Shown: in pieces, positions 1-64,000 of the stretch
How positions within the stretch are numbered: position 1 is the first letter of the stretch
Layout: every line of letters starts with the position of its first letter
Origin: Sulfoacidibacillus thermotolerans
GTDB lineage: Bacteria > Bacillota > Bacilli > Alicyclobacillales > SLC66
NCBI RefSeq assembly: GCF_003144315.1
Contig: NZ_MPDK01000003.1
Location: 62,001-126,000, forward strand
DNA length: 64,000 nt
Direction of reading: 5' to 3'
Notes under the pieces: generated by a model
Seen by the model: only the letters and a program-made list of their open reading frames with translations
Told to the model about the DNA's origin: nothing
Database searches by the model: none
Position numbers and translations under genes: made by a program

Positions 1-19
1 ATCCCGGGGGATTTAACGA

Positions 20-1156
20 ATGAATCGAAATGAGAAAGAGGACGTGGTAGATCTCTATGGGGATCGAGCGCACACGGCCGTTTTGCACAGACGTGTGGCG
101 CAATTGTTAGAAGAATACGCTTTAGATGCGATCGTATTGCAAACGCGCGCAAATTTTTCCTGGCTAACAGGGGGGCGTGATAATCACATCGTCAATGCGT
201 CAGAGACGGGTGTGGCGTCACTTGTCGTTTTCCCCGATCGCATCGTCTGTGTAACGACAAGTATGGAAGAACGGAGGATCAGAGAAGAAGAGATCGGTGC
301 ACTTGACATTGAAATCATTTCTGGAGATTGGACTGTAGGTATTCAACCTCTCTATGAGCGCCTGTTCAAAGGTAAAAAAATCGGTGCAGACACTTTATTG
401 GCAGGTACTACAGATGTCACTGCGCCATTGGCACGCGCAAGGCGCCCTTTCACTGCGTTGCAAATCAAACAGTACCGTGCGGTTAGTCAATTGGCTGTGC
501 AAGTTTTAGAAGAAACAGGAAAATCGCTTTTACCAGGTATGCAAGAACACGCCATTGCAGCGCGAATATCTGCAAATGTGATGGCCTTGGGTGCGTCTCC
601 GATTGTGACACTTGTTGCGACTGATGATCGCATCTTGCGTTATCGCCATCCCATTCCAACTGTACAGGTACTTCAACGCGATGCAATGCTTGTCTTGTGT
701 GCGCAAAAATATGGACTTGTCGCAAATGTAACACGTTTTGTGCATGTTGGCCGCATTGCTCCTGAATTGCGTGACCGCCAAGAGCGATGCACGATGATCG
801 ACGTAAAAATGAATGCTGCTACACGGCCTGGTGTACGTGTTGGTGATGTCGTTGCCACAGGTCTAAAAGCTTATGCAGAGGCTGGTTATCCAGATGATTG
901 GAAGCTTTTGCATCAAGGGGGCCCCACTGGGTATTTCTCTCGTGAATATTTTGCGACCCTTGACTCTGACGATGTGATTCAAGAGGGCGAGGCATATGCT
1001 TGGAACCCAGCTCTTGCAGGATTTAAATCCGAAGACACGTTACTTGTCGGCGCGTATCACAATGAGTTTCTCACGCACAGCGGGAATTGGGTTTACCAAT
1101 CCATTTCATACAACGGAGAGGTGTTTCAACGTCCGATCATCTTGGAAGTTGAATGA
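20..1156 (+). CDS. M24 (Xaa-Pro peptidase-like) fold protein, probably not a classical metallopeptidase
   Basis: The 378-residue product has the two-domain layout of creatinase/Xaa-Pro peptidase proteins: an N-terminal substrate-side domain (about 1-140) and a C-terminal pita-bread domain (about 145-375). The family context RYRHPIPT (207-214), YGLVANVTR (231-239), HQGG (298-301) and KSEDT (336-340) is readable. Three of the five usual metal ligands appear changed: the first Asp is Cys227, the second Asp is Asn236 and the first Glu is Asn329; His298 and Glu338 remain. Related divergent M24 proteins exist in other bacteria, so the fold call is firm while peptidase activity is doubtful. The ATG follows a GGGGG sequence at 6-10. 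The gene upstream lies outside the window. Confidence 0.8.
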   Translation: MNRNEKEDVVDLYGDRAHTAVLHRRVAQLLEEYALDAIVLQTRANFSWLTGGRDNHIVNASETGVASLVVFPDRIVCVTTSMEERRIREEEIGALDIEIISGDWTVGIQPLYERLFKGKKIGADTLLAGTTDVTAPLARARRPFTALQIKQYRAVSQLAVQVLEETGKSLLPGMQEHAIAARISANVMALGASPIVTLVATDDRILRYRHPIPTVQVLQRDAMLVLCAQKYGLVANVTRFVHVGRIAPELRDRQERCTMIDVKMNAATRPGVRVGDVVATGLKAYAEAGYPDDWKLLHQGGPTGYFSREYFATLDSDDVIQEGEAYAWNPALAGFKSEDTLLVGAYHNEFLTHSGNWVYQSISYNGEVFQRPIILEVE

Positions 1157-1190
1157 AAGAGGGAAGGGTAAAACTGGATACGCGATTTCT

Positions 1191-1218
1191 TTGATATCTA
1201 GTAAAGTATAATTATAAT
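1191..1218 (+). promoter_or_regulatory. Candidate sigma-A promoter for the C39-like protease gene
   Basis: TTGATA at 1191-1196 and TATAAT at 1213-1218 are separated by 16 bp. A second overlapping TATAAT lies at 1207-1212. The site sits in the 148-bp gap before the secreted protease gene at 1305. Match to consensus is good, but there is no experimental support. Confidence 0.45.
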
Positions 1219-1304
1219 AAAATCATAGACTCAGCATGTTGCGTGTCCAGCTTACATACAATGCGGCATTGGAGTATTTCAGCTAGGTGCACGGTGGGGG
1301 TTTT

Positions 1305-2819
1305 ATGATGAAGCGAAAATGGCTGACCTATTTCATTGTCGTTGGTGCAACTCTTGGTTCTGCGGTATTCATCACGGCGGCATTTGCTTCGTCTAATGCG
1401 CGCGCAAAACAGTGGATGACGACAGGAGACATGATGACAGAAATCACGTCACTTGCGGCTCCTCATTACGCTTTTGAGACCGCGTCGAATAAAATGTGGG
1501 ATGCGATCATGTTTGATCGTGACAATGGCTGGCTCCACACTCTTTCGGCGCTCAATTCGTATACACTGAGCGTCTCGCAACCGTTTACGCGCAAAGAAGC
1601 CGCTGCATTAGTCGTCGCGATGTTTGGAATCAAGTTGTCTCCTAAATCAACGCCACTCGCGTTTGCAAAGCAGGCCGGATGGTTTCGCACGATGTCGGCA
1701 GGCCCGTATTTTACCATACAGTCAGCTCAGGCATTTATGCAAAATGTCATGAACTATGTACTGCAAAATAAGCTTACTCCTCATTTTAGCGCAGTTGGTT
1801 TTGCGGATTTACACCATGCATCGCTGTCTACTCAAGGAGGTTTTATGGCGGCTTTGCAAAGTGAAGTTGGACGTGTTTTGCAAACTCCTTTTGTGCCATC
1901 CACATGGTGGAGGGGCTGTGTCGTCAAACCTACACAAAACGTAACTGCACAACAAGTGGCACAATGGATTCACAGATTTGCTCTGCATACGCAATTTCCT
2001 GTTTTCCTCAATCATCTGGACACAGATCCATATCTGTGGGCGAGTCAATTGTCATTGTTTCACGCGACTGCGATTACGGACCCCGATCACATACTTACAG
2101 CCCAAGAAGCGAAACAGATCATCGATAATCTAAATTCTCTGATGAAAGGTCAATTGCCAAGCGCATCTGGGAAATTCGTTCCAATGCCCGTGCGCCAACT
2201 CTTACCTGTCAAAGTAATTAGCCAGTTACCTGAGTTGCCCAATGGGTGTGAAGTGACTTCGCTTTCCATGTTGTTGCAATTTGAAGGGATTCCGGTGACA
2301 AATATGACACTGGCGAGTGAAATTGCGCGGGCGCAGACGCCGCTTGTTGAAGATCAAGGTCAGGTAGTGCGTTGGGGGAATCCAAACGATGGATTTGTCG
2401 GGCATATGTCAAGACAGCCAGGGTTTGGAGTGTATAACGGACCCATTGCACAGTTGATGGAGAAATATTTGCCAAATGATGTACTCAATTTAACGGGAGC
2501 TACAAAACAGACAATTTTACGTGTATTAGCGAGTGGCCGACCTGTAGAAGCTTGGACGAATGTGTATTTTCGACCTGTAACAGATTTTGTGACGTGGATG
2601 AGTGATCATGGTCCGGTTCGAACAACGTTTGATGAACATGCGGTTGTGCTTGTCGGGTATGGGAAACACAGTGTCTATCTAGATAATCCACTCACTGGAG
2701 AAGAAGCAGAGCGAGTTAACGCCAAGTTGTTTTGGGCCAGCTGGATACAGATGGGGCGACAAGCGGTTACTGTAAAACAAAACACACAGGTAGCTGTCGA
2801 ACAAGAAGAGGCACATTAA
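1305..2819 (+). CDS. Secreted C39-like (papain-fold) cysteine peptidase domain protein
   Basis: About 504 residues. A signal peptide or signal anchor lies at the N-terminus (basic MKRKW followed by a hydrophobic run to ITAAFA), so export is expected. Residues roughly 90-110 contain FTRKEAAALVVAMFG, reminiscent of an S-layer-homology segment. The C-terminal 200 residues match the C39_2 family: a catalytic Cys in PNGCEVTSL and a His in DEHAVVLVGYG, followed by a likely Asn/Asp in YLDNP. The family cleaves peptides outside the cell; the substrate here is unknown. The open frame extends to a GTG at 1287, but ATG 1305 has a GGTGGGGG ribosome site just upstream. The 3' end overlaps the convergent esterase by 4 bp. 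Confidence 0.75.
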   Translation: MMKRKWLTYFIVVGATLGSAVFITAAFASSNARAKQWMTTGDMMTEITSLAAPHYAFETASNKMWDAIMFDRDNGWLHTLSALNSYTLSVSQPFTRKEAAALVVAMFGIKLSPKSTPLAFAKQAGWFRTMSAGPYFTIQSAQAFMQNVMNYVLQNKLTPHFSAVGFADLHHASLSTQGGFMAALQSEVGRVLQTPFVPSTWWRGCVVKPTQNVTAQQVAQWIHRFALHTQFPVFLNHLDTDPYLWASQLSLFHATAITDPDHILTAQEAKQIIDNLNSLMKGQLPSASGKFVPMPVRQLLPVKVISQLPELPNGCEVTSLSMLLQFEGIPVTNMTLASEIARAQTPLVEDQGQVVRWGNPNDGFVGHMSRQPGFGVYNGPIAQLMEKYLPNDVLNLTGATKQTILRVLASGRPVEAWTNVYFRPVTDFVTWMSDHGPVRTTFDEHAVVLVGYGKHSVYLDNPLTGEEAERVNAKLFWASWIQMGRQAVTVKQNTQVAVEQEEAH

Positions 2820-3556
2820 ACTTCCTCAAAATGCCACTTTTGATGTAACCACATAAGTACCTCAGGGATATACTTTTGCCAAAAACCCCAAATATGCGTG
2901 CCTGTTTTCTCCTGATAGGTGATCTGAAGCGCTTTGTCTTCGAGCAGTGCTTTCATTTCTCGATTGGCTTGTAAAAAATTATAGTGGCCGCTTGGCGTCT
3001 CTACATCTTGTTCCTGTTCGCCTACAATCATGTACGCGGACATTTTGTGTGTCAGGGGGATTCGGTTTACATAGGTCAATACTTCTTGATAAAAAGCGCC
3101 GGAAAAGAGGATGAGCTGCTCAAAAAGTTGAGGATTTGCAAAAACTAATTCTAAGGTGACAACGGCCCCGAGTGAAATTCCTGCCATTGCTCGATAGAAT
3201 CGCTCTTTGTGTATAGCGTAAGACTGTTCAACGAATGGGATGCACTCTTCGATGACAAATCGCGTATAAGCGTCGTTGCGTTGTCCAAACAGGGCATAAT
3301 CATCAGCGCGCCGTTCGTGGTTGACCGCAATTCCAGCGATTAGGAAGGGTTTCAATTTTCCTTGTGCGATCAGGTCGGCCGCAAAAGTTGCGATTCGTCC
3401 GTGAGAAAAAAATTCATTTCCATCATGGCAATAAAGGATAGGATAGGATTTATTCTCGTCATAATCCGGAGGCAGAAAAATTTTCACGGTTCGTTCTTCT
3501 TCTAGGTGAGCACTGTATAGAGTATGTCCGATGATTCGACGTTTTGGTGTGTCCAT
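2816..3556 (-). CDS. Esterase family alpha/beta hydrolase (enterochelin esterase/esterase D-like)
   Basis: The 246-residue protein matches the putative esterase family. It has an early FLPPDYDENKSYPILYCHDG strand region, a nucleophile elbow GISLG (about residues 126-130) and a C-terminal His in GTHIWGFW. The third triad residue is probably an Asp in the EQEQDVETP stretch. There is no signal peptide, so it is likely cytoplasmic. The family hydrolyses acyl esters, sometimes of siderophores; no siderophore genes are nearby, so the substrate is open. It is convergent with the C39-like gene, overlapping by 4 bp with no room for a shared terminator. A TATAAT-like element on this strand at 3709-3704 could be part of its promoter. 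Confidence 0.75.
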   Translation of the reverse strand: MDTPKRRIIGHTLYSAHLEEERTVKIFLPPDYDENKSYPILYCHDGNEFFSHGRIATFAADLIAQGKLKPFLIAGIAVNHERRADDYALFGQRNDAYTRFVIEECIPFVEQSYAIHKERFYRAMAGISLGAVVTLELVFANPQLFEQLILFSGAFYQEVLTYVNRIPLTHKMSAYMIVGEQEQDVETPSGHYNFLQANREMKALLEDKALQITYQEKTGTHIWGFWQKYIPEVLMWLHQKWHFEEV

Positions 3557-3782
3557 TCGTTGTTATCTCCTTTACATGAATGATACAGAGAGTTTAAAAG
3601 GTGAAATGTTTCATTGTATGTTAAGTGATTTGAAAAAAAGAAAATGTTTTTGTAACAGATTGCGGTTAAACTAAAAAGAAGTTCGCAAGTTTTTAACATC
3701 TGTATTATACTATAAACAGACACTGTATTATTTAAGTACACGATGCTTGACTTGTGATTGTATGACACTACCTTTGAGGTGA

Positions 3783-4853
<1,071 letters not shown>

Positions 4854-4866
4854 GGTGGGATGTTTG

Positions 4867-5847
4867 ATGGCACAATTGACCATGATTCAAGCGATTACAA
4901 ATGCACTGGATTTAGAATTAGCCCGCGATGAAAGGGTTTTGTTATTTGGGGAAGATGTCGGACAAAGTGGTGGGGTTTTTCGGGCGACGGATGGTCTGCA
5001 AAAAAAGCATGGGGTACATCGTGTTTTTGATACGCCACTTGCCGAGTCTGGTATTGCGGGTCTCGCGACTGGGCTTGCCGTACAAGGGTTTCGGCCAATT
5101 GCGGAAATCCAATTTTTCGGGTTTGTATTTGAGGCGATGGATGAGATTGCAGGTCAAGCGGCGCGCATGCGATATCGATCGGGAGGGCGGTATAGTTGCC
5201 CGATTGTATATCGCGCGCCGTTTGGCGGGGGCGTGAAAACGCCTGAATTACACGCTGACAGTCTAGAGGGCATCTTGGCGCAGACACCAGGGATTAAGGT
5301 GGTCGTCCCATCTAATCCTTATGATGCAAAAGGCTTACTTATCTCGGCGATTCGCGATGATGATCCGGTTTTCTTCTTGGAACACATGAAGTTGTATCGT
5401 TCATTCCGCCAAGAAGTTCCAGATGAGGCTTATACCGTACCGATTGGGCAAGCTAAAGTAGTGCGCGAAGGAAAAGACGTTACGTTAGTCACTTATGGTG
5501 CGATGGTGCACACGGCGGAGAAAGCGGCTGAAGAGTGGGCTAAGACGAGGGGTATCCAAACAGAAATTATCGATTTGCGCACAATTCGTCCTATTGACAT
5601 AGAGACAATCGTTAATTCGGTGAAGAAAACACATCGTGCGGTTGTTTTGCAAGAGGCTCAAAGAACTGCGGGTGTAGCAGCGGAAGTGGTTGCTCAAATC
5701 AACGAACAAGCGATCTATTATTTGGAGGCACCAGTTCTACGGATTGCCCCTCCAGATACAGTGTACCCGTTTGCAATGATTGAAGATGAATGGTTGCCAA
5801 CGCCTAAACGCGTGCTAAGCGGATTGGAAAAAGTATTTAGTTTATAA
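4867..5847 (+). CDS. pdhB: Pyruvate dehydrogenase E1 component, beta subunit
   Basis: The 326-residue protein starts at ATG 4867 ([14 protein letters not shown]) after a GGGTGGGA ribosome site; the frame is open upstream into pdhA but that extension is not family-like. Typical features are LLFGEDVG (around residue 30), [15 protein letters not shown], and the C-terminal transketolase domain with [12 protein letters not shown]. It pairs with PdhA to form the E1 heterotetramer that decarboxylates pyruvate and reductively acetylates the lipoyl group of E2. It follows pdhA by 13 bp, consistent with one transcript. Confidence 0.94.
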
Positions 5848-5883
5848 GATAGATTCGTGGTTGAATGAAGAGGTGAACCTAAA

Positions 5884-7245
5884 ATGGGGCTTTATGAATT
5901 TCGTTTTCCTGAGTTGGGAGAAGGACTACACGAAGGGCGTATTGAAAAGTGGTTAATAAAACCTGGGGATGAAGTAAAAGAAGATGACGCAATCGCTGAA
6001 GTGGAAAACGATAAGGCGATGGTGGAATTACCTAGTCCTGTAGATGGGCGTGTGATTGAACTTAAAGTGCCTGATGGCAGTACGGTTGTCGTGGGCGATT
6101 TGATTATTTTATTTGAGGTCGCAGGCGAGGGGAATTCTGATGCGACAGTGCTTGCGGATGAAAAAGCATCCGCCGTACAACAGGCGGGTTTAGAGAGTGT
6201 AGCACAGAGAGTCGAAACGGCAAGTCCCGTTTCACAACCGGTACAAGGGAGTACGAGTACACCTGTACCCAGTTTTACACAAGAAATCCTTGCAACCCCT
6301 GGCGTGCGTAAATTTGCGCGCGAACAAGGGGTGGATATCGCGCAAGTGCGTGGAACAGGCGCTCACGGTAAAGTGACAAGAGAAGATGTAATCAACTTTC
6401 TTCAAGGCCAATCGACGCTGGAGAATCATGGTGTTCAAACAGTTGAAGCACCACGAGAGACAGAAAAGCCCGTGGCTAAAGTGGATACGCAAGAAATGGC
6501 AGTTACAACCACTGTAACAACAGGTGCGAGTGGCAATTTGACGACCCTCGAAGAGCGTGTGCCCTTGCCTTCAATTCGCAAGATCATCGCGCAGGCAATG
6601 GCGAAATCCAAATATACAGCTCCTCATGTCACAATTATGGATGAGGCAGATGTCACAGAACTTGTGAAATTTCGCCAGGAAATTAAACCGCTTGCAGTCG
6701 AACGCGAGATCAAAATGACATATCTCCCCTTTATCGTAAAAGCGCTTGTTGCGACTGTGAAGAAATTTCCTCAGTTAAATGCTTCATTTGATGAAGAAAA
6801 ACAAGAGTTGGTACTAAAACGTTCCTATCATATTGGCATTGCAACAGATACGGATCGTGGCTTACTTGTCCCTGTCATTGGTGATGCAGATCGCAAAAAC
6901 ATGTGGATGATTGCGCAAGCGATTGACGATTTGGCAGGACGCGCTCGTTCGGGTAAACTAATGCCAAACGAGATGAAAGGCAGCACGATTTCAATTACCA
7001 ATATTGGTTCAGCGGGCGGGATGTTTTTCACTCCGATTATCAACTATCCAGAAGTAGCGATACTTGGTGTGGGACGCATAACAGAGCGCCCTGTGATGAA
7101 AAACGGCGAAGTGGTTGGCGCACAGATGATGGCCTTATCACTTAGCTTCGATCATCGGATTATCGATGGGGCGCTTGCACAGCACGCGATGAATGAACTG
7201 AAAAATTTATTGGCAAATCCGCGTTTGCTGCTGTTGGAGGTGTAA
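5884..7245 (+). CDS. pdhC: Dihydrolipoamide acetyltransferase (E2) of the pyruvate dehydrogenase complex
   Basis: 453 residues with the standard E2 order. A single lipoyl domain covers residues 1-80, with the lipoylated Lys in VENDKAMVEL. An Ala/Pro/Thr/Val-rich linker follows. The peripheral subunit-binding domain (ATPGVRKFAREQGVD, about 138-172) is next, then a second linker, then the catalytic acetyltransferase domain from about 225, ending with the active-site DHRIIDGA. E2 transfers acetyl groups to CoA and forms the structural core. A GAGGTGAAC ribosome site precedes ATG 5884. Only 3 bp separate it from lpd. Confidence 0.95.
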   Translation: MGLYEFRFPELGEGLHEGRIEKWLIKPGDEVKEDDAIAEVENDKAMVELPSPVDGRVIELKVPDGSTVVVGDLIILFEVAGEGNSDATVLADEKASAVQQAGLESVAQRVETASPVSQPVQGSTSTPVPSFTQEILATPGVRKFAREQGVDIAQVRGTGAHGKVTREDVINFLQGQSTLENHGVQTVEAPRETEKPVAKVDTQEMAVTTTVTTGASGNLTTLEERVPLPSIRKIIAQAMAKSKYTAPHVTIMDEADVTELVKFRQEIKPLAVEREIKMTYLPFIVKALVATVKKFPQLNASFDEEKQELVLKRSYHIGIATDTDRGLLVPVIGDADRKNMWMIAQAIDDLAGRARSGKLMPNEMKGSTISITNIGSAGGMFFTPIINYPEVAILGVGRITERPVMKNGEVVGAQMMALSLSFDHRIIDGALAQHAMNELKNLLANPRLLLLEV

Positions 7246-7248
7246 TAG

Positions 7249-8658
7249 ATGGTTGTTGGAGAACTCACGGAAGAAGTAGATGTACTGATTATTGGCGGTG
7301 GACCCGGGGGATATGTGGCGGCAATTCGCGCGGCACAATTAGGGAAACAAGTAACGCTTGTTGATAAAGCGGAAGTTGGGGGTGTATGTCTAAATCGGGG
7401 CTGTATTCCATCGAAAGCCCTGATTTCTGCCGCAGAACATTATGAGGCAGCCAGTCATTCGCTGTTTCCCGGAATTGCGACGACAGCTACACTTGATTTT
7501 GCGCAGGTACAGACATGGAAGCAGAGCGTCGTAAATAAAATGACAGGCGGCGTAAAAACTCTACTTAAGGGAAATAAAGTGAACGTCGTGCAGGGTGAAG
7601 TATTTTTTGTGAAACCTGACGAGGTTCGCGTGATGACGGAAGTAGAGGGTCATAATTACCACTTTGAAGACTGTATCATTGCAACGGGTTCGCGCCCGAT
7701 TGAACTAAAAACAATTCCTTTTAGTGCACGTGTACTCTCCTCAACAGAAGCCCTCTCTTTGCAAGAAGTCCCTGACAGTCTGATTGTGATTGGTGGAGGC
7801 TACATAGGGATCGAATTAGGACAAACGTATGCGAAGTTTGGGACAAAAGTGACAATTATCGAAGGTACAGATTCTATTTTGCCAACTTTTGAAGCGCAAT
7901 TATCGCGGCTTGTCTTGCGTAATCTAAAGAAATACAATGTCGACATTTATACGAACGCATTGGCACAATCGGTAAAAGAGACTGCGGATGATGTGACCTT
8001 GACCTTTACAGTTTCGGGAGAAGAAAAAACTGTGAAGGCTCAATATGTATTGGTGACAGTCGGGCGCAGACCAAATACGGATGAATTAGGTCTTGAAACA
8101 ATCGGAATTCAGATGGCGGACAAAGGGTTGATCGCAGTAGATGAGAGATGCAAGACAAATCTCGATCACATTTATGCGATTGGCGATATTGTGCCTGGGC
8201 CAGCGCTCGCGCACAAAGCCTCATATGAAGGAAAAGTAGCGGCTGAAGTGATTGCGGGAAGAAATAGTGTGGTTGATTATCGCTGCGTTCCTGCCGTCGT
8301 GTTTTCTGATCCTGAAATTGCGGTCGTGGGACTAGCGGAAGAAGAAGCGAAACAAACCTATGGTGAGGTAGTTGTAGGTCGTTTCCCATATGCGGCCAAT
8401 GGGCGTGCTACGGCGTTGAATGCGGATGCTGGATATGTGAAATTAATTGCAGATAAAAAGTCAGGCCTGCTTGTTGGGGCGCAAGTGATCGGACGTGAGG
8501 CTTCCAATTTGATTGCGGAATTGGGATTAGCTATTGAGCTTAGCGCGACGCTGGAGGATGTCGCGTTAACGATTCACGCTCATCCGACACTTGGCGAAAT
8601 GGTGATGGAAGCTTCTGAGGTGGCATTAGGCTTACCGATTCATGTGCTAGGAAAGTAG
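7249..8658 (+). CDS. lpdA: Dihydrolipoyl dehydrogenase (E3)
   Basis: The 469-residue flavoprotein has an N-terminal FAD site GGGPGGYVAAIRAAQLG, the redox-active disulfide in GGVCLNRGCIPSK (about residues 44-56), an NAD-binding GGGYIGIELG and a C-terminal dimerisation domain with the catalytic His-Glu in HAHPTLGE. It reoxidises dihydrolipoamide of E2 and passes electrons to NAD+. As the last gene of the pdhABC-lpd cluster it is probably the PDH-dedicated E3, though it may also serve other 2-oxoacid dehydrogenases or glycine cleavage. GGAGGTG lies 8 bp before the ATG, inside the end of pdhC, suggesting translational coupling. Confidence 0.95.
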   Translation: MVVGELTEEVDVLIIGGGPGGYVAAIRAAQLGKQVTLVDKAEVGGVCLNRGCIPSKALISAAEHYEAASHSLFPGIATTATLDFAQVQTWKQSVVNKMTGGVKTLLKGNKVNVVQGEVFFVKPDEVRVMTEVEGHNYHFEDCIIATGSRPIELKTIPFSARVLSSTEALSLQEVPDSLIVIGGGYIGIELGQTYAKFGTKVTIIEGTDSILPTFEAQLSRLVLRNLKKYNVDIYTNALAQSVKETADDVTLTFTVSGEEKTVKAQYVLVTVGRRPNTDELGLETIGIQMADKGLIAVDERCKTNLDHIYAIGDIVPGPALAHKASYEGKVAAEVIAGRNSVVDYRCVPAVVFSDPEIAVVGLAEEEAKQTYGEVVVGRFPYAANGRATALNADAGYVKLIADKKSGLLVGAQVIGREASNLIAELGLAIELSATLEDVALTIHAHPTLGEMVMEASEVALGLPIHVLGK

Positions 8659-8686
8659 GGAGTAGGGAGAGTCGGGGAGGTACACC

Positions 8687-10117
8687 ATGGCGTTGCAACA
8701 AAGGACAGGGACTAGTTTAATTTTGCGTTTAGAACTCGATCAGTCTGTCGGTGCTTTTGGTCAGTTGACGCGCGCAATTGGTGAAGCAGGTGGCGATATT
8801 GTGGCGGTAGACGTCATCCACGTCACAAAAAATACGGCGATTCGCGATGTAACCGTGCAGGCGTTTGACCGTGTGCACGGTGAACGCATCGTTCAGGCAT
8901 TGAAGGAGTTGCCGGGAGTACGCGTAGTCAATGTTTCTGATCGTACATTTCTCTTGCATTTAGGTGGGAAAATTTCGATTCAACCCAAATCTCCTGTAAA
9001 AAACCGCGATGATTTGTCGCGCGTATATACGCCAGATGTAGCGCGCGTTTGCACCGCAATACAAGAGGATCCTGCAAAGGCTTTTCAACTGACAATCAAA
9101 CGAAATACGGTTGCGATTGTAACTGATGGCACAGCTGTATTAGGGCTTGGCGATATTGGCCCAGCTGGTGCTATTCCAGTAATGGAAGGCAAGGCGATGT
9201 TATTCAAACAGTTTGCAGACGTAGATGCGTTTCCGATCTGTTTAGATACCAAAGACACGGACGAGATTGTTCGTATTGTCAAGGCGATTGCTCCAACATT
9301 TGGGGGAATCAATTTAGAGGACATTTCTTCACCGCGCTGTTTTGAAATCGAAGATCGATTGCGCGCCGAATTAGATATCCCTGTATTTCATGATGATCAG
9401 CACGGCACGGCAGTCGTATTATTGGCTGGGTTGCTAAACGCCACTAAATTAATCGGTAAAAAATTAGAGCAACTGCAGGTGGTGGTTACAGGGATTGGTG
9501 CGGCTGGTGTGGCATGCACAAAAATCCTACTTGCTGCGGGTGTGAAAAATGTCATTGGCGTTGATCGACAAGGTGTCTTAACACGATCAGTGAATTATGA
9601 TAATCCAATTTGGCAATGGTATGCACAAAATACAAATCCCTACGAAGTGCGTGGTGGGTTGCAAGAAGCGATTGCTGGGGCGGATGTATTTATTGGCTTG
9701 TCTGGTCCAGGTGTACTCACTGTTGATCATCTTAAAAAAATGGCTAGAGATCCAATTGTTTTTGCGATGGCAAATCCGGTTCCAGAAATTGATCCGGAGG
9801 AAGCGGAACCTTATGTGCGCGTTTTGGCGACAGGAAGATCGGATTATCCCAACCAAATTAATAATGTATTATGTTTCCCTGGAATTTTTCGCGGGGCGCT
9901 AGATTGCCGAGCGAAAACGATCAATGAAGAGATGAAACTTGCAGCCGCTCGAGCGATCGCTTCAATTGTCACTGACGACGAACTCAATGAACAATATATT
10001 GTTCCCAGTGTCTTTAATAAAAAAATTAGTCGTGCCGTCAGTCAAGCGGTGATTGATGCAGCGATTGCGACAGGTGTTGCAAGGCGTGAACGACCAGATT
10101 ATACACAATCGAACTAA
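8687..10117 (+). CDS. NAD(P)-dependent malic enzyme with N-terminal ACT domain
   Basis: 476 residues. An ACT domain occupies about residues 9-85 (LILRLELDQSVGAFGQLTRAIG), followed by a malic enzyme catalytic region (FHDDQHGTA, VTDGTAVLGLGDIGP) and a Rossmann NAD(P)-binding domain (VTGIGAAGVACTKILLAAG). It would oxidatively decarboxylate malate to pyruvate, feeding the PDH complex encoded just upstream. The ACT domain suggests allosteric control by a small ligand, possibly an amino acid; which one cannot be read from sequence. The ATG follows GGGGAGGT. The 28-bp gap to lpd allows co-transcription. Confidence 0.9.
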   Translation: MALQQRTGTSLILRLELDQSVGAFGQLTRAIGEAGGDIVAVDVIHVTKNTAIRDVTVQAFDRVHGERIVQALKELPGVRVVNVSDRTFLLHLGGKISIQPKSPVKNRDDLSRVYTPDVARVCTAIQEDPAKAFQLTIKRNTVAIVTDGTAVLGLGDIGPAGAIPVMEGKAMLFKQFADVDAFPICLDTKDTDEIVRIVKAIAPTFGGINLEDISSPRCFEIEDRLRAELDIPVFHDDQHGTAVVLLAGLLNATKLIGKKLEQLQVVVTGIGAAGVACTKILLAAGVKNVIGVDRQGVLTRSVNYDNPIWQWYAQNTNPYEVRGGLQEAIAGADVFIGLSGPGVLTVDHLKKMARDPIVFAMANPVPEIDPEEAEPYVRVLATGRSDYPNQINNVLCFPGIFRGALDCRAKTINEEMKLAAARAIASIVTDDELNEQYIVPSVFNKKISRAVSQAVIDAAIATGVARRERPDYTQSN

Positions 10118-10245
10118 CGGTTGTTTGGCCACTCGTTGTATGTTGAACAGATGGCAATAGAGACTTATCCTGTGCGCGTATACGCTCCTTGCCTTCTCCG
10201 TATACTGTGTGTATGTCGTTTGCATGGTATCGAGAGGGTGGTAAA

Positions 10246-11178
10246 ATGACGTACCGATTGCGAATGATGGACCCTAAAGAGATGCGGGATTTATTGCAAT
10301 GGTTACAGCGTCTTGCGATTCCCAAGGCACGCAAGGGAATTCTATATTTCTTAGAAGTTACAGATCCAGAACAACCCGCATTCATTGACTTTACCATGTG
10401 TGGCTGTGACCCAGGGGTAAATGCTGCTGATTTCCTTTCGGGGATATTAACACGTTACATTTTAGGGCATTGGATCTATCACTTCATTAAAGAGGAGTTA
10501 AGGCGCGCGCATGGCTATTTAAATTCTGAAGAAATCCAGTATTTGCAGGAGCGAATATACACAGAAGCGTTGCAAGTACGAACACAGCGTTCCTCCTCAT
10601 GGGCATCTTTTACACTTGAAAGTGGTTGGTTAGCGGATTTTGAACAACAATTGAAGCGGATGATCACAGATGTTTTGTCCTCTTCAGCTGATGAACTGCA
10701 TCTTGACGGTTTATTGCGCTTTCGTTTTGCCAATCATTTGGCCGAACTGCGAGAGTTCATGCATTTCGCGGTTGATGATTATCTGTTAAGTCGAGAGTAT
10801 GAAGATTATGTGGATTTGTTGCGTTATTTTCTTGAAACGACGCCGATTTCCCCAATCGTTGTGCATGTTGTCACAGTGGGTGAGGCGGCACGTGCGTTTA
10901 CCGATGATTATGCTCCATTTGATGTTTCGGATGTTCGAGAAGTAGCAACTCGTACCGCGGCAGAAGAGTTACATCCGCAAGATGTATTAATGAGCGCACT
11001 GATCATGCGGTCTCCGCGTAAAGTGGTGTTACATACGGACGATGTTGAGTTTGGATTTGCAAAGACATTAGTGCGTGTATTTGGCGAGCGACTTACGGTT
11101 TGCGATTCTTGCCCAGAATGTGACGTTTTTGTAGCTGCGATTGACAAAGGATCTCCGTCTGTCTATACTTCGATTTAA
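10246..11178 (+). CDS. ytxC: Sporulation-associated protein YtxC
   Basis: The 310-residue protein matches the YtxC family of spore formers in length, composition and position directly upstream of thrS, as in Bacillus. It contains a helical, acidic central region (AHGYLNSEEIQYLQERIY; REYEDYVDLLRYFLE) and no signal peptide or membrane span. The biochemical role of YtxC is not established. ATG 10246 follows GAGGGTGG and gives the family-like N-terminus MTYRLRMMDPKEM; the frame is open upstream but that part looks untranslated. The 3' end contains the promoter of the thrS T-box transcript. Confidence 0.75.
   Translation: MTYRLRMMDPKEMRDLLQWLQRLAIPKARKGILYFLEVTDPEQPAFIDFTMCGCDPGVNAADFLSGILTRYILGHWIYHFIKEELRRAHGYLNSEEIQYLQERIYTEALQVRTQRSSSWASFTLESGWLADFEQQLKRMITDVLSSSADELHLDGLLRFRFANHLAELREFMHFAVDDYLLSREYEDYVDLLRYFLETTPISPIVVHVVTVGEAARAFTDDYAPFDVSDVREVATRTAAEELHPQDVLMSALIMRSPRKVVLHTDDVEFGFAKTLVRVFGERLTVCDSCPECDVFVAAIDKGSPSVYTSI
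11141..11169 (+). promoter_or_regulatory. Sigma-A promoter of the thrS T-box transcript
   Basis: TTGACA at 11141-11146 and TATACT at 11164-11169 are spaced exactly 17 bp, a near-perfect housekeeping promoter. It lies inside the last codons of ytxC and would start transcription near 11176, just ahead of the T-box leader. Confidence 0.75.
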
Positions 11179-11446
11179 TATCTAATGGCAGTGAATGAGA
11201 CATGGATGTTTGTAGGCTCGTCAAGAGAGAGTGCGCAGAGGGTGCTGAGAGCGTGCTTACGGAAGCGACAGACATTTACCACTCAGGAGCCGCTGACGAA
11301 GGAAATGATTGATTCCTTAAGTCAAGCCGTTGCGCGCGTTAAGCGCTTTGAGACGCTGGCGAGAGTCTAGCGTGAACTTGGGTGGAACCACGGAGGCGAT
11401 AGCGCTTTCGTCCCTGCGAATCAGGCAGGGACGGGGGCGCTTTTAT
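11176..11446 (+). promoter_or_regulatory. T-box leader (threonine) controlling thrS
   Basis: The 320-bp gap between ytxC and thrS is a T-box riboswitch. A Stem I base pairs GGCTC (11215-11219) with GAGCC (11287-11291). An ACC threonine codon at 11278-11280 sits in the expected specifier position just before the closing arm. The conserved T-box sequence GGGTGGAACCACGG is at 11380-11393. It is followed by an intrinsic terminator with stem 11402-11417/11425-11440 and a U-rich tail from 11441. Known mechanism: uncharged tRNA-Thr stabilises the antiterminator and lets transcription enter thrS. A short open frame across this leader is not considered coding. Confidence 0.9.
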
Positions 11447-11504
11447 TTTATTCGTTTAGGATAACAAAATAAAGAATTGACGCGACGAAATGGAGTGAAT
11501 GGAT

Positions 11505-13448
11505 ATGGAACAAGTAGAGATTCAGTTGAAAGATGGCACAAAGCGACTTTTTCCTAAAGGAACAACACTTGCGCAAATTGCGCAAGCGATTAGTGCGGGC
11601 CTAGCGCGGCAAGCGGTGGCGGGGAAACTAAATGGACAAATTGTCGAATTAGCCCGCCCAGTTGAAAAGGATGCAGAGATAGAACTGCTTACTCTAGAAG
11701 ATCCAGAGGGACTTTTTGTGTATCGGCACACTGCGGCACATGTAATGGCGCAAGCCGTGAGTCGGTTATACCCTGAGACAAAATTCGCCATTGGACCTGT
11801 CATTGAAAATGGATTTTATTATGACTTTGCAGATCATACGTTTACTCCTGAGGAGTTTCCAGCTATTGAGGCAGAGATGAGAAATATTATAAAGGCAGAT
11901 TATCCAGTAGTTCGCCAAGTGCTTTCGCGTGAAGAGGCGCTTGCTTTCTTTCAAGCGCGCAACGATCGTTTTAAGGTTGAAATAATCAATGATTTGCCAG
12001 CAGATGAAACGATCACAGTCTATACACAAGGAGAGTTTACCGATCTTTGCCGCGGTCCACATTTGCCGTCTACTGGCCGAATCAAAGCATTTAAATTGCT
12101 TAGTTTAGCTGGAGCTTATTGGCGCGGAGATGCGAAACGTGAACAGTTGACGCGTATCTATGCGACTGCCTTTGCGAAGGCGTCAGAATTAGAAGCACAT
12201 TTGAAGTTGCTTGAGGAAATGAAAGAGCGTGATCATCGCAAGATTGGCAAAGAATTAAAATTGTTTACGTTAGCAAAAGAAGTGGGCGCCGGATTGCCTA
12301 TTTGGTTACCCAACGGAGCAAAAGTACGGCGTGTGATCGAACGCTACATCGTCGATCTCGAGGAGAATCTTGGCTATGAGCACGTCTATACGCCAGTTTT
12401 AGGCAGTGTCGAGTTATACCAGATTAGCGGCCATTGGGAGCATTATCACGAAGACATGTTTCCACCGATGCACATGGATAATGAGGACCTTGTTTTACGG
12501 CCAATGAATTGCCCTCATCATATGATGGTGTACAAGGCAGAACCGCGCAGCTATCGCGACTTGCCGCTTCGCATCGCGGAACTTGGCATGATGCACCGCT
12601 ACGAGATGTCAGGGGCGCTCGCGGGGTTGCAACGGGTGCGCGCGATGACATTAAACGATGCGCATATCTTTTGTACGACAGAGCAAATTCAAAGTGAGTT
12701 TTCAAATGTTGTAAAACTCATTCAAAGAGTGTATCAGGATTTTGCGATTAAGGAATTTTCGTATCGACTGTCACTTCGTGACCCAGCCAATACTGAAAAA
12801 TACGTGGCAAATGACGAAATGTGGGATACAGCAGAAAAAATGTTGCGCCAAGCGCTCGACGAATTGGGGTTAGCCTATACTGAGGCAAAAGGCGAGGCGG
12901 CATTTTATGGGCCAAAACTTGATGTGCAAGTGAAGACTGCGCTTGGCAAGGAGGAGACTTTGTCAACTATTCAATTGGATTTCCATCTTCCCGAACGTTT
13001 TTCCCTTGAGTATATTGGTGAAGATGGCAAGGCGCATCGCCCTGTGGTTATCCATCGGGGCATTGTAAGTACGATGGAACGTATGGTGGCATTTTTGATC
13101 GAAAATTACAAAGGTGCTTTCCCGATATGGCTCGCACCTATACAAGTGCGCGTGTTGTCTGTGACAGATTATCAGCAAGCATATGCAAAGGAGATCGTCG
13201 ATCGCTTGCGCGAACGTGGGGTGCGCGCGGAAGCGGATGTGCGGCAAGAGAAAATTGGTTATAAAATTCGCGCGGCACAACTTGACAAAATCCCCTATAT
13301 GCTAGTTGTTGGTGCGAAAGAAATGGAAACGCGGCAAGTGGCCGTACGGGAACGTGAACGCGGTGACATTGGACAAAAGTCACTTGCTGCTTTTATCGAT
13401 CAATTGCTTGTAGAAATTGCGGGTCGTAGCAATGAGTTGGAGAGTTAA
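11505..13448 (+). CDS. thrS: Threonyl-tRNA synthetase
   Basis: 647 residues from ATG 11505. An in-frame ATG also lies at 11499, but GGAG at 11492-11495 is too close to it. Domain order is N-terminal TGS (1-60), editing domain with [11 protein letters not shown], class II catalytic core with motif 2 region [12 protein letters not shown] and zinc-site Cys in NCPHHMM, then a C-terminal anticodon-binding domain ([17 protein letters not shown]). It charges tRNA-Thr. Expression is controlled by the T-box leader immediately upstream. It overlaps the next gene by 17 bp. Confidence 0.97.
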
Positions 13449-14028
13449 GCAGAGAGTTGCAGGGCGCGCGGGAAAATACAGAGGCGTACTATTGCACTTT
13501 TCTTTCGCACTTTGGATCCTTTTCGCATATTTGTATAGCGCACAAGGAACAGCGTTTGCGGCACAAGATTTGGGTACTTATGCAATCCGTATTATGGTAT
13601 CCGACAAAGGGGCTGCATATGTCAAAGCGTCACCAGGGGAGAGCGTAACGCTCTCTCCCCTCACGTTGTCGAATCGGGGGGCACAAAAACAGCTTCTGCA
13701 CGTTGATATTGCAGGAGGATTGTTATACGCGTATCCAACACAACTTGTCTTGCCGCCAGGACATTCAGTGCATATTGGGCTGTTTTTAAACATTCCTGGC
13801 GATGAGCGGCCTGGCGTCTATTCACGCGCTGTGGTGATCGCTGCGGTTGTACCTGATCGTAAGCTTGTGCAGGTGGCGCGCGTCCCTTTTACCGTGCAGG
13901 TTCAAGCGCAAACTGGTACTGTAGGAATTCTACAATGGATACAGCAGCATTCTTTGTTTATGGTCGCTCTTGTAGTTTTGCTCCTGTTATTTTCCTATGG
14001 CTATGACAGGTGGCGTCGTAATCGGTAG
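13432..14028 (+). CDS. Exported single-pass membrane protein with a predicted beta-sandwich domain, function unknown
   Basis: About 198 residues. A basic N-terminus and hydrophobic stretch ([16 protein letters not shown]) end near AFAAQD, like a signal peptide. A beta-rich middle region (about 45-160) has [17 protein letters not shown] and [24 protein letters not shown], resembling Ig-like or DUF916-type adhesion/stability modules. A C-terminal transmembrane segment ([19 protein letters not shown]) is followed by a basic tail. Topology would place the sandwich outside the cell. I do not recognise the family with certainty. ATG 13432 lies inside the thrS 3' end with a weak ribosome site, suggesting coupled expression. 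The coding region holds a strong inverted repeat at 13636-13660. Confidence 0.6.
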
Positions 14029-14070
14029 AAGGTAGGCATGCATCTGTGGTTTTCTAGACCCGTTTAGGTG

Positions 14071-14099
14071 TTGCTAAAAACGTAAAGGTCCTCTATAAT
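14071..14099 (+). promoter_or_regulatory. Sigma-A promoter of the infC-rpmI-rplT operon
   Basis: TTGCTA at 14071-14076 and TATAAT at 14094-14099 with a 17-bp spacer. Transcription would start near 14106 and run through the L20-type leader. Confidence 0.7.
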
Positions 14100-14105
14100 A
14101 AATGT

Positions 14106-14262
14106 ATTCTTTGCAGGTAAGTAGAAGCGTTCGCTTCTCACCCCGGGATCTACAGCTTGTAGTATCTATGGGTTCAGTGCACATGGACGGAATTGTAGAA
14201 AGAGACCATGTTGGCGTGAATGTGTGAGTGCGAGCGCGGTGAAAGACCGCGCTTTTTATTTT
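14106..14262 (+). promoter_or_regulatory. L20-type ribosomal protein leader with intrinsic terminator
   Basis: About 155 nt of untranslated leader separate the promoter from infC. It ends in a clear terminator: AGCGCGGT (14233-14240), loop GAAAG, ACCGCGCT (14246-14253) and a U-rich tail to 14262. In Firmicutes the infC-rpmI-rplT operon is autoregulated by L20 binding to such a leader and promoting termination. Position, size and terminator fit; I cannot align the leader to the known consensus by eye, so the L20 assignment rests partly on context. Confidence 0.65.
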
Positions 14263-14296
14263 GTATTTCTTTAGTGAATTTAGGAGGTGTTGTTCA

Positions 14297-14827
14297 ATTA
14301 GCAAGGATGATGTGCAAATTAATGATGCCATCCGTGCGCGTGAAGTGCGCTTGATTGATGAAGCAGGGGAACAATTAGGGATTGTCAATCTCCGTGAGGC
14401 GCTGCGCATTGCGGGGGAAAAGAATCTCGATCTTGTCAATGTCGCTCCGACGGCAAAACCTCCCGTTTGCCGCATTATGGACTATGGAAAGTTCAAATAC
14501 GAGCAAAGCAAGAAAGAGAAAGAAGCTCGCAAGCATCAAAAAGTCGTGATGATTAAAGAAATTCGCATGACCCCGAACATTGAGGATCATGATTTTGAAA
14601 CAAAGGTAAAGGCAGCGGCAAAGTTTCTACAAGAAGGCGACAAAGTGAAGGCAGCTGTTCGCTTTCGCGGAAGAGAGATTACGCATCCAGGTATCGGTCA
14701 GGCTGTTTTAGAAAAGATGGCGAAAGAACTTGAACCTTTTGGCGTGATGGAGCGCTCTCCGCGACTTGAAGGGCGCAGCATGATTATGATTATTAATCCG
14801 CGTCAAAGTGCGGAAAAGTCATCATAA
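14297..14827 (+). CDS. infC: Translation initiation factor IF-3 (ATT start codon)
   Basis: 176 residues. The N-terminal domain (VQINDAIRAREVRLIDEAGEQLG), lysine-rich linker (YEQSKKEKEARKHQK) and C-terminal domain are all present. IF-3 prevents premature subunit joining and proofreads the start codon. The reading frame has no ATG/GTG/TTG at the conserved N-terminus. An ATT at 14297-14299 lies 7 nt after a perfect AGGAGGTG (14282-14289) and gives the family-typical start ISKDD. AUU starts are known for infC and allow IF-3 to repress its own translation. An open frame extending upstream to 14261 is an artefact that overlaps the leader terminator. Confidence 0.95.
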   Translation: MSKDDVQINDAIRAREVRLIDEAGEQLGIVNLREALRIAGEKNLDLVNVAPTAKPPVCRIMDYGKFKYEQSKKEKEARKHQKVVMIKEIRMTPNIEDHDFETKVKAAAKFLQEGDKVKAAVRFRGREITHPGIGQAVLEKMAKELEPFGVMERSPRLEGRSMIMIINPRQSAEKSS

Positions 14828-14884
14828 AAGTAAAGCGCAAGTGCTGATCAAACCCTTTTGGGTACGAATTTGGAGGATATTGTA

Positions 14885-15082
14885 ATGCCGAAGATGAAAA
14901 CGCATCGTGGAGCGGCCAAACGTTTTAAAAAGACCGGCTCTGGAAAATTAAAACGCAGTCACGCATATACAAGTCACTTATTTGTATCAAAATCACCAAA
15001 GCGCAAGCGCCAATTGCGGCGTTCTGGCATGGTGGCAGCGGGAGACGCCAAGCGAATCCGTCAGTTAGTCGCCTATTTGTAA
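14885..15082 (+). CDS. rpmI: 50S ribosomal protein L35
   Basis: 65 residues, highly basic, beginning [20 protein letters not shown] as expected for bL35, with [16 protein letters not shown] near the C-terminus. The ATG at 14885 follows GGAGG at 14872-14876. It is the middle gene of infC-rpmI-rplT and is probably controlled with them by the L20 leader. The frame is open upstream to 14858, but that extension is not part of the family. Confidence 0.96.
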
Positions 15083-15142
15083 TAAATTCGAAACAAGTGG
15101 AGTGGGGGCATCTTTAGTCCCGCGATTTAAGGAGGATTTGTC

Positions 15143-15502
15143 ATGCCAAGAGTAAAGGGCGGCATTGTGACGCGCCGTCGACATAAAAAAATATTAAAAT
15201 TAGCACGTGGATATTTTGGTTCGAAGCATCGTTTATTCCGTACAGCAAATCAGCAAGTAATGAAGTCCCTGATGTATGCATATCGGGATCGTCGCGTTCG
15301 TAAGCGCGATTTTCGCCGCCTGTGGATTCAACGTATCAATGCGGCTGCGCGGTTGAATGGACTTTCCTACAGCCGACTGATGTTTGGTCTTAAACAAGCT
15401 GGGGTTGAAGTGAATCGCAAGATGCTTGCGGATTTAGCGGTTCATGATGCACATGCTTTTACAGAGCTCGCGACGTTAGCGAAGTCTAAATTAGAAGCAT
15501 AG
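15143..15502 (+). CDS. rplT: 50S ribosomal protein L20
   Basis: 119 residues, the usual length of bL20. The N-terminal [19 protein letters not shown] and the KGYFGSK-like segment [22 protein letters not shown] are characteristic. The protein binds 23S rRNA during early 50S assembly and in Firmicutes also represses its own operon through the leader upstream of infC. GGAGG precedes the ATG. A terminator-like hairpin follows at 15521-15557. Confidence 0.97.
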
Positions 15503-15520
15503 ACTGTGTATGGACAAGGA

Positions 15521-15557
15521 GGTCACATCTTCCTAACGGGAGTGTGGCCTTTTGTTT
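15521..15557 (+). terminator. Intrinsic terminator after rplT
   Basis: GGTCACA (15521-15527) pairs with TGTGGCC (15543-15549) with one G-U pair, followed by TTTTGTTT (15549-15557). It lies directly downstream of rplT and before the dehydrogenase gene at 15573. Confidence 0.6.
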
Positions 15558-15572
15558 GTATGGGGGGATTGT

Positions 15573-16535
15573 ATGCGCAAAAAGACAGTGGTGACTCGAC
15601 TATTGCCGACTGAAGTCATCGAAAAGTTGCAAGCCGTTTCTGAAGTTACGATGTGGCCTACTGCAGAAAATGCGGCCTCGCGCGAGTTTTTGCTGCGGGA
15701 GATTAAGGATGCCGATGCACTCTTGTCGATGTTGACAGATTCGATTGATGCAGAACTAATCGCGCAGGGCAAAAAATTGCGCATTATTGCGAATATGGCT
15801 GTGGGTTACGATAACATTGATTTACAAGCAGCGAAATCACAAGGTATCTATGTCACGAATACGCCGGATGTCTTAAATGAGACGACGGCAGATCTAGCCT
15901 TTGCACTCTTGCTTACTACAGCAAGGAGGATTCCGGAAGCGATCGATTTTTTGCGCTCTGGAGAATGGCGTTTATGGTCTCCCTTTTTGCTTGCAGGGCA
16001 AGATGTGTATGGTGCAACGCTCGGAATTGTGGGAATGGGGAGAATCGGTGAAGCTGTTGCTAAACGTGCCCGTGGCTTTGCAATGCATGTGTTGTATCAC
16101 AACAGACAGCGAAAGCCTGAGGTTGAAGAGCGTTTAGGAGTAACTTATGCAACTTTTGATGATTTGCTGCGCCAAGCAGATTTTGTGATGGTACTGACTC
16201 CGCTCACAGAAAGCACTTATCATATGATCGGGGAGCGAGAACTGCATCTTATGAAAAAAACAGCCATTTTGATCAATGTCAGTCGTGGGTCTGTCGTGGA
16301 TGAACACGCGTTGTATCAAGCATTACGTATGGGTGAGATTCATGCGGCTGGACTTGACGTTTTTGAACAAGAACCGATTCCTCCTGATCATCCGTTGTTG
16401 CAGTTGCAAAATGTCGTGGCACTGCCTCATATCGGCAGTGCGAGTAGAGATACACGTATGCATATGGCGATGCTTGCAGCAGATAACATATGTGCAGTGC
16501 TTGCGGGAGGAGATCCGATTACTTCCATTGTGTAG
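15573..16535 (+). CDS. D-isomer-specific 2-hydroxyacid dehydrogenase (glyoxylate/hydroxypyruvate reductase type)
   Basis: 320 residues. Substrate domain halves flank a Rossmann NAD(P) domain with GIVGMGRIGEAVAKRARGF (about 148-166). The catalytic Arg is in NVSRGSVVDE, the Glu in FEQEP and the His in LPHIGSA. It resembles GhrB/GyaR enzymes that reduce glyoxylate, hydroxypyruvate or related 2-oxoacids; exact substrate is unknown. The ATG at 15573 has an unusual GGGGGG ribosome site at 15562-15567. The frame also contains an upstream TTG at 15552, which would lie in the rplT terminator and is rejected. Confidence 0.85.
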   Translation: MRKKTVVTRLLPTEVIEKLQAVSEVTMWPTAENAASREFLLREIKDADALLSMLTDSIDAELIAQGKKLRIIANMAVGYDNIDLQAAKSQGIYVTNTPDVLNETTADLAFALLLTTARRIPEAIDFLRSGEWRLWSPFLLAGQDVYGATLGIVGMGRIGEAVAKRARGFAMHVLYHNRQRKPEVEERLGVTYATFDDLLRQADFVMVLTPLTESTYHMIGERELHLMKKTAILINVSRGSVVDEHALYQALRMGEIHAAGLDVFEQEPIPPDHPLLQLQNVVALPHIGSASRDTRMHMAMLAADNICAVLAGGDPITSIV

Positions 16536-16607
16536 TCGCGATAAAACAGCTAAAATAGTCAGAAAATGCATAGAGATCGAAATTTCCGGGAGAGAGTGGG
16601 AGAAGAA

Positions 16608-18269
16608 ATGCGCAGTGATATGGTGAAAAAGGGGATCGATAAAGCCCCACATCGCAGTTTGCTAAGAGCTACAGGAGTAAAGAACGAGGATTTTGACAAA
16701 CCGTTTATCGGAATTGTAAATTCTTTTATTGAGATTATTCCAGGTCATATGCATTTGCAAGAGTTCGGAAAGCTTGTGAAAGAGGCGGTTCGAGCAGCTG
16801 GGATGATTCCATTTGAGTTCAATACGATCGGTGTAGATGATGGGATTGCAATGGGCCATATTGGCATGCGCTATTCTCTGCCTAGTCGTGAATTGATCGC
16901 GGATTCGCTTGAAACGGTCGTGCAAGCGCATTGGTTCGATGGCCTTATCTGCATCCCGAATTGTGATAAGATTACACCAGGGATGATGATGGGAGCATTG
17001 CGCGTCAATATTCCTACGGTCTTTGTTTCAGGGGGGCCGATGAAGGCAGGGAAGACGACAAGTGGGAAGACAGTGGATCTTGTGTCGGTATTTGAAGGAG
17101 TAGGCGCGTATCAGGCGGGCAAGATGACAGCTTCAGAGTTACAAGACATTGAGGAACACGGGTGTCCTACATGTGGATCATGTTCTGGCATGTTTACAGC
17201 AAACTCAATGAACTGTCTTGCCGAGGCACTCGGTTTGGCACTTCCAGGAAACGGTTCAATCCTTGCGATTGACAAGCGCCGTGAGGAATTGGTCAAAGAA
17301 GCGGCAGAGCGGTTGAAATATTTGATCGAAAAGCAAATTAAACCACGTGATATCGTCACACAAGATGCACTTGATAACGCGTTTATTTTAGATATGGCTA
17401 TGGGGGGATCGACAAACACCGTTTTACACACGCTTGCGATTGCGCATGAAGCTGAAGTTGAGTACCCATTAGAGCGCATTGATGAAATTTCACGGCGTGT
17501 ACCACAGATTTGTAAGGTAAGTCCTGCTTCGGAGTGGCATATGGAGGATGTGGATCGAGCAGGTGGAATTTCAGCTATTTTACGCGAGTTATCGCGTAAA
17601 GAAGGTTTATTGCACTTAGATTGTATGACAGTGACAGGGAAGACACTCGGAGAAAATATTGCTGAGGCGAACATTCAAGATGCGCGTGTAATTCGCACGA
17701 TTGAAAACGCTTATTCAGTGCAAGGTGGACTGCGCGTATTAAAGGGGAATTTGGCGCCTGACGGAGCAGTGATCAAGAGTGGTGCGACATCTGTCACGCA
17801 TTTTGAAGGTCCATGCGTAATTTTTAACTCACAAGATGAAGCTTCAGAAGGAATCAAAAATGGGAGGGTGAAAAAGGGAGACGTTGTCGTGATCCGTTAC
17901 GAGGGGCCTAAAGGTGGTCCTGGGATGCCTGAGATGTTGGCACCGACCTCAGCGATCGCGGGGATGGGACTTGGTGCTGATGTGGCGCTTATTACGGATG
18001 GGCGGTTTTCAGGTGCGACGAGGGGCATTAGTATCGGTCATATCTCGCCTGAGGCGGCTGCAGGGGGGCCGATTGCAGCATTGCAAGAAGGTGACATCGT
18101 CGTTATCGACACGGAGCAGCGGACTTTAGAAGTGCGTATCTCTGATGCAGAGTTACAGGCGCGACTCTCCGCTTGGCAGCCACCTGAGCCACTTGTCAAA
18201 CGCGGCTGGCTCGCCCGTTATACACGTCTTGTGACGTCCGCAAACACGGGTGCGGTCCTTAACGATTGA
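16608..18269 (+). CDS. ilvD: Dihydroxy-acid dehydratase
   Basis: 553 residues. The Fe-S cluster cysteines are visible in [15 protein letters not shown] and in [19 protein letters not shown], and the substrate region has GGSTNTVLH and the C-terminal [14 protein letters not shown]. It dehydrates dihydroxy-isovalerate and dihydroxy-methylvalerate in branched-chain amino acid synthesis. No other ilv or leu genes are in the window. ATG 16608 ([19 protein letters not shown]) follows GGGAG; the frame is open upstream to 16566 but the family starts here. Confidence 0.95.
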
Positions 18270-18282
18270 AAGGGGAAACGGA

Positions 18283-19095
18283 TTGGACTATTTAACATCG
18301 GCGCAAAATCCACGGGTAAAAGCGTGGGCGGCGTTAAAAGAGCGAAAGTATAGAGAGCAATCGGGTACCTATTTGGTTGAAGGCGTACGCAGTATAACAA
18401 CTTATCTACAGCACGGGGCTGAGATTTTAAGTTTTTTGTATGACCCGGGAGCAAGTGTTTCTGCTTGTGAGGAGCTTGCAAGGCAGTGTGAACAACAAGG
18501 GGTGCCTGTCTTTGCATTGACTTCGCAATTAATGGCGCAGATAGCAGACACAGTTCATCCACAAGGCGCGATGGCTGTCGTACAAATGGATAAGTCGGAA
18601 ATTCGCGCAATGTTTCAGTTAACGCGTGCTGCGGGAGATTGTCGGGATGTGCTTTTACTCGTTGACGGTGTGCGTGATCCAGGCAATCTCGGAACGATGA
18701 TTCGCTCGGCAGCAGCTGTAGGAGTGCGCGGTGTGATTGCGCTTGAAGGGACAGTAGACTTTTACAATCCGAAAGTTGTGCGCGCGACGATGGGGGCACT
18801 TGCTACCGTAGCGGTTGCAGAAGCAACCGCAGAACAAGTTATCCGTTATGCCAAGGAATATGAGGTGCGTCTCATTGGAGCTGATGCACACGCACAAACG
18901 TCGTTTTTTGAAGTCGATTTGCAAGATCGTATAGGCCTTGTAATTGGCGGAGAAGCACAAGGGATCTCTGAGAAGTTGTATTCATCTCTAGCCGCACGGG
19001 TTGCACTCCCCATGCCTGGTGCGACTGAATCGCTAAACGCTGGCGTAGCATCGAGTGTACTTTTATATGAGGCGTTACGCCAGCGCCTCGGCTAG
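18283..19095 (+). CDS. ysgA: TrmH/SpoU-family RNA 2'-O-methyltransferase (YsgA-like)
   Basis: 270 residues from TTG 18283, preceded by AAAGGGG with 7-nt spacing. An N-terminal substrate-binding domain (SAQNPRVKAWAALKERKYRE) is followed by a SPOUT knot domain. Its motifs are LLVDGVRDPGNLGTMIRSAAAVG, LVIGGEAQGIS and LPMPGATESLNAGVASSVLLYE, which bind S-adenosylmethionine in the knot. The target is probably a ribosomal RNA nucleotide; the exact site is not inferable. Adjacency to pheS matches ysgA of Bacillus. An in-frame GTG at 18250 lies inside ilvD and is less likely. Confidence 0.88.
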   Translation: MDYLTSAQNPRVKAWAALKERKYREQSGTYLVEGVRSITTYLQHGAEILSFLYDPGASVSACEELARQCEQQGVPVFALTSQLMAQIADTVHPQGAMAVVQMDKSEIRAMFQLTRAAGDCRDVLLLVDGVRDPGNLGTMIRSAAAVGVRGVIALEGTVDFYNPKVVRATMGALATVAVAEATAEQVIRYAKEYEVRLIGADAHAQTSFFEVDLQDRIGLVIGGEAQGISEKLYSSLAARVALPMPGATESLNAGVASSVLLYEALRQRLG

Positions 19096-19115
19096 TGTTT
19101 ACCATTTAGGGAGGC

Positions 19116-19144
19116 TTTACAGAATTCTCATCCCGCTGTATCAT
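19116..19144 (+). promoter_or_regulatory. Sigma-A promoter of the pheST T-box transcript
   Basis: TTTACA at 19116-19121 and TATCAT at 19139-19144 with a 17-bp spacer, located between ysgA and the pheS T-box leader. Confidence 0.65.
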
Positions 19145-19150
19145 AGTGGA

Positions 19151-19403
19151 AACTGATGACCGAGAGAGTACCTATTGACTTTTGCATACAGGGACGTGGC
19201 CCGTGACTGAGAGCGCCATGTGCAAACCTTTAGGGAAGTTCACTCGTGAGGTGATCGATTGAACGAATTTTTTCTGTAGGTTGATCCGCGCCCGCGCGTT
19301 ATTGCGGACTTTGAGGGAAGTTTGTGCGCGTGTAGTCGCGGCAGTGACTTCTAAAAAAGGGTGGTACCACGAAGTTTTCGTCCCTTGACGAAAGCTTTTT
19401 TTG
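19151..19403 (+). promoter_or_regulatory. T-box leader (phenylalanine) controlling pheST
   Basis: The 357-bp gap between ysgA and pheS holds a T-box riboswitch. The Stem I base pairs GATGACC (19155-19161) with GGTGATC (19250-19256), with one mismatch. A UUC phenylalanine codon at 19239-19241 is in the specifier position. The conserved T-box AGGGTGGTACCACG is at 19358-19371. The terminator stem is 19372-19382/19387-19397 followed by six T. Uncharged tRNA-Phe should promote read-through into pheST. Confidence 0.9.
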
Positions 19404-19452
19404 TTTGAAATGTAAAAATCTATCGAATGCTGTGAAGTGACAAGGTGTTTCT

Positions 19453-20511
19453 ATGATATGGGGTGACAGTGTGAAAGAACGGTTACTTAAATTGCAAATG
19501 CAAGCTTTGGCAGCGCTTGAAGAAGTGCAGGGGCTTGAAGAATTAGAGGCGTGGCGCGTTGGCTATCTAGGGAAAAAGGGTGAACTTTCTAGCGTATTGC
19601 GCGCGATGGGAACACTTGATGCAACAGAACGCCCGCTAGTGGGACAGATTGCAAATGACGTTCGCATAAATCTGGAACAGGCGCACAAGAAACAAAAAGA
19701 AGCGCTGCAAATGGTGGCTTTGCAAAAGCGTGAAGCGCAAGAGAAGATCGATATTACGTTGCCTGGGCGGATGCAGTGGCTTGGTGCAGCGCACCCATTG
19801 CATAAAGTGATTCGACGCATCGAAGATATTTTTCTGGGTTTTGGCTTTACTATTGCAGAAGGGCCAGAGGTGGAGCTCGATTACTATAATTTCGAAGCTT
19901 TAAATCTACCGAAAGATCACCCGGCTCGCGATATGCAAGATACTTTTTATATTACGGAAGAGATTCTCATGCGCACACACACTTCTCCTGTTCAGGCGCG
20001 CACACTGCAGGCTCGCTATCCGGAGCTACCGATTCGCATCATTGTGCCTGGACGGGTGTATCGAAGAGACGATGATGATGCTACGCACTCCCATGCATTT
20101 ATGCAGATTGAGGGCCTTGTGGTAGATCGTGGAGTGCGCATGAGTGATTTGAAAGGGATGTTGTTAGAATTTGCGCGCGAAATGTTTGGTCAGAATCAAG
20201 AAATTCGCTTGCGCCCAAGTTTTTTCCCATTTACTGAGCCGAGTGCAGAGCTTGATATTCTTTGTATCTATTGCGGAGGAAGCGGTTGTAGAACATGTAA
20301 GCATACGGGTTTTATCGAAATCCTCGGTTGCGGCATGGTGCATCCCAATGTTCTTGAAATGCAGGGATATGATGCTCGTGAATTGAGCGGATTTGCATTT
20401 GGTATGGGGGTGGAACGAATCGCCATGCTGATGTATCGGGTGGAGGATATTCGTCAGTTCTATCAAAACGATGTCCGATTGCTTGAGCAATTTTCAACAT
20501 TAGCTAGGTAA
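19453..20511 (+). CDS. pheS: Phenylalanyl-tRNA synthetase alpha subunit
   Basis: 352 residues from ATG 19453 (AAGGTG at 19442-19447 upstream). A GTG at 19471 would give [13 protein letters not shown], aligned better with known PheS N-termini, so the true start may be six codons later. An N-terminal coiled-coil tRNA-binding region is followed by a class II core with [45 protein letters not shown] and the C-terminal [14 protein letters not shown]. It forms the alpha2beta2 enzyme with PheT encoded 15 bp downstream. Confidence 0.96.
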
Positions 20512-20526
20512 GTAAGGAGGCTCATT

Positions 20527-22956
20527 GTGAAAATAACGTGGAACTGGTTGTTGGAATATGTAGATGTCAGTGATTTGACACCGCAAGAAGTTGCACAAAA
20601 AATGACGAACGCAGGAATTCCCGTCGAACACATGCAGCGTCTAGTTGAAGGTGTGGATCAGGTGGTAGTCGGTGAAGTCGTTGCTGTAACTGCACATCCA
20701 AGTGCTGATCGCTTACGCGTTTGTACAGTAGATGTAGGTGGAAATGAGCACTTGACAATCGTATGCGGTGCGCAAAATGTGCAGGCAGGTCAGCGGGTTC
20801 CGGTTGCACTTGTCGGAGCGACACTCCCTGGCATGAAGATCGGCAAATCGACATTACGTGGTGTCATCTCAGAAGGAATGATCTGTTCTGTGGCGGAATT
20901 AGGCCTAGATCCGCACGTATTTCCAAAAGAGCAGACGACGGGCATTTTTGTACTGCCAAAAGATGCTCCAATTGGCCAGGATATCAATCGCTATCTCGGA
21001 TTAGACGATCTAGTCATGGAGTTAGAATTGACACCCAATCGCTCAGATTGCTTGTCTTTGCGCGGTGTAGCCTATGAAGTGGCGGCGCTCTTTGAACGCA
21101 CTGTACACATGCCAATGCCCATTTTGCAAACCCCTACAATCGCTCCAAAACCGCTCGCTGTGCAAGTAGTGACTGAGAAATGCACAGGGTATGCGGGGCA
21201 AGTTGTGGATGATTTGGAACTAGGACCCTCTCCCATGTGGATGCAAATGCGATTGGTTGCAGTTGGCATGCGACCGATTAATAATCTTGTCGATATCACT
21301 AACTACGTGATGTTTGAATGGGGTCAACCGCTTCATGCTTTTGATTATCAAGCAATTCACGAACAACAAATTGTCGTTCGACAAGCGCAAGCGGGAGAAC
21401 AACTTATTACTTTAGATGGGCAATTGCGCACGCTGTCTGCAGAGATGACGGTGATTGCAGATCCGATGCGAGCACTTGGACTTGCAGGAGTTATGGGTGG
21501 GGAAAACAGTGAAGTGACAGCTAATACAACGTCGGTAGTCCTTGAATCTGCTTTATTTGATCCCTTGCAGACAAGAAGAACGGGGCGAGTATTGCAACTG
21601 CGATCGGAAGCAGGATTGCGCTTTGAAAAAGGACTGGATGCGAGTGTCGTCACAGCAGCACTCGCGCGCGCGGCTGACTTGATGGTGCAGTATGCAGGCG
21701 GTAGAATCGCTTCTGCGCCAGTGGTCACAGGGGCAGCGCTACAAAAACCGACGGGCACAAAAGTAGCGGTTCGCCCTGCACGTGTTTGGCAATTGCTTGG
21801 TTTTCACATACCACTTGACGAGATGCTAAACGTCTGCGCGCGTTTGCAGTTTCCTGCTAAAATAGAAGAAGATCGACTTGTGATTGATGTACCGCTAAGG
21901 AGACCAGATATTAAAATTGAAGAAGATATGATCGAAGAGTTTGCCCGCCTTATCGGGTATGACCGCATACCGGCAACGATGATCGAAGGTCCCCTCACTG
22001 CAGGTAAATTGACGAAGGATCAACATTTGCGTCGAGTTCTTTCAGATCATTTGATTTCTGTTGGACTACAAGAAGTAGTAACTTATACTTTTATTTCACG
22101 GGAGGATTTGAACCGCATTCGCGTGTCGTCGGAAGATGGATGGAGTCAGAGTATCGAACTTTTACACCCTTTATCAGATGAACACCACATTTTGCGGACG
22201 ACGCTGCTGCCCTCCCTACTTGAAGTGGCAAAAATGAATGTGAATCGCAGGCAGTTAGATTTGCGGTTGTTTGAGCTTGGTCGCGTATATTTGCCAAAAC
22301 AGTTGCCTTTGACTGAGCAACCTGAAGAACGATTGCTCTTGGCTGGACTTCTCATGGGGCGGCGTAATCCGGAGCATCCTTTTAGGAGTGTGCGCACATT
22401 TGATTTTTATGATGCAAAGGGCCTTGTGGAAAGTGTCCTTGGGCGTATTGGGGCCGTTTCAAAGGTGACCTTTGAACGTTCGACAGCCCCGTTTTTCCAT
22501 CCTGGGCAAAGTGCAGATATGTATCTTGAAGGAATGCTTTGTGGTCGAGTAGGCCGTCTGCACTTCAATGTAGAGAGCGCTTATGACCTTGCGGACGCCT
22601 TTTATTTTGAAGTAGATGTCCAGATCTTAGCTCACGTGGCGCAGGATGAACTATATGTTGCTGAATTGCCCCGATTTCCTGGCGTGCTTCGCGATTTAGC
22701 GCTTGTGGTCGATCGCGATTTGCCTGTAGCGAATCTGCTTCAGACCGTTCGAGAGGTTGCTGGTGAGGACCTTGTCACCATTTCTGTTTTTGATGTTTAT
22801 ACGGGGAAAGGCATCGATGCAGGACATAAAAGTGTTGCGTTGCGACTATTTTTCCGCTCGCTCTCGCGCACATTGACAGATGAGGAAATGGAGACCACAA
22901 TAAATCGTGTCTTGGCACATGTAAATTCTGTGCATGGCGCTGTTTTGCGTGAATAA
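20527..22956 (+). CDS. pheT: Phenylalanyl-tRNA synthetase beta subunit
   Basis: 809 residues, starting at GTG 20527 after AAGGAGG. In order: the EMAP/OB tRNA-binding domain (about 40-150, with VCGAQNVQAGQRVPVALVGA), the B3/B4 editing region (VDITNYVMFEWGQPLHAFD), B5 domain, the inactive synthetase-like core and a C-terminal ferredoxin-like anticodon-binding domain (LPRFPGVLRDLALVVD). It contributes tRNA binding and editing of mis-charged Tyr. Controlled with pheS by the T-box leader. Confidence 0.97.
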   Translation: MKITWNWLLEYVDVSDLTPQEVAQKMTNAGIPVEHMQRLVEGVDQVVVGEVVAVTAHPSADRLRVCTVDVGGNEHLTIVCGAQNVQAGQRVPVALVGATLPGMKIGKSTLRGVISEGMICSVAELGLDPHVFPKEQTTGIFVLPKDAPIGQDINRYLGLDDLVMELELTPNRSDCLSLRGVAYEVAALFERTVHMPMPILQTPTIAPKPLAVQVVTEKCTGYAGQVVDDLELGPSPMWMQMRLVAVGMRPINNLVDITNYVMFEWGQPLHAFDYQAIHEQQIVVRQAQAGEQLITLDGQLRTLSAEMTVIADPMRALGLAGVMGGENSEVTANTTSVVLESALFDPLQTRRTGRVLQLRSEAGLRFEKGLDASVVTAALARAADLMVQYAGGRIASAPVVTGAALQKPTGTKVAVRPARVWQLLGFHIPLDEMLNVCARLQFPAKIEEDRLVIDVPLRRPDIKIEEDMIEEFARLIGYDRIPATMIEGPLTAGKLTKDQHLRRVLSDHLISVGLQEVVTYTFISREDLNRIRVSSEDGWSQSIELLHPLSDEHHILRTTLLPSLLEVAKMNVNRRQLDLRLFELGRVYLPKQLPLTEQPEERLLLAGLLMGRRNPEHPFRSVRTFDFYDAKGLVESVLGRIGAVSKVTFERSTAPFFHPGQSADMYLEGMLCGRVGRLHFNVESAYDLADAFYFEVDVQILAHVAQDELYVAELPRFPGVLRDLALVVDRDLPVANLLQTVREVAGEDLVTISVFDVYTGKGIDAGHKSVALRLFFRSLSRTLTDEEMETTINRVLAHVNSVHGAVLRE

Positions 22957-23011
22957 AGAGTACATGAATAAGAACGATGCAGTGTTTGGTGAGCATGCGG
23001 AGGTGGAAGAC

Positions 23012-23272
23012 GTGAGTGACGAACAGAATCGCGTCAAGGTCACGATTTTTGGACAATCGTATACATTGCGGGGATCTGGTTCGTCTGAACGCCTGACGCG
23101 TCTGGCTGCACTTGTAGACGCGAAGATGAATGCTTTATCTGAACAAAATTCTCGCATGGATTTTCAAACTTTGGCTGTTTTGACCGCTTTAAATTTAGCG
23201 GAGGAATATGAAACACTTGCAACTGAATACGAAGCGCTACTAACTACACTTGAGCAAGAGATTAAGAAGTAG
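23012..23272 (+). CDS. zapA: Cell division protein ZapA
   Basis: 86 residues from GTG 23012, chosen because GGAGGTG (22999-23005) lies 6 nt upstream and the length matches ZapA of Bacillus. Residues NRVKVTIFGQSYTLRGSGSS form the N-terminal beta domain, followed by a long helix that ends in a coiled coil (NLAEEYETLATEYEALL). ZapA bundles FtsZ filaments at midcell. Longer open forms from 22934 or 22964 overlap or abut pheT and lack ribosome sites. It is followed by cvpA as in Bacillus. Confidence 0.88.
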   Translation: MSDEQNRVKVTIFGQSYTLRGSGSSERLTRLAALVDAKMNALSEQNSRMDFQTLAVLTALNLAEEYETLATEYEALLTTLEQEIKK

Positions 23273-23296
23273 ACGGCGTAAGGTGGCGAAAAAGGC

Positions 23297-23851
23297 GTGA
23301 ATATCACCGATTGGGTGATGATTGCAATTGTTGTATTCAGTTCATGGGAAGGGTATCGAACAGGGTTTGTTGCACAAGTCGTGCGATTGCTTGGGACCGT
23401 GATCGCGTATATCTCTGCTTGGAAGTTACATGCATTTTTAACGCCGACGATCGCGCATTGGCTATTAGCTACAGTATTAAAACATATGCGCTATACCCCA
23501 TCGGGTCCTTTTGTCGTCTTTTTTGGACCACAACCTTCTCAAGGAGATGTAGCCACCGCAATTGCAAGCGCGATTTCGTTTGGCATTGTTTTTTACCTCT
23601 CCCTGCTTGTAATACGCTATGTGGGCTATATGTTAAATACTGTAATGAGTCTGCCTGTTCTTTCTTTCGTAAATCGTCTGGCTGGCTTGGCCGCAGGATT
23701 TGCCATTGCCATCGCGCTGATTGCAGTCTTGCTTAGTATTCTTTCTTATGTGCCTGCTTCGCCATTAAAAGAGCAACTTGCACATTCGAAACTTGTCCCC
23801 ATGTTTAAAGTGCCTGTTCGTCAATTGGATAAAATCGAAAGTACACTATAG
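23297..23851 (+). CDS. cvpA: CvpA family membrane protein
   Basis: 184 residues, GTG start at 23297. Four hydrophobic segments are visible: DWVMIAIVVFSSWEGYRTGF, VVRLLGTVIAYISAW, a third around AISFGIVFYLSLLVIRYVGY and a fourth around LAGLAAGFAIAIALIAVLLS. CvpA proteins are inner-membrane proteins of unsettled biochemical role. In Bacillus the homologue (yshB) lies between zapA and polX-mutS2. Here polX is absent and a terminator and a convergent membrane-protein gene follow. Confidence 0.85.
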   Translation: MNITDWVMIAIVVFSSWEGYRTGFVAQVVRLLGTVIAYISAWKLHAFLTPTIAHWLLATVLKHMRYTPSGPFVVFFGPQPSQGDVATAIASAISFGIVFYLSLLVIRYVGYMLNTVMSLPVLSFVNRLAGLAAGFAIAIALIAVLLSILSYVPASPLKEQLAHSKLVPMFKVPVRQLDKIESTL

Positions 23852-23857
23852 CAAAAT

Positions 23858-23900
23858 ACAAAGGGCGAGAATCTACATTTTGTTCCTCTCGCCCTTTTGT
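23858..23900. terminator. Bidirectional terminator between cvpA and the holin-like gene
   Basis: ACAAAGGGCGAGA (23858-23870) pairs with TCTCGCCCTTTTGT (23887-23900) with one bulged base. T-rich flanks on both strands make it suitable for the convergent genes on each side. Confidence 0.75.
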
Positions 23901-23931
23901 ATGAGAATCGATCTGACATGTAAAATGAAAG

Positions 23932-24270
23932 TTAGTCGACCTTGCTGCGCATTGTGGTCGGTACAAAGAGGTCAACAATTCCAATGATTAACGAAGCGAG
24001 TAGAGCGCCAAGAACAGTTACATGCATGCCTGGCACAATCGCTTGTGCTAAGAAGATGACGACTGCCCCGGAGATAAATCCAGCGAGTCCGCGCGCGTAA
24101 GGGGAGATGGAGCGGCCAAACATCCGCTCGATTACCCATCCGAGTGCCGCAATGACGACGGCTGCGAAAAGGGCTGTCCAGAATCCTGCAATATAAAATC
24201 CTGGAACGATCAAGTCAATGAACAGCAGCACGAGTGCAGATACGACAAAGCGTACAATAGTTCCTAACAT
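23932..24270 (-). CDS. Phage holin family / YvlD-like four-helix membrane protein
   Basis: 112 residues, nearly all hydrophobic, with four predicted transmembrane helices: VRFVVSALVLLFIDLIVPGF, FWTALFAAVVIAALGWVIE, GLAGFISGAVVIFLAQAIVPG and VLGALLASLIIGIVDLFVP. This matches the small superfamily IV holin/YvlD membrane proteins common on Firmicute chromosomes, usually not in prophages. Function is unknown. The ATG at 24270 has AGGTG upstream on the minus strand. It occupies the place where Bacillus has polX. Confidence 0.8.
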   Translation of the reverse strand: MLGTIVRFVVSALVLLFIDLIVPGFYIAGFWTALFAAVVIAALGWVIERMFGRSISPYARGLAGFISGAVVIFLAQAIVPGMHVTVLGALLASLIIGIVDLFVPTTMRSKVD

Positions 24271-24367
24271 GTACTTTCACCTCCACGTTTCACTGCGTGT
24301 AGTGTTTCCCGTTTATCGGGGAAACATGAGATAGAGTCAACGTTCATTTTGGGATGTGATACAAACT

Positions 24368-26719
24368 GTGAATCGACGTGCACTCCAAATTTTAGAATAT
24401 GAAAAAATACAGATTGAAGTGGCGCAGTATTGTTTAACTGTGTATGGCAGGGAACGGGTTTTAGAAATGGTGCCGTTAGATAGTCCTGAAGCAGTTGCAA
24501 AAGCTTTAAGAATGACTGCGGAAGCTGCTACTTTCTACCGTATAAAAGGGGAAGCGCCTTTTGCAGTGACGATCGATCTTCGATCGGCCATCAAGCGCGC
24601 AAAGCTTGGCAGTGTACTTTCTGCAAGTGAGTTGCTTGCAGTCGGCCTCACAGCCCGCGGCGCGCGCAAAATGCGCAGGCAAATTGATGAAATTGCACAA
24701 GAACATGAATTGGATTCTTTTGTGCAATTTTCTGAGGAACTGATGATTGAGAAAAGCTTAGAGGATGAAATTTTTTTCTGCATTGATGAAGAAGGTCTTG
24801 TAGCGGATCGAGCGAGCAATGACTTACGCGATATTCGTCAGAATATGCGGACGGTGCAGATGCGCATTAAACGTACGTTGGATGAACTGATTCGTTCTCC
24901 ATCGATACAAAAGCACCTTCAAGAGCAGATCGTCACTTTGCGTGGGGACAGATACTGTCTAGCGGTGCGTGCAGATAGCCAACATGCGGTGCGCGGCGTT
25001 GTTCATGATGTATCGGCCTCTGGTTCTACGCTTTTTATTGAGCCGGAGCGTGTCGCGCAGCTAAGTAATGAGCTTAAACGATTAGAAACAGCTCAAGAGC
25101 GAGAAATTGAGCGAATTCTAGCGCGTTTGAGCGCGCTTGTCTCAGAATCCTCCAGTTCACTCTTTCGGGTGATCGAAGCGATCGGGCAACTTGACTTTGC
25201 ATTAGCTAAGGCTCGTTATGCACAAGTGCACAAAGCGATCGAACCGCGCCTTACGACTGAACCACGGCTATTCATTCGCAAAGGTCGTCATCCTTTGCTT
25301 GACAAAGAGCGTGCGATTGCGTTAGATGTACGGATTGGTGATGATTTTACAACACTTGTCATCACTGGACCGAATACAGGGGGAAAGACAGTCACACTTA
25401 AAACCATCGGACTCTTTGTTGTTATGGCACTTTCAGGGTTGTTTTTACCAGCTGCGGAAGGAACAGAGATTGGATGGTTTTCTGAAGTGTTTGCCGATAT
25501 CGGCGATGAACAAAGTATTGAACAGAATCTATCCACTTTTTCTAGCCACATGACAAATATCATTCAGATATTAGAACGTGCAGATCGTCATTCCCTTTTA
25601 TTATTTGATGAACTGGGTGCGGGAACAGACCCTACAGAAGGGGCAGCACTCGCCATGGCGATCCTAGATGATCTGCATAATCGCTCCATTCGTGTGGTTG
25701 CTACGACACATTATGCTGAATTAAAGGCTTATGCGTATACGACAGAAGCGACAATGAATGCGAGTATGGAATTTGATGTAGATACGCTTTCTCCAACTTA
25801 TCGGTTATTGTTGGGGATTCCTGGGCGTTCTAACGCCTTTGCAATTGCTCGTCGTCTAGGGCTCTCTGAGTCTATTCTTACAGTGGCAAATGAAAAATTG
25901 TCGACACAGGATGTGCGCGTCGAAGATTTGATCGGGAAATTACAACAGAGTGTAAAAATTGCGCAAGAAGAAGAAGAAAAGTGGAAAGTTGCCCATGCGC
26001 AAGCGGAGCGTTTGCGCCAGGAGCTTCTTGATTTGCGCCAAACAGAGGAAGAACTTTCGCAAGTTCGGCGCAAGAAAGCGGAAGCAGAGTTACGTATGCA
26101 GATGATTCGCGCACAGCGAGAAGCAGAGCAGATACTTGCTGACTTGCGGGAACTTCGCGCAAAGGGTGCAAAGCAGGTAAAAGACCATGAGCTTACTGCG
26201 CAAAAAAAGCGGTTAGAAGAACTCATTCCAAATGAAGCGTTACGAGCATTGCCTGCTAGCAAACGACAAAAGGCTGTAACCGTGGGCGATGAAGTTCGCG
26301 TTCTCACGCTCGCGGGGCAAAAAGCGACCGTGATTGCAGAGATTCCCGGCAAAGACGAATTAATGGTAGCAGTTGGCGCCATGAAGATGAAAGTGCGACG
26401 CGAGGACGTCGAATTGATGCGGAAAGCAAAGACAATCGATCCGCCAGTTGTGACAATTTCGCGCGCAGCGACCGATGTATTGCCTTCCCTTGATTTGCGT
26501 GGAACGACTGTCGAAGAGGCGATTCGGGAGATTGATCAATATTTAGATCGAGCGTTATTAGCTGGATACCAGAAAGTTTCTTTGATTCACGGAAAGGGTA
26601 CAGGTGCTCTACGCAAAGGAGTGCAATCATATCTACGCAATCATCCACACATTCAAAGTATGCGACTTGGGAGTCAAGGAGAAGGGGACGGCGGCGTCAC
26701 CGTTATTGAGCTTGGTTGA
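24368..26719 (+). CDS. mutS2: MutS2 endonuclease / ribosome-rescue ATPase
   Basis: 783 residues from GTG 24368 (VNRRALQILEYEKI, the family-like start); an in-frame GTG at 24356 is also possible. It has a MutS core with Walker A TGPNTGGKT, Walker B LLLFDELGAGTDPTEGAAL, a long coiled coil (about 520-620), a KOW-like region (VGDEVRVLTLAGQKA) and a C-terminal Smr domain with LDLRGTTVEEA and HGKGTGALRKGV. MutS2 proteins act on branched DNA and, in Bacillus, on collided ribosomes. There is no mismatch-recognition domain. The last 46 bp overlap the 3' end of the convergent PBP gene. Confidence 0.95.
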   Translation: MNRRALQILEYEKIQIEVAQYCLTVYGRERVLEMVPLDSPEAVAKALRMTAEAATFYRIKGEAPFAVTIDLRSAIKRAKLGSVLSASELLAVGLTARGARKMRRQIDEIAQEHELDSFVQFSEELMIEKSLEDEIFFCIDEEGLVADRASNDLRDIRQNMRTVQMRIKRTLDELIRSPSIQKHLQEQIVTLRGDRYCLAVRADSQHAVRGVVHDVSASGSTLFIEPERVAQLSNELKRLETAQEREIERILARLSALVSESSSSLFRVIEAIGQLDFALAKARYAQVHKAIEPRLTTEPRLFIRKGRHPLLDKERAIALDVRIGDDFTTLVITGPNTGGKTVTLKTIGLFVVMALSGLFLPAAEGTEIGWFSEVFADIGDEQSIEQNLSTFSSHMTNIIQILERADRHSLLLFDELGAGTDPTEGAALAMAILDDLHNRSIRVVATTHYAELKAYAYTTEATMNASMEFDVDTLSPTYRLLLGIPGRSNAFAIARRLGLSESILTVANEKLSTQDVRVEDLIGKLQQSVKIAQEEEEKWKVAHAQAERLRQELLDLRQTEEELSQVRRKKAEAELRMQMIRAQREAEQILADLRELRAKGAKQVKDHELTAQKKRLEELIPNEALRALPASKRQKAVTVGDEVRVLTLAGQKATVIAEIPGKDELMVAVGAMKMKVRREDVELMRKAKTIDPPVVTISRAATDVLPSLDLRGTTVEEAIREIDQYLDRALLAGYQKVSLIHGKGTGALRKGVQSYLRNHPHIQSMRLGSQGEGDGGVTVIELG

Positions 26720-29076
26720 AGTTCAGAGAGTGGGAAACCGCCGCGCGGATCAATTTCGGTAGGGATCGCCTCTTCTAAATCCAGTGGTGCGTACTTTCCC
26801 TTTTTTGCGTCAACCGGAATGTGTGGACGGTTAAATAAGATCTCCGTTTTAATCTCTGTGATGGGTGTAAATTCTGTTGCTAACACGCGGATACCATGTA
26901 CTCGCGTGGTGAAGATCAGTTGGTGACTGTGGCAAATTGCCGTTGGTTCTGTGCCGCTAATGAAATAATCTACTTCCGCGTCATGAGCAGCTTTGCAAAG
27001 TGGGCTCGCCAATAACCCTGACTTCGTACAAATGACATAGGGATGAATATTGGCGGGCAGTGTAAAGTGCTCCTTGCGCTGCTCGATAGAAGGACCTAAC
27101 ACTTCTACAAATAACTTTTGTGGACGTAAGGTTTCTCTGTAGCGTCGCGAATTGATCAGTGCGCGTGGGAGATCATAGCCAACCCACGCACTCATCGTAT
27201 AGGTGGGTGTATAGCCAACAAACCAAGCATCTTTGTTCTGATCTGTCGTTCCTGTTTTACCTGCGACCTCTGCATTGTGTAGTGTGTTTGCGATCAGGTG
27301 TGCTGTTCCGAAGGGGTTTTGTACCACTTGTTTTAGCATGGTGGTCAACAAAGCTGCTGTCTCGCGTCGAAATACGCGGTGAACGCGGGGTTCCCGGCGA
27401 TAAATTTCTTTGCCCAATGAGTCCTCCATACGGTCAATTAACGTCGGCTCCGCATAGATTCCTCCATTTGCGATTGCTGCATAAGCCGCAGCTAGTTCTT
27501 CAGGATTAACACCGCCTTGTGTTCCGCCGATGGCAAGTCCAAGGTTGTTCGCATCAGCTCGCTCAATGCCAGTGAGTCCAAGTTCCCAAGCATAATGAGC
27601 TCCCATTTGCGGTCCCATTTGATTAAGAAGTTCAATAGCCGGCAAATTGTAACTGCGCATAAGGGCATCGCGCGCGGTCATGAGCCCGTGAAAGCGCCGA
27701 TCCCAATTCATGGGAAACCAAGTGTGAGTTGGACTGTTTGCATCCGCATACTCATGCGCCACATCATCTAAAATACTGCCTGGCGTAATCAATCCATGCT
27801 CTAACGCGGGGCCGTACACGACAAGTGGTTTCAATGCTGAGCCTGCTTGTCGTCTTGTGAGTGTGTGGTCAACTTGACTCTGCGCAAAATTGCGACCTCC
27901 TGCGATGGCAAGGATACGGCCCGTGTGATTTTCTACAATCACCATCCCCACTTGTTCGTCTATCGGCAGAGAATCGGCAATGTGCTGATTTCGTGTCAGT
28001 GCAGGAGGGAAGTTTTTTTTGTTTTCTGCCACTTGCTCTATGTGTCGCTCAAGATTTGCGTCGATCGAAGTATAAATGCGGTAACCGCGTGATTCTAGCA
28101 TGATTTGTGCTTCACTTAACGAGATGCCCTCACTTTGTGCGATTAGACGCGGTGCAAGGTGACTGACTTGCGCGATGACATAGGGGCTGTTGCTTTCATA
28201 AGGTGCATATAAGATATGATCGTGACGCAGTTCTTGTAATACCGGTTCAGCGAGAGCCTTCTGATAAGCGTGATCATTTAAATAACCAAGCTCATGCATT
28301 TTGCTAAGAATCCAGCGTTGCCTACAAAGCACGTGATGCGGGTACTTTTCCAGTGAAAAATAAGATGGATTATTCGGAATGGAGGCAATGGTGGCCGCTT
28401 GTGCAGGAGTCAAGAATTTTGCGTGCCGACCAAAAATGTGGATCGCTGCACTTTCTACCCCATAGAGCGGGACTCCATGTACGCGACCAAAATAGAGTGC
28501 GTTTAGATATTCCAGAAGAATTTGTTGTTTGCTTTGACGGTGCTCAAGTTCCAAGGATAAGATCATCTCTTGTACTTTCCGTCTGAACGTACGTTCCTGA
28601 CTTGGAAACATGGCGAGTTTGACTGTTTGTTGGGTAATCGTCGATGCGCCACTGCGAATCGACCGGTGGTTGAGGTCATCCCAGGCGGAACGAAGAATGG
28701 CAACTGGGTCAATTCCAAAATGATGATAAAAATCTTTGTCTTCAGCAGAAAGAAACGCTTGTACAAGTGAGTTTCCCGCCTCCTTTAAGGCGATCAGGGG
28801 ACGTCGGTCACCTTCACTTGCAAAACGGCCTAGCAGACTGCCATCACTCGCGTATACAAGTGAGGCGGCGGAAAGATCAACAAAGTCAGATAAACGAAGT
28901 GCTGGAATGTCTTTCAAAAGATAAGTGCTCATGCCGATTGTAAAGCCGATGATGACAGCAATACCGCCAAGTGCAATGGCCAGACGGATTTGCAAGACCT
29001 TACGCGCGCGTTTTTGCCGCGCATCGGGATGGTGTCGTTGCAGGGTTGAATTGGAACGAGGCCCTTTGTTCGCCAT
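26674..29076 (-). CDS. Class A penicillin-binding protein (transglycosylase/transpeptidase)
   Basis: 800 residues from ATG 29076, which has GAGGTGATTGCC upstream; an in-frame extension to 29124 is less likely. The layout is: basic cytoplasmic tail, one transmembrane helix (LAIALGGIAVIIGFTIGMSTYLL), GT51 domain with AFLSAEDKDFYHHFG and GASTITQQTVK, transpeptidase domain with SALK (the SxxK nucleophile), SYN and KTGTT. A short C-terminal domain ends in a Pro/Ser-rich tail. It polymerises and crosslinks peptidoglycan at the outer membrane face. The final 15 codons lie antisense to the end of mutS2. Confidence 0.93.
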   Translation of the reverse strand: MANKGPRSNSTLQRHHPDARQKRARKVLQIRLAIALGGIAVIIGFTIGMSTYLLKDIPALRLSDFVDLSAASLVYASDGSLLGRFASEGDRRPLIALKEAGNSLVQAFLSAEDKDFYHHFGIDPVAILRSAWDDLNHRSIRSGASTITQQTVKLAMFPSQERTFRRKVQEMILSLELEHRQSKQQILLEYLNALYFGRVHGVPLYGVESAAIHIFGRHAKFLTPAQAATIASIPNNPSYFSLEKYPHHVLCRQRWILSKMHELGYLNDHAYQKALAEPVLQELRHDHILYAPYESNSPYVIAQVSHLAPRLIAQSEGISLSEAQIMLESRGYRIYTSIDANLERHIEQVAENKKNFPPALTRNQHIADSLPIDEQVGMVIVENHTGRILAIAGGRNFAQSQVDHTLTRRQAGSALKPLVVYGPALEHGLITPGSILDDVAHEYADANSPTHTWFPMNWDRRFHGLMTARDALMRSYNLPAIELLNQMGPQMGAHYAWELGLTGIERADANNLGLAIGGTQGGVNPEELAAAYAAIANGGIYAEPTLIDRMEDSLGKEIYRREPRVHRVFRRETAALLTTMLKQVVQNPFGTAHLIANTLHNAEVAGKTGTTDQNKDAWFVGYTPTYTMSAWVGYDLPRALINSRRYRETLRPQKLFVEVLGPSIEQRKEHFTLPANIHPYVICTKSGLLASPLCKAAHDAEVDYFISGTEPTAICHSHQLIFTTRVHGIRVLATEFTPITEIKTEILFNRPHIPVDAKKGKYAPLDLEEAIPTEIDPRGGFPLSELQPSSITVTPPSPSP

Positions 29077-29142
29077 GGCAATCACCTCATGAGCAGTAGT
29101 ATGTTCCAACCTTTTTTTCAGCATTCTAAAGGATCGAATGGA

Positions 29143-29172
29143 TTGACAATGCGTATGACGATCGGATAGAAT
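29143..29172 (+). promoter_or_regulatory. Sigma-A promoter of the tyrS T-box transcript
   Basis: TTGACA at 29143-29148 and TAGAAT at 29167-29172 with an 18-bp spacer, immediately upstream of the tyrS leader. Confidence 0.7.
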
Positions 29173-29178
29173 GAATCA

Positions 29179-29418
29179 AATTTCCGAATACAAAGAGGCT
29201 GTGAGAGCTGAGGCGAACAGTGGTTTCGCGCGAGTTACAAGGAGTGTCTTCAGAGAGTTGGCGGGTGGTGTGAGCCAATGGCGACTTGTGATCAAATTAC
29301 CCAGTTTGAGCCGCATGACTATGCCGGTTAAATCTCCGTTATCGATGTAAAGTGGGCGCTTTGCGCCAACAAGGGTGGTACCGCGAGTGAACTCGTCCCT
29401 TTTTAGGGACGAGTTTTT
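29179..29418 (+). promoter_or_regulatory. T-box leader (tyrosine) controlling tyrS
   Basis: The leader before tyrS contains the conserved AGGGTGGTACCGCG (29372-29385). It is followed by a strong terminator: AACTCGTCCCT (29390-29400), loop TTTT, AGGGACGAGTT (29405-29415) and a T-rich tail. An apical Stem I element TTGGC...GCCAA and a candidate UAC tyrosine specifier at 29298-29300 are present. The specifier is less certain than in the other two leaders because the Stem I base is irregular. Confidence 0.85.
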
Positions 29419-29444
29419 ATTTTCTTCGAAAGGTTGGTTGAATT

Positions 29445-30680
29445 TTGGTGAAAGTAGATGCAGATCACATTGAACAAGAAATCAAACGGCAAGTCGAGGT
29501 GATCCAAAGAGGTGCGGTTGAAATCATTCCGAAGGATGAATTGATATCCAAAGTACGCAAAAGTGTTGAGACGGGGCAACCACTGCGTGTGAAACTGGGT
29601 CTCGATCCTTCAGCCCCCGATATTCATGTGGGGCATGTTGTGGTTCTAGAGAAACTCCGTCAATTGCAAGATCTGGGACATATTGTGCAATTAGTCATTG
29701 GTGATTTTACGGGACGCATTGGAGACCCGACGGGCAAATCAGAAACGCGTAAACAATTGACGGAAGAACAGGTCAAAACAAATGCGAAATCGTATGAGCA
29801 GCAAGTATTTAAAGTGCTTGACCGGGAGCGTACGGAAATTCACTTTAATTCGACTTGGCTTGCTCCTTTGCATTTTTCAGACGTTGTGCGGCTCGCTTCA
29901 ACACTTACTGTAGCGCGAATGCTTGAACGGGATGACTTTAAAAAACGATTTACACAAGGGATTCCAATCAGTATTCATGAATTTTTCTATCCTCTGATGC
30001 AAGGATACGATTCAGTTGCTCTACGGACGGATATTGAACTTGGAGGAACGGATCAGACATTTAATTTGCTCATGGGAAGGACTTTGCAGAAGGAGTATGG
30101 ACTTGAACCACAAATCGCTTTGACGATGCCGATTATTGAAGGTCTCGATGGCGTACAAAAAATGTCAAAAAGTCTCGGGAATTATATCGGTGTAAACGAA
30201 TCTGCAAAAGAGATTTATGGGAAAACGATGTCTTTGCCTGACGCTTTAATGGTCAAATATTTTGATTTGCTAAGCGGGTTGCCTACAGAAGAAATTCTAC
30301 AGATCGAACAGGCTTTACGAACAGGTGAACTGCATCCGCGTGATGCAAAAATGCGCCTCGCTTACTTATTGACGGCTCGCTTTCAAGGAGCACAAGCGGC
30401 AGATGAAGCGCAGTCCGAGTTTGTGCGGGTATTTCAAAAACACACGCTACCAGATGAGATTCCTACATTTTCTATCACAAATGTAGATGTTTCACTTGTC
30501 GCCTTGTTAGTGTCGGCAAAACTTGCCCCGAGCAACTCGGAGGCGCGGCGCTTGATCCAAGGGGGGGGCGTGCGCATTGATGGAGTTCAAGTGCTTGATC
30601 CGCAGTTTATTGTGACGCCGCACGCCGATATGGTCGTGCAAGTTGGAAAGCGCAAATTTATTCGGCTCATATTCTCATAA
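29445..30680 (+). CDS. tyrS: Tyrosyl-tRNA synthetase (TyrZ-like subtype)
   Basis: About 411 residues. A class I core has the HIGH-type motif HVGH in LGLDPSAPDIHVGHVVVLEK and KMSKS in VQKMSKSLGNYIG. A C-terminal S4 RNA-binding domain includes SEARRLIQGGGVRIDG. The core resembles the TyrZ subtype more than classical Bacillus TyrS. The start is TTG 29445 or GTG 29448; both are only moderately placed after AAAGG. Controlled by the T-box leader directly upstream. Confidence 0.93.
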   Translation: MVKVDADHIEQEIKRQVEVIQRGAVEIIPKDELISKVRKSVETGQPLRVKLGLDPSAPDIHVGHVVVLEKLRQLQDLGHIVQLVIGDFTGRIGDPTGKSETRKQLTEEQVKTNAKSYEQQVFKVLDRERTEIHFNSTWLAPLHFSDVVRLASTLTVARMLERDDFKKRFTQGIPISIHEFFYPLMQGYDSVALRTDIELGGTDQTFNLLMGRTLQKEYGLEPQIALTMPIIEGLDGVQKMSKSLGNYIGVNESAKEIYGKTMSLPDALMVKYFDLLSGLPTEEILQIEQALRTGELHPRDAKMRLAYLLTARFQGAQAADEAQSEFVRVFQKHTLPDEIPTFSITNVDVSLVALLVSAKLAPSNSEARRLIQGGGVRIDGVQVLDPQFIVTPHADMVVQVGKRKFIRLIFS

Positions 30681-30767
30681 GTTGGACGAATCCCTAGCCG
30701 CGTACGCATAAGCTTTTAGAGAAGCGTGTCCCATGCTTCTCACAGCGTGCGAACGGGAGGGCTTATC

Positions 30768-31472
30768 ATGCGCTTTAAAGCGAGGCGGTCGCCCTCAATT
30801 TGGAGACGTTATACGATTTTTAGCCTGTTGTTTTTATTTTTCTCACTTGCCACCTTGCTTTGGAGTATCGAATTGCTTGATCGTAGCTTGCGTCCACCTT
30901 TTATGGCGATGGCGACTGGAATTGCCAGGCAAATGGCAACGCAAGCGATTAACGATGCGCTTACGCAGAGAATCGCTGAAGATGAACAGTATGCGAAACT
31001 CATCATCGTGGAAAAAGACCGATTCGGCCGTGTTACAAGTGCTCACTTTAACTTTGCTGAAGTGGCTCACATTGAAAGTGTGACGACTTTACGTGTGCAG
31101 CATGTTCTGACGCGACTTGAGGAGCGAACGATCTATGTTCCAGCTTTGCAAGCGATGGGCAGTGCCATTTTGGCGACACTTGGTCCCTCAATTCCGCTGC
31201 GTATCGAACCACTTGGCTCTGCGCAAAGCGAAGTTTTACCTGTTGTTGAAACGGCTGGAATCAATCAAACGGTGCATATTTTGTATTTACACATTACAGC
31301 TCAGGTGAGTGTAGTCGTGCCGTTTATTACGACGCCTGTTCGTGTAGAGACAAAAATTCCAATTGCTTATGTAGTGTTTATTGGAACTGTACCGCAGACG
31401 ACGATTGCAGGGACGGGTGCACCGCAATTTCCGTTGCCATCGATCATTTCAGGGAAAAGTGAGGAGAAGTAA
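30768..31472 (+). CDS. yunB: Sporulation protein YunB
   Basis: 234 residues from ATG 30768 after GGGAGGG. An N-terminal basic tail and one transmembrane helix (YTIFSLLFLFFSLATLLWSIEL) precede an extracytoplasmic domain with ATGIARQMATQAINDAL, matching YunB of spore formers. In Bacillus, YunB is made in the mother cell under sigma-E and affects spore formation; its biochemical role is unknown. It lies 5 bp upstream of pheA, an unusual pairing that may mean shared transcription. Confidence 0.82.
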   Translation: MRFKARRSPSIWRRYTIFSLLFLFFSLATLLWSIELLDRSLRPPFMAMATGIARQMATQAINDALTQRIAEDEQYAKLIIVEKDRFGRVTSAHFNFAEVAHIESVTTLRVQHVLTRLEERTIYVPALQAMGSAILATLGPSIPLRIEPLGSAQSEVLPVVETAGINQTVHILYLHITAQVSVVVPFITTPVRVETKIPIAYVVFIGTVPQTTIAGTGAPQFPLPSIISGKSEEK

Positions 31473-31477
31473 GAAGC

Positions 31478-32356
31478 ATGAGGATGTTAGGATTTTTAGG
31501 TCCCAGCGGGACGTATACTGAGCAAGCCGCCCATTTTTTTGCAGATAAACTAGGAGTTGAGAGATCGCGGATTCACCCTTTTTCTTCAATTTCACGGGTT
31601 TTTGATGCAGTGGAGAACAATGAGGTGCAGTACGCAGCTGTTCCAATTGAAAATTCCTTAGAAGGATCGGTGCTTGTGACACTCGATCGATTGGCTGCGT
31701 ATCCCCTGCGCATATTCGCAGAGGTCGCATTGCCGATTCGGCACACAATATTTGGATTGCCGGGTACAGATCCTCACGCTGTGCGACAAGTATTGTCGCA
31801 CCCACAAGCTCTTGCCCAATGTCGGCAAACGCTAATGGAACTGTTTCCAAATGCTGAACATGTAGATGTTGAGAGTACAGCTGCGGCGATTTTACATGTA
31901 GCAAAAGAACGCGATCATACGCTCGTGTGTGTTGGCAGCTTAAATGCAGGACGTGCACAAGCGCTTGAAGTGTTACGGGTAGATGCGCAAGATATCTCAG
32001 ATAACGTGACGCGATTCGTGCTACTTGGGCGGAGGGAACACGCTCCTTACTTTGTACAAGAGCAAAAAGCAGACACAACGAAAACATCTTTACTACTCCA
32101 ATTAGGTGATGATCATCCTGGCGCTTTGTACGCAGTATTAAAAGTGTTTGCACAGCGTCAATTAAACTTGTCGCGCTTAGAGTCACGTCCAACGAAGAGA
32201 GGACTAGGCAGCTACCAGTTTTATATTGATGTATTGGGAAACTCGAATGATCAAGAAGTTGTGCAAGCAATGGAAGAAATCTCTGCAATCGCGGGATTTT
32301 CTGTGCGTGATCTAGGAACCTATCCGTGTTTTTCAGTTTCTTCGCAAGAAATTTGA
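31478..32356 (+). CDS. pheA: Prephenate dehydratase
   Basis: 292 residues. The catalytic domain begins LGFLGPSGTYTEQAA and includes VPIENSLEGSV and the conserved Thr-Arg-Phe in DNVTRFVLLG. A C-terminal ACT domain (about 205-285) contains HPGALYAVLKVFAQRQLNLSRLESRP, which binds phenylalanine for feedback inhibition. It converts prephenate to phenylpyruvate in phenylalanine synthesis. The ATG follows GAGGAG at 31461-31466. Its stop codon is embedded in the -35 region of the small RNA promoter that follows. Confidence 0.95.
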   Translation: MRMLGFLGPSGTYTEQAAHFFADKLGVERSRIHPFSSISRVFDAVENNEVQYAAVPIENSLEGSVLVTLDRLAAYPLRIFAEVALPIRHTIFGLPGTDPHAVRQVLSHPQALAQCRQTLMELFPNAEHVDVESTAAAILHVAKERDHTLVCVGSLNAGRAQALEVLRVDAQDISDNVTRFVLLGRREHAPYFVQEQKADTTKTSLLLQLGDDHPGALYAVLKVFAQRQLNLSRLESRPTKRGLGSYQFYIDVLGNSNDQEVVQAMEEISAIAGFSVRDLGTYPCFSVSSQEI

Positions 32357-32381
32357 CAGATTTAGTCGAAAACCCTATAAT
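32353..32381 (+). promoter_or_regulatory. Perfect-consensus sigma-A promoter for a small RNA
   Basis: TTGACA (32353-32358) and TATAAT (32376-32381) are both exact consensus hexamers with the optimal 17-bp spacing. The -35 box overlaps the pheA stop codon. It is the best-matching promoter in the window and is aimed at a transcript of under 100 nt. Confidence 0.85.
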
Positions 32382-32387
32382 GACGTC

Positions 32388-32483
32388 ACAACTTATTTTA
32401 AACTGAAAAGAACTGCAAGGAGCGTTTTACCATGTGCCTTATCCCCCCCACGCACGATGGAAGCGGACTCTGCAGTTCTTTTT
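32388..32483 (+). ncRNA. Candidate small RNA: long hairpin with a C7 apical loop
   Basis: A predicted transcript of about 96 nt runs from the consensus promoter to an oligo-U end. It folds into one extended hairpin with these helices: 32406-32417 with 32471-32482 (12 bp), 32420-32422 with 32468-32470, 32423-32427 with 32461-32465, 32430-32433 with 32457-32460, and 32434-32437 with 32452-32455. That is 28 pairs with only small bulges. The 14-nt apical loop (32438-32451) contains CCCCCCC. The base of the stem with its U tail is also the terminator. A 17-codon frame with a GGAG site (ATG 32432 to TAG 32485) lies inside, but its start is buried in the helix. C-rich loops in Firmicute regulatory RNAs often pair with Shine-Dalgarno sequences; that role here is inference. 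Confidence 0.7.
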
Positions 32484-32616
32484 AGCGTGTATTTTCCATC
32501 ATACATATAGATTTGTAAGATTTTTATAGAAAATGCCCATATTTGTCGACTCCCCTGTCATTTTGCCTATGTCTGCATATATTGCTACAGATATCTGACC
32601 TAGGAGGTCGAAATGG

Positions 32617-33633
32617 GTGAAACTGTACACGGTACAAAAAGGCGATACTATGTGGAAAATTGCTCAACGCTTTGGAATTTCCACACTTGCTTTGATTAAT
32701 GCCAATCCACAAGTTTTTGATCCAAACTTGCTTCGTATCGGCGATCAACTCTATCTTCCATTGCCGCTTGATCCAAGTGATGGTCCTTACATTGCATCGG
32801 ATTTTGGTGGCTATGAAGTTCCTATGCCCACATGGCCCTATGTTGTAAAAAAGGGCGACACGATGTGGAAAATTGCTCAACAGGTTGGTCTTCCTGTGCA
32901 GTATCTTATCATTGCGAATCCGCAGATTGCTTATCCAGACCAAATTATCCCAGGTCAAATTGTGAATATTCCTGGTCGTGCGCCCGATCAATTTGATATG
33001 CAACCTCCAGGTCAGATGCCAACGCCAGCACCGCATGCAGCACCGCATGCAGCACCGCCAGGTCAGATGCCAACACCAGCACCGCATGCAGCACCGCCAG
33101 GTCAGATGCCAACGCCAACACCGCATGCAGTGCCCCTCGCTCCACATTCTGCACCGATGAAGCCAGCAGTACCATTAGAACCGAACCAACCTCCTGCTGG
33201 AGCATCGAATGTAAAATCTTTAAAGCCGTCGCCTCAGGGGTTTAGTGAGTCAAAAGCAGATCGCGAGTACTCATCAAAACAGGCGAAAATGCAAAATGAC
33301 GGAGTAAAACCACCGAAAATGAAAGTGACACCGCCTGCTGTAGCGAAGCTCTTTGTTGAAGAAGCAGGCGAAGTTATAGAAGAAAAATCATTTTATGAGA
33401 ATCGACCACTTGAAGACATGATCATTTGTGAAGATCCGAGTTTGCCATCTAATCTGATGATCGTCGGCAAAGGTCCAGAAATTCCTGTAACCAAGGAGAC
33501 AATTGCGATGTCGCCGTTTGCTCCACTGAGTATTTATCAAGAGTTGCAAGTGAAAAAGGACGTAAAATTGCGGGAGAGTTCATCACTTTGGGAAATGGAA
33601 TCTTCCTGGTTTCGTGAATCTGCATCACATTAA
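32617..33633 (+). CDS. safA: SafA-like spore coat assembly protein with two LysM domains
   Basis: 338 residues from GTG 32617, with AGGAGGTC at 32602-32609. Two LysM domains lie at about 2-48 (YTVQKGDTMWKIAQRFG) and 75-121 (YVVKKGDTMWKIAQQVG). A Pro/His/Ala/Gln-rich repeat region (about 130-175) follows, then a low-complexity polar C-terminal part. SafA proteins localise to the spore cortex-coat interface and organise inner coat proteins. There is no signal peptide, as expected for mother-cell expression. The C-terminal part is not clearly conserved. Confidence 0.8.
   Translation: MKLYTVQKGDTMWKIAQRFGISTLALINANPQVFDPNLLRIGDQLYLPLPLDPSDGPYIASDFGGYEVPMPTWPYVVKKGDTMWKIAQQVGLPVQYLIIANPQIAYPDQIIPGQIVNIPGRAPDQFDMQPPGQMPTPAPHAAPHAAPPGQMPTPAPHAAPPGQMPTPTPHAVPLAPHSAPMKPAVPLEPNQPPAGASNVKSLKPSPQGFSESKADREYSSKQAKMQNDGVKPPKMKVTPPAVAKLFVEEAGEVIEEKSFYENRPLEDMIICEDPSLPSNLMIVGKGPEIPVTKETIAMSPFAPLSIYQELQVKKDVKLRESSSLWEMESSWFRESASH
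33007..33135 (+). repeat. Three 39-bp tandem repeats inside safA
   Basis: Copies at 33007-33045, 33058-33096 and 33097-33135 encode the 13-residue unit PGQMPTPAPHAAP with few changes. An extra CATGCAGCACCG partial unit sits at 33046-33057. All repeats stay in frame, so copy-number changes would alter the linker length without frameshift. Confidence 0.9.
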
Positions 33634-33713
33634 ATAGAACAGAGATCGTTCTGATGTGTTAAAGGTGCGCCGTCTTTCACGTCGGCGCGCTTAGTCGTCA
33701 GGGAGTGAAATAA

Positions 33714-34673
33714 ATGGAAACCTGGATGACGGGGACTGCGGTGCAAGATATTGAGCGCGCTTATGGGGTAAAAATATGGGCAACGATACCGCTGCGAAGT
33801 GTAGTTGCAGTTGTGACAGATCGTGGACGGTTTATGTGTAAACGCTATGGGGCGAAACAGGGATTGTCGTTTGAACGTATCAAAGCGATAATTCATGTCA
33901 AAGACCAATTGGCACAGTACGGATTATGTAAAACGTATTTACGGACAATCGATGATCGCGGATTCTGCGAATTGGACGGAGACTTGCTGACCCTTGAACC
34001 CTGGCTGTCCGGGGAACATGCAGATTTCTCCATTCGCGCGGATCGTCTCTCTGCGATCCAAGCAGTCGCTCGGTTGCACCATGCACAAATCACAGTACCC
34101 AAACCACTCGTTGTCACGCAATCGATCGTCCAGAAATTTTCCTTGCGCTTACGCCGTGCCGTTGATGTCGTTCACTCCGGTGGATTAGTAGGAATGTCAG
34201 AGAAAGAGTGGGAACGCTATCGGCACCGCGCGGAACAAATATTGCGCGACCTACCGCATCAAGAGTTGCAATGGTTAACGGAGAAAAATCGGGACGCAGG
34301 TGTGCTGTGCCATCGTGATCTGGCTCCACATAATATTTTAGTGCAACCAGGAGCACCAGCTGTCTTAATTGATTTTGACTTGGCAGGACCTGATTCACCA
34401 CTCTATGATTTACACCAAATTTTTGATCATATGGTGTATCGTACCGGAACACAAAGTTGGTTGGACGAGACACTGGCGAGTTATTTGCAGATTCACCCAC
34501 TTACTTTACGGGAGCAACACTTATTGCGGAGATTACTGGAATTCCCAACTCCTTTATTGCGGGAAGTGGGGGATTTACAAGATGCGCGTTCTGCACATGC
34601 AAAAAAGCGAGCGGCACTGCGTATTCGCTATGTAAACCACTTGATGCAGGAGCGGTTACAAGGGTACACATGA
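33714..34673 (+). CDS. CotS-family spore coat protein / kinase-like phosphotransferase
   Basis: 319 residues with the aminoglycoside phosphotransferase-like fold used by CotS, CotI, YsxE and YutH coat proteins. An N-lobe nucleotide-binding part (RGRFMCKRYGAK, with a candidate Lys) is followed by the catalytic loop CHRDLAPHNILV (about 201-212) and the metal motif IDFDLAGP. The active-site residues are retained, so kinase activity is plausible. It follows safA, supporting a spore-coat role. The ATG at 33714 has GGGAGTGA upstream. A terminator hairpin follows. Confidence 0.8.
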   Translation: METWMTGTAVQDIERAYGVKIWATIPLRSVVAVVTDRGRFMCKRYGAKQGLSFERIKAIIHVKDQLAQYGLCKTYLRTIDDRGFCELDGDLLTLEPWLSGEHADFSIRADRLSAIQAVARLHHAQITVPKPLVVTQSIVQKFSLRLRRAVDVVHSGGLVGMSEKEWERYRHRAEQILRDLPHQELQWLTEKNRDAGVLCHRDLAPHNILVQPGAPAVLIDFDLAGPDSPLYDLHQIFDHMVYRTGTQSWLDETLASYLQIHPLTLREQHLLRRLLEFPTPLLREVGDLQDARSAHAKKRAALRIRYVNHLMQERLQGYT

Positions 34674-34692
34674 TATACTACGCATGATGACG

Positions 34693-34724
34693 ATGCCGCA
34701 GGCAAGAAGTCTGCGGCATGTTTT
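34693..34724 (+). terminator. Terminator-like hairpin after the CotS-family gene
   Basis: ATGCCGCAG (34693-34701) pairs with CTGCGGCAT (34711-34719), followed by GTTTT. An extended -10 element TGATATACT at 34671-34679 lies just upstream, so the hairpin could alternatively sit in the leader of the NAD synthetase pair. Confidence 0.5.
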
Positions 34725-34737
34725 AGGGGGATAACGA

Positions 34738-35589
34738 GTGAAATCCATTCGCGTCGCTTTGGGACAAGTTCGGCCCAAGCTGGGAGATGTGCACACAAAT
34801 TTAGCAAAACTGCTCGAGTTTGTTGATCGCGCCGCACGTGAAGGCGCAAATCTAATTGTTTTTCCTGAGTTAGCGTTAACGGGATATTTGTTGCGCGATT
34901 TGACGTATGAAGTGGCGCGTAAAGTGACAGATGATGAAATTGTGGCGTTGATTGCTGCAAGTGTCAAGATTGACATTTTGTTTAGCTTCGTGGAAGAGAC
35001 AGATGCCCATCATTTTTATACGAGTTCACTCTATGCTTCTGATGGACGGGTTGTACACATTCACCGCAAAGTCTACTTACCCACGTATGGGCTGTTTGAA
35101 GAAGGGAGGCATTATGCGCGCGGAAAAAGCATTGCTGCTTTTGATTGTACACATCATCGTGCGGGGATCGCGATTTGTGAAGATGCTTGGCATCCGTCTG
35201 TCCCGTATTTACTCTCTGTCGCAGGGATTGACGTGTTGTACATTCCGTCGTCAGGACCCGGACGAGCACTTGGTAGTGGTTCTGATTCCGGATCGCAGCT
35301 GTTTTGGGAACGCTTGATTCGCACTTATGCACAACTTTTTACTTGCTTTGTGGTTTTTGTAAACCGCGTCGGATTTGAAGATGGCCTTTATTTCTTTGGA
35401 CATTCTGCAGTTGTGGGTCCTGATGGGGAATTGGTTGGGAAGATTGATACACACGAGGAAGACTTACAGGTTTTTACGCTCGATTTATCGCTGCTTCGCA
35501 AAGAACGCTATCGCTTGCCGCTTTTGCGAGATGAGGATGCCCATTTGACGTATCGCATGCTTGGCAACATGTTGGAGGAACAGCGATGA
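34738..35589 (+). CDS. Nitrilase-family glutaminase subunit of a split NAD synthetase (probable)
   Basis: 283 residues with the nitrilase triad: Glu in FPELALTGYLL (about 43), Lys in HIHRKVYLPTYGLFEE (about 109) and Cys in AGIAICEDAWHP (about 146). In most glutamine-dependent NAD synthetases this domain is fused N-terminally to the synthetase. Here the synthetase is a separate gene overlapping by 4 bp (ATGA), so the two products probably act together, this one releasing ammonia from glutamine. A free-standing amidase of other specificity is possible. GTG 34738 follows AGGGGG. Confidence 0.8.
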   Translation: MKSIRVALGQVRPKLGDVHTNLAKLLEFVDRAAREGANLIVFPELALTGYLLRDLTYEVARKVTDDEIVALIAASVKIDILFSFVEETDAHHFYTSSLYASDGRVVHIHRKVYLPTYGLFEEGRHYARGKSIAAFDCTHHRAGIAICEDAWHPSVPYLLSVAGIDVLYIPSSGPGRALGSGSDSGSQLFWERLIRTYAQLFTCFVVFVNRVGFEDGLYFFGHSAVVGPDGELVGKIDTHEEDLQVFTLDLSLLRKERYRLPLLRDEDAHLTYRMLGNMLEEQR

Positions 35590-36440
35590 TGCAAATAGAA
35601 CAACTTGTCAACAAAGTAAATCGTGCACTGGCGGATCAAGTGGCTGGAACGATTCCCATTCTCGTTGCATTTTTGCGCCAAGAAGTAGAGAAGGCGGGAT
35701 TTGATCATGTCGTATTTGGATTGTCTGGTGGAATTGACTCTGCAGTTGTGGCTTATCTAGCTGTCGCAGCATTTGGTCGCGATCGTGTGCATCCTTTACT
35801 CATGCCTTATAAAACGAGTAGTAAAGCGAGTGTTGCAGACGCCAAGAAAGTCTTGGATGAACTGGGTCTGCCACTAGTGCAGTTTGACATTACACCGCAA
35901 ATCGATGCGTATTTCGCATTTCAAGAGGATGCTTCAGCTTTACGCAGAGGCAATAAGATGGCGCGTGAAAGAATGTCTATCATTTATGACCAATCTGCAC
36001 TGTTACATGCTTTGCCGCTTGGGACAAGCAATAAAACGGAGTTGCTGTTGGGATATGGGACGCAATTTGGTGATCTTGCTTCTGCTCTCAACCCAATTGG
36101 CGATTTGTATAAGACACAGATACGCCATCTCGCGAAACTGCTTGCGGTACCTACAGCCATTATTGAAAAACCGCCTTCTGCAGATTTGTGGCAAGATCAA
36201 ACGGATGAAGGAGAGTTTGGTTTTACGTATGAAGAAGCGGACGCCATTTTACACTTGTTGATCGATCAGCGGCTCGCTGCGGCGGAAGTAGTGGCGCTTG
36301 GTTTTGAAGGGCGCATGGTCGAAAACATCACATGGCGGATTCGCCAAAATCAATATAAAAGACGCATGCCGATCATTGCAAAACTGTCGAGCCGAACGGT
36401 TGGAGTTGACTTTCGTTACTCACGAGATTGGGGCATGTAA
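35586..36440 (+). CDS. nadE: NAD+ synthetase (ammonia-dependent type)
   Basis: 284 residues. The P-loop-like ATP pyrophosphatase motif is FGLSGGIDSAVVAYLAV (about 40-56). Family features include TSNKTELLLGYGTQFGD and the C-terminal KPPSADLWQDQTDEGEFGF. It adenylates nicotinate adenine dinucleotide and amidates it to NAD+. The ATG overlaps the stop of the nitrilase gene (ATGA), implying translational coupling. YebC-type gene follows after 12 bp. Confidence 0.93.
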   Translation: MMQIEQLVNKVNRALADQVAGTIPILVAFLRQEVEKAGFDHVVFGLSGGIDSAVVAYLAVAAFGRDRVHPLLMPYKTSSKASVADAKKVLDELGLPLVQFDITPQIDAYFAFQEDASALRRGNKMARERMSIIYDQSALLHALPLGTSNKTELLLGYGTQFGDLASALNPIGDLYKTQIRHLAKLLAVPTAIIEKPPSADLWQDQTDEGEFGFTYEEADAILHLLIDQRLAAAEVVALGFEGRMVENITWRIRQNQYKRRMPIIAKLSSRTVGVDFRYSRDWGM

Positions 36441-36452
36441 GCGGAGGAGTCT

Positions 36453-37199
36453 ATGGCTGGTCATTCGAAGTGGAAAAATATCGCACATCGCAAAGGGAAG
36501 CAAGATGCATCGAAGGGACAGTTATTTACGAAATTATGCCGGGATATTTATACCGCGGCAAGGCGTGGAGGGGCAAATCCAGAGACGAACTATCATCTAA
36601 AGATGGCACTTGAAAAGGCACGAGCCGCTAGTGTGCCAAACGATACGATTGCGCGCACGATCGGTAAAGCGACAGGAACACTAGAGGGCATTCGCTATGA
36701 GGATCTGCTTTATGAAGGGTATGGTCCGGGCGGGGTGGCAATCATGGTGGAACTCTCTACGAGTAATCGCAACCGCACGGCTGCAGAAATGCGCCACTTA
36801 TTTTCAAAGTATGGTGGATCACTCGGGGAAACGGGCTGTGTTGCATGGATGTTTAAGCGTATGGGCGTGCTTTCTGTCCCGGTGGGGCAAGTCGCTATGT
36901 CGGAAGAAGATTTTACGTTGGCGATGTTGGATGCAGGGATTGATGATTTTGAAAGAGAAGATGATCAGTATATCCTCTCTGTAAATTTGGATCAGCTTGC
37001 TTCTGTGGAAGCCGCTTTGCAACGGCTGAAGGTTCACTCTGAAAGTGCACAGATCGCTTATATTCCAACAACTTGGGTAGATCTTCAAGGTGATGAGGCG
37101 GAGCGTGTTGTGACGTTGATTGGCATTTTGGAAGAGCATGAAGATGTGCAAAGTGTTTTTAGCAATGCGCGTTTGCCTGATGAGATGGATGAGGAGTAG
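36453..37199 (+). CDS. yebC: YebC/PmpR family protein
   Basis: 248 residues starting MAGHSKWKNIAHRKGKQDA, the diagnostic YebC N-terminus, with the expected length and acidic C-terminal end. Family members act as DNA-binding regulators near ruvC in some bacteria and, in more recent work, in ribosome function at difficult peptide sequences. GGAGGAG precedes the ATG. It sits upstream of ruvCAB as in many genomes. Confidence 0.93.
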   Translation: MAGHSKWKNIAHRKGKQDASKGQLFTKLCRDIYTAARRGGANPETNYHLKMALEKARAASVPNDTIARTIGKATGTLEGIRYEDLLYEGYGPGGVAIMVELSTSNRNRTAAEMRHLFSKYGGSLGETGCVAWMFKRMGVLSVPVGQVAMSEEDFTLAMLDAGIDDFEREDDQYILSVNLDQLASVEAALQRLKVHSESAQIAYIPTTWVDLQGDEAERVVTLIGILEEHEDVQSVFSNARLPDEMDEE

Positions 37200-37223
37200 G
37201 GCCTTTGAGAGAGGAATGAAGCG

Positions 37224-37745
37224 ATGCGGATTTTAGGAATCGACCCAGGATTTGGGCGAACCGGGTATGGCGTGATTGAAGCAGGACAATCACTGCGAGC
37301 GATCGAATACGGTTGTATTGAAACCGTGCCAAATACGCCAAATGGATCGCGGTTTCGCGACATTTACGAGGCAGTGACTGATGTCATTGAGCGATATCGA
37401 CCAGATGCGACAGCGATTGAACAACTGTTTTTTAATCGCAATGTCACGACAGCTTTTACGGCTGCGGAAGCGCGCGGCGTGGTCGTTCTTGCAGCAGAGT
37501 TGGCAAGTGTGCCGCAATTTTCATATACGCCGATGCAAGTAAAGATGGCTGTTGTAGGCTATGGTCGGGCAGAGAAACGACAAGTGCAAGAGATGGTGCG
37601 CGTGTTACTTCATTTGCCTAGTATTCCAAAGCCGGATGATGCCGCTGACGCTTTGGCGATAGCAATTGCGCATGCCCACAGTTACCGCATCGCCGCACGT
37701 GTCGATGGCCGCGCACGATACACGCGCAAGGGGGGACAGCAATGA
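37224..37745 (+). CDS. ruvC: Holliday junction resolvase RuvC
   Basis: 173 residues. The acidic active site is visible: Asp7 in [15 protein letters not shown], Glu in [10 protein letters not shown] (about 68), and Asp residues in [12 protein letters not shown] (about 138-145). It cuts Holliday junctions after RuvAB branch migration. Bacillus subtilis lacks RuvC and uses RecU, so its presence next to ruvAB is a lineage marker seen in Alicyclobacillaceae-like and other Firmicutes. The 3' end overlaps ruvA by 4 bp. Confidence 0.95.
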
Positions 37746-38359
37746 TCGCCTTACTAGATGGAGTTGTGGATGCCCTGGAGGAAGACGCTGTCATTTTGCT
37801 TGTTTTTGGGGTCGGGTATCGCGTGTATATGCCCGGATCAATGTTATCGGAAATGGAACTTGGGGCAACGACTAGGCTGTATATACATCAACATGTGCGT
37901 GAAGATGCAATCTTACTTTACGGCTTCACAACGGATCAAGCGCGTAAGTTGTTTTTGCGTTTACAAAGTGCAAGTGGGATCGGTCCTAAAGTTGCGCTTG
38001 CGATTTTGCACCATTTAACTCCTGGGCAAATAGCGACGGCGCTGCACAATGGAGATGTTGGGCAGTTGACGACAGTTCCTGGTGTTGGAGCGAAAACAGC
38101 GCAGCGCTTAATCTTAGAGTTAAAGGATCGCGTGGCTGATCTTCTCCCCGATGTGTATGCGACAGAAGAACCTGTCACTGAATTTAGAAACACAAGAAAA
38201 AATCAGCGTGATGCTTTTGCCCAAGTGCGTGAGGCGTTGTTAGGACTAGGATTCACGGATCGAGAAATCTCAGGTATTTTACAGGACATCGGCGATGAAA
38301 TTGCAGAGAAGAGTGTCACGGAAGGGGTCAAACACGCGTTGCGTGCTCTTGCGCGGTGA
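37742..38359 (+). CDS. ruvA: Holliday junction DNA helicase subunit RuvA
   Basis: 205 residues. N-terminal OB fold ([21 protein letters not shown]), two helix-hairpin-helix motifs ([14 protein letters not shown] and [19 protein letters not shown]) and a C-terminal domain that contacts RuvB ([14 protein letters not shown]). RuvA tetramers bind the four-way junction. The ATG overlaps the ruvC stop; its ribosome site is the G6 run 37730-37735. It overlaps ruvB by 4 bp. Confidence 0.96.
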
Positions 38360-39399
38360 CGGAACCCCAAACGGAAAAGAGGGAAACATTCGTGCATGAA
38401 CGCATAGTCGATGCTGTGCAAATTTTTGAAGATGGGAAAGACGATACGCTGCGTCCGCGTTATCTGCGAGAATATATCGGACAACAAGGCATAAAGGATA
38501 ATCTGCGGATTTATATTGATGCAGCAAAATTGCGACAAGAATCGCTAGATCACGTATTGCTGTACGGTCCTCCTGGGCTTGGGAAAACTTCGCTTGCACA
38601 TATTATCGCAAATGAACTTGCCGTCAATATTCGTGTGACTTCAGGTCCAGCGATTGAACGTGCAGGAGATCTTGCGGCACTCGTCACGAATTTGGAGGAA
38701 GGCGATGTCTTATTTATTGATGAAATTCACCGTTTGCCACGCAGTGTAGAAGAAGTTTTGTATCCAGCGATGGAGGACTTTGCGGTTGATATCATGCTTG
38801 GCAAAGGGCCTAGTGCACGTTCGTTGCGACTTGAACTGCCTCCTTTTACTCTGATTGGTGCTACGACGCGGGCAGGGCTCTTATCTGCACCTCTGCGTGA
38901 TCGTTTTGGTGTCGTCTGCCATTTGAATTATTTTCCGGTTAGCGATTTACAAAGGATTGTGTTGCGTGCGGCCGCTATCCTTGGCGTAGCTCTTAATGAA
39001 CAAGGGGCAGAAGAAATTGCACGGCGTTCTCGCGGTACACCGCGTATTGCAAATCGCTTATTGCGCAGAGTGCGCGACTTTGCACAGATCATGGGAGATG
39101 GCTACATTGATTACGATTTAGCGATCAAGGCACTTGCGCGTATGAATGTCGATGCGTATGGGCTTGATGAACTCGATCACCGGCTGCTGTTAGGGATTAT
39201 TGAGAAATTTGGTGGTGGCCCAGTTGGGCTCGATACGCTTTCTGCGACAGTTGGGGAGGATGCGGGGACGATCGAAGACGTGTATGAGCCTTATCTCTTG
39301 CAGATGGGTTTACTTAAGCGCACTCCGCGTGGGCGAGAGGCTACACAGAGGGCGTATGCGCACTTTGGAATGCTCTATCCAGGAATCCAAACTACGTGA
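38356..39399 (+). CDS. ruvB: Holliday junction DNA helicase RuvB
   Basis: 347 residues from GTG 38356, overlapping the ruvA stop (GTGA). AAA+ motifs: Walker [14 protein letters not shown], Walker [12 protein letters not shown], sensor 1 [19 protein letters not shown], followed by a winged-helix domain ([24 protein letters not shown]). It is the ATP-driven motor of branch migration. The ruvCAB genes form a tight operon with yebC upstream. Confidence 0.97.
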
Positions 39400-39446
39400 G
39401 CAAGACGGACATAAGCGCGAAGTCTACGGCGAATTAAGGTAGAAAG

Positions 39447-40208
39447 GTGGCGCAGCCGGTGGTTCGTCTCTCTTTGCGACGAAAGCAAGTCGCTGTGCCA
39501 GAAACGCTTAACGAACTTGTTGCGCTTGCATTAGATGGACAAAAGGATGCGCGTGAACAACTTTTGCAACATTGTTTACCTTTTGTTGAGCGCGTTGCGT
39601 CAGCGACGTGCGGACGGGGGATTGCGCGCACGGATGAAGAATTTCAGATTGCGTTACTCGCGTTAAACGAAGCGATTGACGCGTATGTGACGAGGCGAGG
39701 GGCTTTTTTGCACTTTGCTGAAACAGTGATACGTCGCCGCCTGATCGATTCATTTCGCGCCAATTCGCGCAAGCGCGAACTTCCCTTTACAGCATTTGAC
39801 GAAACAGACGAAGACGGAAATATACAAAATACCATTGAAGTTGCATCTGCACTGTCTGCTTATCAGCGGGAGATGGAAGTGGCCAGACGAGCAGAGGAAA
39901 TCACAAGATATACGGAAGAGTTGAAGCAGTATGGCATCGATTTTTTCGATCTCATTCATGCGAGTCCAAAGCATGTGGACGCAAGGGAACATGCTCTTTT
40001 TGCAGCGAGACAAGTCGTGTGTGACGAAGACCTGCGCGCGCGCTTTGTAAAGACGAAAGCTTTACCTCTAAAACAACTTGCACCACGAGTTGCTGTGAGT
40101 CGAAAGACGCTTGAGCGGCAACGGGATTATATCGTGGCTGTCGTCGTTTTGTTGCTAGGGGATTATGAGCTGTTGCAGTCATTTGTGACGGGGGGGAATC
40201 CGCGATGA
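39447..40208 (+). CDS. sigI: RNA polymerase sigma factor SigI
   Basis: 253 residues from GTG 39447, with AAGGT six nucleotides upstream. The sigma-70 region 2 is visible as EEFQIALLALNEAIDAYVTRRGAFLHFAETVIRRRLIDSF. The C-terminal helix-turn-helix-like VSRKTLERQRDYIVAVVVLL is the conserved SigI end. SigI factors respond to heat or cell-envelope and polysaccharide signals and are held by membrane anti-sigma factor RsgI, encoded next with a 4-bp overlap. Location between ruvB and queA differs from Bacillus. Confidence 0.92.
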   Translation: MAQPVVRLSLRRKQVAVPETLNELVALALDGQKDAREQLLQHCLPFVERVASATCGRGIARTDEEFQIALLALNEAIDAYVTRRGAFLHFAETVIRRRLIDSFRANSRKRELPFTAFDETDEDGNIQNTIEVASALSAYQREMEVARRAEEITRYTEELKQYGIDFFDLIHASPKHVDAREHALFAARQVVCDEDLRARFVKTKALPLKQLAPRVAVSRKTLERQRDYIVAVVVLLLGDYELLQSFVTGGNPR

Positions 40209-41371
40209 GGCGAAGCGGGATTGTCATAGGGTTTCCTGACGAGCGAACAGCTGTTATCCTTACACAGGAATTCACGTTTGTGCGCGTACTGCGTGAAGAG
40301 CATATGAAAATTGGCCAAGAGATTGCGCAAGGTGATCTTGTTGTGCCACAAGCCAGCATTTTGCGGCGTCCATTTCTCTCGCGCTGGCTAAATCGGCGAA
40401 GCGTGGCAGGGATCGTTGTTGCTTCCATGGTCACAGTAACGATGCTTGTATTTTCGCAGTGGGATCTAGCGAAGGCAGCCCCATACATTTATCTATCGCT
40501 CGATGTGAATCCGAGTGTCGTGTTTACAGTGGATCGCAGCGACCGCATTCTTGCTGTAAAACCACTTGACGCAGCGGGGCGTAAGGTTCTTTACCATGTA
40601 CAAATGACGGGTGACTTATTGTCGAGTGCACTGTGTGATTATATGCATTCTATGGTTCAGTTTGGCTATGTCAAGCGGCAAACAAATATAGTGATGGTTG
40701 TTGCACCTGGACAGACGGCTGCACAAGCGAAACTGTCTACTACGATGCAGAGTTTGCGTCAAGTGATTATCAAAGCGCTGGGGAAAGGGGAAGTTACCTT
40801 CACTTCCTTTGTTGTAACGAAAACCTTCTTTTCTAGTGCGCTGCAAGATCAGGTATCTCCAGGTAGACTGGCATTATATGTAGAGGCTAAGCGAAGTGGT
40901 GATTTTGTGTCTTGGCAGGATCTTTTAAATGGGCATATGGCACGGGCGGTGGGCGGAACAGTGAAACTGCATCAATTGCTTCACATCGCTGAACGTGATC
41001 CGACTCTGCCGCATGCTCTTTTAGAAGTTACAAAGCTTCAGAGCAAGCGAGGTGTACATGAGAACAATGGGCGAGCAAACGGGAAAGAAAACGCGCCAGC
41101 ACCACTTTTGCCCCCTGATTTGCCGCCGTTACCCAATCAACTGTTGGCATTCATACAGCAGCCGATGCATGCACTAGTTCCCTCGCGAAAATGGTCAATA
41201 TCTATACAAAAAAGGCGCTTGCCGTCATTCCCGCCCTCCACATCGATTCATTCTTCCAGTCTCCCAGAAACGGCTCATGTGAGGAGCGCGCGGGCGCCCT
41301 TCTCCGTGTTGCAAGGGGCTTCACCGATTGGCAGAGCGATTTTGCATAATGCCCCGATTCAGATCCGCTGA
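40205..41371 (+). CDS. rsgI: Anti-sigma-I factor RsgI
   Basis: 388 residues. An N-terminal cytoplasmic RsgI domain (1-55, RRSGIVIGFPDERTAVILT) binds SigI. A transmembrane helix (about 68-86, VAGIVVASMVTVTMLVFSQW) follows, then a periplasmic-side domain with YLSLDVNPSVVFTVD and a disordered Pro-rich tail. The Asn-Pro in DVNPS matches the site of self-cleavage described for RsgI proteins. No carbohydrate-binding module is recognisable at the C-terminus, so the sensed signal is unclear. The ribosome site is a G7 run at 40190-40196. Confidence 0.88.
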   Translation: MRRSGIVIGFPDERTAVILTQEFTFVRVLREEHMKIGQEIAQGDLVVPQASILRRPFLSRWLNRRSVAGIVVASMVTVTMLVFSQWDLAKAAPYIYLSLDVNPSVVFTVDRSDRILAVKPLDAAGRKVLYHVQMTGDLLSSALCDYMHSMVQFGYVKRQTNIVMVVAPGQTAAQAKLSTTMQSLRQVIIKALGKGEVTFTSFVVTKTFFSSALQDQVSPGRLALYVEAKRSGDFVSWQDLLNGHMARAVGGTVKLHQLLHIAERDPTLPHALLEVTKLQSKRGVHENNGRANGKENAPAPLLPPDLPPLPNQLLAFIQQPMHALVPSRKWSISIQKRRLPSFPPSTSIHSSSLPETAHVRSARAPFSVLQGASPIGRAILHNAPIQIR

Positions 41372-41412
41372 GTGTACGTGCATGTTTGTCGCATAAAATT
41401 GCTGTGACGCAT

Positions 41413-41441
41413 TTTGCACTTTGCAGGGCTTGTGTTATAGT
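41413..41441 (+). promoter_or_regulatory. Sigma-A promoter before queA
   Basis: TTTGCA (41413-41418) and TATAGT (41436-41441) with a 17-bp spacer and an extended -10 TG at 41433-41434. It would start the queA-tgt-yajC-map transcript. Confidence 0.65.
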
Positions 41442-41471
41442 GCGAAGTGTTAGAGGCGGTGAAATGAATCT

Positions 41472-43666
<2,195 letters not shown>

Positions 43667-43691
43667 ATAGCACAATGAAGGAGGCTGTCCA

Positions 43692-43961
43692 ATGTCAGGA
43701 ACTGCTGTAATGCAATATTTACCACTTATTTTGATCCTTGTCGTGTTTTATTTTTTGCTTATCCGCCCGCAACAAAAGCGTCAGCGTGAGCGAAATGCCC
43801 TACTCCAGTCGTTGCAATCGGGCGATCAAGTTGTGACAATTGGTGGACTGCACGGGACAATCACTGCAATTGATGGCAATATCGTTAGGTTGCGAATTGC
43901 AAACGACTTAGAAGTGACTTTTGAGCGCAAGGCGATTGATTCGGTTCGGAGAGATGTATAA
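43692..43961 (+). CDS. yajC: Preprotein translocase subunit YajC
   Basis: 89 residues. One N-terminal transmembrane helix (YLPLILILVVFYFLLIRPQQKRQRER) and a small cytoplasmic domain (LQSGDQVVTIGGLHGTI) match YajC (YrbF in Bacillus). YajC associates with SecDF-YidC. GGAGG lies 9 nt before the ATG. It overlaps the following map gene by one base (TAATG). Confidence 0.93.
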   Translation: MSGTAVMQYLPLILILVVFYFLLIRPQQKRQRERNALLQSLQSGDQVVTIGGLHGTITAIDGNIVRLRIANDLEVTFERKAIDSVRRDV

Positions 43962-44704
43962 TGGCGATGGTGAAAACGCCCGAGCAAATCGATCGCATGA
44001 GAGAAGCAGGAGCAATCTTAGCGGCATGTCATGAAGCACTTGCTTCCGTGATTCAACCGGGCATTACAACCTCTGAGATCGATCAGTTTGTCGAACAGTT
44101 TTTAGAAGAGCGCGGGGCGACACCTGAGCAAAAAGGTTATCAAGGCTACCCTTACGCGACATGCGCATCAGTTAACGATGTAATATGTCATGGATTTCCA
44201 TCTGCGTATGAACTGAAGAGTGGCGATATCGTAAAAATTGACATGGTAGTGAATCGGAATGGTTGGCTGGCAGATTCTGCTTGGTGTTACGCTGTAGGTG
44301 AGATTTCCGATGAAGCGCAGCGGTTGCTCGATGTCACCAAAAAAGCGCTATTTCTTGGCATTGAACAGGCGATTCCGGGTCATCATTTAGGAGATATCGG
44401 ACATGCCATTCAATCCTATGCAGAACGCGAGGGTTTTTCTGTGGTTCGTGATTTTGCTGGTCATGGGATCGGACGCAAAATCCATGAACAGCCCATTATC
44501 CCGCATTATGGACGCCCCGGAACGGGGATGATCTTACGTGAGGGCATGTGCTTAACCATTGAACCGATGTTGAATCTGGGTACATATAAGGCGAAAATTG
44601 ATTCTGATGGATGGACGGCTCGCACATTGGATGGGAAGCTGTCTGCGCAGTATGAGCACACCATTGCGATCACAAAAGAGGGACCCATTATTTTGACTGC
44701 GTAA
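43961..44704 (+). CDS. map: Methionine aminopeptidase, type I
   Basis: 247 residues. The metal ligands Asp, Asp, His, Glu, Glu are seen in VKIDMVVN, LADSAWCY, GHGIGRKIHE, TIEPML and QYEHTI. It removes N-terminal methionine from nascent proteins. The usual DTART after the second Asp is DSAWCY, a mild divergence. Typical Bacilli carry map in the ribosomal operon, so this may be a second copy; the window cannot tell. The start is ATG 43961 overlapping yajC, or ATG 43967. Confidence 0.88.
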   Translation: MAMVKTPEQIDRMREAGAILAACHEALASVIQPGITTSEIDQFVEQFLEERGATPEQKGYQGYPYATCASVNDVICHGFPSAYELKSGDIVKIDMVVNRNGWLADSAWCYAVGEISDEAQRLLDVTKKALFLGIEQAIPGHHLGDIGHAIQSYAEREGFSVVRDFAGHGIGRKIHEQPIIPHYGRPGTGMILREGMCLTIEPMLNLGTYKAKIDSDGWTARTLDGKLSAQYEHTIAITKEGPIILTA

Positions 44705-44774
44705 GTGGGAAGTTATCATTGAAAAGATTTTGGCGAGCGACCTCAGCACAGGTATGAGAGGTCGCCGCATGTGC

Positions 44775-45173
44775 TTAACGCTTTAAATTGACACCGATCA
44801 TCCCGCCAAAAGCTCCGATCAGTGCGAGCAGGGCAATGCGTACGAGAGTCTGCATCTGAAAGGCAGCACTCATATCAACTAGGCTGCCTACGATAGCTAG
44901 CATCACGCTAAAGAGCAGCGCCGTGATGCCGCCAAAATACCAACCTTTTGTGGCAGCATTGCGGGCGGCGATGATGGCACCGAGCAGTGCGGAGATGGCG
45001 TTGATTGTGTAGGCTGCATAAGGGAGTGTGGTTTCTGAAAAATTTGACCATGTATAGATACCTGCCATGACAAGTGTGCACATGAGCGAAGTCACGAAGG
45101 CAACAATGACGCCTAAAATGACTGGAGATCCACGAAAATCCGTCCGTAAATCAGACCACATTTTCCCGTTCAA
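44775..45173 (-). CDS. yrzE: TIGR04086-family membrane protein (YrzE-like)
   Basis: 132 residues from TTG 45173, with a G6 ribosome site (45186-45181 on this strand) 7 nt upstream; ATG 45161 is an alternative. Four hydrophobic helices are evident (VILGVIVAFVTSLMCTLVMAGIY; AAYTINAISALLGAIIAA; YFGGITALLFSVMLAIVGS; LVRIALLALIGAFGGMIGV). Its position near yajC, yrbG and spoVB matches yrzE of Bacillus, although here it is on the opposite strand. Function unknown. Confidence 0.8.
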   Translation of the reverse strand: MNGKMWSDLRTDFRGSPVILGVIVAFVTSLMCTLVMAGIYTWSNFSETTLPYAAYTINAISALLGAIIAARNAATKGWYFGGITALLFSVMLAIVGSLVDMSAAFQMQTLVRIALLALIGAFGGMIGVNLKR

Positions 45174-45209
45174 GTTCTAGCCCCCCAAAGGAGAATCGAT
45201 TCTCTATGT

Positions 45210-45887
45210 TTATATGAGGGGCATGTCTACAATATGTTCATTTGGTGTGACGCGCACATGAAAAATAGGCATTCCGAGCTTGCGGAATTTTTGTTCATAT
45301 TCAGTCTGGATATATTTTCCCTTCTCCGCTTCTCCAAATGGCGCCAGATCTGACACATTTCGGTCAATTTCCTGAATAATCCACCCATCTTTACGGAAAG
45401 ATTGCAAAGACCACTCAAAAAATTCTGCGTTATCCGTTTTAAACTCAAGTGCTCCGTTGTCACGCAAGAGTTTTCGATAAATGGCTAAGTGGCGAACGTG
45501 TGTTAAACGTTTCAAGTCATTGCGACGGCGCGGCCATGGATCAGAAAAATTGAGATAGATGATGTCTATGCTGTTTTGTGGGAAAACATTGAGTGCATCG
45601 TTGATATCCATATGAATGAAACGGATGTTTTGGATTTCTTTAGAAACTGCGAGTGAGGCAGCGCGGGCTATAATTTCAATAAATTTTTCCACACCAAGGC
45701 AAAGTGTATCAGGGTGTGATCGTGCCAATTGTGTAAGAAAAGCTCCGCGGCCACAGCCAATTTCAAGTGCTGTAAAGCGGTATGATGCCAATAGTTGTGC
45801 GGGTAAGACTCCAGTGGATTTGTCATACAGCACGGATGCGCTTTTTTGTAGTAAATCTGGAACTTTATGCTTGCCGCGTATTCTCAA
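45210..45887 (-). CDS. trmB: tRNA (guanine-N7)-methyltransferase
   Basis: 225 residues from TTG 45887, with AGGAGG 7 nt upstream on the minus strand. The SAM-binding motif is LEIGCGRGAFLTQLA, and the family signature is IYLNFSDPWPRRRNDLKRLTH. It methylates G46 of tRNAs. It is followed on the same strand by the YrzE-like gene. In Bacillus trmB is not located in this cluster, so its position here is a local rearrangement. Confidence 0.92.
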   Translation of the reverse strand: MRIRGKHKVPDLLQKSASVLYDKSTGVLPAQLLASYRFTALEIGCGRGAFLTQLARSHPDTLCLGVEKFIEIIARAASLAVSKEIQNIRFIHMDINDALNVFPQNSIDIIYLNFSDPWPRRRNDLKRLTHVRHLAIYRKLLRDNGALEFKTDNAEFFEWSLQSFRKDGWIIQEIDRNVSDLAPFGEAEKGKYIQTEYEQKFRKLGMPIFHVRVTPNEHIVDMPLI

Positions 45888-45936
45888 CGGGGATCCTCCT
45901 CATACTAGGGATGGTCATTCAATGGGGGTAGTGGTC

Positions 45937-46647
45937 ATGATGATGTGGACATTATTTATTCGCACCTTATTTACGTATGTTTTTGTATTTGCCGCTTTGC
46001 GAATTATGGGCAAGCGGGAGATTGGCAAGTTATCTGTCTTTGATCTAGTCGTTTCCATCATGATTGCCGAGATTTCCGCATTAGCGTTACAAGACTTGAA
46101 AATTCCGGTGTGGCATGGCGCTTTTATCATCGGACTGCTGGTCCTGATGCAGATCGGCGTATCCATACTCACTTTGCACAGCCGTCGTTTGCATGATCTC
46201 GTCGAGGGGAAACCTACGGTGTTGATCGCCAATGGCGAAGTCAATGACAGTGAGATGAAGCGTACTCGCTACAGCATGTCTGATCTGTTGATGCAACTGC
46301 GCGAAAAAGATATTACAAGTATCGCTGATGTAGAATTCGCCATTTTGGAGACGACAGGGAAATTATCTGTCTTTCCAAAGGCCGGGCAGCGCCCAATCAC
46401 AGCGGATGATCTAGGCATGGTGGTTAAACCGACAGTAATGCCAACCTCGCTCATTGTAGGGGGTGAAATCATCTTTGACAAGTTGGCTGCGATCGGGAAA
46501 TCGCCCCAATGGTTAAAAGAGCAGTTGACTGCGTTAGGCTACTCATCAGAGAAAGAAGTGTTTTATGCTTGGTGGGATGGGACGACATTGAAGGTTGATC
46601 GCTTGGATAATAAAAGTAAAGTACAAAAACAAGATCCTCCCTTATAA
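45937..46647 (+). CDS. yrbG: DUF421/YetF-family membrane protein (YrbG-like)
   Basis: About 236 residues from ATG 45937; GGGGGT at 45924-45929 upstream favours one of the clustered ATGs at 45937-45945. Three N-terminal transmembrane helices (MWTLFIRTLFTYVFVFAALRIMG; LSVFDLVVSIMIAEISALAL; GAFIIGLLVLMQIGVSIL) precede the cytoplasmic DUF421 domain with RPTVLI-like KPTVLIANGEV and LLMQLREKDITSIADVEFAILETTG. The role is uncertain; relatives affect spore germination or membrane traits. Neighbours match the yrbG-spoVB order of Bacillus. The open frame upstream overlaps trmB antisense and is not coding. Confidence 0.85.
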   Translation: MMMWTLFIRTLFTYVFVFAALRIMGKREIGKLSVFDLVVSIMIAEISALALQDLKIPVWHGAFIIGLLVLMQIGVSILTLHSRRLHDLVEGKPTVLIANGEVNDSEMKRTRYSMSDLLMQLREKDITSIADVEFAILETTGKLSVFPKAGQRPITADDLGMVVKPTVMPTSLIVGGEIIFDKLAAIGKSPQWLKEQLTALGYSSEKEVFYAWWDGTTLKVDRLDNKSKVQKQDPPL

Positions 46648-46661
46648 TCAAAGGAAGTTCG

Positions 46662-46697
46662 GAAAAAAGTGTCTTCGCTACCGGTAGCGAAGACACT
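46662..46697 (-). terminator. Intrinsic terminator for spoVB
   Basis: A perfect 15-bp inverted repeat (46668-46682 with 46683-46697) has T6 after it on the minus strand (46667-46662). On the plus strand no clear U tract follows, so it mainly serves spoVB and perhaps also yrbG. Confidence 0.75.
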
Positions 46698-46726
46698 ACA
46701 ATATCTTTTGGGTTGATGCTCTTAGA

Positions 46727-48319
46727 TCATTTAGAAAAAGGAATATATTTGATGAAATGGGCCAATCGTTTTCCGATCCAAGGGATTCGTGTAAAGGCGT
46801 GAGATGTAAGTGTTCCAGACATGACGAGTAGTAACAGGTAAACCATGAGTCCACTGCTGATGGCAGTTGTCAATGCAGTAGAAAGAGGAACTGCTGAGAG
46901 GTTGATCCATAGAAGGTGTGTAAACAAACCCATCGCGGCTGTGGCTGCAAGAATTTTTGCAGTATCTAACGCATCTACATAAAAGCCGATGATGCGGTGT
47001 ACGGAGTTGATATGCAAAAGTGTCGTAAGTGTCACGGAAGCGGCGACTGCAATTGCGACACCCGAGATTCCGATTGCTGGTTTACTAGCTAGAAAATAGA
47101 TGATAAGCAGCTTGATCGCTGCGCCGATCAAGGAGTTGCGCATGGCAATCCCAGCTTTGTTGATTCCTTGTAAGATTCCGGACAATGGCCCTTGGAGATA
47201 AAGTAAAAAGCCTGTAGGTGCCATGATTGCGAGTAATGGTGCAACGTGTGGATGGTGAAAGATTGCGTCGCAAAGTGGCGTCGCATATTGCAGTAGAATC
47301 AGTGAAGTGGGAAACCCGACTAACGCTGTAACGCGAAATGATTGATAGAGTCTGCGTTCAACAAGTTTTTCTTGGCCTGCTGCAATTGCCTCCGAGATCG
47401 AAGGTACGAGTTGAACAGCCAATGAATACGTAAAGACGGTGGGGAAGACAAGCAAGGGAATCGCCATTCCACTATATTCTCCGTACATTCTTGTTGCGAG
47501 CGTGGTCGTGATTCCAGCCATCAAAAGTGAACGCGTAACGAGAATGGGTTCAACAGCAAAAGCGATTGACCCAATAAAACGACTAAAGGTGACGGGCAAA
47601 GCAATTTCAAACATCGCGCGCAAGGTGCGTGTAAAGGGTTCTGGTTCCCCTGTGTATGGAGGGAGTGGTAAATTGGAAATGCGGATTTTGCGGCGATAGA
47701 TGAGATACATGTACAAGCAACCAGCGAGTTCACCGAGAATCATACCGCCGGACACACTCGCTGCGGCATATTCCATCCCTTTCCCTTTCGCTAGCGAGAG
47801 AAAAGCGATGATCCACACAGCGACAATGCGTACGAGAGTTTCGATAATTGCCGCGACAGAAGGGGTACTCATGATTTGTAATCCTTGAAAATAGCCTCGT
47901 AGCACGGAGGCAGCTGCAATGATGAGAATGATAGGTGTCAATGTAATGAAAGGAAAGTAAGCACGCGGATCTGTAAATAAGTAGCGCGCAAAAAAATGGC
48001 CAAATAGAATCATGCCAACTGTCAAAACGATCGCGAGTGTGAGTGTTATGCTAAGTGCGGTGACAAGAATGCGGCGAATTCGTTCGCGATTTCCTGTGAC
48101 GACTGATTCTGCGACTAATTTTGAAACGGAAACCCCCATGCCAAATGTTACGATCGTTAAAATAAGTGTCAAAAGAGGAAATACCATTTGAAATAAGCCA
48201 ATGCCTTCTGCACCGATGAGTCTTGTAAGTGCTATGCGATAGATAAATCCGAGAATACGGGTGATCAGACTTGCTCCGATAAGGACGGAAGTTCCCGCGA
48301 TAAATGATTGGCGCTGCAT
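46727..48319 (-). CDS. spoVB: Stage V sporulation protein B (MATE/MOP-type lipid flippase)
   Basis: 530 residues from ATG 48319, with AAGGTGGAG upstream. It has about 14 hydrophobic helices and the MurJ/SpoVB-type N-terminus SFIAGTSVLIGASLITRILGFIYRIALTRLIGAEGIGLFQ. In Bacillus SpoVB is needed for spore cortex synthesis and belongs to the polysaccharide/lipid II exporter superfamily. Sporulation-specific sigma-E expression is expected but no promoter was confirmed. It is divergent from the ComN-like gene. Confidence 0.92.
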   Translation of the reverse strand: MQRQSFIAGTSVLIGASLITRILGFIYRIALTRLIGAEGIGLFQMVFPLLTLILTIVTFGMGVSVSKLVAESVVTGNRERIRRILVTALSITLTLAIVLTVGMILFGHFFARYLFTDPRAYFPFITLTPIILIIAAASVLRGYFQGLQIMSTPSVAAIIETLVRIVAVWIIAFLSLAKGKGMEYAAASVSGGMILGELAGCLYMYLIYRRKIRISNLPLPPYTGEPEPFTRTLRAMFEIALPVTFSRFIGSIAFAVEPILVTRSLLMAGITTTLATRMYGEYSGMAIPLLVFPTVFTYSLAVQLVPSISEAIAAGQEKLVERRLYQSFRVTALVGFPTSLILLQYATPLCDAIFHHPHVAPLLAIMAPTGFLLYLQGPLSGILQGINKAGIAMRNSLIGAAIKLLIIYFLASKPAIGISGVAIAVAASVTLTTLLHINSVHRIIGFYVDALDTAKILAATAAMGLFTHLLWINLSAVPLSTALTTAISSGLMVYLLLLVMSGTLTSHAFTRIPWIGKRLAHFIKYIPFSK

Positions 48320-48500
48320 GTCTAGCTCCACCTTCTTTCAAGATGCAATGGCAAAGTGCAACCTATGCCGTTCGGAGAGTTGGCTGTCAGGGAGACATGC
48401 CTGTCACTTGAACGTATGCGGAAATGCACAAGGTTAGTCCAAATCTCTTGCGCGATCTGTTCCAAGATGCGACAATTATTTCTAGAGGGGGGAGCAGCAC

Positions 48501-49229
48501 GTGGTTCCATCGTCCAATCAAGAACAGGCACAGAAGAAAACAACGAAGATATTTGGCGTTGAGCGAAAAAACCCCACTCCTGCATTTGAAGAGAGCGAAC
48601 CCTTGGCAAAAGAGGGAGAGGCGGTTGATTCCTCAGCAACACAGTTCTCTACAGTCAATCACGAACTTACAGAGGCACAGGTGTTTTTTGAAAAACGTCG
48701 AATCGTCTTTAAGGGACGGCGTAAAGATGAACCGTTTCCCGTACAAAGTGAACAAATTAGCAAATCAGAAGTTGACATTGCATCCGATCAAAACAAGGAT
48801 TCTAACGAGGACGCGCAAAAGGAAGAATGTTCCCCCTCGCCGATTCAAGAGTCGCTCATGCGCAAGGAACACCCAATCTATGCTGAAGTTTTACGTCTTC
48901 AAGAACAGACAAAAAAGCAGATCATTGAAGTTGACAAAGAAGAAGATGCACATGATGATTTTCATCCATATGATCAAAAACCGAGCCAAGATTTGCAGTT
49001 TTTACTTGAAAATAAGGTAGAGGAGTTTCATTGGCTAGGGTATCAAGAAGTGACGGTTGACGATCTGTGGGATTATTTTCGTTTTTTAGGGAAAAAACGC
49101 CCAAAATCATTGCACGAACTTGTGAATGCTGTGATGTGCTTACAGCCGCAAGCGTTTATGAATTATTCTCTGAAACGAGCATATCGCTCCACTACATTGG
49201 AAGATATAGATTTAGAAGGCTTACTCTAA
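48501..49229 (+). CDS. ComN-domain post-transcriptional regulator with a long N-terminal extension
   Basis: 242 residues from GTG 48501, with GGGGGGAG at 48487-48494. The C-terminal 75 residues (LENKVEEFHWLGYQEVTVDDLWDYFRFLGKKRPKSLHEL and on) resemble ComN (YrzD) of Bacillus, which is only about 98 residues and lies between spoVB and secDF as here. The first 165 residues are highly charged, Glu/Lys/Gln/Ser-rich and probably disordered, with no recognised domain. ComN affects localisation and expression of competence mRNA in Bacillus; the role of the extension is unknown. Confidence 0.7.
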   Translation: MVPSSNQEQAQKKTTKIFGVERKNPTPAFEESEPLAKEGEAVDSSATQFSTVNHELTEAQVFFEKRRIVFKGRRKDEPFPVQSEQISKSEVDIASDQNKDSNEDAQKEECSPSPIQESLMRKEHPIYAEVLRLQEQTKKQIIEVDKEEDAHDDFHPYDQKPSQDLQFLLENKVEEFHWLGYQEVTVDDLWDYFRFLGKKRPKSLHELVNAVMCLQPQAFMNYSLKRAYRSTTLEDIDLEGLL

Positions 49230-49290
49230 GTTGACGAATAAGTGAACAAATCGATATACTGTTGGCAGTCATGACTATAGGAGGTTCACG

Positions 49291-50520
49291 GTGATTAAAT
49301 GGGGACGTCTCACGACCTTTATTGTTCTTGTCGTGGCGATTTTTGCGATTGTTATATCCACGAGTTCGATGTTATATAAAAAAATTCCCCTTGGGCTTGA
49401 TTTACAAGGTGGATTTGAAGTTCTCTATCAGGTAGGTAATTCGAATCAGACAATTACTGCGAGAGATATGAGTGCAACAGTGGCTGCTCTTGAAAATCGC
49501 GTAAATGCACTCGGTGTATCAGAACCTTCAATTGAAGTGGAAAATGGAAATCGGATACGCGTGTCCTTGGCTGGGCAATTCAACCAAGTGCAGGCGCGCA
49601 ACTTTCTTTCAAAAGAAGCAAACCTCGAATTCAAATCGCCTACCGGACAAGTACTTATGACAGGTAAAGACCTCGAGAGCAATGCACATTATGAGGCAGA
49701 TCCGACGACAGGTGCGCCAGAAGTAGCTGTGCAATTTAAAGATCCAGCCCTTTTTCAAGCGATTACCCAAAAATATTTGGGGCAACCGATCTCGATTTGG
49801 CTAAATGGTCGCATGATTGATAATCCGGTCATTAAAGATGTCATAACGAATGGACAAGCTACGATCTCTGGCAGTTCTTCAGCACAGGCTGCCATTCAGT
49901 TAGCGGAACTATTAAATGCAGGGGCACTCCCTTTTCCACTGCATGAGTTATCTTCAACGAGTGTAGGACCGACGCTTGGTCAGGCCGCTTTGCACTCGAC
50001 ATTGCTAGCAGGTGCAATTGGCGTCGCGCTCATCTTTTTATTTATGATCATCATGTATCGCGTCCCTGGATTAATTGCAGTTGTTGCGTTGATTGCTTAT
50101 AGCTATGTGTTACTTGCAGTGTTCGCAGGTATGCAAGTTACCCTTACTTTGACAGGATTAGCTGCTTTGGTACTTGGGATCGGGATGGCAGTTGACGCAA
50201 ATATCATTACTTACGAACGAATCAAAGATGAATTGCGCAGCGGCAAGTCACTACAGTCCTCTGTCATTGCAGGGCAGCGTAAGGCGATTCGGACGATTCT
50301 TGATTCGAATGTTACGACGCTGATTGCAGGGATTGTGATGTATGGCTATGGAACAGGGGATGTGCGGGGATTTGCTGTCGCACTGATCGCAAGTATTATC
50401 GTGAGCTTGTTAACAGCCGTACTGCTTAGCCGCACATTGCTGCTGTTATTTATCAAAGCAAATGTGGTGAAGAACACTTGGCTGTTTGGCATTTCGAGAA
50501 AGGTGGCTAATCCCTCATGA
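49291..50520 (+). CDS. secD: Protein translocase subunit SecD
   Basis: 409 residues from GTG 49291 after AGGAGG. One N-terminal helix, then a large extracytoplasmic domain starting LGLDLQGGFEVLYQV, then five C-terminal helices with the RND signature GIGMAVDANIITYERIKDELRSG containing the conserved Asp. It uses the proton gradient to complete Sec export. Unlike Bacillus subtilis, where SecDF is one fused protein, it is separate from SecF, with a 4-bp ATGA overlap. Confidence 0.95.
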   Translation: MIKWGRLTTFIVLVVAIFAIVISTSSMLYKKIPLGLDLQGGFEVLYQVGNSNQTITARDMSATVAALENRVNALGVSEPSIEVENGNRIRVSLAGQFNQVQARNFLSKEANLEFKSPTGQVLMTGKDLESNAHYEADPTTGAPEVAVQFKDPALFQAITQKYLGQPISIWLNGRMIDNPVIKDVITNGQATISGSSSAQAAIQLAELLNAGALPFPLHELSSTSVGPTLGQAALHSTLLAGAIGVALIFLFMIIMYRVPGLIAVVALIAYSYVLLAVFAGMQVTLTLTGLAALVLGIGMAVDANIITYERIKDELRSGKSLQSSVIAGQRKAIRTILDSNVTTLIAGIVMYGYGTGDVRGFAVALIASIIVSLLTAVLLSRTLLLLFIKANVVKNTWLFGISRKVANPS

Positions 50521-51425
50521 GATTTGCAATCGTGTCACGCCGCAAATGGTTTTTTCTGCTGTCTGGAACCATTACGCTGGCGGGCTTGATCGTCATGTTG
50601 ATCTTTGGGTTGAATTTGGGGACCGACTTCAAGTCTGGGTCACAAGTGCAGATCGTATTGAACCAGCCTTTTAATGCGGAGGCGGTGCGTGCTGTTTTTA
50701 TAAAGCAAGGGCTTCCAGTGGGACCGGAGGGCATCACGGCGGCTGGAACAAACAACCAAATGGCAGTTGTTCGGCTCAGTTACCCTCTATCGAATGCACA
50801 AGAGGGGAAATTAAATGCAGCAATCAAGGCCTCATTTCCTAAAGCGCTCGTTCCTCCTGAGTATTCGACAGTGGATCCAATCATTGCGCAAGAACAATCA
50901 CAAACTGCGGTATGGGCTGTTTTGCTCGCGTCACTTGGCATCGTTATCTATGTAGCGATTCGCTTTGAATATCGTTTTGCTGTTGCAGGAATTGCAGCAC
51001 TCTTGCATGACGCGTTCATTGTTATCTCGGTCTTTGCACTCTTGCGATTGGAAGTAGATTTGCCCTTTATCGCTGCGGTTCTTACAATTGTCGGCTACTC
51101 GATCAATGATACGATTGTTATTTTTGATCGCATTCGGGAAAACTTAAAAGGTGCGAAAGTCAAGACGTTAAAAGAACTAGAAACGCTCGTCGATCACTCC
51201 TTGTGGCAGACAATGGCGCGTTCAATCAATACCGTATTAACGGTCTTATTTGCGGCGATGAGCTTGTTTTTCTTTGGCGGAGATCCGATTCACAACTTTT
51301 GTTTTGCACTGCTTGTCGGGTTGATAAGCGGGGCATACTCCTCTATTTTTATCGCAAGTCCGATCTGGGTTGCTTGGCGTGGCCGAGCGATGGCACGCAG
51401 TCAGCAAACTCCGGCGAAAGCGTAA
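50517..51425 (+). CDS. secF: Protein translocase subunit SecF
   Basis: 302 residues. N-terminal helix, extracytoplasmic domain beginning LGTDFKSGSQVQIVL, and five helices with GYSINDTIVIFDRIREN, the SecF counterpart of the proton-relay motif. The ATG overlaps the secD stop, implying coupled translation and equal amounts. A long inverted repeat follows. Confidence 0.95.
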   Translation: MRFAIVSRRKWFFLLSGTITLAGLIVMLIFGLNLGTDFKSGSQVQIVLNQPFNAEAVRAVFIKQGLPVGPEGITAAGTNNQMAVVRLSYPLSNAQEGKLNAAIKASFPKALVPPEYSTVDPIIAQEQSQTAVWAVLLASLGIVIYVAIRFEYRFAVAGIAALLHDAFIVISVFALLRLEVDLPFIAAVLTIVGYSINDTIVIFDRIRENLKGAKVKTLKELETLVDHSLWQTMARSINTVLTVLFAAMSLFFFGGDPIHNFCFALLVGLISGAYSSIFIASPIWVAWRGRAMARSQQTPAKA

Positions 51426-51431
51426 TGTCGA

Positions 51432-51470
51432 GCAAGAATCCCCGGCCTCGAAATTGCCGGGGATTCTTGC
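51432..51470 (+). terminator. Inverted repeat after secF, probable terminator
   Basis: A perfect 15-bp stem (51432-51446 with 51456-51470) with a 9-nt loop lies 7 bp after secF. The U tract on the 3' side is weak, so it may act as a terminator or an mRNA 3' end stabiliser. Confidence 0.55.
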
Positions 51471-51530
51471 TATCTAGCTGCATGCGAGTTAATTTTTTCA
51501 ACGTACTAACAACATGTGCAGGAGGACTAA

Positions 51531-52445
51531 GTGAATGCGATGGAAAGAAACCAAACGCAAGAACAAAAATCGAACCAACTCGCATTTTATAGTTTGTTGT
51601 TAAATGTGGTGTTAACTGCAGGAAAGGGAATTGTCGGAGTAATCGCGCACAGTGACGCATTGCTCGCGGATGCAGCCCATAGCGGTGCAGATGTGGCAGG
51701 TTCGATCGCAGTTTTAATCGGCATTCGCGTGGCACGTCGGCCTGCAGATTCTGATCATCCCTACGGGCATGGTAAAGCAGAGGAAATCGCGGCAAGTTTA
51801 GTCGCGATGTTGCTCATTTTGGCGGGACTTGACGTCGTGTATTCATCTGTGCGGCAATTTCTTACCCTCTCGTCAGCTCCAGATAGCCTTGCGCTCTATA
51901 CTGCAGTCATCGCGATGCTAGCGAAAGAAGGAATGTATCATTATCAGTTACGTGTCGCACAAAAATTAAGTTCCCCTGCTCTTTATGCAGGAGCTGCAGA
52001 TCACCGCTCAGATGTCTATTCATCTCTTGCAGCGGCAGTGGGGATTTTCCTCGCTCTTTTGGGGAAGTGGAACCATATCCAAGCGCTGCGTCTCGCCGAT
52101 CCTGTAGCAGGATTTTTGGTTGCGGCTGTCGTCGTACATATCGGCTACCAATTAGCAAAACAATCTTATCGTTCGCTTATGGATCAAGTGCTGGATCCCG
52201 AGTCGACAAAAGAAATGTTGGCAGTGGCAATGGCAGTTGAAGGAGTTTTGCGTATCGACGATCTGCGGGCGCGCTCGTTTGGATCCTATCTTGTCATTGA
52301 CATTAAACTGAGTGTAGATGGAGAGGCCACAGTGAGTGCTGGTCACCGCGTAGCAAAAGAAGTAAAATATCAGATGATGAAACGGTTTCATTCGGTTGCA
52401 GATGTTTTTGTTCATGTGAATCCGTATTTCACGTCAAATGAGTGA
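51531..52445 (+). CDS. Cation diffusion facilitator (CDF) family metal transporter
   Basis: 304 residues from GTG 51531, with AGGAGG 5 nt upstream. Six transmembrane helices are followed by a cytoplasmic C-terminal domain. Metal-site residues are recognisable in [14 protein letters not shown] and [10 protein letters not shown] on the membrane part and DHRSDVYSS later. CDF proteins export Zn, Mn, Fe, Co or Cd in exchange for protons; specificity is not inferable. Bacillus has yrvD-recJ in this interval, which are missing here. Confidence 0.88.
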
Positions 52446-52495
52446 CGCACGTTGCGCGCTCTGAGCACCAAGTAAAGGGAAAGAGGAGTAAAATC

Positions 52496-53014
52496 GTGGA
52501 TTTGCGACAAAAAATACGAGTTGTTGACGATTTTCCAGAACCGGGAATTAGCTTTAAGGATATTACGACTTTGCTCTGTGACGGTCCAAGTTTTCAATCT
52601 GCGATTCGACAAATTGCAGATTTTGGTCGACCGCGTGCGATTGATTTGGTTGTCGGTCCTGAAGCGCGCGGATTTGTCATTGGAGCGCCAACTGCCTATG
52701 CTTTAGGTGTCGGTTTTGTGCCTATTCGAAAGCCGGGGAAGTTGCCGGGTGTAACGATTCGCAAGGATTATCAACTAGAATATGGACGCGATGGGCTAGA
52801 GATTCATGCGGACGCCATTCAACCTGGGCAGCGTGTTTTTATTGTCGATGATTTACTTGCGACAGGTGGGACAATCCATTCGTGTATTGAACTTGTCGAA
52901 CGCTCAGGCGGCATTGTTGCAGGTTTGGGGTTTCTGATTGAGTTACAGTACTTAGAAGGTCGTAAAAAACTTGCGCCATATGAAATTTTTTCGCTCATTC
53001 AGTATGAACAGTAG
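52496..53014 (+). CDS. apt: Adenine phosphoribosyltransferase
   Basis: 172 residues from GTG 52496 with GAGGAG 8 nt upstream. The N-terminal [18 protein letters not shown] and the PRPP-binding motif [16 protein letters not shown] are diagnostic. It salvages adenine to AMP. The frame opens further upstream but the family starts here. Order apt-relA-dtd is the same as in Bacillus. Confidence 0.95.
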
Positions 53015-53061
53015 AGGGATGGGCAATTTTGCTTACTAAATGACAGAATGGAGGTGGGATG

Positions 53062-55410
53062 ATGGATAACCTTTCTGAGGAATTGCATCCGCGCGCAGAG
53101 GATGGGAAGGAAGAAAGTATTGAAATGGAGCAACCGCTGACTGATGAGGAAGCGAAAGTTGCATTGCGGGCACTTTGTGATAAAGCACCCTATCTCACGG
53201 ATGTAGAACGCAGTTTGTTACGGCGCGCCTACATTTATGCGGAGTTGCACCATCGTGGGCAAAAGCGCAGTTCAGGCGAAGATTACATCACCCATCCTGT
53301 GGCAGTCGCCGAAATTCTCTCTGGCTTAAAGCTGGATGCGGGCACTCTTGCGGCGGCATTGTTACATGATGTCGTTGAAGACACGAAGGTGACAGATGAA
53401 GAAGTTGAGCGACAGTTTGGCTCGGAAATCGCCCGTCTTGTCGATGGAGTTACGAAGTTGAAACGCCTGCGTTTTGAAACGCGAGAGGAACAACAAGCTG
53501 AAAATTTGCGTAAAATGTTTTTGGCAATGGCCAAGGATATTCGCGTAGCGCTCATTCGTTTAGCTGATCGCCTGCATAATATGAGAACGCTGAAATATCG
53601 TCCGCTGGAAAAACAACGCAAGACAGCAGAAGAGACGCTGGAAATTTTTGCGCCATTAGCTCATCGATTGGGTATGTCAACTATCAAGTGGGAGCTTGAA
53701 GATATTTCTTTACGTTTTTTAGATCCGCAACAATACTATCGCATTGCACATTTGATGGCGAAAAAACGTGAGGAGCGAGACCATTACATTCAGCAGGTGA
53801 TTGTCGATTTGCGGGCTAAATTAGATGAGCTCAATGTACGTGCTGATTTGTCTGGTCGAGCGAAGCATATTTATAGTATTTATAAAAAGATGACCGTCCT
53901 GCATAAAGAGTTCAACGAAATCTACGATTTATTTGCCGTTCGCGTGATTGTTGATTCCGTCAAAGATTGTTATGCGGTTCTTGGCATTGTGCATACAATG
54001 TGGAAGCCTGTTCCAGGCAGATTTAAAGACTATATCGCGATGCCAAAACCTAATTTGTACCAAAGTCTTCATACGACGGTCATTGGGCCAAATGGTGAAC
54101 CGATCGAGATTCAAATTCGCACGTGGGAGATGCACCGAACGGCAGAGTATGGCATTGCGGCTCATTGGATCTACAAAGAAACCACTTACCAAAATAAAGA
54201 AAAAGAGCCGAGTGTGGCAATTATTGACAAAAGTGCCGCGCTGACTGGGCAAACTTCTCAATCAGTACAATCAACAGCATTTGCCAAAAAATTAGGATGG
54301 TTCCGCGAGGTTTTAGAGTGGCAGCAAGATTTTCGCGATGCCCAAGAATTTATGGAAACCTTAAAAATGGATCTATTCACAGACCAAGTATTCGTTTTTA
54401 CGCCTAAAGGAGATGTGATTGAACTTCCTGCTGGATCATGTCCAATTGATTTTGCCTACCGTATTCATACAGATGTCGGCAATCGCTGTGTAGGAGCGAA
54501 GGTCAATGGTCGGATCGTCACACTGGATACGCGATTGCGAACGGGAGACATTGTCGAAATTCTCACTTCTAAGCTCTCGTATGGTCCTAGTCGTGATTGG
54601 TTAAAAATTGCACAGACTTCACAGGCGCGCGCCAAGATCCGAATGTGGTTTAAACGGGAGCGGCGAGATGAAAACGTAGAAAAAGGCAGAGATTTGATCG
54701 AAAAAGAAATTGTGAAACACAAGTTAGACCCGCACGCGGTCATGGCAAATTATTTGTCTGAGGTACTCGGAAAATTTAATCTCACGAAAGTTGATGACCT
54801 GTTTGCCTCTGTTGGGTATGGGGGGATTTCTGCTTCCCAAGTGATGACGCGCATTTTGGAACGGATGAAAAAAAGTGATGCGACACTTGAGTCTGTCGCA
54901 CATTTGCCACTTATGCCGCTGTCAGAGCGCGATCAAAAAAAGAAGCAGCATGTAAGCAAGGGTCATACGGGTGTGCGTGTAGAGGGGATCGACAATCTCT
55001 TGATCCGCTTTTCGCGTTGCTGCAATCCTGTTCCAGGGGATGAGATTATTGGGTTTATCACGCGAGGCCGAGGAGTATCTGTACACAGAAAAGACTGCCC
55101 CAACGTGCTAGCAATGATTGATGAGGGAAGTCGTATGATTGAAGTCGAATGGGACAGTAGTGTCGGGCAATCGTACAATGTCGACATAGAGGTCACTGCA
55201 CTCGATCGAAGGGGTCTCATTAATGAAGTGATGAATGCTGTTGTGGAAACAAAAACGGATATTACTGCGGTGACAGGAAGAGCGGATCGGCGCAGGATGG
55301 CGACGATCCATTTGAGCATTGCGATTCGCAATGTCGATCACTTGCAGATGGTGGTGGATCGAATTAAGCGGGTAAAAGACATTTATGCTGTACGGCGCGT
55401 AATTCAATAA
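53062..55410 (+). CDS. relA: Bifunctional (p)ppGpp synthetase/hydrolase (Rel)
   Basis: 782 residues from ATG 53062 (GGAGGTGG upstream; ATG 53059 is adjacent). The HD hydrolase domain (HHRGQKRSSGEDYITHPV; LLHDVVEDT) is followed by the synthetase domain (YSIYKKMTVLHKEFNEIYDLFAVRV), TGS (VFVFTPKGDVIELPAGSCPIDFAY), a helical/zinc-finger region with RCCNPVPGDEIIGFITRGRGVSVH and a C-terminal ACT domain. The intact HD motif means it should both make and degrade the alarmone. It senses uncharged tRNA at the ribosome. Confidence 0.97.
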   Translation: MDNLSEELHPRAEDGKEESIEMEQPLTDEEAKVALRALCDKAPYLTDVERSLLRRAYIYAELHHRGQKRSSGEDYITHPVAVAEILSGLKLDAGTLAAALLHDVVEDTKVTDEEVERQFGSEIARLVDGVTKLKRLRFETREEQQAENLRKMFLAMAKDIRVALIRLADRLHNMRTLKYRPLEKQRKTAEETLEIFAPLAHRLGMSTIKWELEDISLRFLDPQQYYRIAHLMAKKREERDHYIQQVIVDLRAKLDELNVRADLSGRAKHIYSIYKKMTVLHKEFNEIYDLFAVRVIVDSVKDCYAVLGIVHTMWKPVPGRFKDYIAMPKPNLYQSLHTTVIGPNGEPIEIQIRTWEMHRTAEYGIAAHWIYKETTYQNKEKEPSVAIIDKSAALTGQTSQSVQSTAFAKKLGWFREVLEWQQDFRDAQEFMETLKMDLFTDQVFVFTPKGDVIELPAGSCPIDFAYRIHTDVGNRCVGAKVNGRIVTLDTRLRTGDIVEILTSKLSYGPSRDWLKIAQTSQARAKIRMWFKRERRDENVEKGRDLIEKEIVKHKLDPHAVMANYLSEVLGKFNLTKVDDLFASVGYGGISASQVMTRILERMKKSDATLESVAHLPLMPLSERDQKKKQHVSKGHTGVRVEGIDNLLIRFSRCCNPVPGDEIIGFITRGRGVSVHRKDCPNVLAMIDEGSRMIEVEWDSSVGQSYNVDIEVTALDRRGLINEVMNAVVETKTDITAVTGRADRRRMATIHLSIAIRNVDHLQMVVDRIKRVKDIYAVRRVIQ

Positions 55411-55473
55411 CGGAAGCTGGCAGGGAGAATGTATTTAAAAAAATCTATAAAAGAAAGGAGGAAGCCTGGTTTT

Positions 55474-55602
55474 GTGGTTGATCAACGTGAAGGACGACTG
55501 CTCCTTGGCCAACGAGAAATTGTTGCTGTGTACACAAGGATAAAACGGTCAAATTCTATTGAACCACAGGCTCAAAAGAGTCGAAAAAATCTATTGAGAT
55601 GA
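55474..55602 (+). CDS. Possible 42-residue ORF upstream of dtd
   Basis: In the 224-bp gap between relA and dtd, AAAGGAGG (55454-55461) precedes GTG 55474 by 12 nt. The frame runs 42 codons ([20 protein letters not shown] at the start, basic at the end) to TGA 55600-55602. That stop overlaps an ATG (55599) in frame with dtd as ATGA, the arrangement of translational coupling. No family is recognised. The strong ribosome site argues for it, while the long spacing and lack of a known homologue argue against it. It may be a leader peptide for dtd or chance. Confidence 0.3.
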
Positions 55603-55634
55603 TCATAGGTTTTTTGAACCAGGATATAGCTGTC

Positions 55635-56081
55635 GTGAGAGTCGTGGTACAGCGTGTGCGGCGCGCACAAGTGCGCGTACAAAATCAAGTTGTGGGAGAA
55701 ATCGGCAGAGGATTGTTGCTCCTCGTAGGGTTTACACATGATGACGCAGAACCAGATTTGACCTATATGGTGGATAAAATTACAAATTTACGGGTTTTTG
55801 AGGATCCGGACGGGAAGATGAATGATTCTTTACTCGATGTAGGAGGGGGGATTCTATCCATCTCGCAGTTTACATTGTATGGGGATGCACGTAAGGGGCG
55901 ACGACCTAATTTTATGGAAGCTGCTCGTCCGGAAGTGGCTGAGCCATTGTATGAGCGCTTTAATGAGCTGCTGCGAGAGACTGGGATGATTGTGGCGACA
56001 GGAGTATTTGGCGCGATGATGGACGTGGAATTTATTAATGAGGGGCCTGTTACCTTGTGTCTCGATACAGATCATCTCTAG
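55635..56081 (+). CDS. dtd: D-aminoacyl-tRNA deacylase
   Basis: 148 residues from GTG 55635, giving [13 protein letters not shown], the normal DTD N-terminus and length. An in-frame ATG at 55599 would add 12 residues and overlap the stop of the small upstream ORF. Signature motifs are [24 protein letters not shown] and the C-terminal [10 protein letters not shown] (Gly-cis-Pro region in the family NxGPVT). It removes D-amino acids, and glycine on tRNA-Ala, from tRNA. Confidence 0.93.
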
Positions 56082-56091
56082 GAGGTAAGTT

Positions 56092-56724
56092 ATGCGAATT
56101 TGGCGTTTTACATTAAATCCGCTAGGGACAAATACATATGTTGTTAGCGATGATGAGGGGGCTGGACTCATCATTGATCCGAGTTCTCCTGATATGACTT
56201 CCGTTCTTGAACTCATTGAGCAAGAAAAATTACAGATTCAACAGATTGTGAACACCCATTGTCATTTTGATCACGTGCTTGGCAATGAGGAGCTTCGTGT
56301 AAAGCTTGGTGTTCCCTTGCGGATTCATGAGCGTGAACTGCCATTGCTGGAAAATGCGCCAAAGCAAGCTCTTGATTGGCTAGACATTGTAGTGACGACA
56401 GAGCAGCCAGACGGATTTTTTGTCGACGGAGAAGAGCTGTTGATTGGAAAATTGCGGTTTACCGTTCTTGAGACACCTGGACACAGCCCAGGTGGAGTGT
56501 GTTTTTATCATGCAACAGAAAATGTCCTTTTTTCAGGAGATACGTTATTTGCTGGAACGGTAGGCAGAACGGATTTGCCAGGGGCTGATGGTTCCCAATT
56601 GTTAGTTTCCTTAAAAACAAAATTGTGGCCTTTGCCTGATCAGACAAAAGTGTATCCTGGGCATGAAGAAGATACGACCATTGGCGAGGAGCGGTCGTTA
56701 AACCCGTATTTCCACTTTGCTTAA
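56092..56724 (+). CDS. MBL-fold metallo-hydrolase (glyoxalase II-like, YqgX-type)
   Basis: 210 residues. The zinc-binding motif is THCHFDHVLG (about 55-64), with further ligands in TPGHSPGG and FSGDTLFAGTVGRTDLPG and a C-terminal PGHEEDT. Its length and motifs match YqgX-type hydrolases, often annotated as hydroxyacylglutathione hydrolase-like. Bacilli lack glutathione, so a bacillithiol or other thioester substrate is more likely. AGGAGG lies 8 nt before the ATG. It is convergent with the DUF2203 gene. Confidence 0.87.
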   Translation: MRIWRFTLNPLGTNTYVVSDDEGAGLIIDPSSPDMTSVLELIEQEKLQIQQIVNTHCHFDHVLGNEELRVKLGVPLRIHERELPLLENAPKQALDWLDIVVTTEQPDGFFVDGEELLIGKLRFTVLETPGHSPGGVCFYHATENVLFSGDTLFAGTVGRTDLPGADGSQLLVSLKTKLWPLPDQTKVYPGHEEDTTIGEERSLNPYFHFA

Positions 56725-56742
56725 AAGACGGAGGTTTTGTCG

Positions 56743-57162
56743 CTACATTTTTTTTGCAGATGATGAAGGATCGCCAGGGAGTGTTTTACGCTCAGCGAAT
56801 CCTTCAGTGAGGCCATGCCAGTGGCTAATTTTCGCTTCTCCATCACGCCAACACAAATAGGCATCTTCACCGTTTATCGTTGTTAAAAAGTCGACAAGTC
56901 CTGTATCGATGTCCTTTACTTCAATAGATAAAGTTAGTAAGTGGTCAATTTGCTGACGAGCAGTGAGTAAAGAGAATTCAATTTGCGCTTCTTCTTTAAA
57001 AAAATCATCACTGTTGCCATCTTTATTTTCTTTTTGTTTGCGTACCAGGGCAAGCCGCATGAGAGCGAGTTCTTCGCGAGCTTTGCGCAACTCCATGATC
57101 TGTCGTTTGATTTGGGGGAGTAAGGCATTTGCTTCTTCGACTGTATAGTAGTGTTTTTCCAT
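56743..57162 (-). CDS. DUF2203 family protein
   Basis: 139 residues from ATG 57162, with AGGTGACA upstream. The family layout is an N-terminal YYTVEEANALLPQIKRQIMELRKAREEL helix pair, a charged middle, then DTGLVDFLTTINGEDAYLCWRDGEAKISHWHGLTEGFAERK, the conserved C-terminal block. No function is known for DUF2203. The frame is open upstream to 57285 but the family begins at 57162. Confidence 0.85.
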   Translation of the reverse strand: MEKHYYTVEEANALLPQIKRQIMELRKAREELALMRLALVRKQKENKDGNSDDFFKEEAQIEFSLLTARQQIDHLLTLSIEVKDIDTGLVDFLTTINGEDAYLCWRDGEAKISHWHGLTEGFAERKTLPGDPSSSAKKM

Positions 57163-57361
57163 AGTTGTCACCTTCCACTTGATCACATCGTCGTCTGACT
57201 TTAAGGACGCAACGAACGATGTCTTTTCTTGAGTAAATTTGACGGAATGTAGCAAAATGAAACATGAAATAGCAGGAAAGCGCATTGATACGTCGAATAA
57301 CTACATCATACACTGGAATGCCCCAATTTAGACAATGGGATAAGGGGAGTGTTTAGACAAC

Positions 57362-58678
57362 ATGAATCAGCTATCTCCCCATCTGGAAACAGCATGGAAA
57401 GAGTTTAGGGAAAATGGGCAGTTGCAGATCGTCTTTCAACCTATTTTACGCTTAGAATCCGGACAAATTATCGGTTATGAACTTTTAAGTCGCGCATCGT
57501 CGGGAAGCGGTCAACCGATGGCGATCGATGAGTTACTAACCGCAGCTGAGGCGTTAGAACAACTTAGTGAGTTCGATTTGTTTTTGTTGGATCGCGCTTT
57601 GGATCATATTGGGCGACTTCCACTGGCTAAAATGCGCTTCTTTGTCAATGTGATTCCAAGTACATTGCAATCAAATAAGTTAGCGAAAGTATTACATAAC
57701 TTTGTTGAACGAACGCGAGGAACGATTCCGCTTGTACTTGAAGTGTGCGAACGGACAGCGGATCCGTCGGCGGCCCCGTGGTCAGAATTGTTAGAACCTA
57801 TTCGACGGATGGGAATTGACGTGGCGATCGACGATGTTGGCAGTGGGTATGCAGGATTAAACCGCACCGTAGAAATTCAACCGAACTGGATGAAACTAGA
57901 CATTGGACTCGTTCGCGATATTGACACGAACTCCATGAAAGCAGCGATGGTTGCGAGCATCGTGACTTTTGCGCGCAAACTTGGATCGATTCATTTGATC
58001 GCGGAGGGAATTGAAACGCAAGCAGAATTCAATACACTGCGCGATTTGGGGATTGAATATGGGCAAGGGTACTGGTTAGCTAGACCGCTTGACCGCATGT
58101 TAGAGGATCAAATCTTGCCACTTGGTAAAGGTCCAAAACGACCGACTTCTGCTGTCTCGTTTGACCGATACGGAGTAGCGCTCGCCGGTTTTCTTGAAAG
58201 GATCTGCAATGGGCATGTGGCGGAAACTGCGATGGCGCTTGACGCTTGTAATACCATCGAGCACGTGATTCACGCACGCAAGATCGAGGTCTTTCGCGTC
58301 GTCAATCAGCTTGCTTATTCGATGACGTCTGAAGCGGACGTGTTAGACAGTGAACCGTATCCGGTTCCAGATGAAGCGTTTGGGGTTTTGCGTAAAGGAC
58401 AAGAACACGTTGCACAAAAAACGCAAGACTTAAGTCAGGAATACAGCTTATTGCATGGATGCCTATCTTCAGTGAAAGTGCCTATTCTTGTTCAAGAGCA
58501 GCTGTTGGGATTTCTTTATTGCGGGTTTTCCAAGGCCAACCAAGTGCGAGCGAATGTGATTGTCGTATTAAAAGGATTTGCGACTGCGATCGCGATCGGT
58601 ATCATGGCTCAGCGAATGATCGAACAAGGGTTGCAAAGTCAATTGCTGTCGCCTTTGCCGCAGTCGGAGTTGGAATAG
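57362..58678 (+). CDS. EAL-domain protein (c-di-GMP phosphodiesterase) with C-terminal sensory-like domain
   Basis: 438 residues. An EAL domain covers about 15-250: the EAL triplet is ELL in GYELLSRAS, with the catalytic Asn in FFVNV, Glu in LEVCER, Asp-Asp in IDDVGSGYAGL, Lys in KLDIG, Glu in AEGIET and Gln in GQGYWLARP. All usual metal and base residues are readable, so hydrolysis of c-di-GMP is plausible despite the L for A change. The C-terminal 170 residues may form a GAF/PocR-like sensory domain (HARKIEVFRVVNQLAYS; LHGCLSSVKVPILVQEQLLGFLYCGFSK). No signal peptide or membrane helix. Confidence 0.85.
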   Translation: MNQLSPHLETAWKEFRENGQLQIVFQPILRLESGQIIGYELLSRASSGSGQPMAIDELLTAAEALEQLSEFDLFLLDRALDHIGRLPLAKMRFFVNVIPSTLQSNKLAKVLHNFVERTRGTIPLVLEVCERTADPSAAPWSELLEPIRRMGIDVAIDDVGSGYAGLNRTVEIQPNWMKLDIGLVRDIDTNSMKAAMVASIVTFARKLGSIHLIAEGIETQAEFNTLRDLGIEYGQGYWLARPLDRMLEDQILPLGKGPKRPTSAVSFDRYGVALAGFLERICNGHVAETAMALDACNTIEHVIHARKIEVFRVVNQLAYSMTSEADVLDSEPYPVPDEAFGVLRKGQEHVAQKTQDLSQEYSLLHGCLSSVKVPILVQEQLLGFLYCGFSKANQVRANVIVVLKGFATAIAIGIMAQRMIEQGLQSQLLSPLPQSELE

Positions 58679-58691
58679 GAGCGTAAAGGCA

Positions 58692-59777
58692 ATGGAAATT
58701 GGCGTCATGCACGGCGGAAGACTTGAAGACTACGAACAAGCTGCTAAGCGGCCGCGAGATGAATTGGCGGATTTTAGTGCAAACATCAATCCGCTTGCAC
58801 CTCCAAAGAGTGTCGTTGATGCAATTGCAATGAGTATAAAGCGTGTTCAAGATTATCCAGATCCTCTGTCACGCCGTTTGCGCAGAGCATTTAGTGAACG
58901 ATATGCTGTTTCTGTAAAAAGCGTGTTTGCTGCGAATGGAGCTTCTGAAGTCATTGATTTGTTTTTGCGAATCGTGCGGCCACGGCGGGTTCTCATCCTT
59001 GAACCTGCCTTTTCTGAGTATGCACATGCAGCAAAACGAAATGGCATAGAGACGGTTTCAGTACCGCTGTTGCCTGACTTTTCATTGCCGCGCGAAATGA
59101 TTGAGCGGACCCTGGAAAAAGGCGATGTCATGATTTTGACGACACCACATAATCCTTCTGGCCGATTTTATTCACGTGAGGAGATGTCTTTTATCTATGA
59201 TGCGATTTCTTCGGAACAGGCGTATGCAATTGTGGATGAGGCATTTATCGATTTTGTGGAGAATGGGGAAGCTAGATCTTCTTTGACTTTGCCGCGCGTC
59301 AATTCCAGGGTGATGATTGTTCGCTCATTGACGAAGATGTATGGGATTGCAGGATTGCGTCTTGGATTTGGGATCGCAAGTGAAGAACGCGTGGCAGAGA
59401 TTTTGCGAATGCGCGACGGCTGGAGTGTAAATGTCGTGGCAGAGGCCGCTGGGGTTGCGGCGCTTAGAGATGGAGAATTTGCCGAGCAAACGCGCAATTG
59501 GTTGCGCATGGAACGCGCTTACTGCATGGAACGTCTACAGCAAATGCCGGGTTTGCGCGCGCACCCTTCAGAAGCGAATTTTCTCTTAGTCGATGGATCA
59601 GCAGTAGAACTTGACGTTGCAAAATGGCAGGAGCGATTAACGCAACACGGACTGTTTGTGCGCGAATGTACGTCTTATGGTACTTTTGACAAAGGGGTAT
59701 TTCGAATGGCAATTTTGCAGCGAGACAAAAACAAACGGTTACTTGATGCGCTCGCTCAAGAATTGGAGCGGAATTAA
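58692..59777 (+). CDS. cobD: CobD-like aminotransferase (threonine-phosphate decarboxylase / HisC-like)
   Basis: 361 residues, a PLP fold type I enzyme. The N-terminal [13 protein letters not shown] and [12 protein letters not shown] are typical of CobD. PLP residues are in [17 protein letters not shown] and the Schiff-base Lys in [17 protein letters not shown]. CobD makes the aminopropanol arm of cobalamin; histidinol-phosphate aminotransferase is the main alternative. No other cobalamin or histidine genes are nearby. The stop overlaps the Nudix start by one base. Confidence 0.78.
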
Positions 59778-60265
59778 TGTCTTTCTTTCGTATAAAATGG
59801 CAGGCGTTTACGATCCGACTTGCTCGCGTATTACCGATTTCTTTGCTAAAGTTATTCATCTATATTCTAAAAAAGAAATATGTAATCGGTGCAGTTGCCG
59901 TTGTATTTAATGAAGAAGGGAAAATACTGCTTTTGCATCATACGTACAGAAAAGATGCATCGTGGCGACTACCTGGAGGTCTAAAAGAAGCGCATGAAAC
60001 ACCTTATGAAACTGTGGTGCGCGAACTACAAGAGGAGGCCAATATACAGGTTGAGCCGCTCGCAGTCATTGCCGTACAACAGTCAAAAATCAGTCTTGAC
60101 GTTGCAGTTCTCTGTAAGTTAATTTCTGAAGAACCATTTACTAAAAACATTGAAGTAGATGAACGTAAATGGGAGGACCCCTGTACGCTTTTAGCGAGAC
60201 TACCACATGAGCAGCAATTATTTGTAAATTATGCCATAAAGCTACGCGCATGTTTTAGCCTGTAG
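59777..60265 (+). CDS. Nudix hydrolase
   Basis: 162 residues. The Nudix box [24 protein letters not shown] (about 71-94) fits G-x5-E-x7-REUxEE. The N-terminal 38 residues are basic and hydrophobic ([25 protein letters not shown]), suggesting peripheral or single-span membrane association, unusual for this family. Substrate is not predictable. Its ATG overlaps the stop of the CobD-like gene (TAATG), so the two are probably co-translated. Confidence 0.88.
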
Positions 60266-60301
60266 CGTGGCTCGTTTCATAGCAGAGAATACTTATGGTG
60301 C

Positions 60302-61120
60302 TTAAGCAAATGCCTGATCAAGCACTCTGCGCACAGTTTCTAAGGGGCATTGTGCGGGTACGTGAATTTGCAGTATGTAGTGGTCTGGACCAAACGTTTT
60401 AATTTCGCCTGTGATCGTCTGACCCGTTGCTTTTTGTAGGTCTTGTACCAAGGTATCAGAAGCGACACGATAGGGTACGGTGAGGTCGAATGAGCGTGTT
60501 TCTTGTTTACTGTGTACAGTGATCGCAGATAAAATCACGGTCGAGTTTGGAAGTACACGGTGTCGATCGCCATCTTGCAAAGTTGTATAGTACCAATTGA
60601 CATCGATTACGCGTCCAGTATACTCGACTGAGCTAAAGTAATAGGAACGAAAGCTGATCGTTTGTCCAATCGTAAAAGGGCGAACAGTAAAAAGAATCAG
60701 TCCCGCAAAAAGATTTGACAAAGTAGATTGGGCAGCGATTCCAACGATGACACCTGTTAAGGCACCACCAACTAAAATACTACTAATTTGTACCTGTAAA
60801 AGGTGTAAAGTGACGATCCCGACAAAAAGGTATCCCAGAGCGCTAAGGATTCTGCGGCCGATGACCCACGCTCGCGCAGCCCCATTCTTTTGCTTGCTAG
60901 CGAATTTTGTAAATAGGCGATTGATATAGCGAACAAACCAAAATCCAATGAGCAACCAGGTAATAGCGAGTGCCCAGTGATAGTAGAGATCGTCGCGTTT
61001 GGGGAGATTTGCGATGATTCCATTGGTTTGTATCACACTAAAAAGCACAGCTAAAATGATTAATGCGGCAGCCGTGATAGCGAGTCGACGCCATGGCGGC
61101 TGTTGATTTGTGAGATCCAT
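60302..61120 (-). CDS. MscS-family mechanosensitive channel
   Basis: 272 residues from ATG 61120, with AAGGAG upstream on the minus strand. Several N-terminal helices are followed by the conserved pore/TM3 and beta domain: ISSILVGGALTGVIVGIAAQSTLSNLFAGLIL and FTIGQTISF, with VIDVNWYYTTL and RHRVLPNSTVI. Such channels release solutes on osmotic downshift. The frame continues to 61156 but MDLTNQQPPW is the better start. Confidence 0.87.
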   Translation of the reverse strand: MDLTNQQPPWRRLAITAAALIILAVLFSVIQTNGIIANLPKRDDLYYHWALAITWLLIGFWFVRYINRLFTKFASKQKNGAARAWVIGRRILSALGYLFVGIVTLHLLQVQISSILVGGALTGVIVGIAAQSTLSNLFAGLILFTVRPFTIGQTISFRSYYFSSVEYTGRVIDVNWYYTTLQDGDRHRVLPNSTVILSAITVHSKQETRSFDLTVPYRVASDTLVQDLQKATGQTITGEIKTFGPDHYILQIHVPAQCPLETVRRVLDQAFA

Positions 61121-61234
61121 TGTATACACTCCTTGTACAGCACTCCATGAATTCAAATTCTATTCTACGCAAACGAATCGCAAAATGGCAAACCGAGATC
61201 GGTTAAAGAAAATCGAAAGTAGGGGGGAGACGTC

Positions 61235-62170
61235 GTGGGTAAGATTCTTGTTTATCACGAACGCGCAGCAAAAGAATGTGTAAGGGAACTGGCGAAATGG
61301 GGGATTACGCAGGCTGTCGGCGCGCAATCACAAGCAGAGGCACTGGCTGTTCTCGAAGATGTAGAGATTATTTTTGGCTGGAACATTCCTCAGGATGTGT
61401 TTGCTAAGGCGCCCTCTTTGCGCTGGGTTCAACTTATGGGGGCTGGAGTGGATGACATTGTTTTATCCAGGCAGTTACCGCCGCAAGTCATACTTACCCG
61501 TATCGTGGGTCAATTTGGCCTTGCCATTGCAGAGTACGTATTTGCTTATCTATTATATCACTACAAACACATTGAACTCTTGCGTGCGCAACAACAGTCG
61601 CAAATATGGAAAAAAAAGCGGTTGCCTTTACTCGCGGGCAAAACACTTGCCGTCGCAGGTCTTGGTTCTATCGGAGAGGAAATTATTCGCTTGGGACGCG
61701 CTTTTGGCATGCGAATCCTAGGGTTAAGTAAGACGGGGAGCAAACGCGAACTTGTTGATGAGCATTTTTTTGATCGAGATTGGCCGCTTTTTGTAGAGCA
61801 AGCAGATATCTTGGTCATTACTCTGCCACATACTTCAGAGACATTCCATGTGGTGAATCAACGTGTATTTGCCGCAATGAAAAGTACCGCTGTGATAGTG
61901 AATGTTGGGCGCGGCGCTGTGATTGATGAAGTAGAACTCATACGTTTTCTCGAACAAAATAAAGAGAGCATGGCCATACTTGACGTCTTTGAAACTGAAC
62001 CTCTTGCCCCTGAACATCAATTTTGGAAAATGAAAAATGTCCTGATTACCCCGCATTTGTCTGGTCCCAGTTCCATTGCCGAAGTCAGTCAATTTTTTTC
62101 TGAAAACTTTACGCGTTATCAAAATGGGCAGCCTCTGCTTGGTACAGTGCCACATGGATCTGAATATTAA
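61235..62170 (+). CDS. D-2-hydroxyacid dehydrogenase
   Basis: 311 residues from GTG 61235, with GGGGGGAGA at 61222-61230. The NAD(P) motif is AVAGLGSIGEEIIRLGRAFG (about 139-158), the catalytic Arg is in NVGRGAVIDE, Glu in FETEP and His in TPHLSGP. It resembles the Ghr/DdH branch that lacks a long N-terminal extension. This is the second such gene in the window and also has a G6 ribosome site. Substrate unknown. Confidence 0.87.
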   Translation: MGKILVYHERAAKECVRELAKWGITQAVGAQSQAEALAVLEDVEIIFGWNIPQDVFAKAPSLRWVQLMGAGVDDIVLSRQLPPQVILTRIVGQFGLAIAEYVFAYLLYHYKHIELLRAQQQSQIWKKKRLPLLAGKTLAVAGLGSIGEEIIRLGRAFGMRILGLSKTGSKRELVDEHFFDRDWPLFVEQADILVITLPHTSETFHVVNQRVFAAMKSTAVIVNVGRGAVIDEVELIRFLEQNKESMAILDVFETEPLAPEHQFWKMKNVLITPHLSGPSSIAEVSQFFSENFTRYQNGQPLLGTVPHGSEY

Positions 62171-62178
62171 CTTTTAGG

Positions 62179-62931
62179 CTAAGCTTGTGTTTTTCGACGC
62201 AGTTTGCGCGCTTGTACAGAGGTTACATGTGTAGCATGAGTTCGCGTTTCGGATCGCTTTTTTGCATCCGCTTTTGATTTATGTCTCAGATAAAGGGCGC
62301 CCAACCAAATGAGAACGAGAGCAATTCCCCCAGCGATAATCCAAATGAGTGTTTTCTTCGAGAATCCAAGAAAAACCAGTGCAGCTCCTAAATCATACGG
62401 CATAATACCAAGCCCTGTAGTCCATAAGTACGTCCATGTGCCCACTTCAGGGAGCATCGCTGAGGCGTAATTTAAAACGACAAACGGAATTAAAGGAATT
62501 AGGCGTGCCATGAGAAGACCAATCGCTCCATGACGCCCTACGAGTTCATTTAATTTCTCCAAATGCTTGTCTGCTACAAACTTACGGATCCATCCTTCAC
62601 CAAAGTGTTTGGCGAGTAAAAAAGTGACGTAAGAACCGAGCATGGCGCCAAGCCATACATAGAGAATTCCTAACCACACGCCGAAAATCTGCATGTCGAT
62701 GACCATAAGAAATTCAGCTGGAAAAGGAATGATACAAAGGAGCGCCATCAGAATGATCGACCCAATCACACCAAAAGGTCCTAAGTGTCGAATAAATGAA
62801 GAAACGTCGTGTTCAAAGCGAAAATAGACCCAAACGGCGGCAATTCCCACGACAAGAGTGCCGATGGTCCACCAGAGTGTCGCAGATTTTTTTGTTTTCT
62901 GTGGATTTTCTATAGGTTGGGTGATTTGCAT
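62179..62931 (-). CDS. TVP38/TMEM64 (DedA-like) family membrane protein
   Basis: 250 residues from ATG 62931. An N-terminal helix (LWWTIGTLVVGIAAVWVYF) precedes the SNARE-associated domain: GVIGSIILMALLCIIPFPAEFLMVIDMQIFG, GAMLGSYVTFLLAKHFGEGW and MARLIPLIPFVVLNYASAM, then a final helix and a basic tail. Relatives function in membrane lipid transport or homeostasis; a precise role is unknown. A longer frame reaches 63129 but would cover the divergent promoter region. Confidence 0.85.
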   Translation of the reverse strand: MQITQPIENPQKTKKSATLWWTIGTLVVGIAAVWVYFRFEHDVSSFIRHLGPFGVIGSIILMALLCIIPFPAEFLMVIDMQIFGVWLGILYVWLGAMLGSYVTFLLAKHFGEGWIRKFVADKHLEKLNELVGRHGAIGLLMARLIPLIPFVVLNYASAMLPEVGTWTYLWTTGLGIMPYDLGAALVFLGFSKKTLIWIIAGGIALVLIWLGALYLRHKSKADAKKRSETRTHATHVTSVQARKLRRKTQA

Positions 62932-63060
62932 GTTGGCACGCCTTTCCGACTGTTCTCGGTATGCTTTAGTATGCGTCATGTACAAATGACCATACGTACT
63001 GTTTTTGCATAAAAAAGCCGCTACAACGCAAAAACTAACGTGCAGAGGAGGTGTGTGGAG

Positions 63061-64000
63061 ATGTATGGGACGATTTGGTCGCTCTTGCCATTTCTTGTCG
63101 TGATTCCACTTGCAATGCTTACGCGTCAAGTGGTGCCTGCGCTTGTCGTAGGACTACTTGTAGGATCTTACATGATGGCGCCAACCCCACTAGGTGGCAT
63201 TGACAAAGCTTTATATTATTTATATAAGGAGGTGGAGGTTTCTGGGAATCTTCATTTGATTTTATTCTTATATACTTTCGGATCATTCGTCGGTCTCGTG
63301 CGTATTACAGGTGGTGTCAATGGATTTGCGAAGTGGCTGGAACCGCGAGTTAAATCAGTGCGCGGCGCGTTTGCAGTCGCTTGGCTCACTTCGCTTGGCA
63401 CGTTTATGGCACCAGACTTTCGCATTATTGCAGTAGCTCCCATTATGAAAAGTATTATTGAACGTCTGCATATTCGCCCGCAGAAAATGGCATATGTCAT
63501 CGATGTGACAGCGACACCCTTGATCAGCTTAATCCCAATAGGTACTGCGTTTGTCGGGTACATGATTGGGCTACTCGCCGTAGCGTTAAAACATGTAGGG
63601 AGTTCACAGGCTGCTTACCCGCTGTTCTTGTCGACCATACCACTTAACTTTTTTGCGATTGCGATTCTTCTCATTGGCGCGTACATTAGCTTTTTTAGTA
63701 AAGATGTAAAGGCAGCAAATGCGGGTGAGCGTTCGTTTGCAAAGCGGCAAGTTTCATCTGAACATAAAGCGCGCACTGTAATTGCTCATGCGAGTCATTT
63801 GCATCGCGGTATACAGATGGAAACCGGTAAATTGGGGACGTTGCATAAACCCTCAGAACATGCGGCTCCCCCTGAAGCCATCGATGTGTTGAGCGAGCAG
63901 GCTCCCCCCTCTGCTTTGAATCTCGTGCTCCCTATCTTATTATTGCTCATGCTCACATTCTTTTTAACTTGGTGGAGCGGACACGCGCTTGCAACGAATT
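63061..64000 (+). CDS. NhaC-family Na+/H+ antiporter, 3'-truncated by the window
   Basis: ATG 63061 after GAGGAGGTG (63046-63054) opens a frame that continues uninterrupted to the window end (313 residues seen). Strongly hydrophobic helices (LPFLVVIPLAMLTRQVVPALVVG; HLILFLYTFGSFVGLVRITGG; VIDVTATPLISLIPIGTAFVGYMIG) match NhaC-type antiporters. A loop of about 95 residues after the fourth to fifth helix (SKDVKAANAGERSF... to SALNLV) is hydrophilic and His/Ala-rich, longer than usual. The product would exchange Na+ for H+ or a related substrate. Confidence 0.8.
   Translation, partial: MYGTIWSLLPFLVVIPLAMLTRQVVPALVVGLLVGSYMMAPTPLGGIDKALYYLYKEVEVSGNLHLILFLYTFGSFVGLVRITGGVNGFAKWLEPRVKSVRGAFAVAWLTSLGTFMAPDFRIIAVAPIMKSIIERLHIRPQKMAYVIDVTATPLISLIPIGTAFVGYMIGLLAVALKHVGSSQAAYPLFLSTIPLNFFAIAILLIGAYISFFSKDVKAANAGERSFAKRQVSSEHKARTVIAHASHLHRGIQMETGKLGTLHKPSEHAAPPEAIDVLSEQAPPSALNLVLPILLLLMLTFFLTWWSGHALATN

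Follow-up and report, generated by a model that had tools for sequence, protein, structure and literature searches.

A stand-alone small RNA (sRNA) gene lies between pheA and safA in Sulfoacidibacillus thermotolerans and, judged by its sequence and its homologues, is almost certainly real, undescribed and restricted to a single bacterial family. The locus is part of a window of 64,000 nt (GCF_003144315.1, NZ_MPDK01000003.1, forward strand, 62,001-126,000; the same genome is G000 in the comparisons), to whose numbering the coordinates refer (Table 1). As established computationally, the gene is present in single copy, has its own promoter and its own Rho-independent terminator (both present by sequence), and specifies a covarying hairpin structure with a conserved C-rich loop. 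From these features we infer that it is transcribed.

Promoter, hairpin and terminator

The sRNA promoter (TTGACA-17-TATAAT) matches at 12/12 positions, as does no other site in the window; 1.66 Mb of G000 contain eight such matches in all, the genome-scale scans of this genome having taken in about 1.66 Mb of its 2.87 Mb, sampled as stretches. The pheA TGA stop (32354-32356) sits within the -35 hexamer. The first-pass annotation had described both a perfect promoter, the best in the window, and its overlap with the pheA stop, and both descriptions are confirmed. Among 15 homologues the -35 is invariant (100% in 15/15), the -10 has a mean identity of 93% and the spacer one of 83%, with spacer columns 11-20 mostly 87-100% identical and a near-palindromic, almost invariant spacer consensus, TTTmGTCGAAA. 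Because a perfect promoter is here combined with a near-invariant spacer, the promoter is probably under the control of a regulator bound at the spacer, whether a repressor or an activator, and its earlier description as constitutive is doubtful, the spacer being conserved across genera like an operator. The spacer also resembles a Spo0A box (TGTCGAA in G005, AGTCGAA or CGTCGAA elsewhere), a likeness that is only a lead, and no Fur box was recognised on inspection of the conserved promoter by eye. Sites like TTTAGTCGAAA are limited in the window to three near-matches, not above chance, and a regulon search with the operator over 1.66 Mb of G000 and 0.8 Mb of G001 returned few sites, without pattern, and no regulon. 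Ahead of a different gene, an Oscillospiraceae MAG carries a perfect TTGACA-N17-TATAAT whose spacer contains TCGTCGAA (locus positions 4250-4400); as the hairpin is absent there, this match is rejected as an sRNA homologue, and its spacer motif may reflect either chance or a shared regulator motif.

The predicted transcript (approximately 32388-32486, about 95 nt) folds into a single hairpin (32403-32485) with a stability of -35.7 kcal/mol and a z of -5.9, equalled by 0 of 200 shuffles. Its stem comprises 30 pairs by MFE, or 28 with the last U pairs removed, and carries several small internal loops and bulges, so that the 28-bp, nearly uninterrupted hairpin of the initial description stands in its size and in its 14-nt C7 loop and falls in its lack of interruptions. 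The oligo-U tract (32479-32483) closes the stem, and the hairpin therefore doubles as the terminator, a role that had been claimed for the tract and is borne out by sequence and fold. The 3' end TTCTYTTT is common to all homologues, and the 5' tail is moderately conserved (73%).

Table 1. Features of the sRNA locus and its surroundings, by position in the window
Feature	Position	Strand	Basis or remark
Sigma-A promoter	32353-32381	+	TTGACA 32353-32358, 17-nt spacer, TATAAT 32376-32381
Spacer element TTTAGTCGAAA	32361-32371	+	Close to a palindrome; hardly varies between genera; likely operator
Probable start of the transcript, with a short 5' tail, unpaired and rich in A/U	32388-32402	+	Start placed about 7 nt past the -10; unpaired in the fold
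Hairpin 5' arm	32403-32437	+	Fold; covariation in outer and apical helices
Segment antisense to hemH RBS and start codon	32424-32448	+	24/25 positions pair, one G-U; G000 only
Apical loop CUUAUCCCCCCCAC, 14 nt	32438-32451	+	C7 at 32443-32449; proposed seed for G-rich Shine-Dalgarno
Hairpin 3' arm, acting as terminator, with terminal oligo-U at 32479-32483	32452-32485	+	Sequence, fold
Sigma-E-like safA promoter GTCATTTT ... GCATATATTGCT	32557-32586	+	Sequence; sigma-E assignment by eye

Conservation, covariation and novelty

A DNA search of 61 genomes, 18 of them from the same family, recovers the element in 13 of these; a weak match outside the family (G053) is a 23-nt fragment. Covariance model R1, built on promoter and hairpin and searched against the 18 family genomes and 41 genomes of the sister family, finds the sRNA in 15 of the former, in single copy each, and in none of the latter; the three family genomes without a match are 73-88% complete. 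Among 399 genomes of the class, drawn family members included, there is no match beyond those members and one chance terminator (G383), a plain terminator in which the C loop is absent. Model R2, built on the hairpin alone, likewise yields no copy outside the family and loses the most diverged copy (G016). The sRNA spans at least 7 genera, and the family they belong to is known chiefly through metagenome-assembled genomes. Those database records of homologues that bear names are Bacillota MAGs, and the family is probably that of Acidibacillus/Sulfoacidibacillus.

Folded alone, each of the 15 homologues forms one hairpin, with 23-29 pairs and z between -4.1 and -8.6. The apical loop is C-rich in all of them and contains an invariant CCCAC; its length (9 to 16 nt) and its 5' half vary. 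A single-stranded C-run is conserved among them, as expected of sRNAs that pair with Shine-Dalgarno (SD) sites through a C-rich loop. In the structural alignment of the 15 (A5), 94.4% of cells are paired versus 85.5% in shuffles, with double changes in 28 cells and changes on both sides in 8 pairs, and the covariation score is reached by 0 of 500 shuffles. A5 was fitted to the structure, which biases it in favour of pairing; slides of the partner by 1-3 columns still drop the paired fraction to 34-65%. Mid-stem columns are about 42% identical, whereas the apical helix reaches 85%, and a conserved loop and promoter with a diverged mid-stem is, on this alignment, the signature of a functional RNA. 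The sRNA put forward in the first-pass annotation, with alignment and covariation as the check, is accordingly upheld: 15 of the 18 family genomes conserve it, and its stems covary.

Rfam gives no match to the sRNA at gathering level or up to E 5, the unmatched models including those of 6C RNA and of RsaE/RoxS; we take RsaE to be present in the Rfam copy used. The homologues match no family either, the one match to mir-942 (E 0.07, in one homologue) lying far under the gathering score and being ascribed to chance. The RNA, which had earlier not been recognised as a named one, thus matches no Rfam family even at E<=5, no described sRNA in this Firmicute family turned up in our searches, and the RNA is a new, family-restricted sRNA within a known functional kind (C-rich loop on SD sites). 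The only gathering-level Rfam match in the window is a T-box leader (RF00230, 19147-19388, 107.5 bits).

Gene neighbourhood, targets and alternative readings

The sRNA adjoins the 3' end of a tyrS-yunB-pheA block, and safA follows wherever the contig reaches. Most genomes show the order yunB-pheA-RNA-safA; in G004 and G005 it is yunB-RNA-safA, and in G009 the tyrS-RNA arrangement lies at a contig end with only tyrS seen upstream. Because the RNA persists where pheA is missing (G004, G005, G009), pheA is incidental, and the link of the sRNA to this gene is unsupported. The pheA gene itself (31478-32356) has undergone gain, loss or relocation in the family, being absent beside the sRNA in G004 and G005. 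Downstream, the proline-rich linker of SafA (33026-33130) contains in-frame tandem repeats of 12 and 39 bp.

In three rival readings there is no stand-alone regulatory RNA. Were the locus a safA leader or attenuator, the promoter would drive safA and the hairpin would be a conditional terminator, and the location of safA directly downstream on the same strand at every locus with a long enough contig, as the constant neighbour where pheA is missing, is what this predicts. We nonetheless regard it as quite improbable, since in each genome the hairpin makes a strong terminator, the A/U tail of 15 nt shows no antiterminator that could compete with it, and safA is equipped with a separate, conserved sigma-E-like promoter, whose elements recur in relatives, so that it needs no read-through from the sRNA. 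That the hairpin is a mere bidirectional terminator of the upstream operon, its promoter match and C loop accidental, would account for a hairpin ending in oligo-U directly after pheA or yunB; it is very improbable, because a plain terminator gives no reason to expect an unchanging -35 across 15 genomes, 83% conservation of the spacer or a loop core without variation, and the RNA is kept although the upstream gene changes. Scarcely credible, finally, is a small mRNA encoding a 17-residue peptide (AGGAG followed by ATG TGC CTT ATC CCC ... TAG): the window copy has good SD spacing and a frame that stays open until a stop within the U tract, but the frame is shifted in G001 and G002 and a matching ATG frame is absent from other genera. 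The small ORF from ATG 32432 is thus rejected as a conserved one.

The reading we favour, and consider probable, is that of a stand-alone trans-acting sRNA whose C-rich loop would block G-rich SD sites. A strong sigma-A promoter, probably repressor- or activator-controlled, would yield a single hairpin RNA of about 95 nt, the hairpin serving as both body and terminator of the sRNA. The C-rich apical loop would act as an anti-SD seed on G-rich ribosome-binding sites (RBSs), at the best targets pairing may open further into the upper stem of the hairpin, and the resulting sRNA-mRNA pairing would block translation initiation. We infer the SD pairing, the repression and the spacer-bound control factor alike from the analysis.

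The strongest antisense match to the sRNA in G000 (1.66 Mb sampled), first of 1655 predicted start regions, is at the RBS of hemH, whose product is ferrochelatase (CGGGGGGATAAGTCACATGG at G000:C59:129530-129554; 25 nt, including one G-U and a single mismatch). When the sRNA is shuffled, 0 of 300 versions produce a BLAST match as good, whether the search covers start regions or the sampled 1.66 Mb, and the duplex, at -48.3, is undercut by 0 of 120 shuffled seeds (closest, -48.1). Neither G001 nor G002 has this complementarity, nor do the six other sRNA-bearing family genomes whose hemH start was compared, and G001 and G002 contain no extended antisense site elsewhere. With the match confined to G000 even within the genus, hemH is rejected as a family-wide target and, by this comparison, is not the reason for the conservation of the sRNA; as a species-level target it is a tentative candidate.

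Over 398 G000-G001 orthologue pairs no shared target is significant. The rsgI gene is among the best pairs and fails as a conserved target, with an ordinary SD in G002 and G008; in the sigI-rsgI pair of the window (40170-40210) a G7 tract (gacgggggggaatccgcgATG) precedes the rsgI start and is the best loop complement shared by G000 and G001. In 7 family genomes, starts preceded by GGGGGGA outnumber the reversed control by a factor of about 2-4, so that possible pairing partners are many. Since G-rich SD sites are common anyway, loop-SD complementarity by itself is weak evidence. For the proposed pairing of the C loop with SD sites the outcome is accordingly divided: it is plausible by precedent (B11, IsrR, RoxS), and no conserved target was found for it.

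The lack of a conserved mRNA target, together with a loop and closing helix far better conserved than any target site, is also what would be expected if the C-rich loop acted on a protein, or if the RNA were a sponge for another RNA, in place of mRNA pairing. This we consider clearly unlikely, as the loop length of 9-16 nt and its variable 5' half would be unusual for a protein site and B11, IsrR and RoxS, the described C-loop RNAs considered here, pair with G-rich SD sites (PMC10470900, PMC9410917, PMC4409812). An extended form of the favoured anti-SD reading, in which a family-specific global RNA (seed, body and terminator in one), governed by a spacer-bound factor that is possibly a sporulation or iron/haem regulator, would turn off haem synthesis at ferrochelatase in this species, is conceivable if unlikely.

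Comparison with known C-rich-loop RNAs

Two C-loop hairpins as in 6C are not found, a single hairpin being present in 15 of 15 homologues, and in place of several separate C-rich regions as in RsaE/RoxS there is one C-run, in the apical loop. With 6C/B11 of Actinobacteria the new sRNA shares a compact stable form and a C-rich hairpin loop; the B11 loops pair with RBS G-tracts, as at the G6 tract of the eccB4 RBS, where compensatory mutations were tested (PMC10470900). Unlike the new sRNA, in which one hairpin is also the terminator and which has no Rfam match, 6C/B11 carries two C-rich loops, and it has been described as Actinobacteria-specific. IsrR of staphylococci pairs with SD sequences through C-rich single-stranded regions, one of which is a run of 4-7 C within a loop, and has genus-level conservation and a regulated promoter (PMC9410917), but differs in its three stem-loops with a separate terminator, its three C-rich regions and its Fur control, against one hairpin here. 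An iron or haem role would be in keeping with the hemH match. RsaE/RoxS, also a Firmicute sRNA, pairs C-rich regions with SD sequences and has conserved promoter upstream elements (PMC4409812), whereas its C-rich regions are several, its control is by ResD near -65, and the new sRNA has no Rfam match. FsrA of Bacillus subtilis likewise binds the SD through a C-rich motif (PMC9410917), but is unrelated in sequence and is a Fur-controlled iron-sparing RNA acting with FbpA/B/C (PMC9410917, in part).

Although trans-acting sRNAs are usually poorly conserved (PMC9410917), the new one is conserved over at least 7 genera, and it is as simple as such RNAs get. It supplies a covariance model, a mutable seed and a candidate target in hemH, and with these a test of how C-loop RNAs select from many G-rich RBSs. 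Its occurrence suggests that the C-loop solution of Actinobacteria, Bacillus and Staphylococcus has recurred independently.
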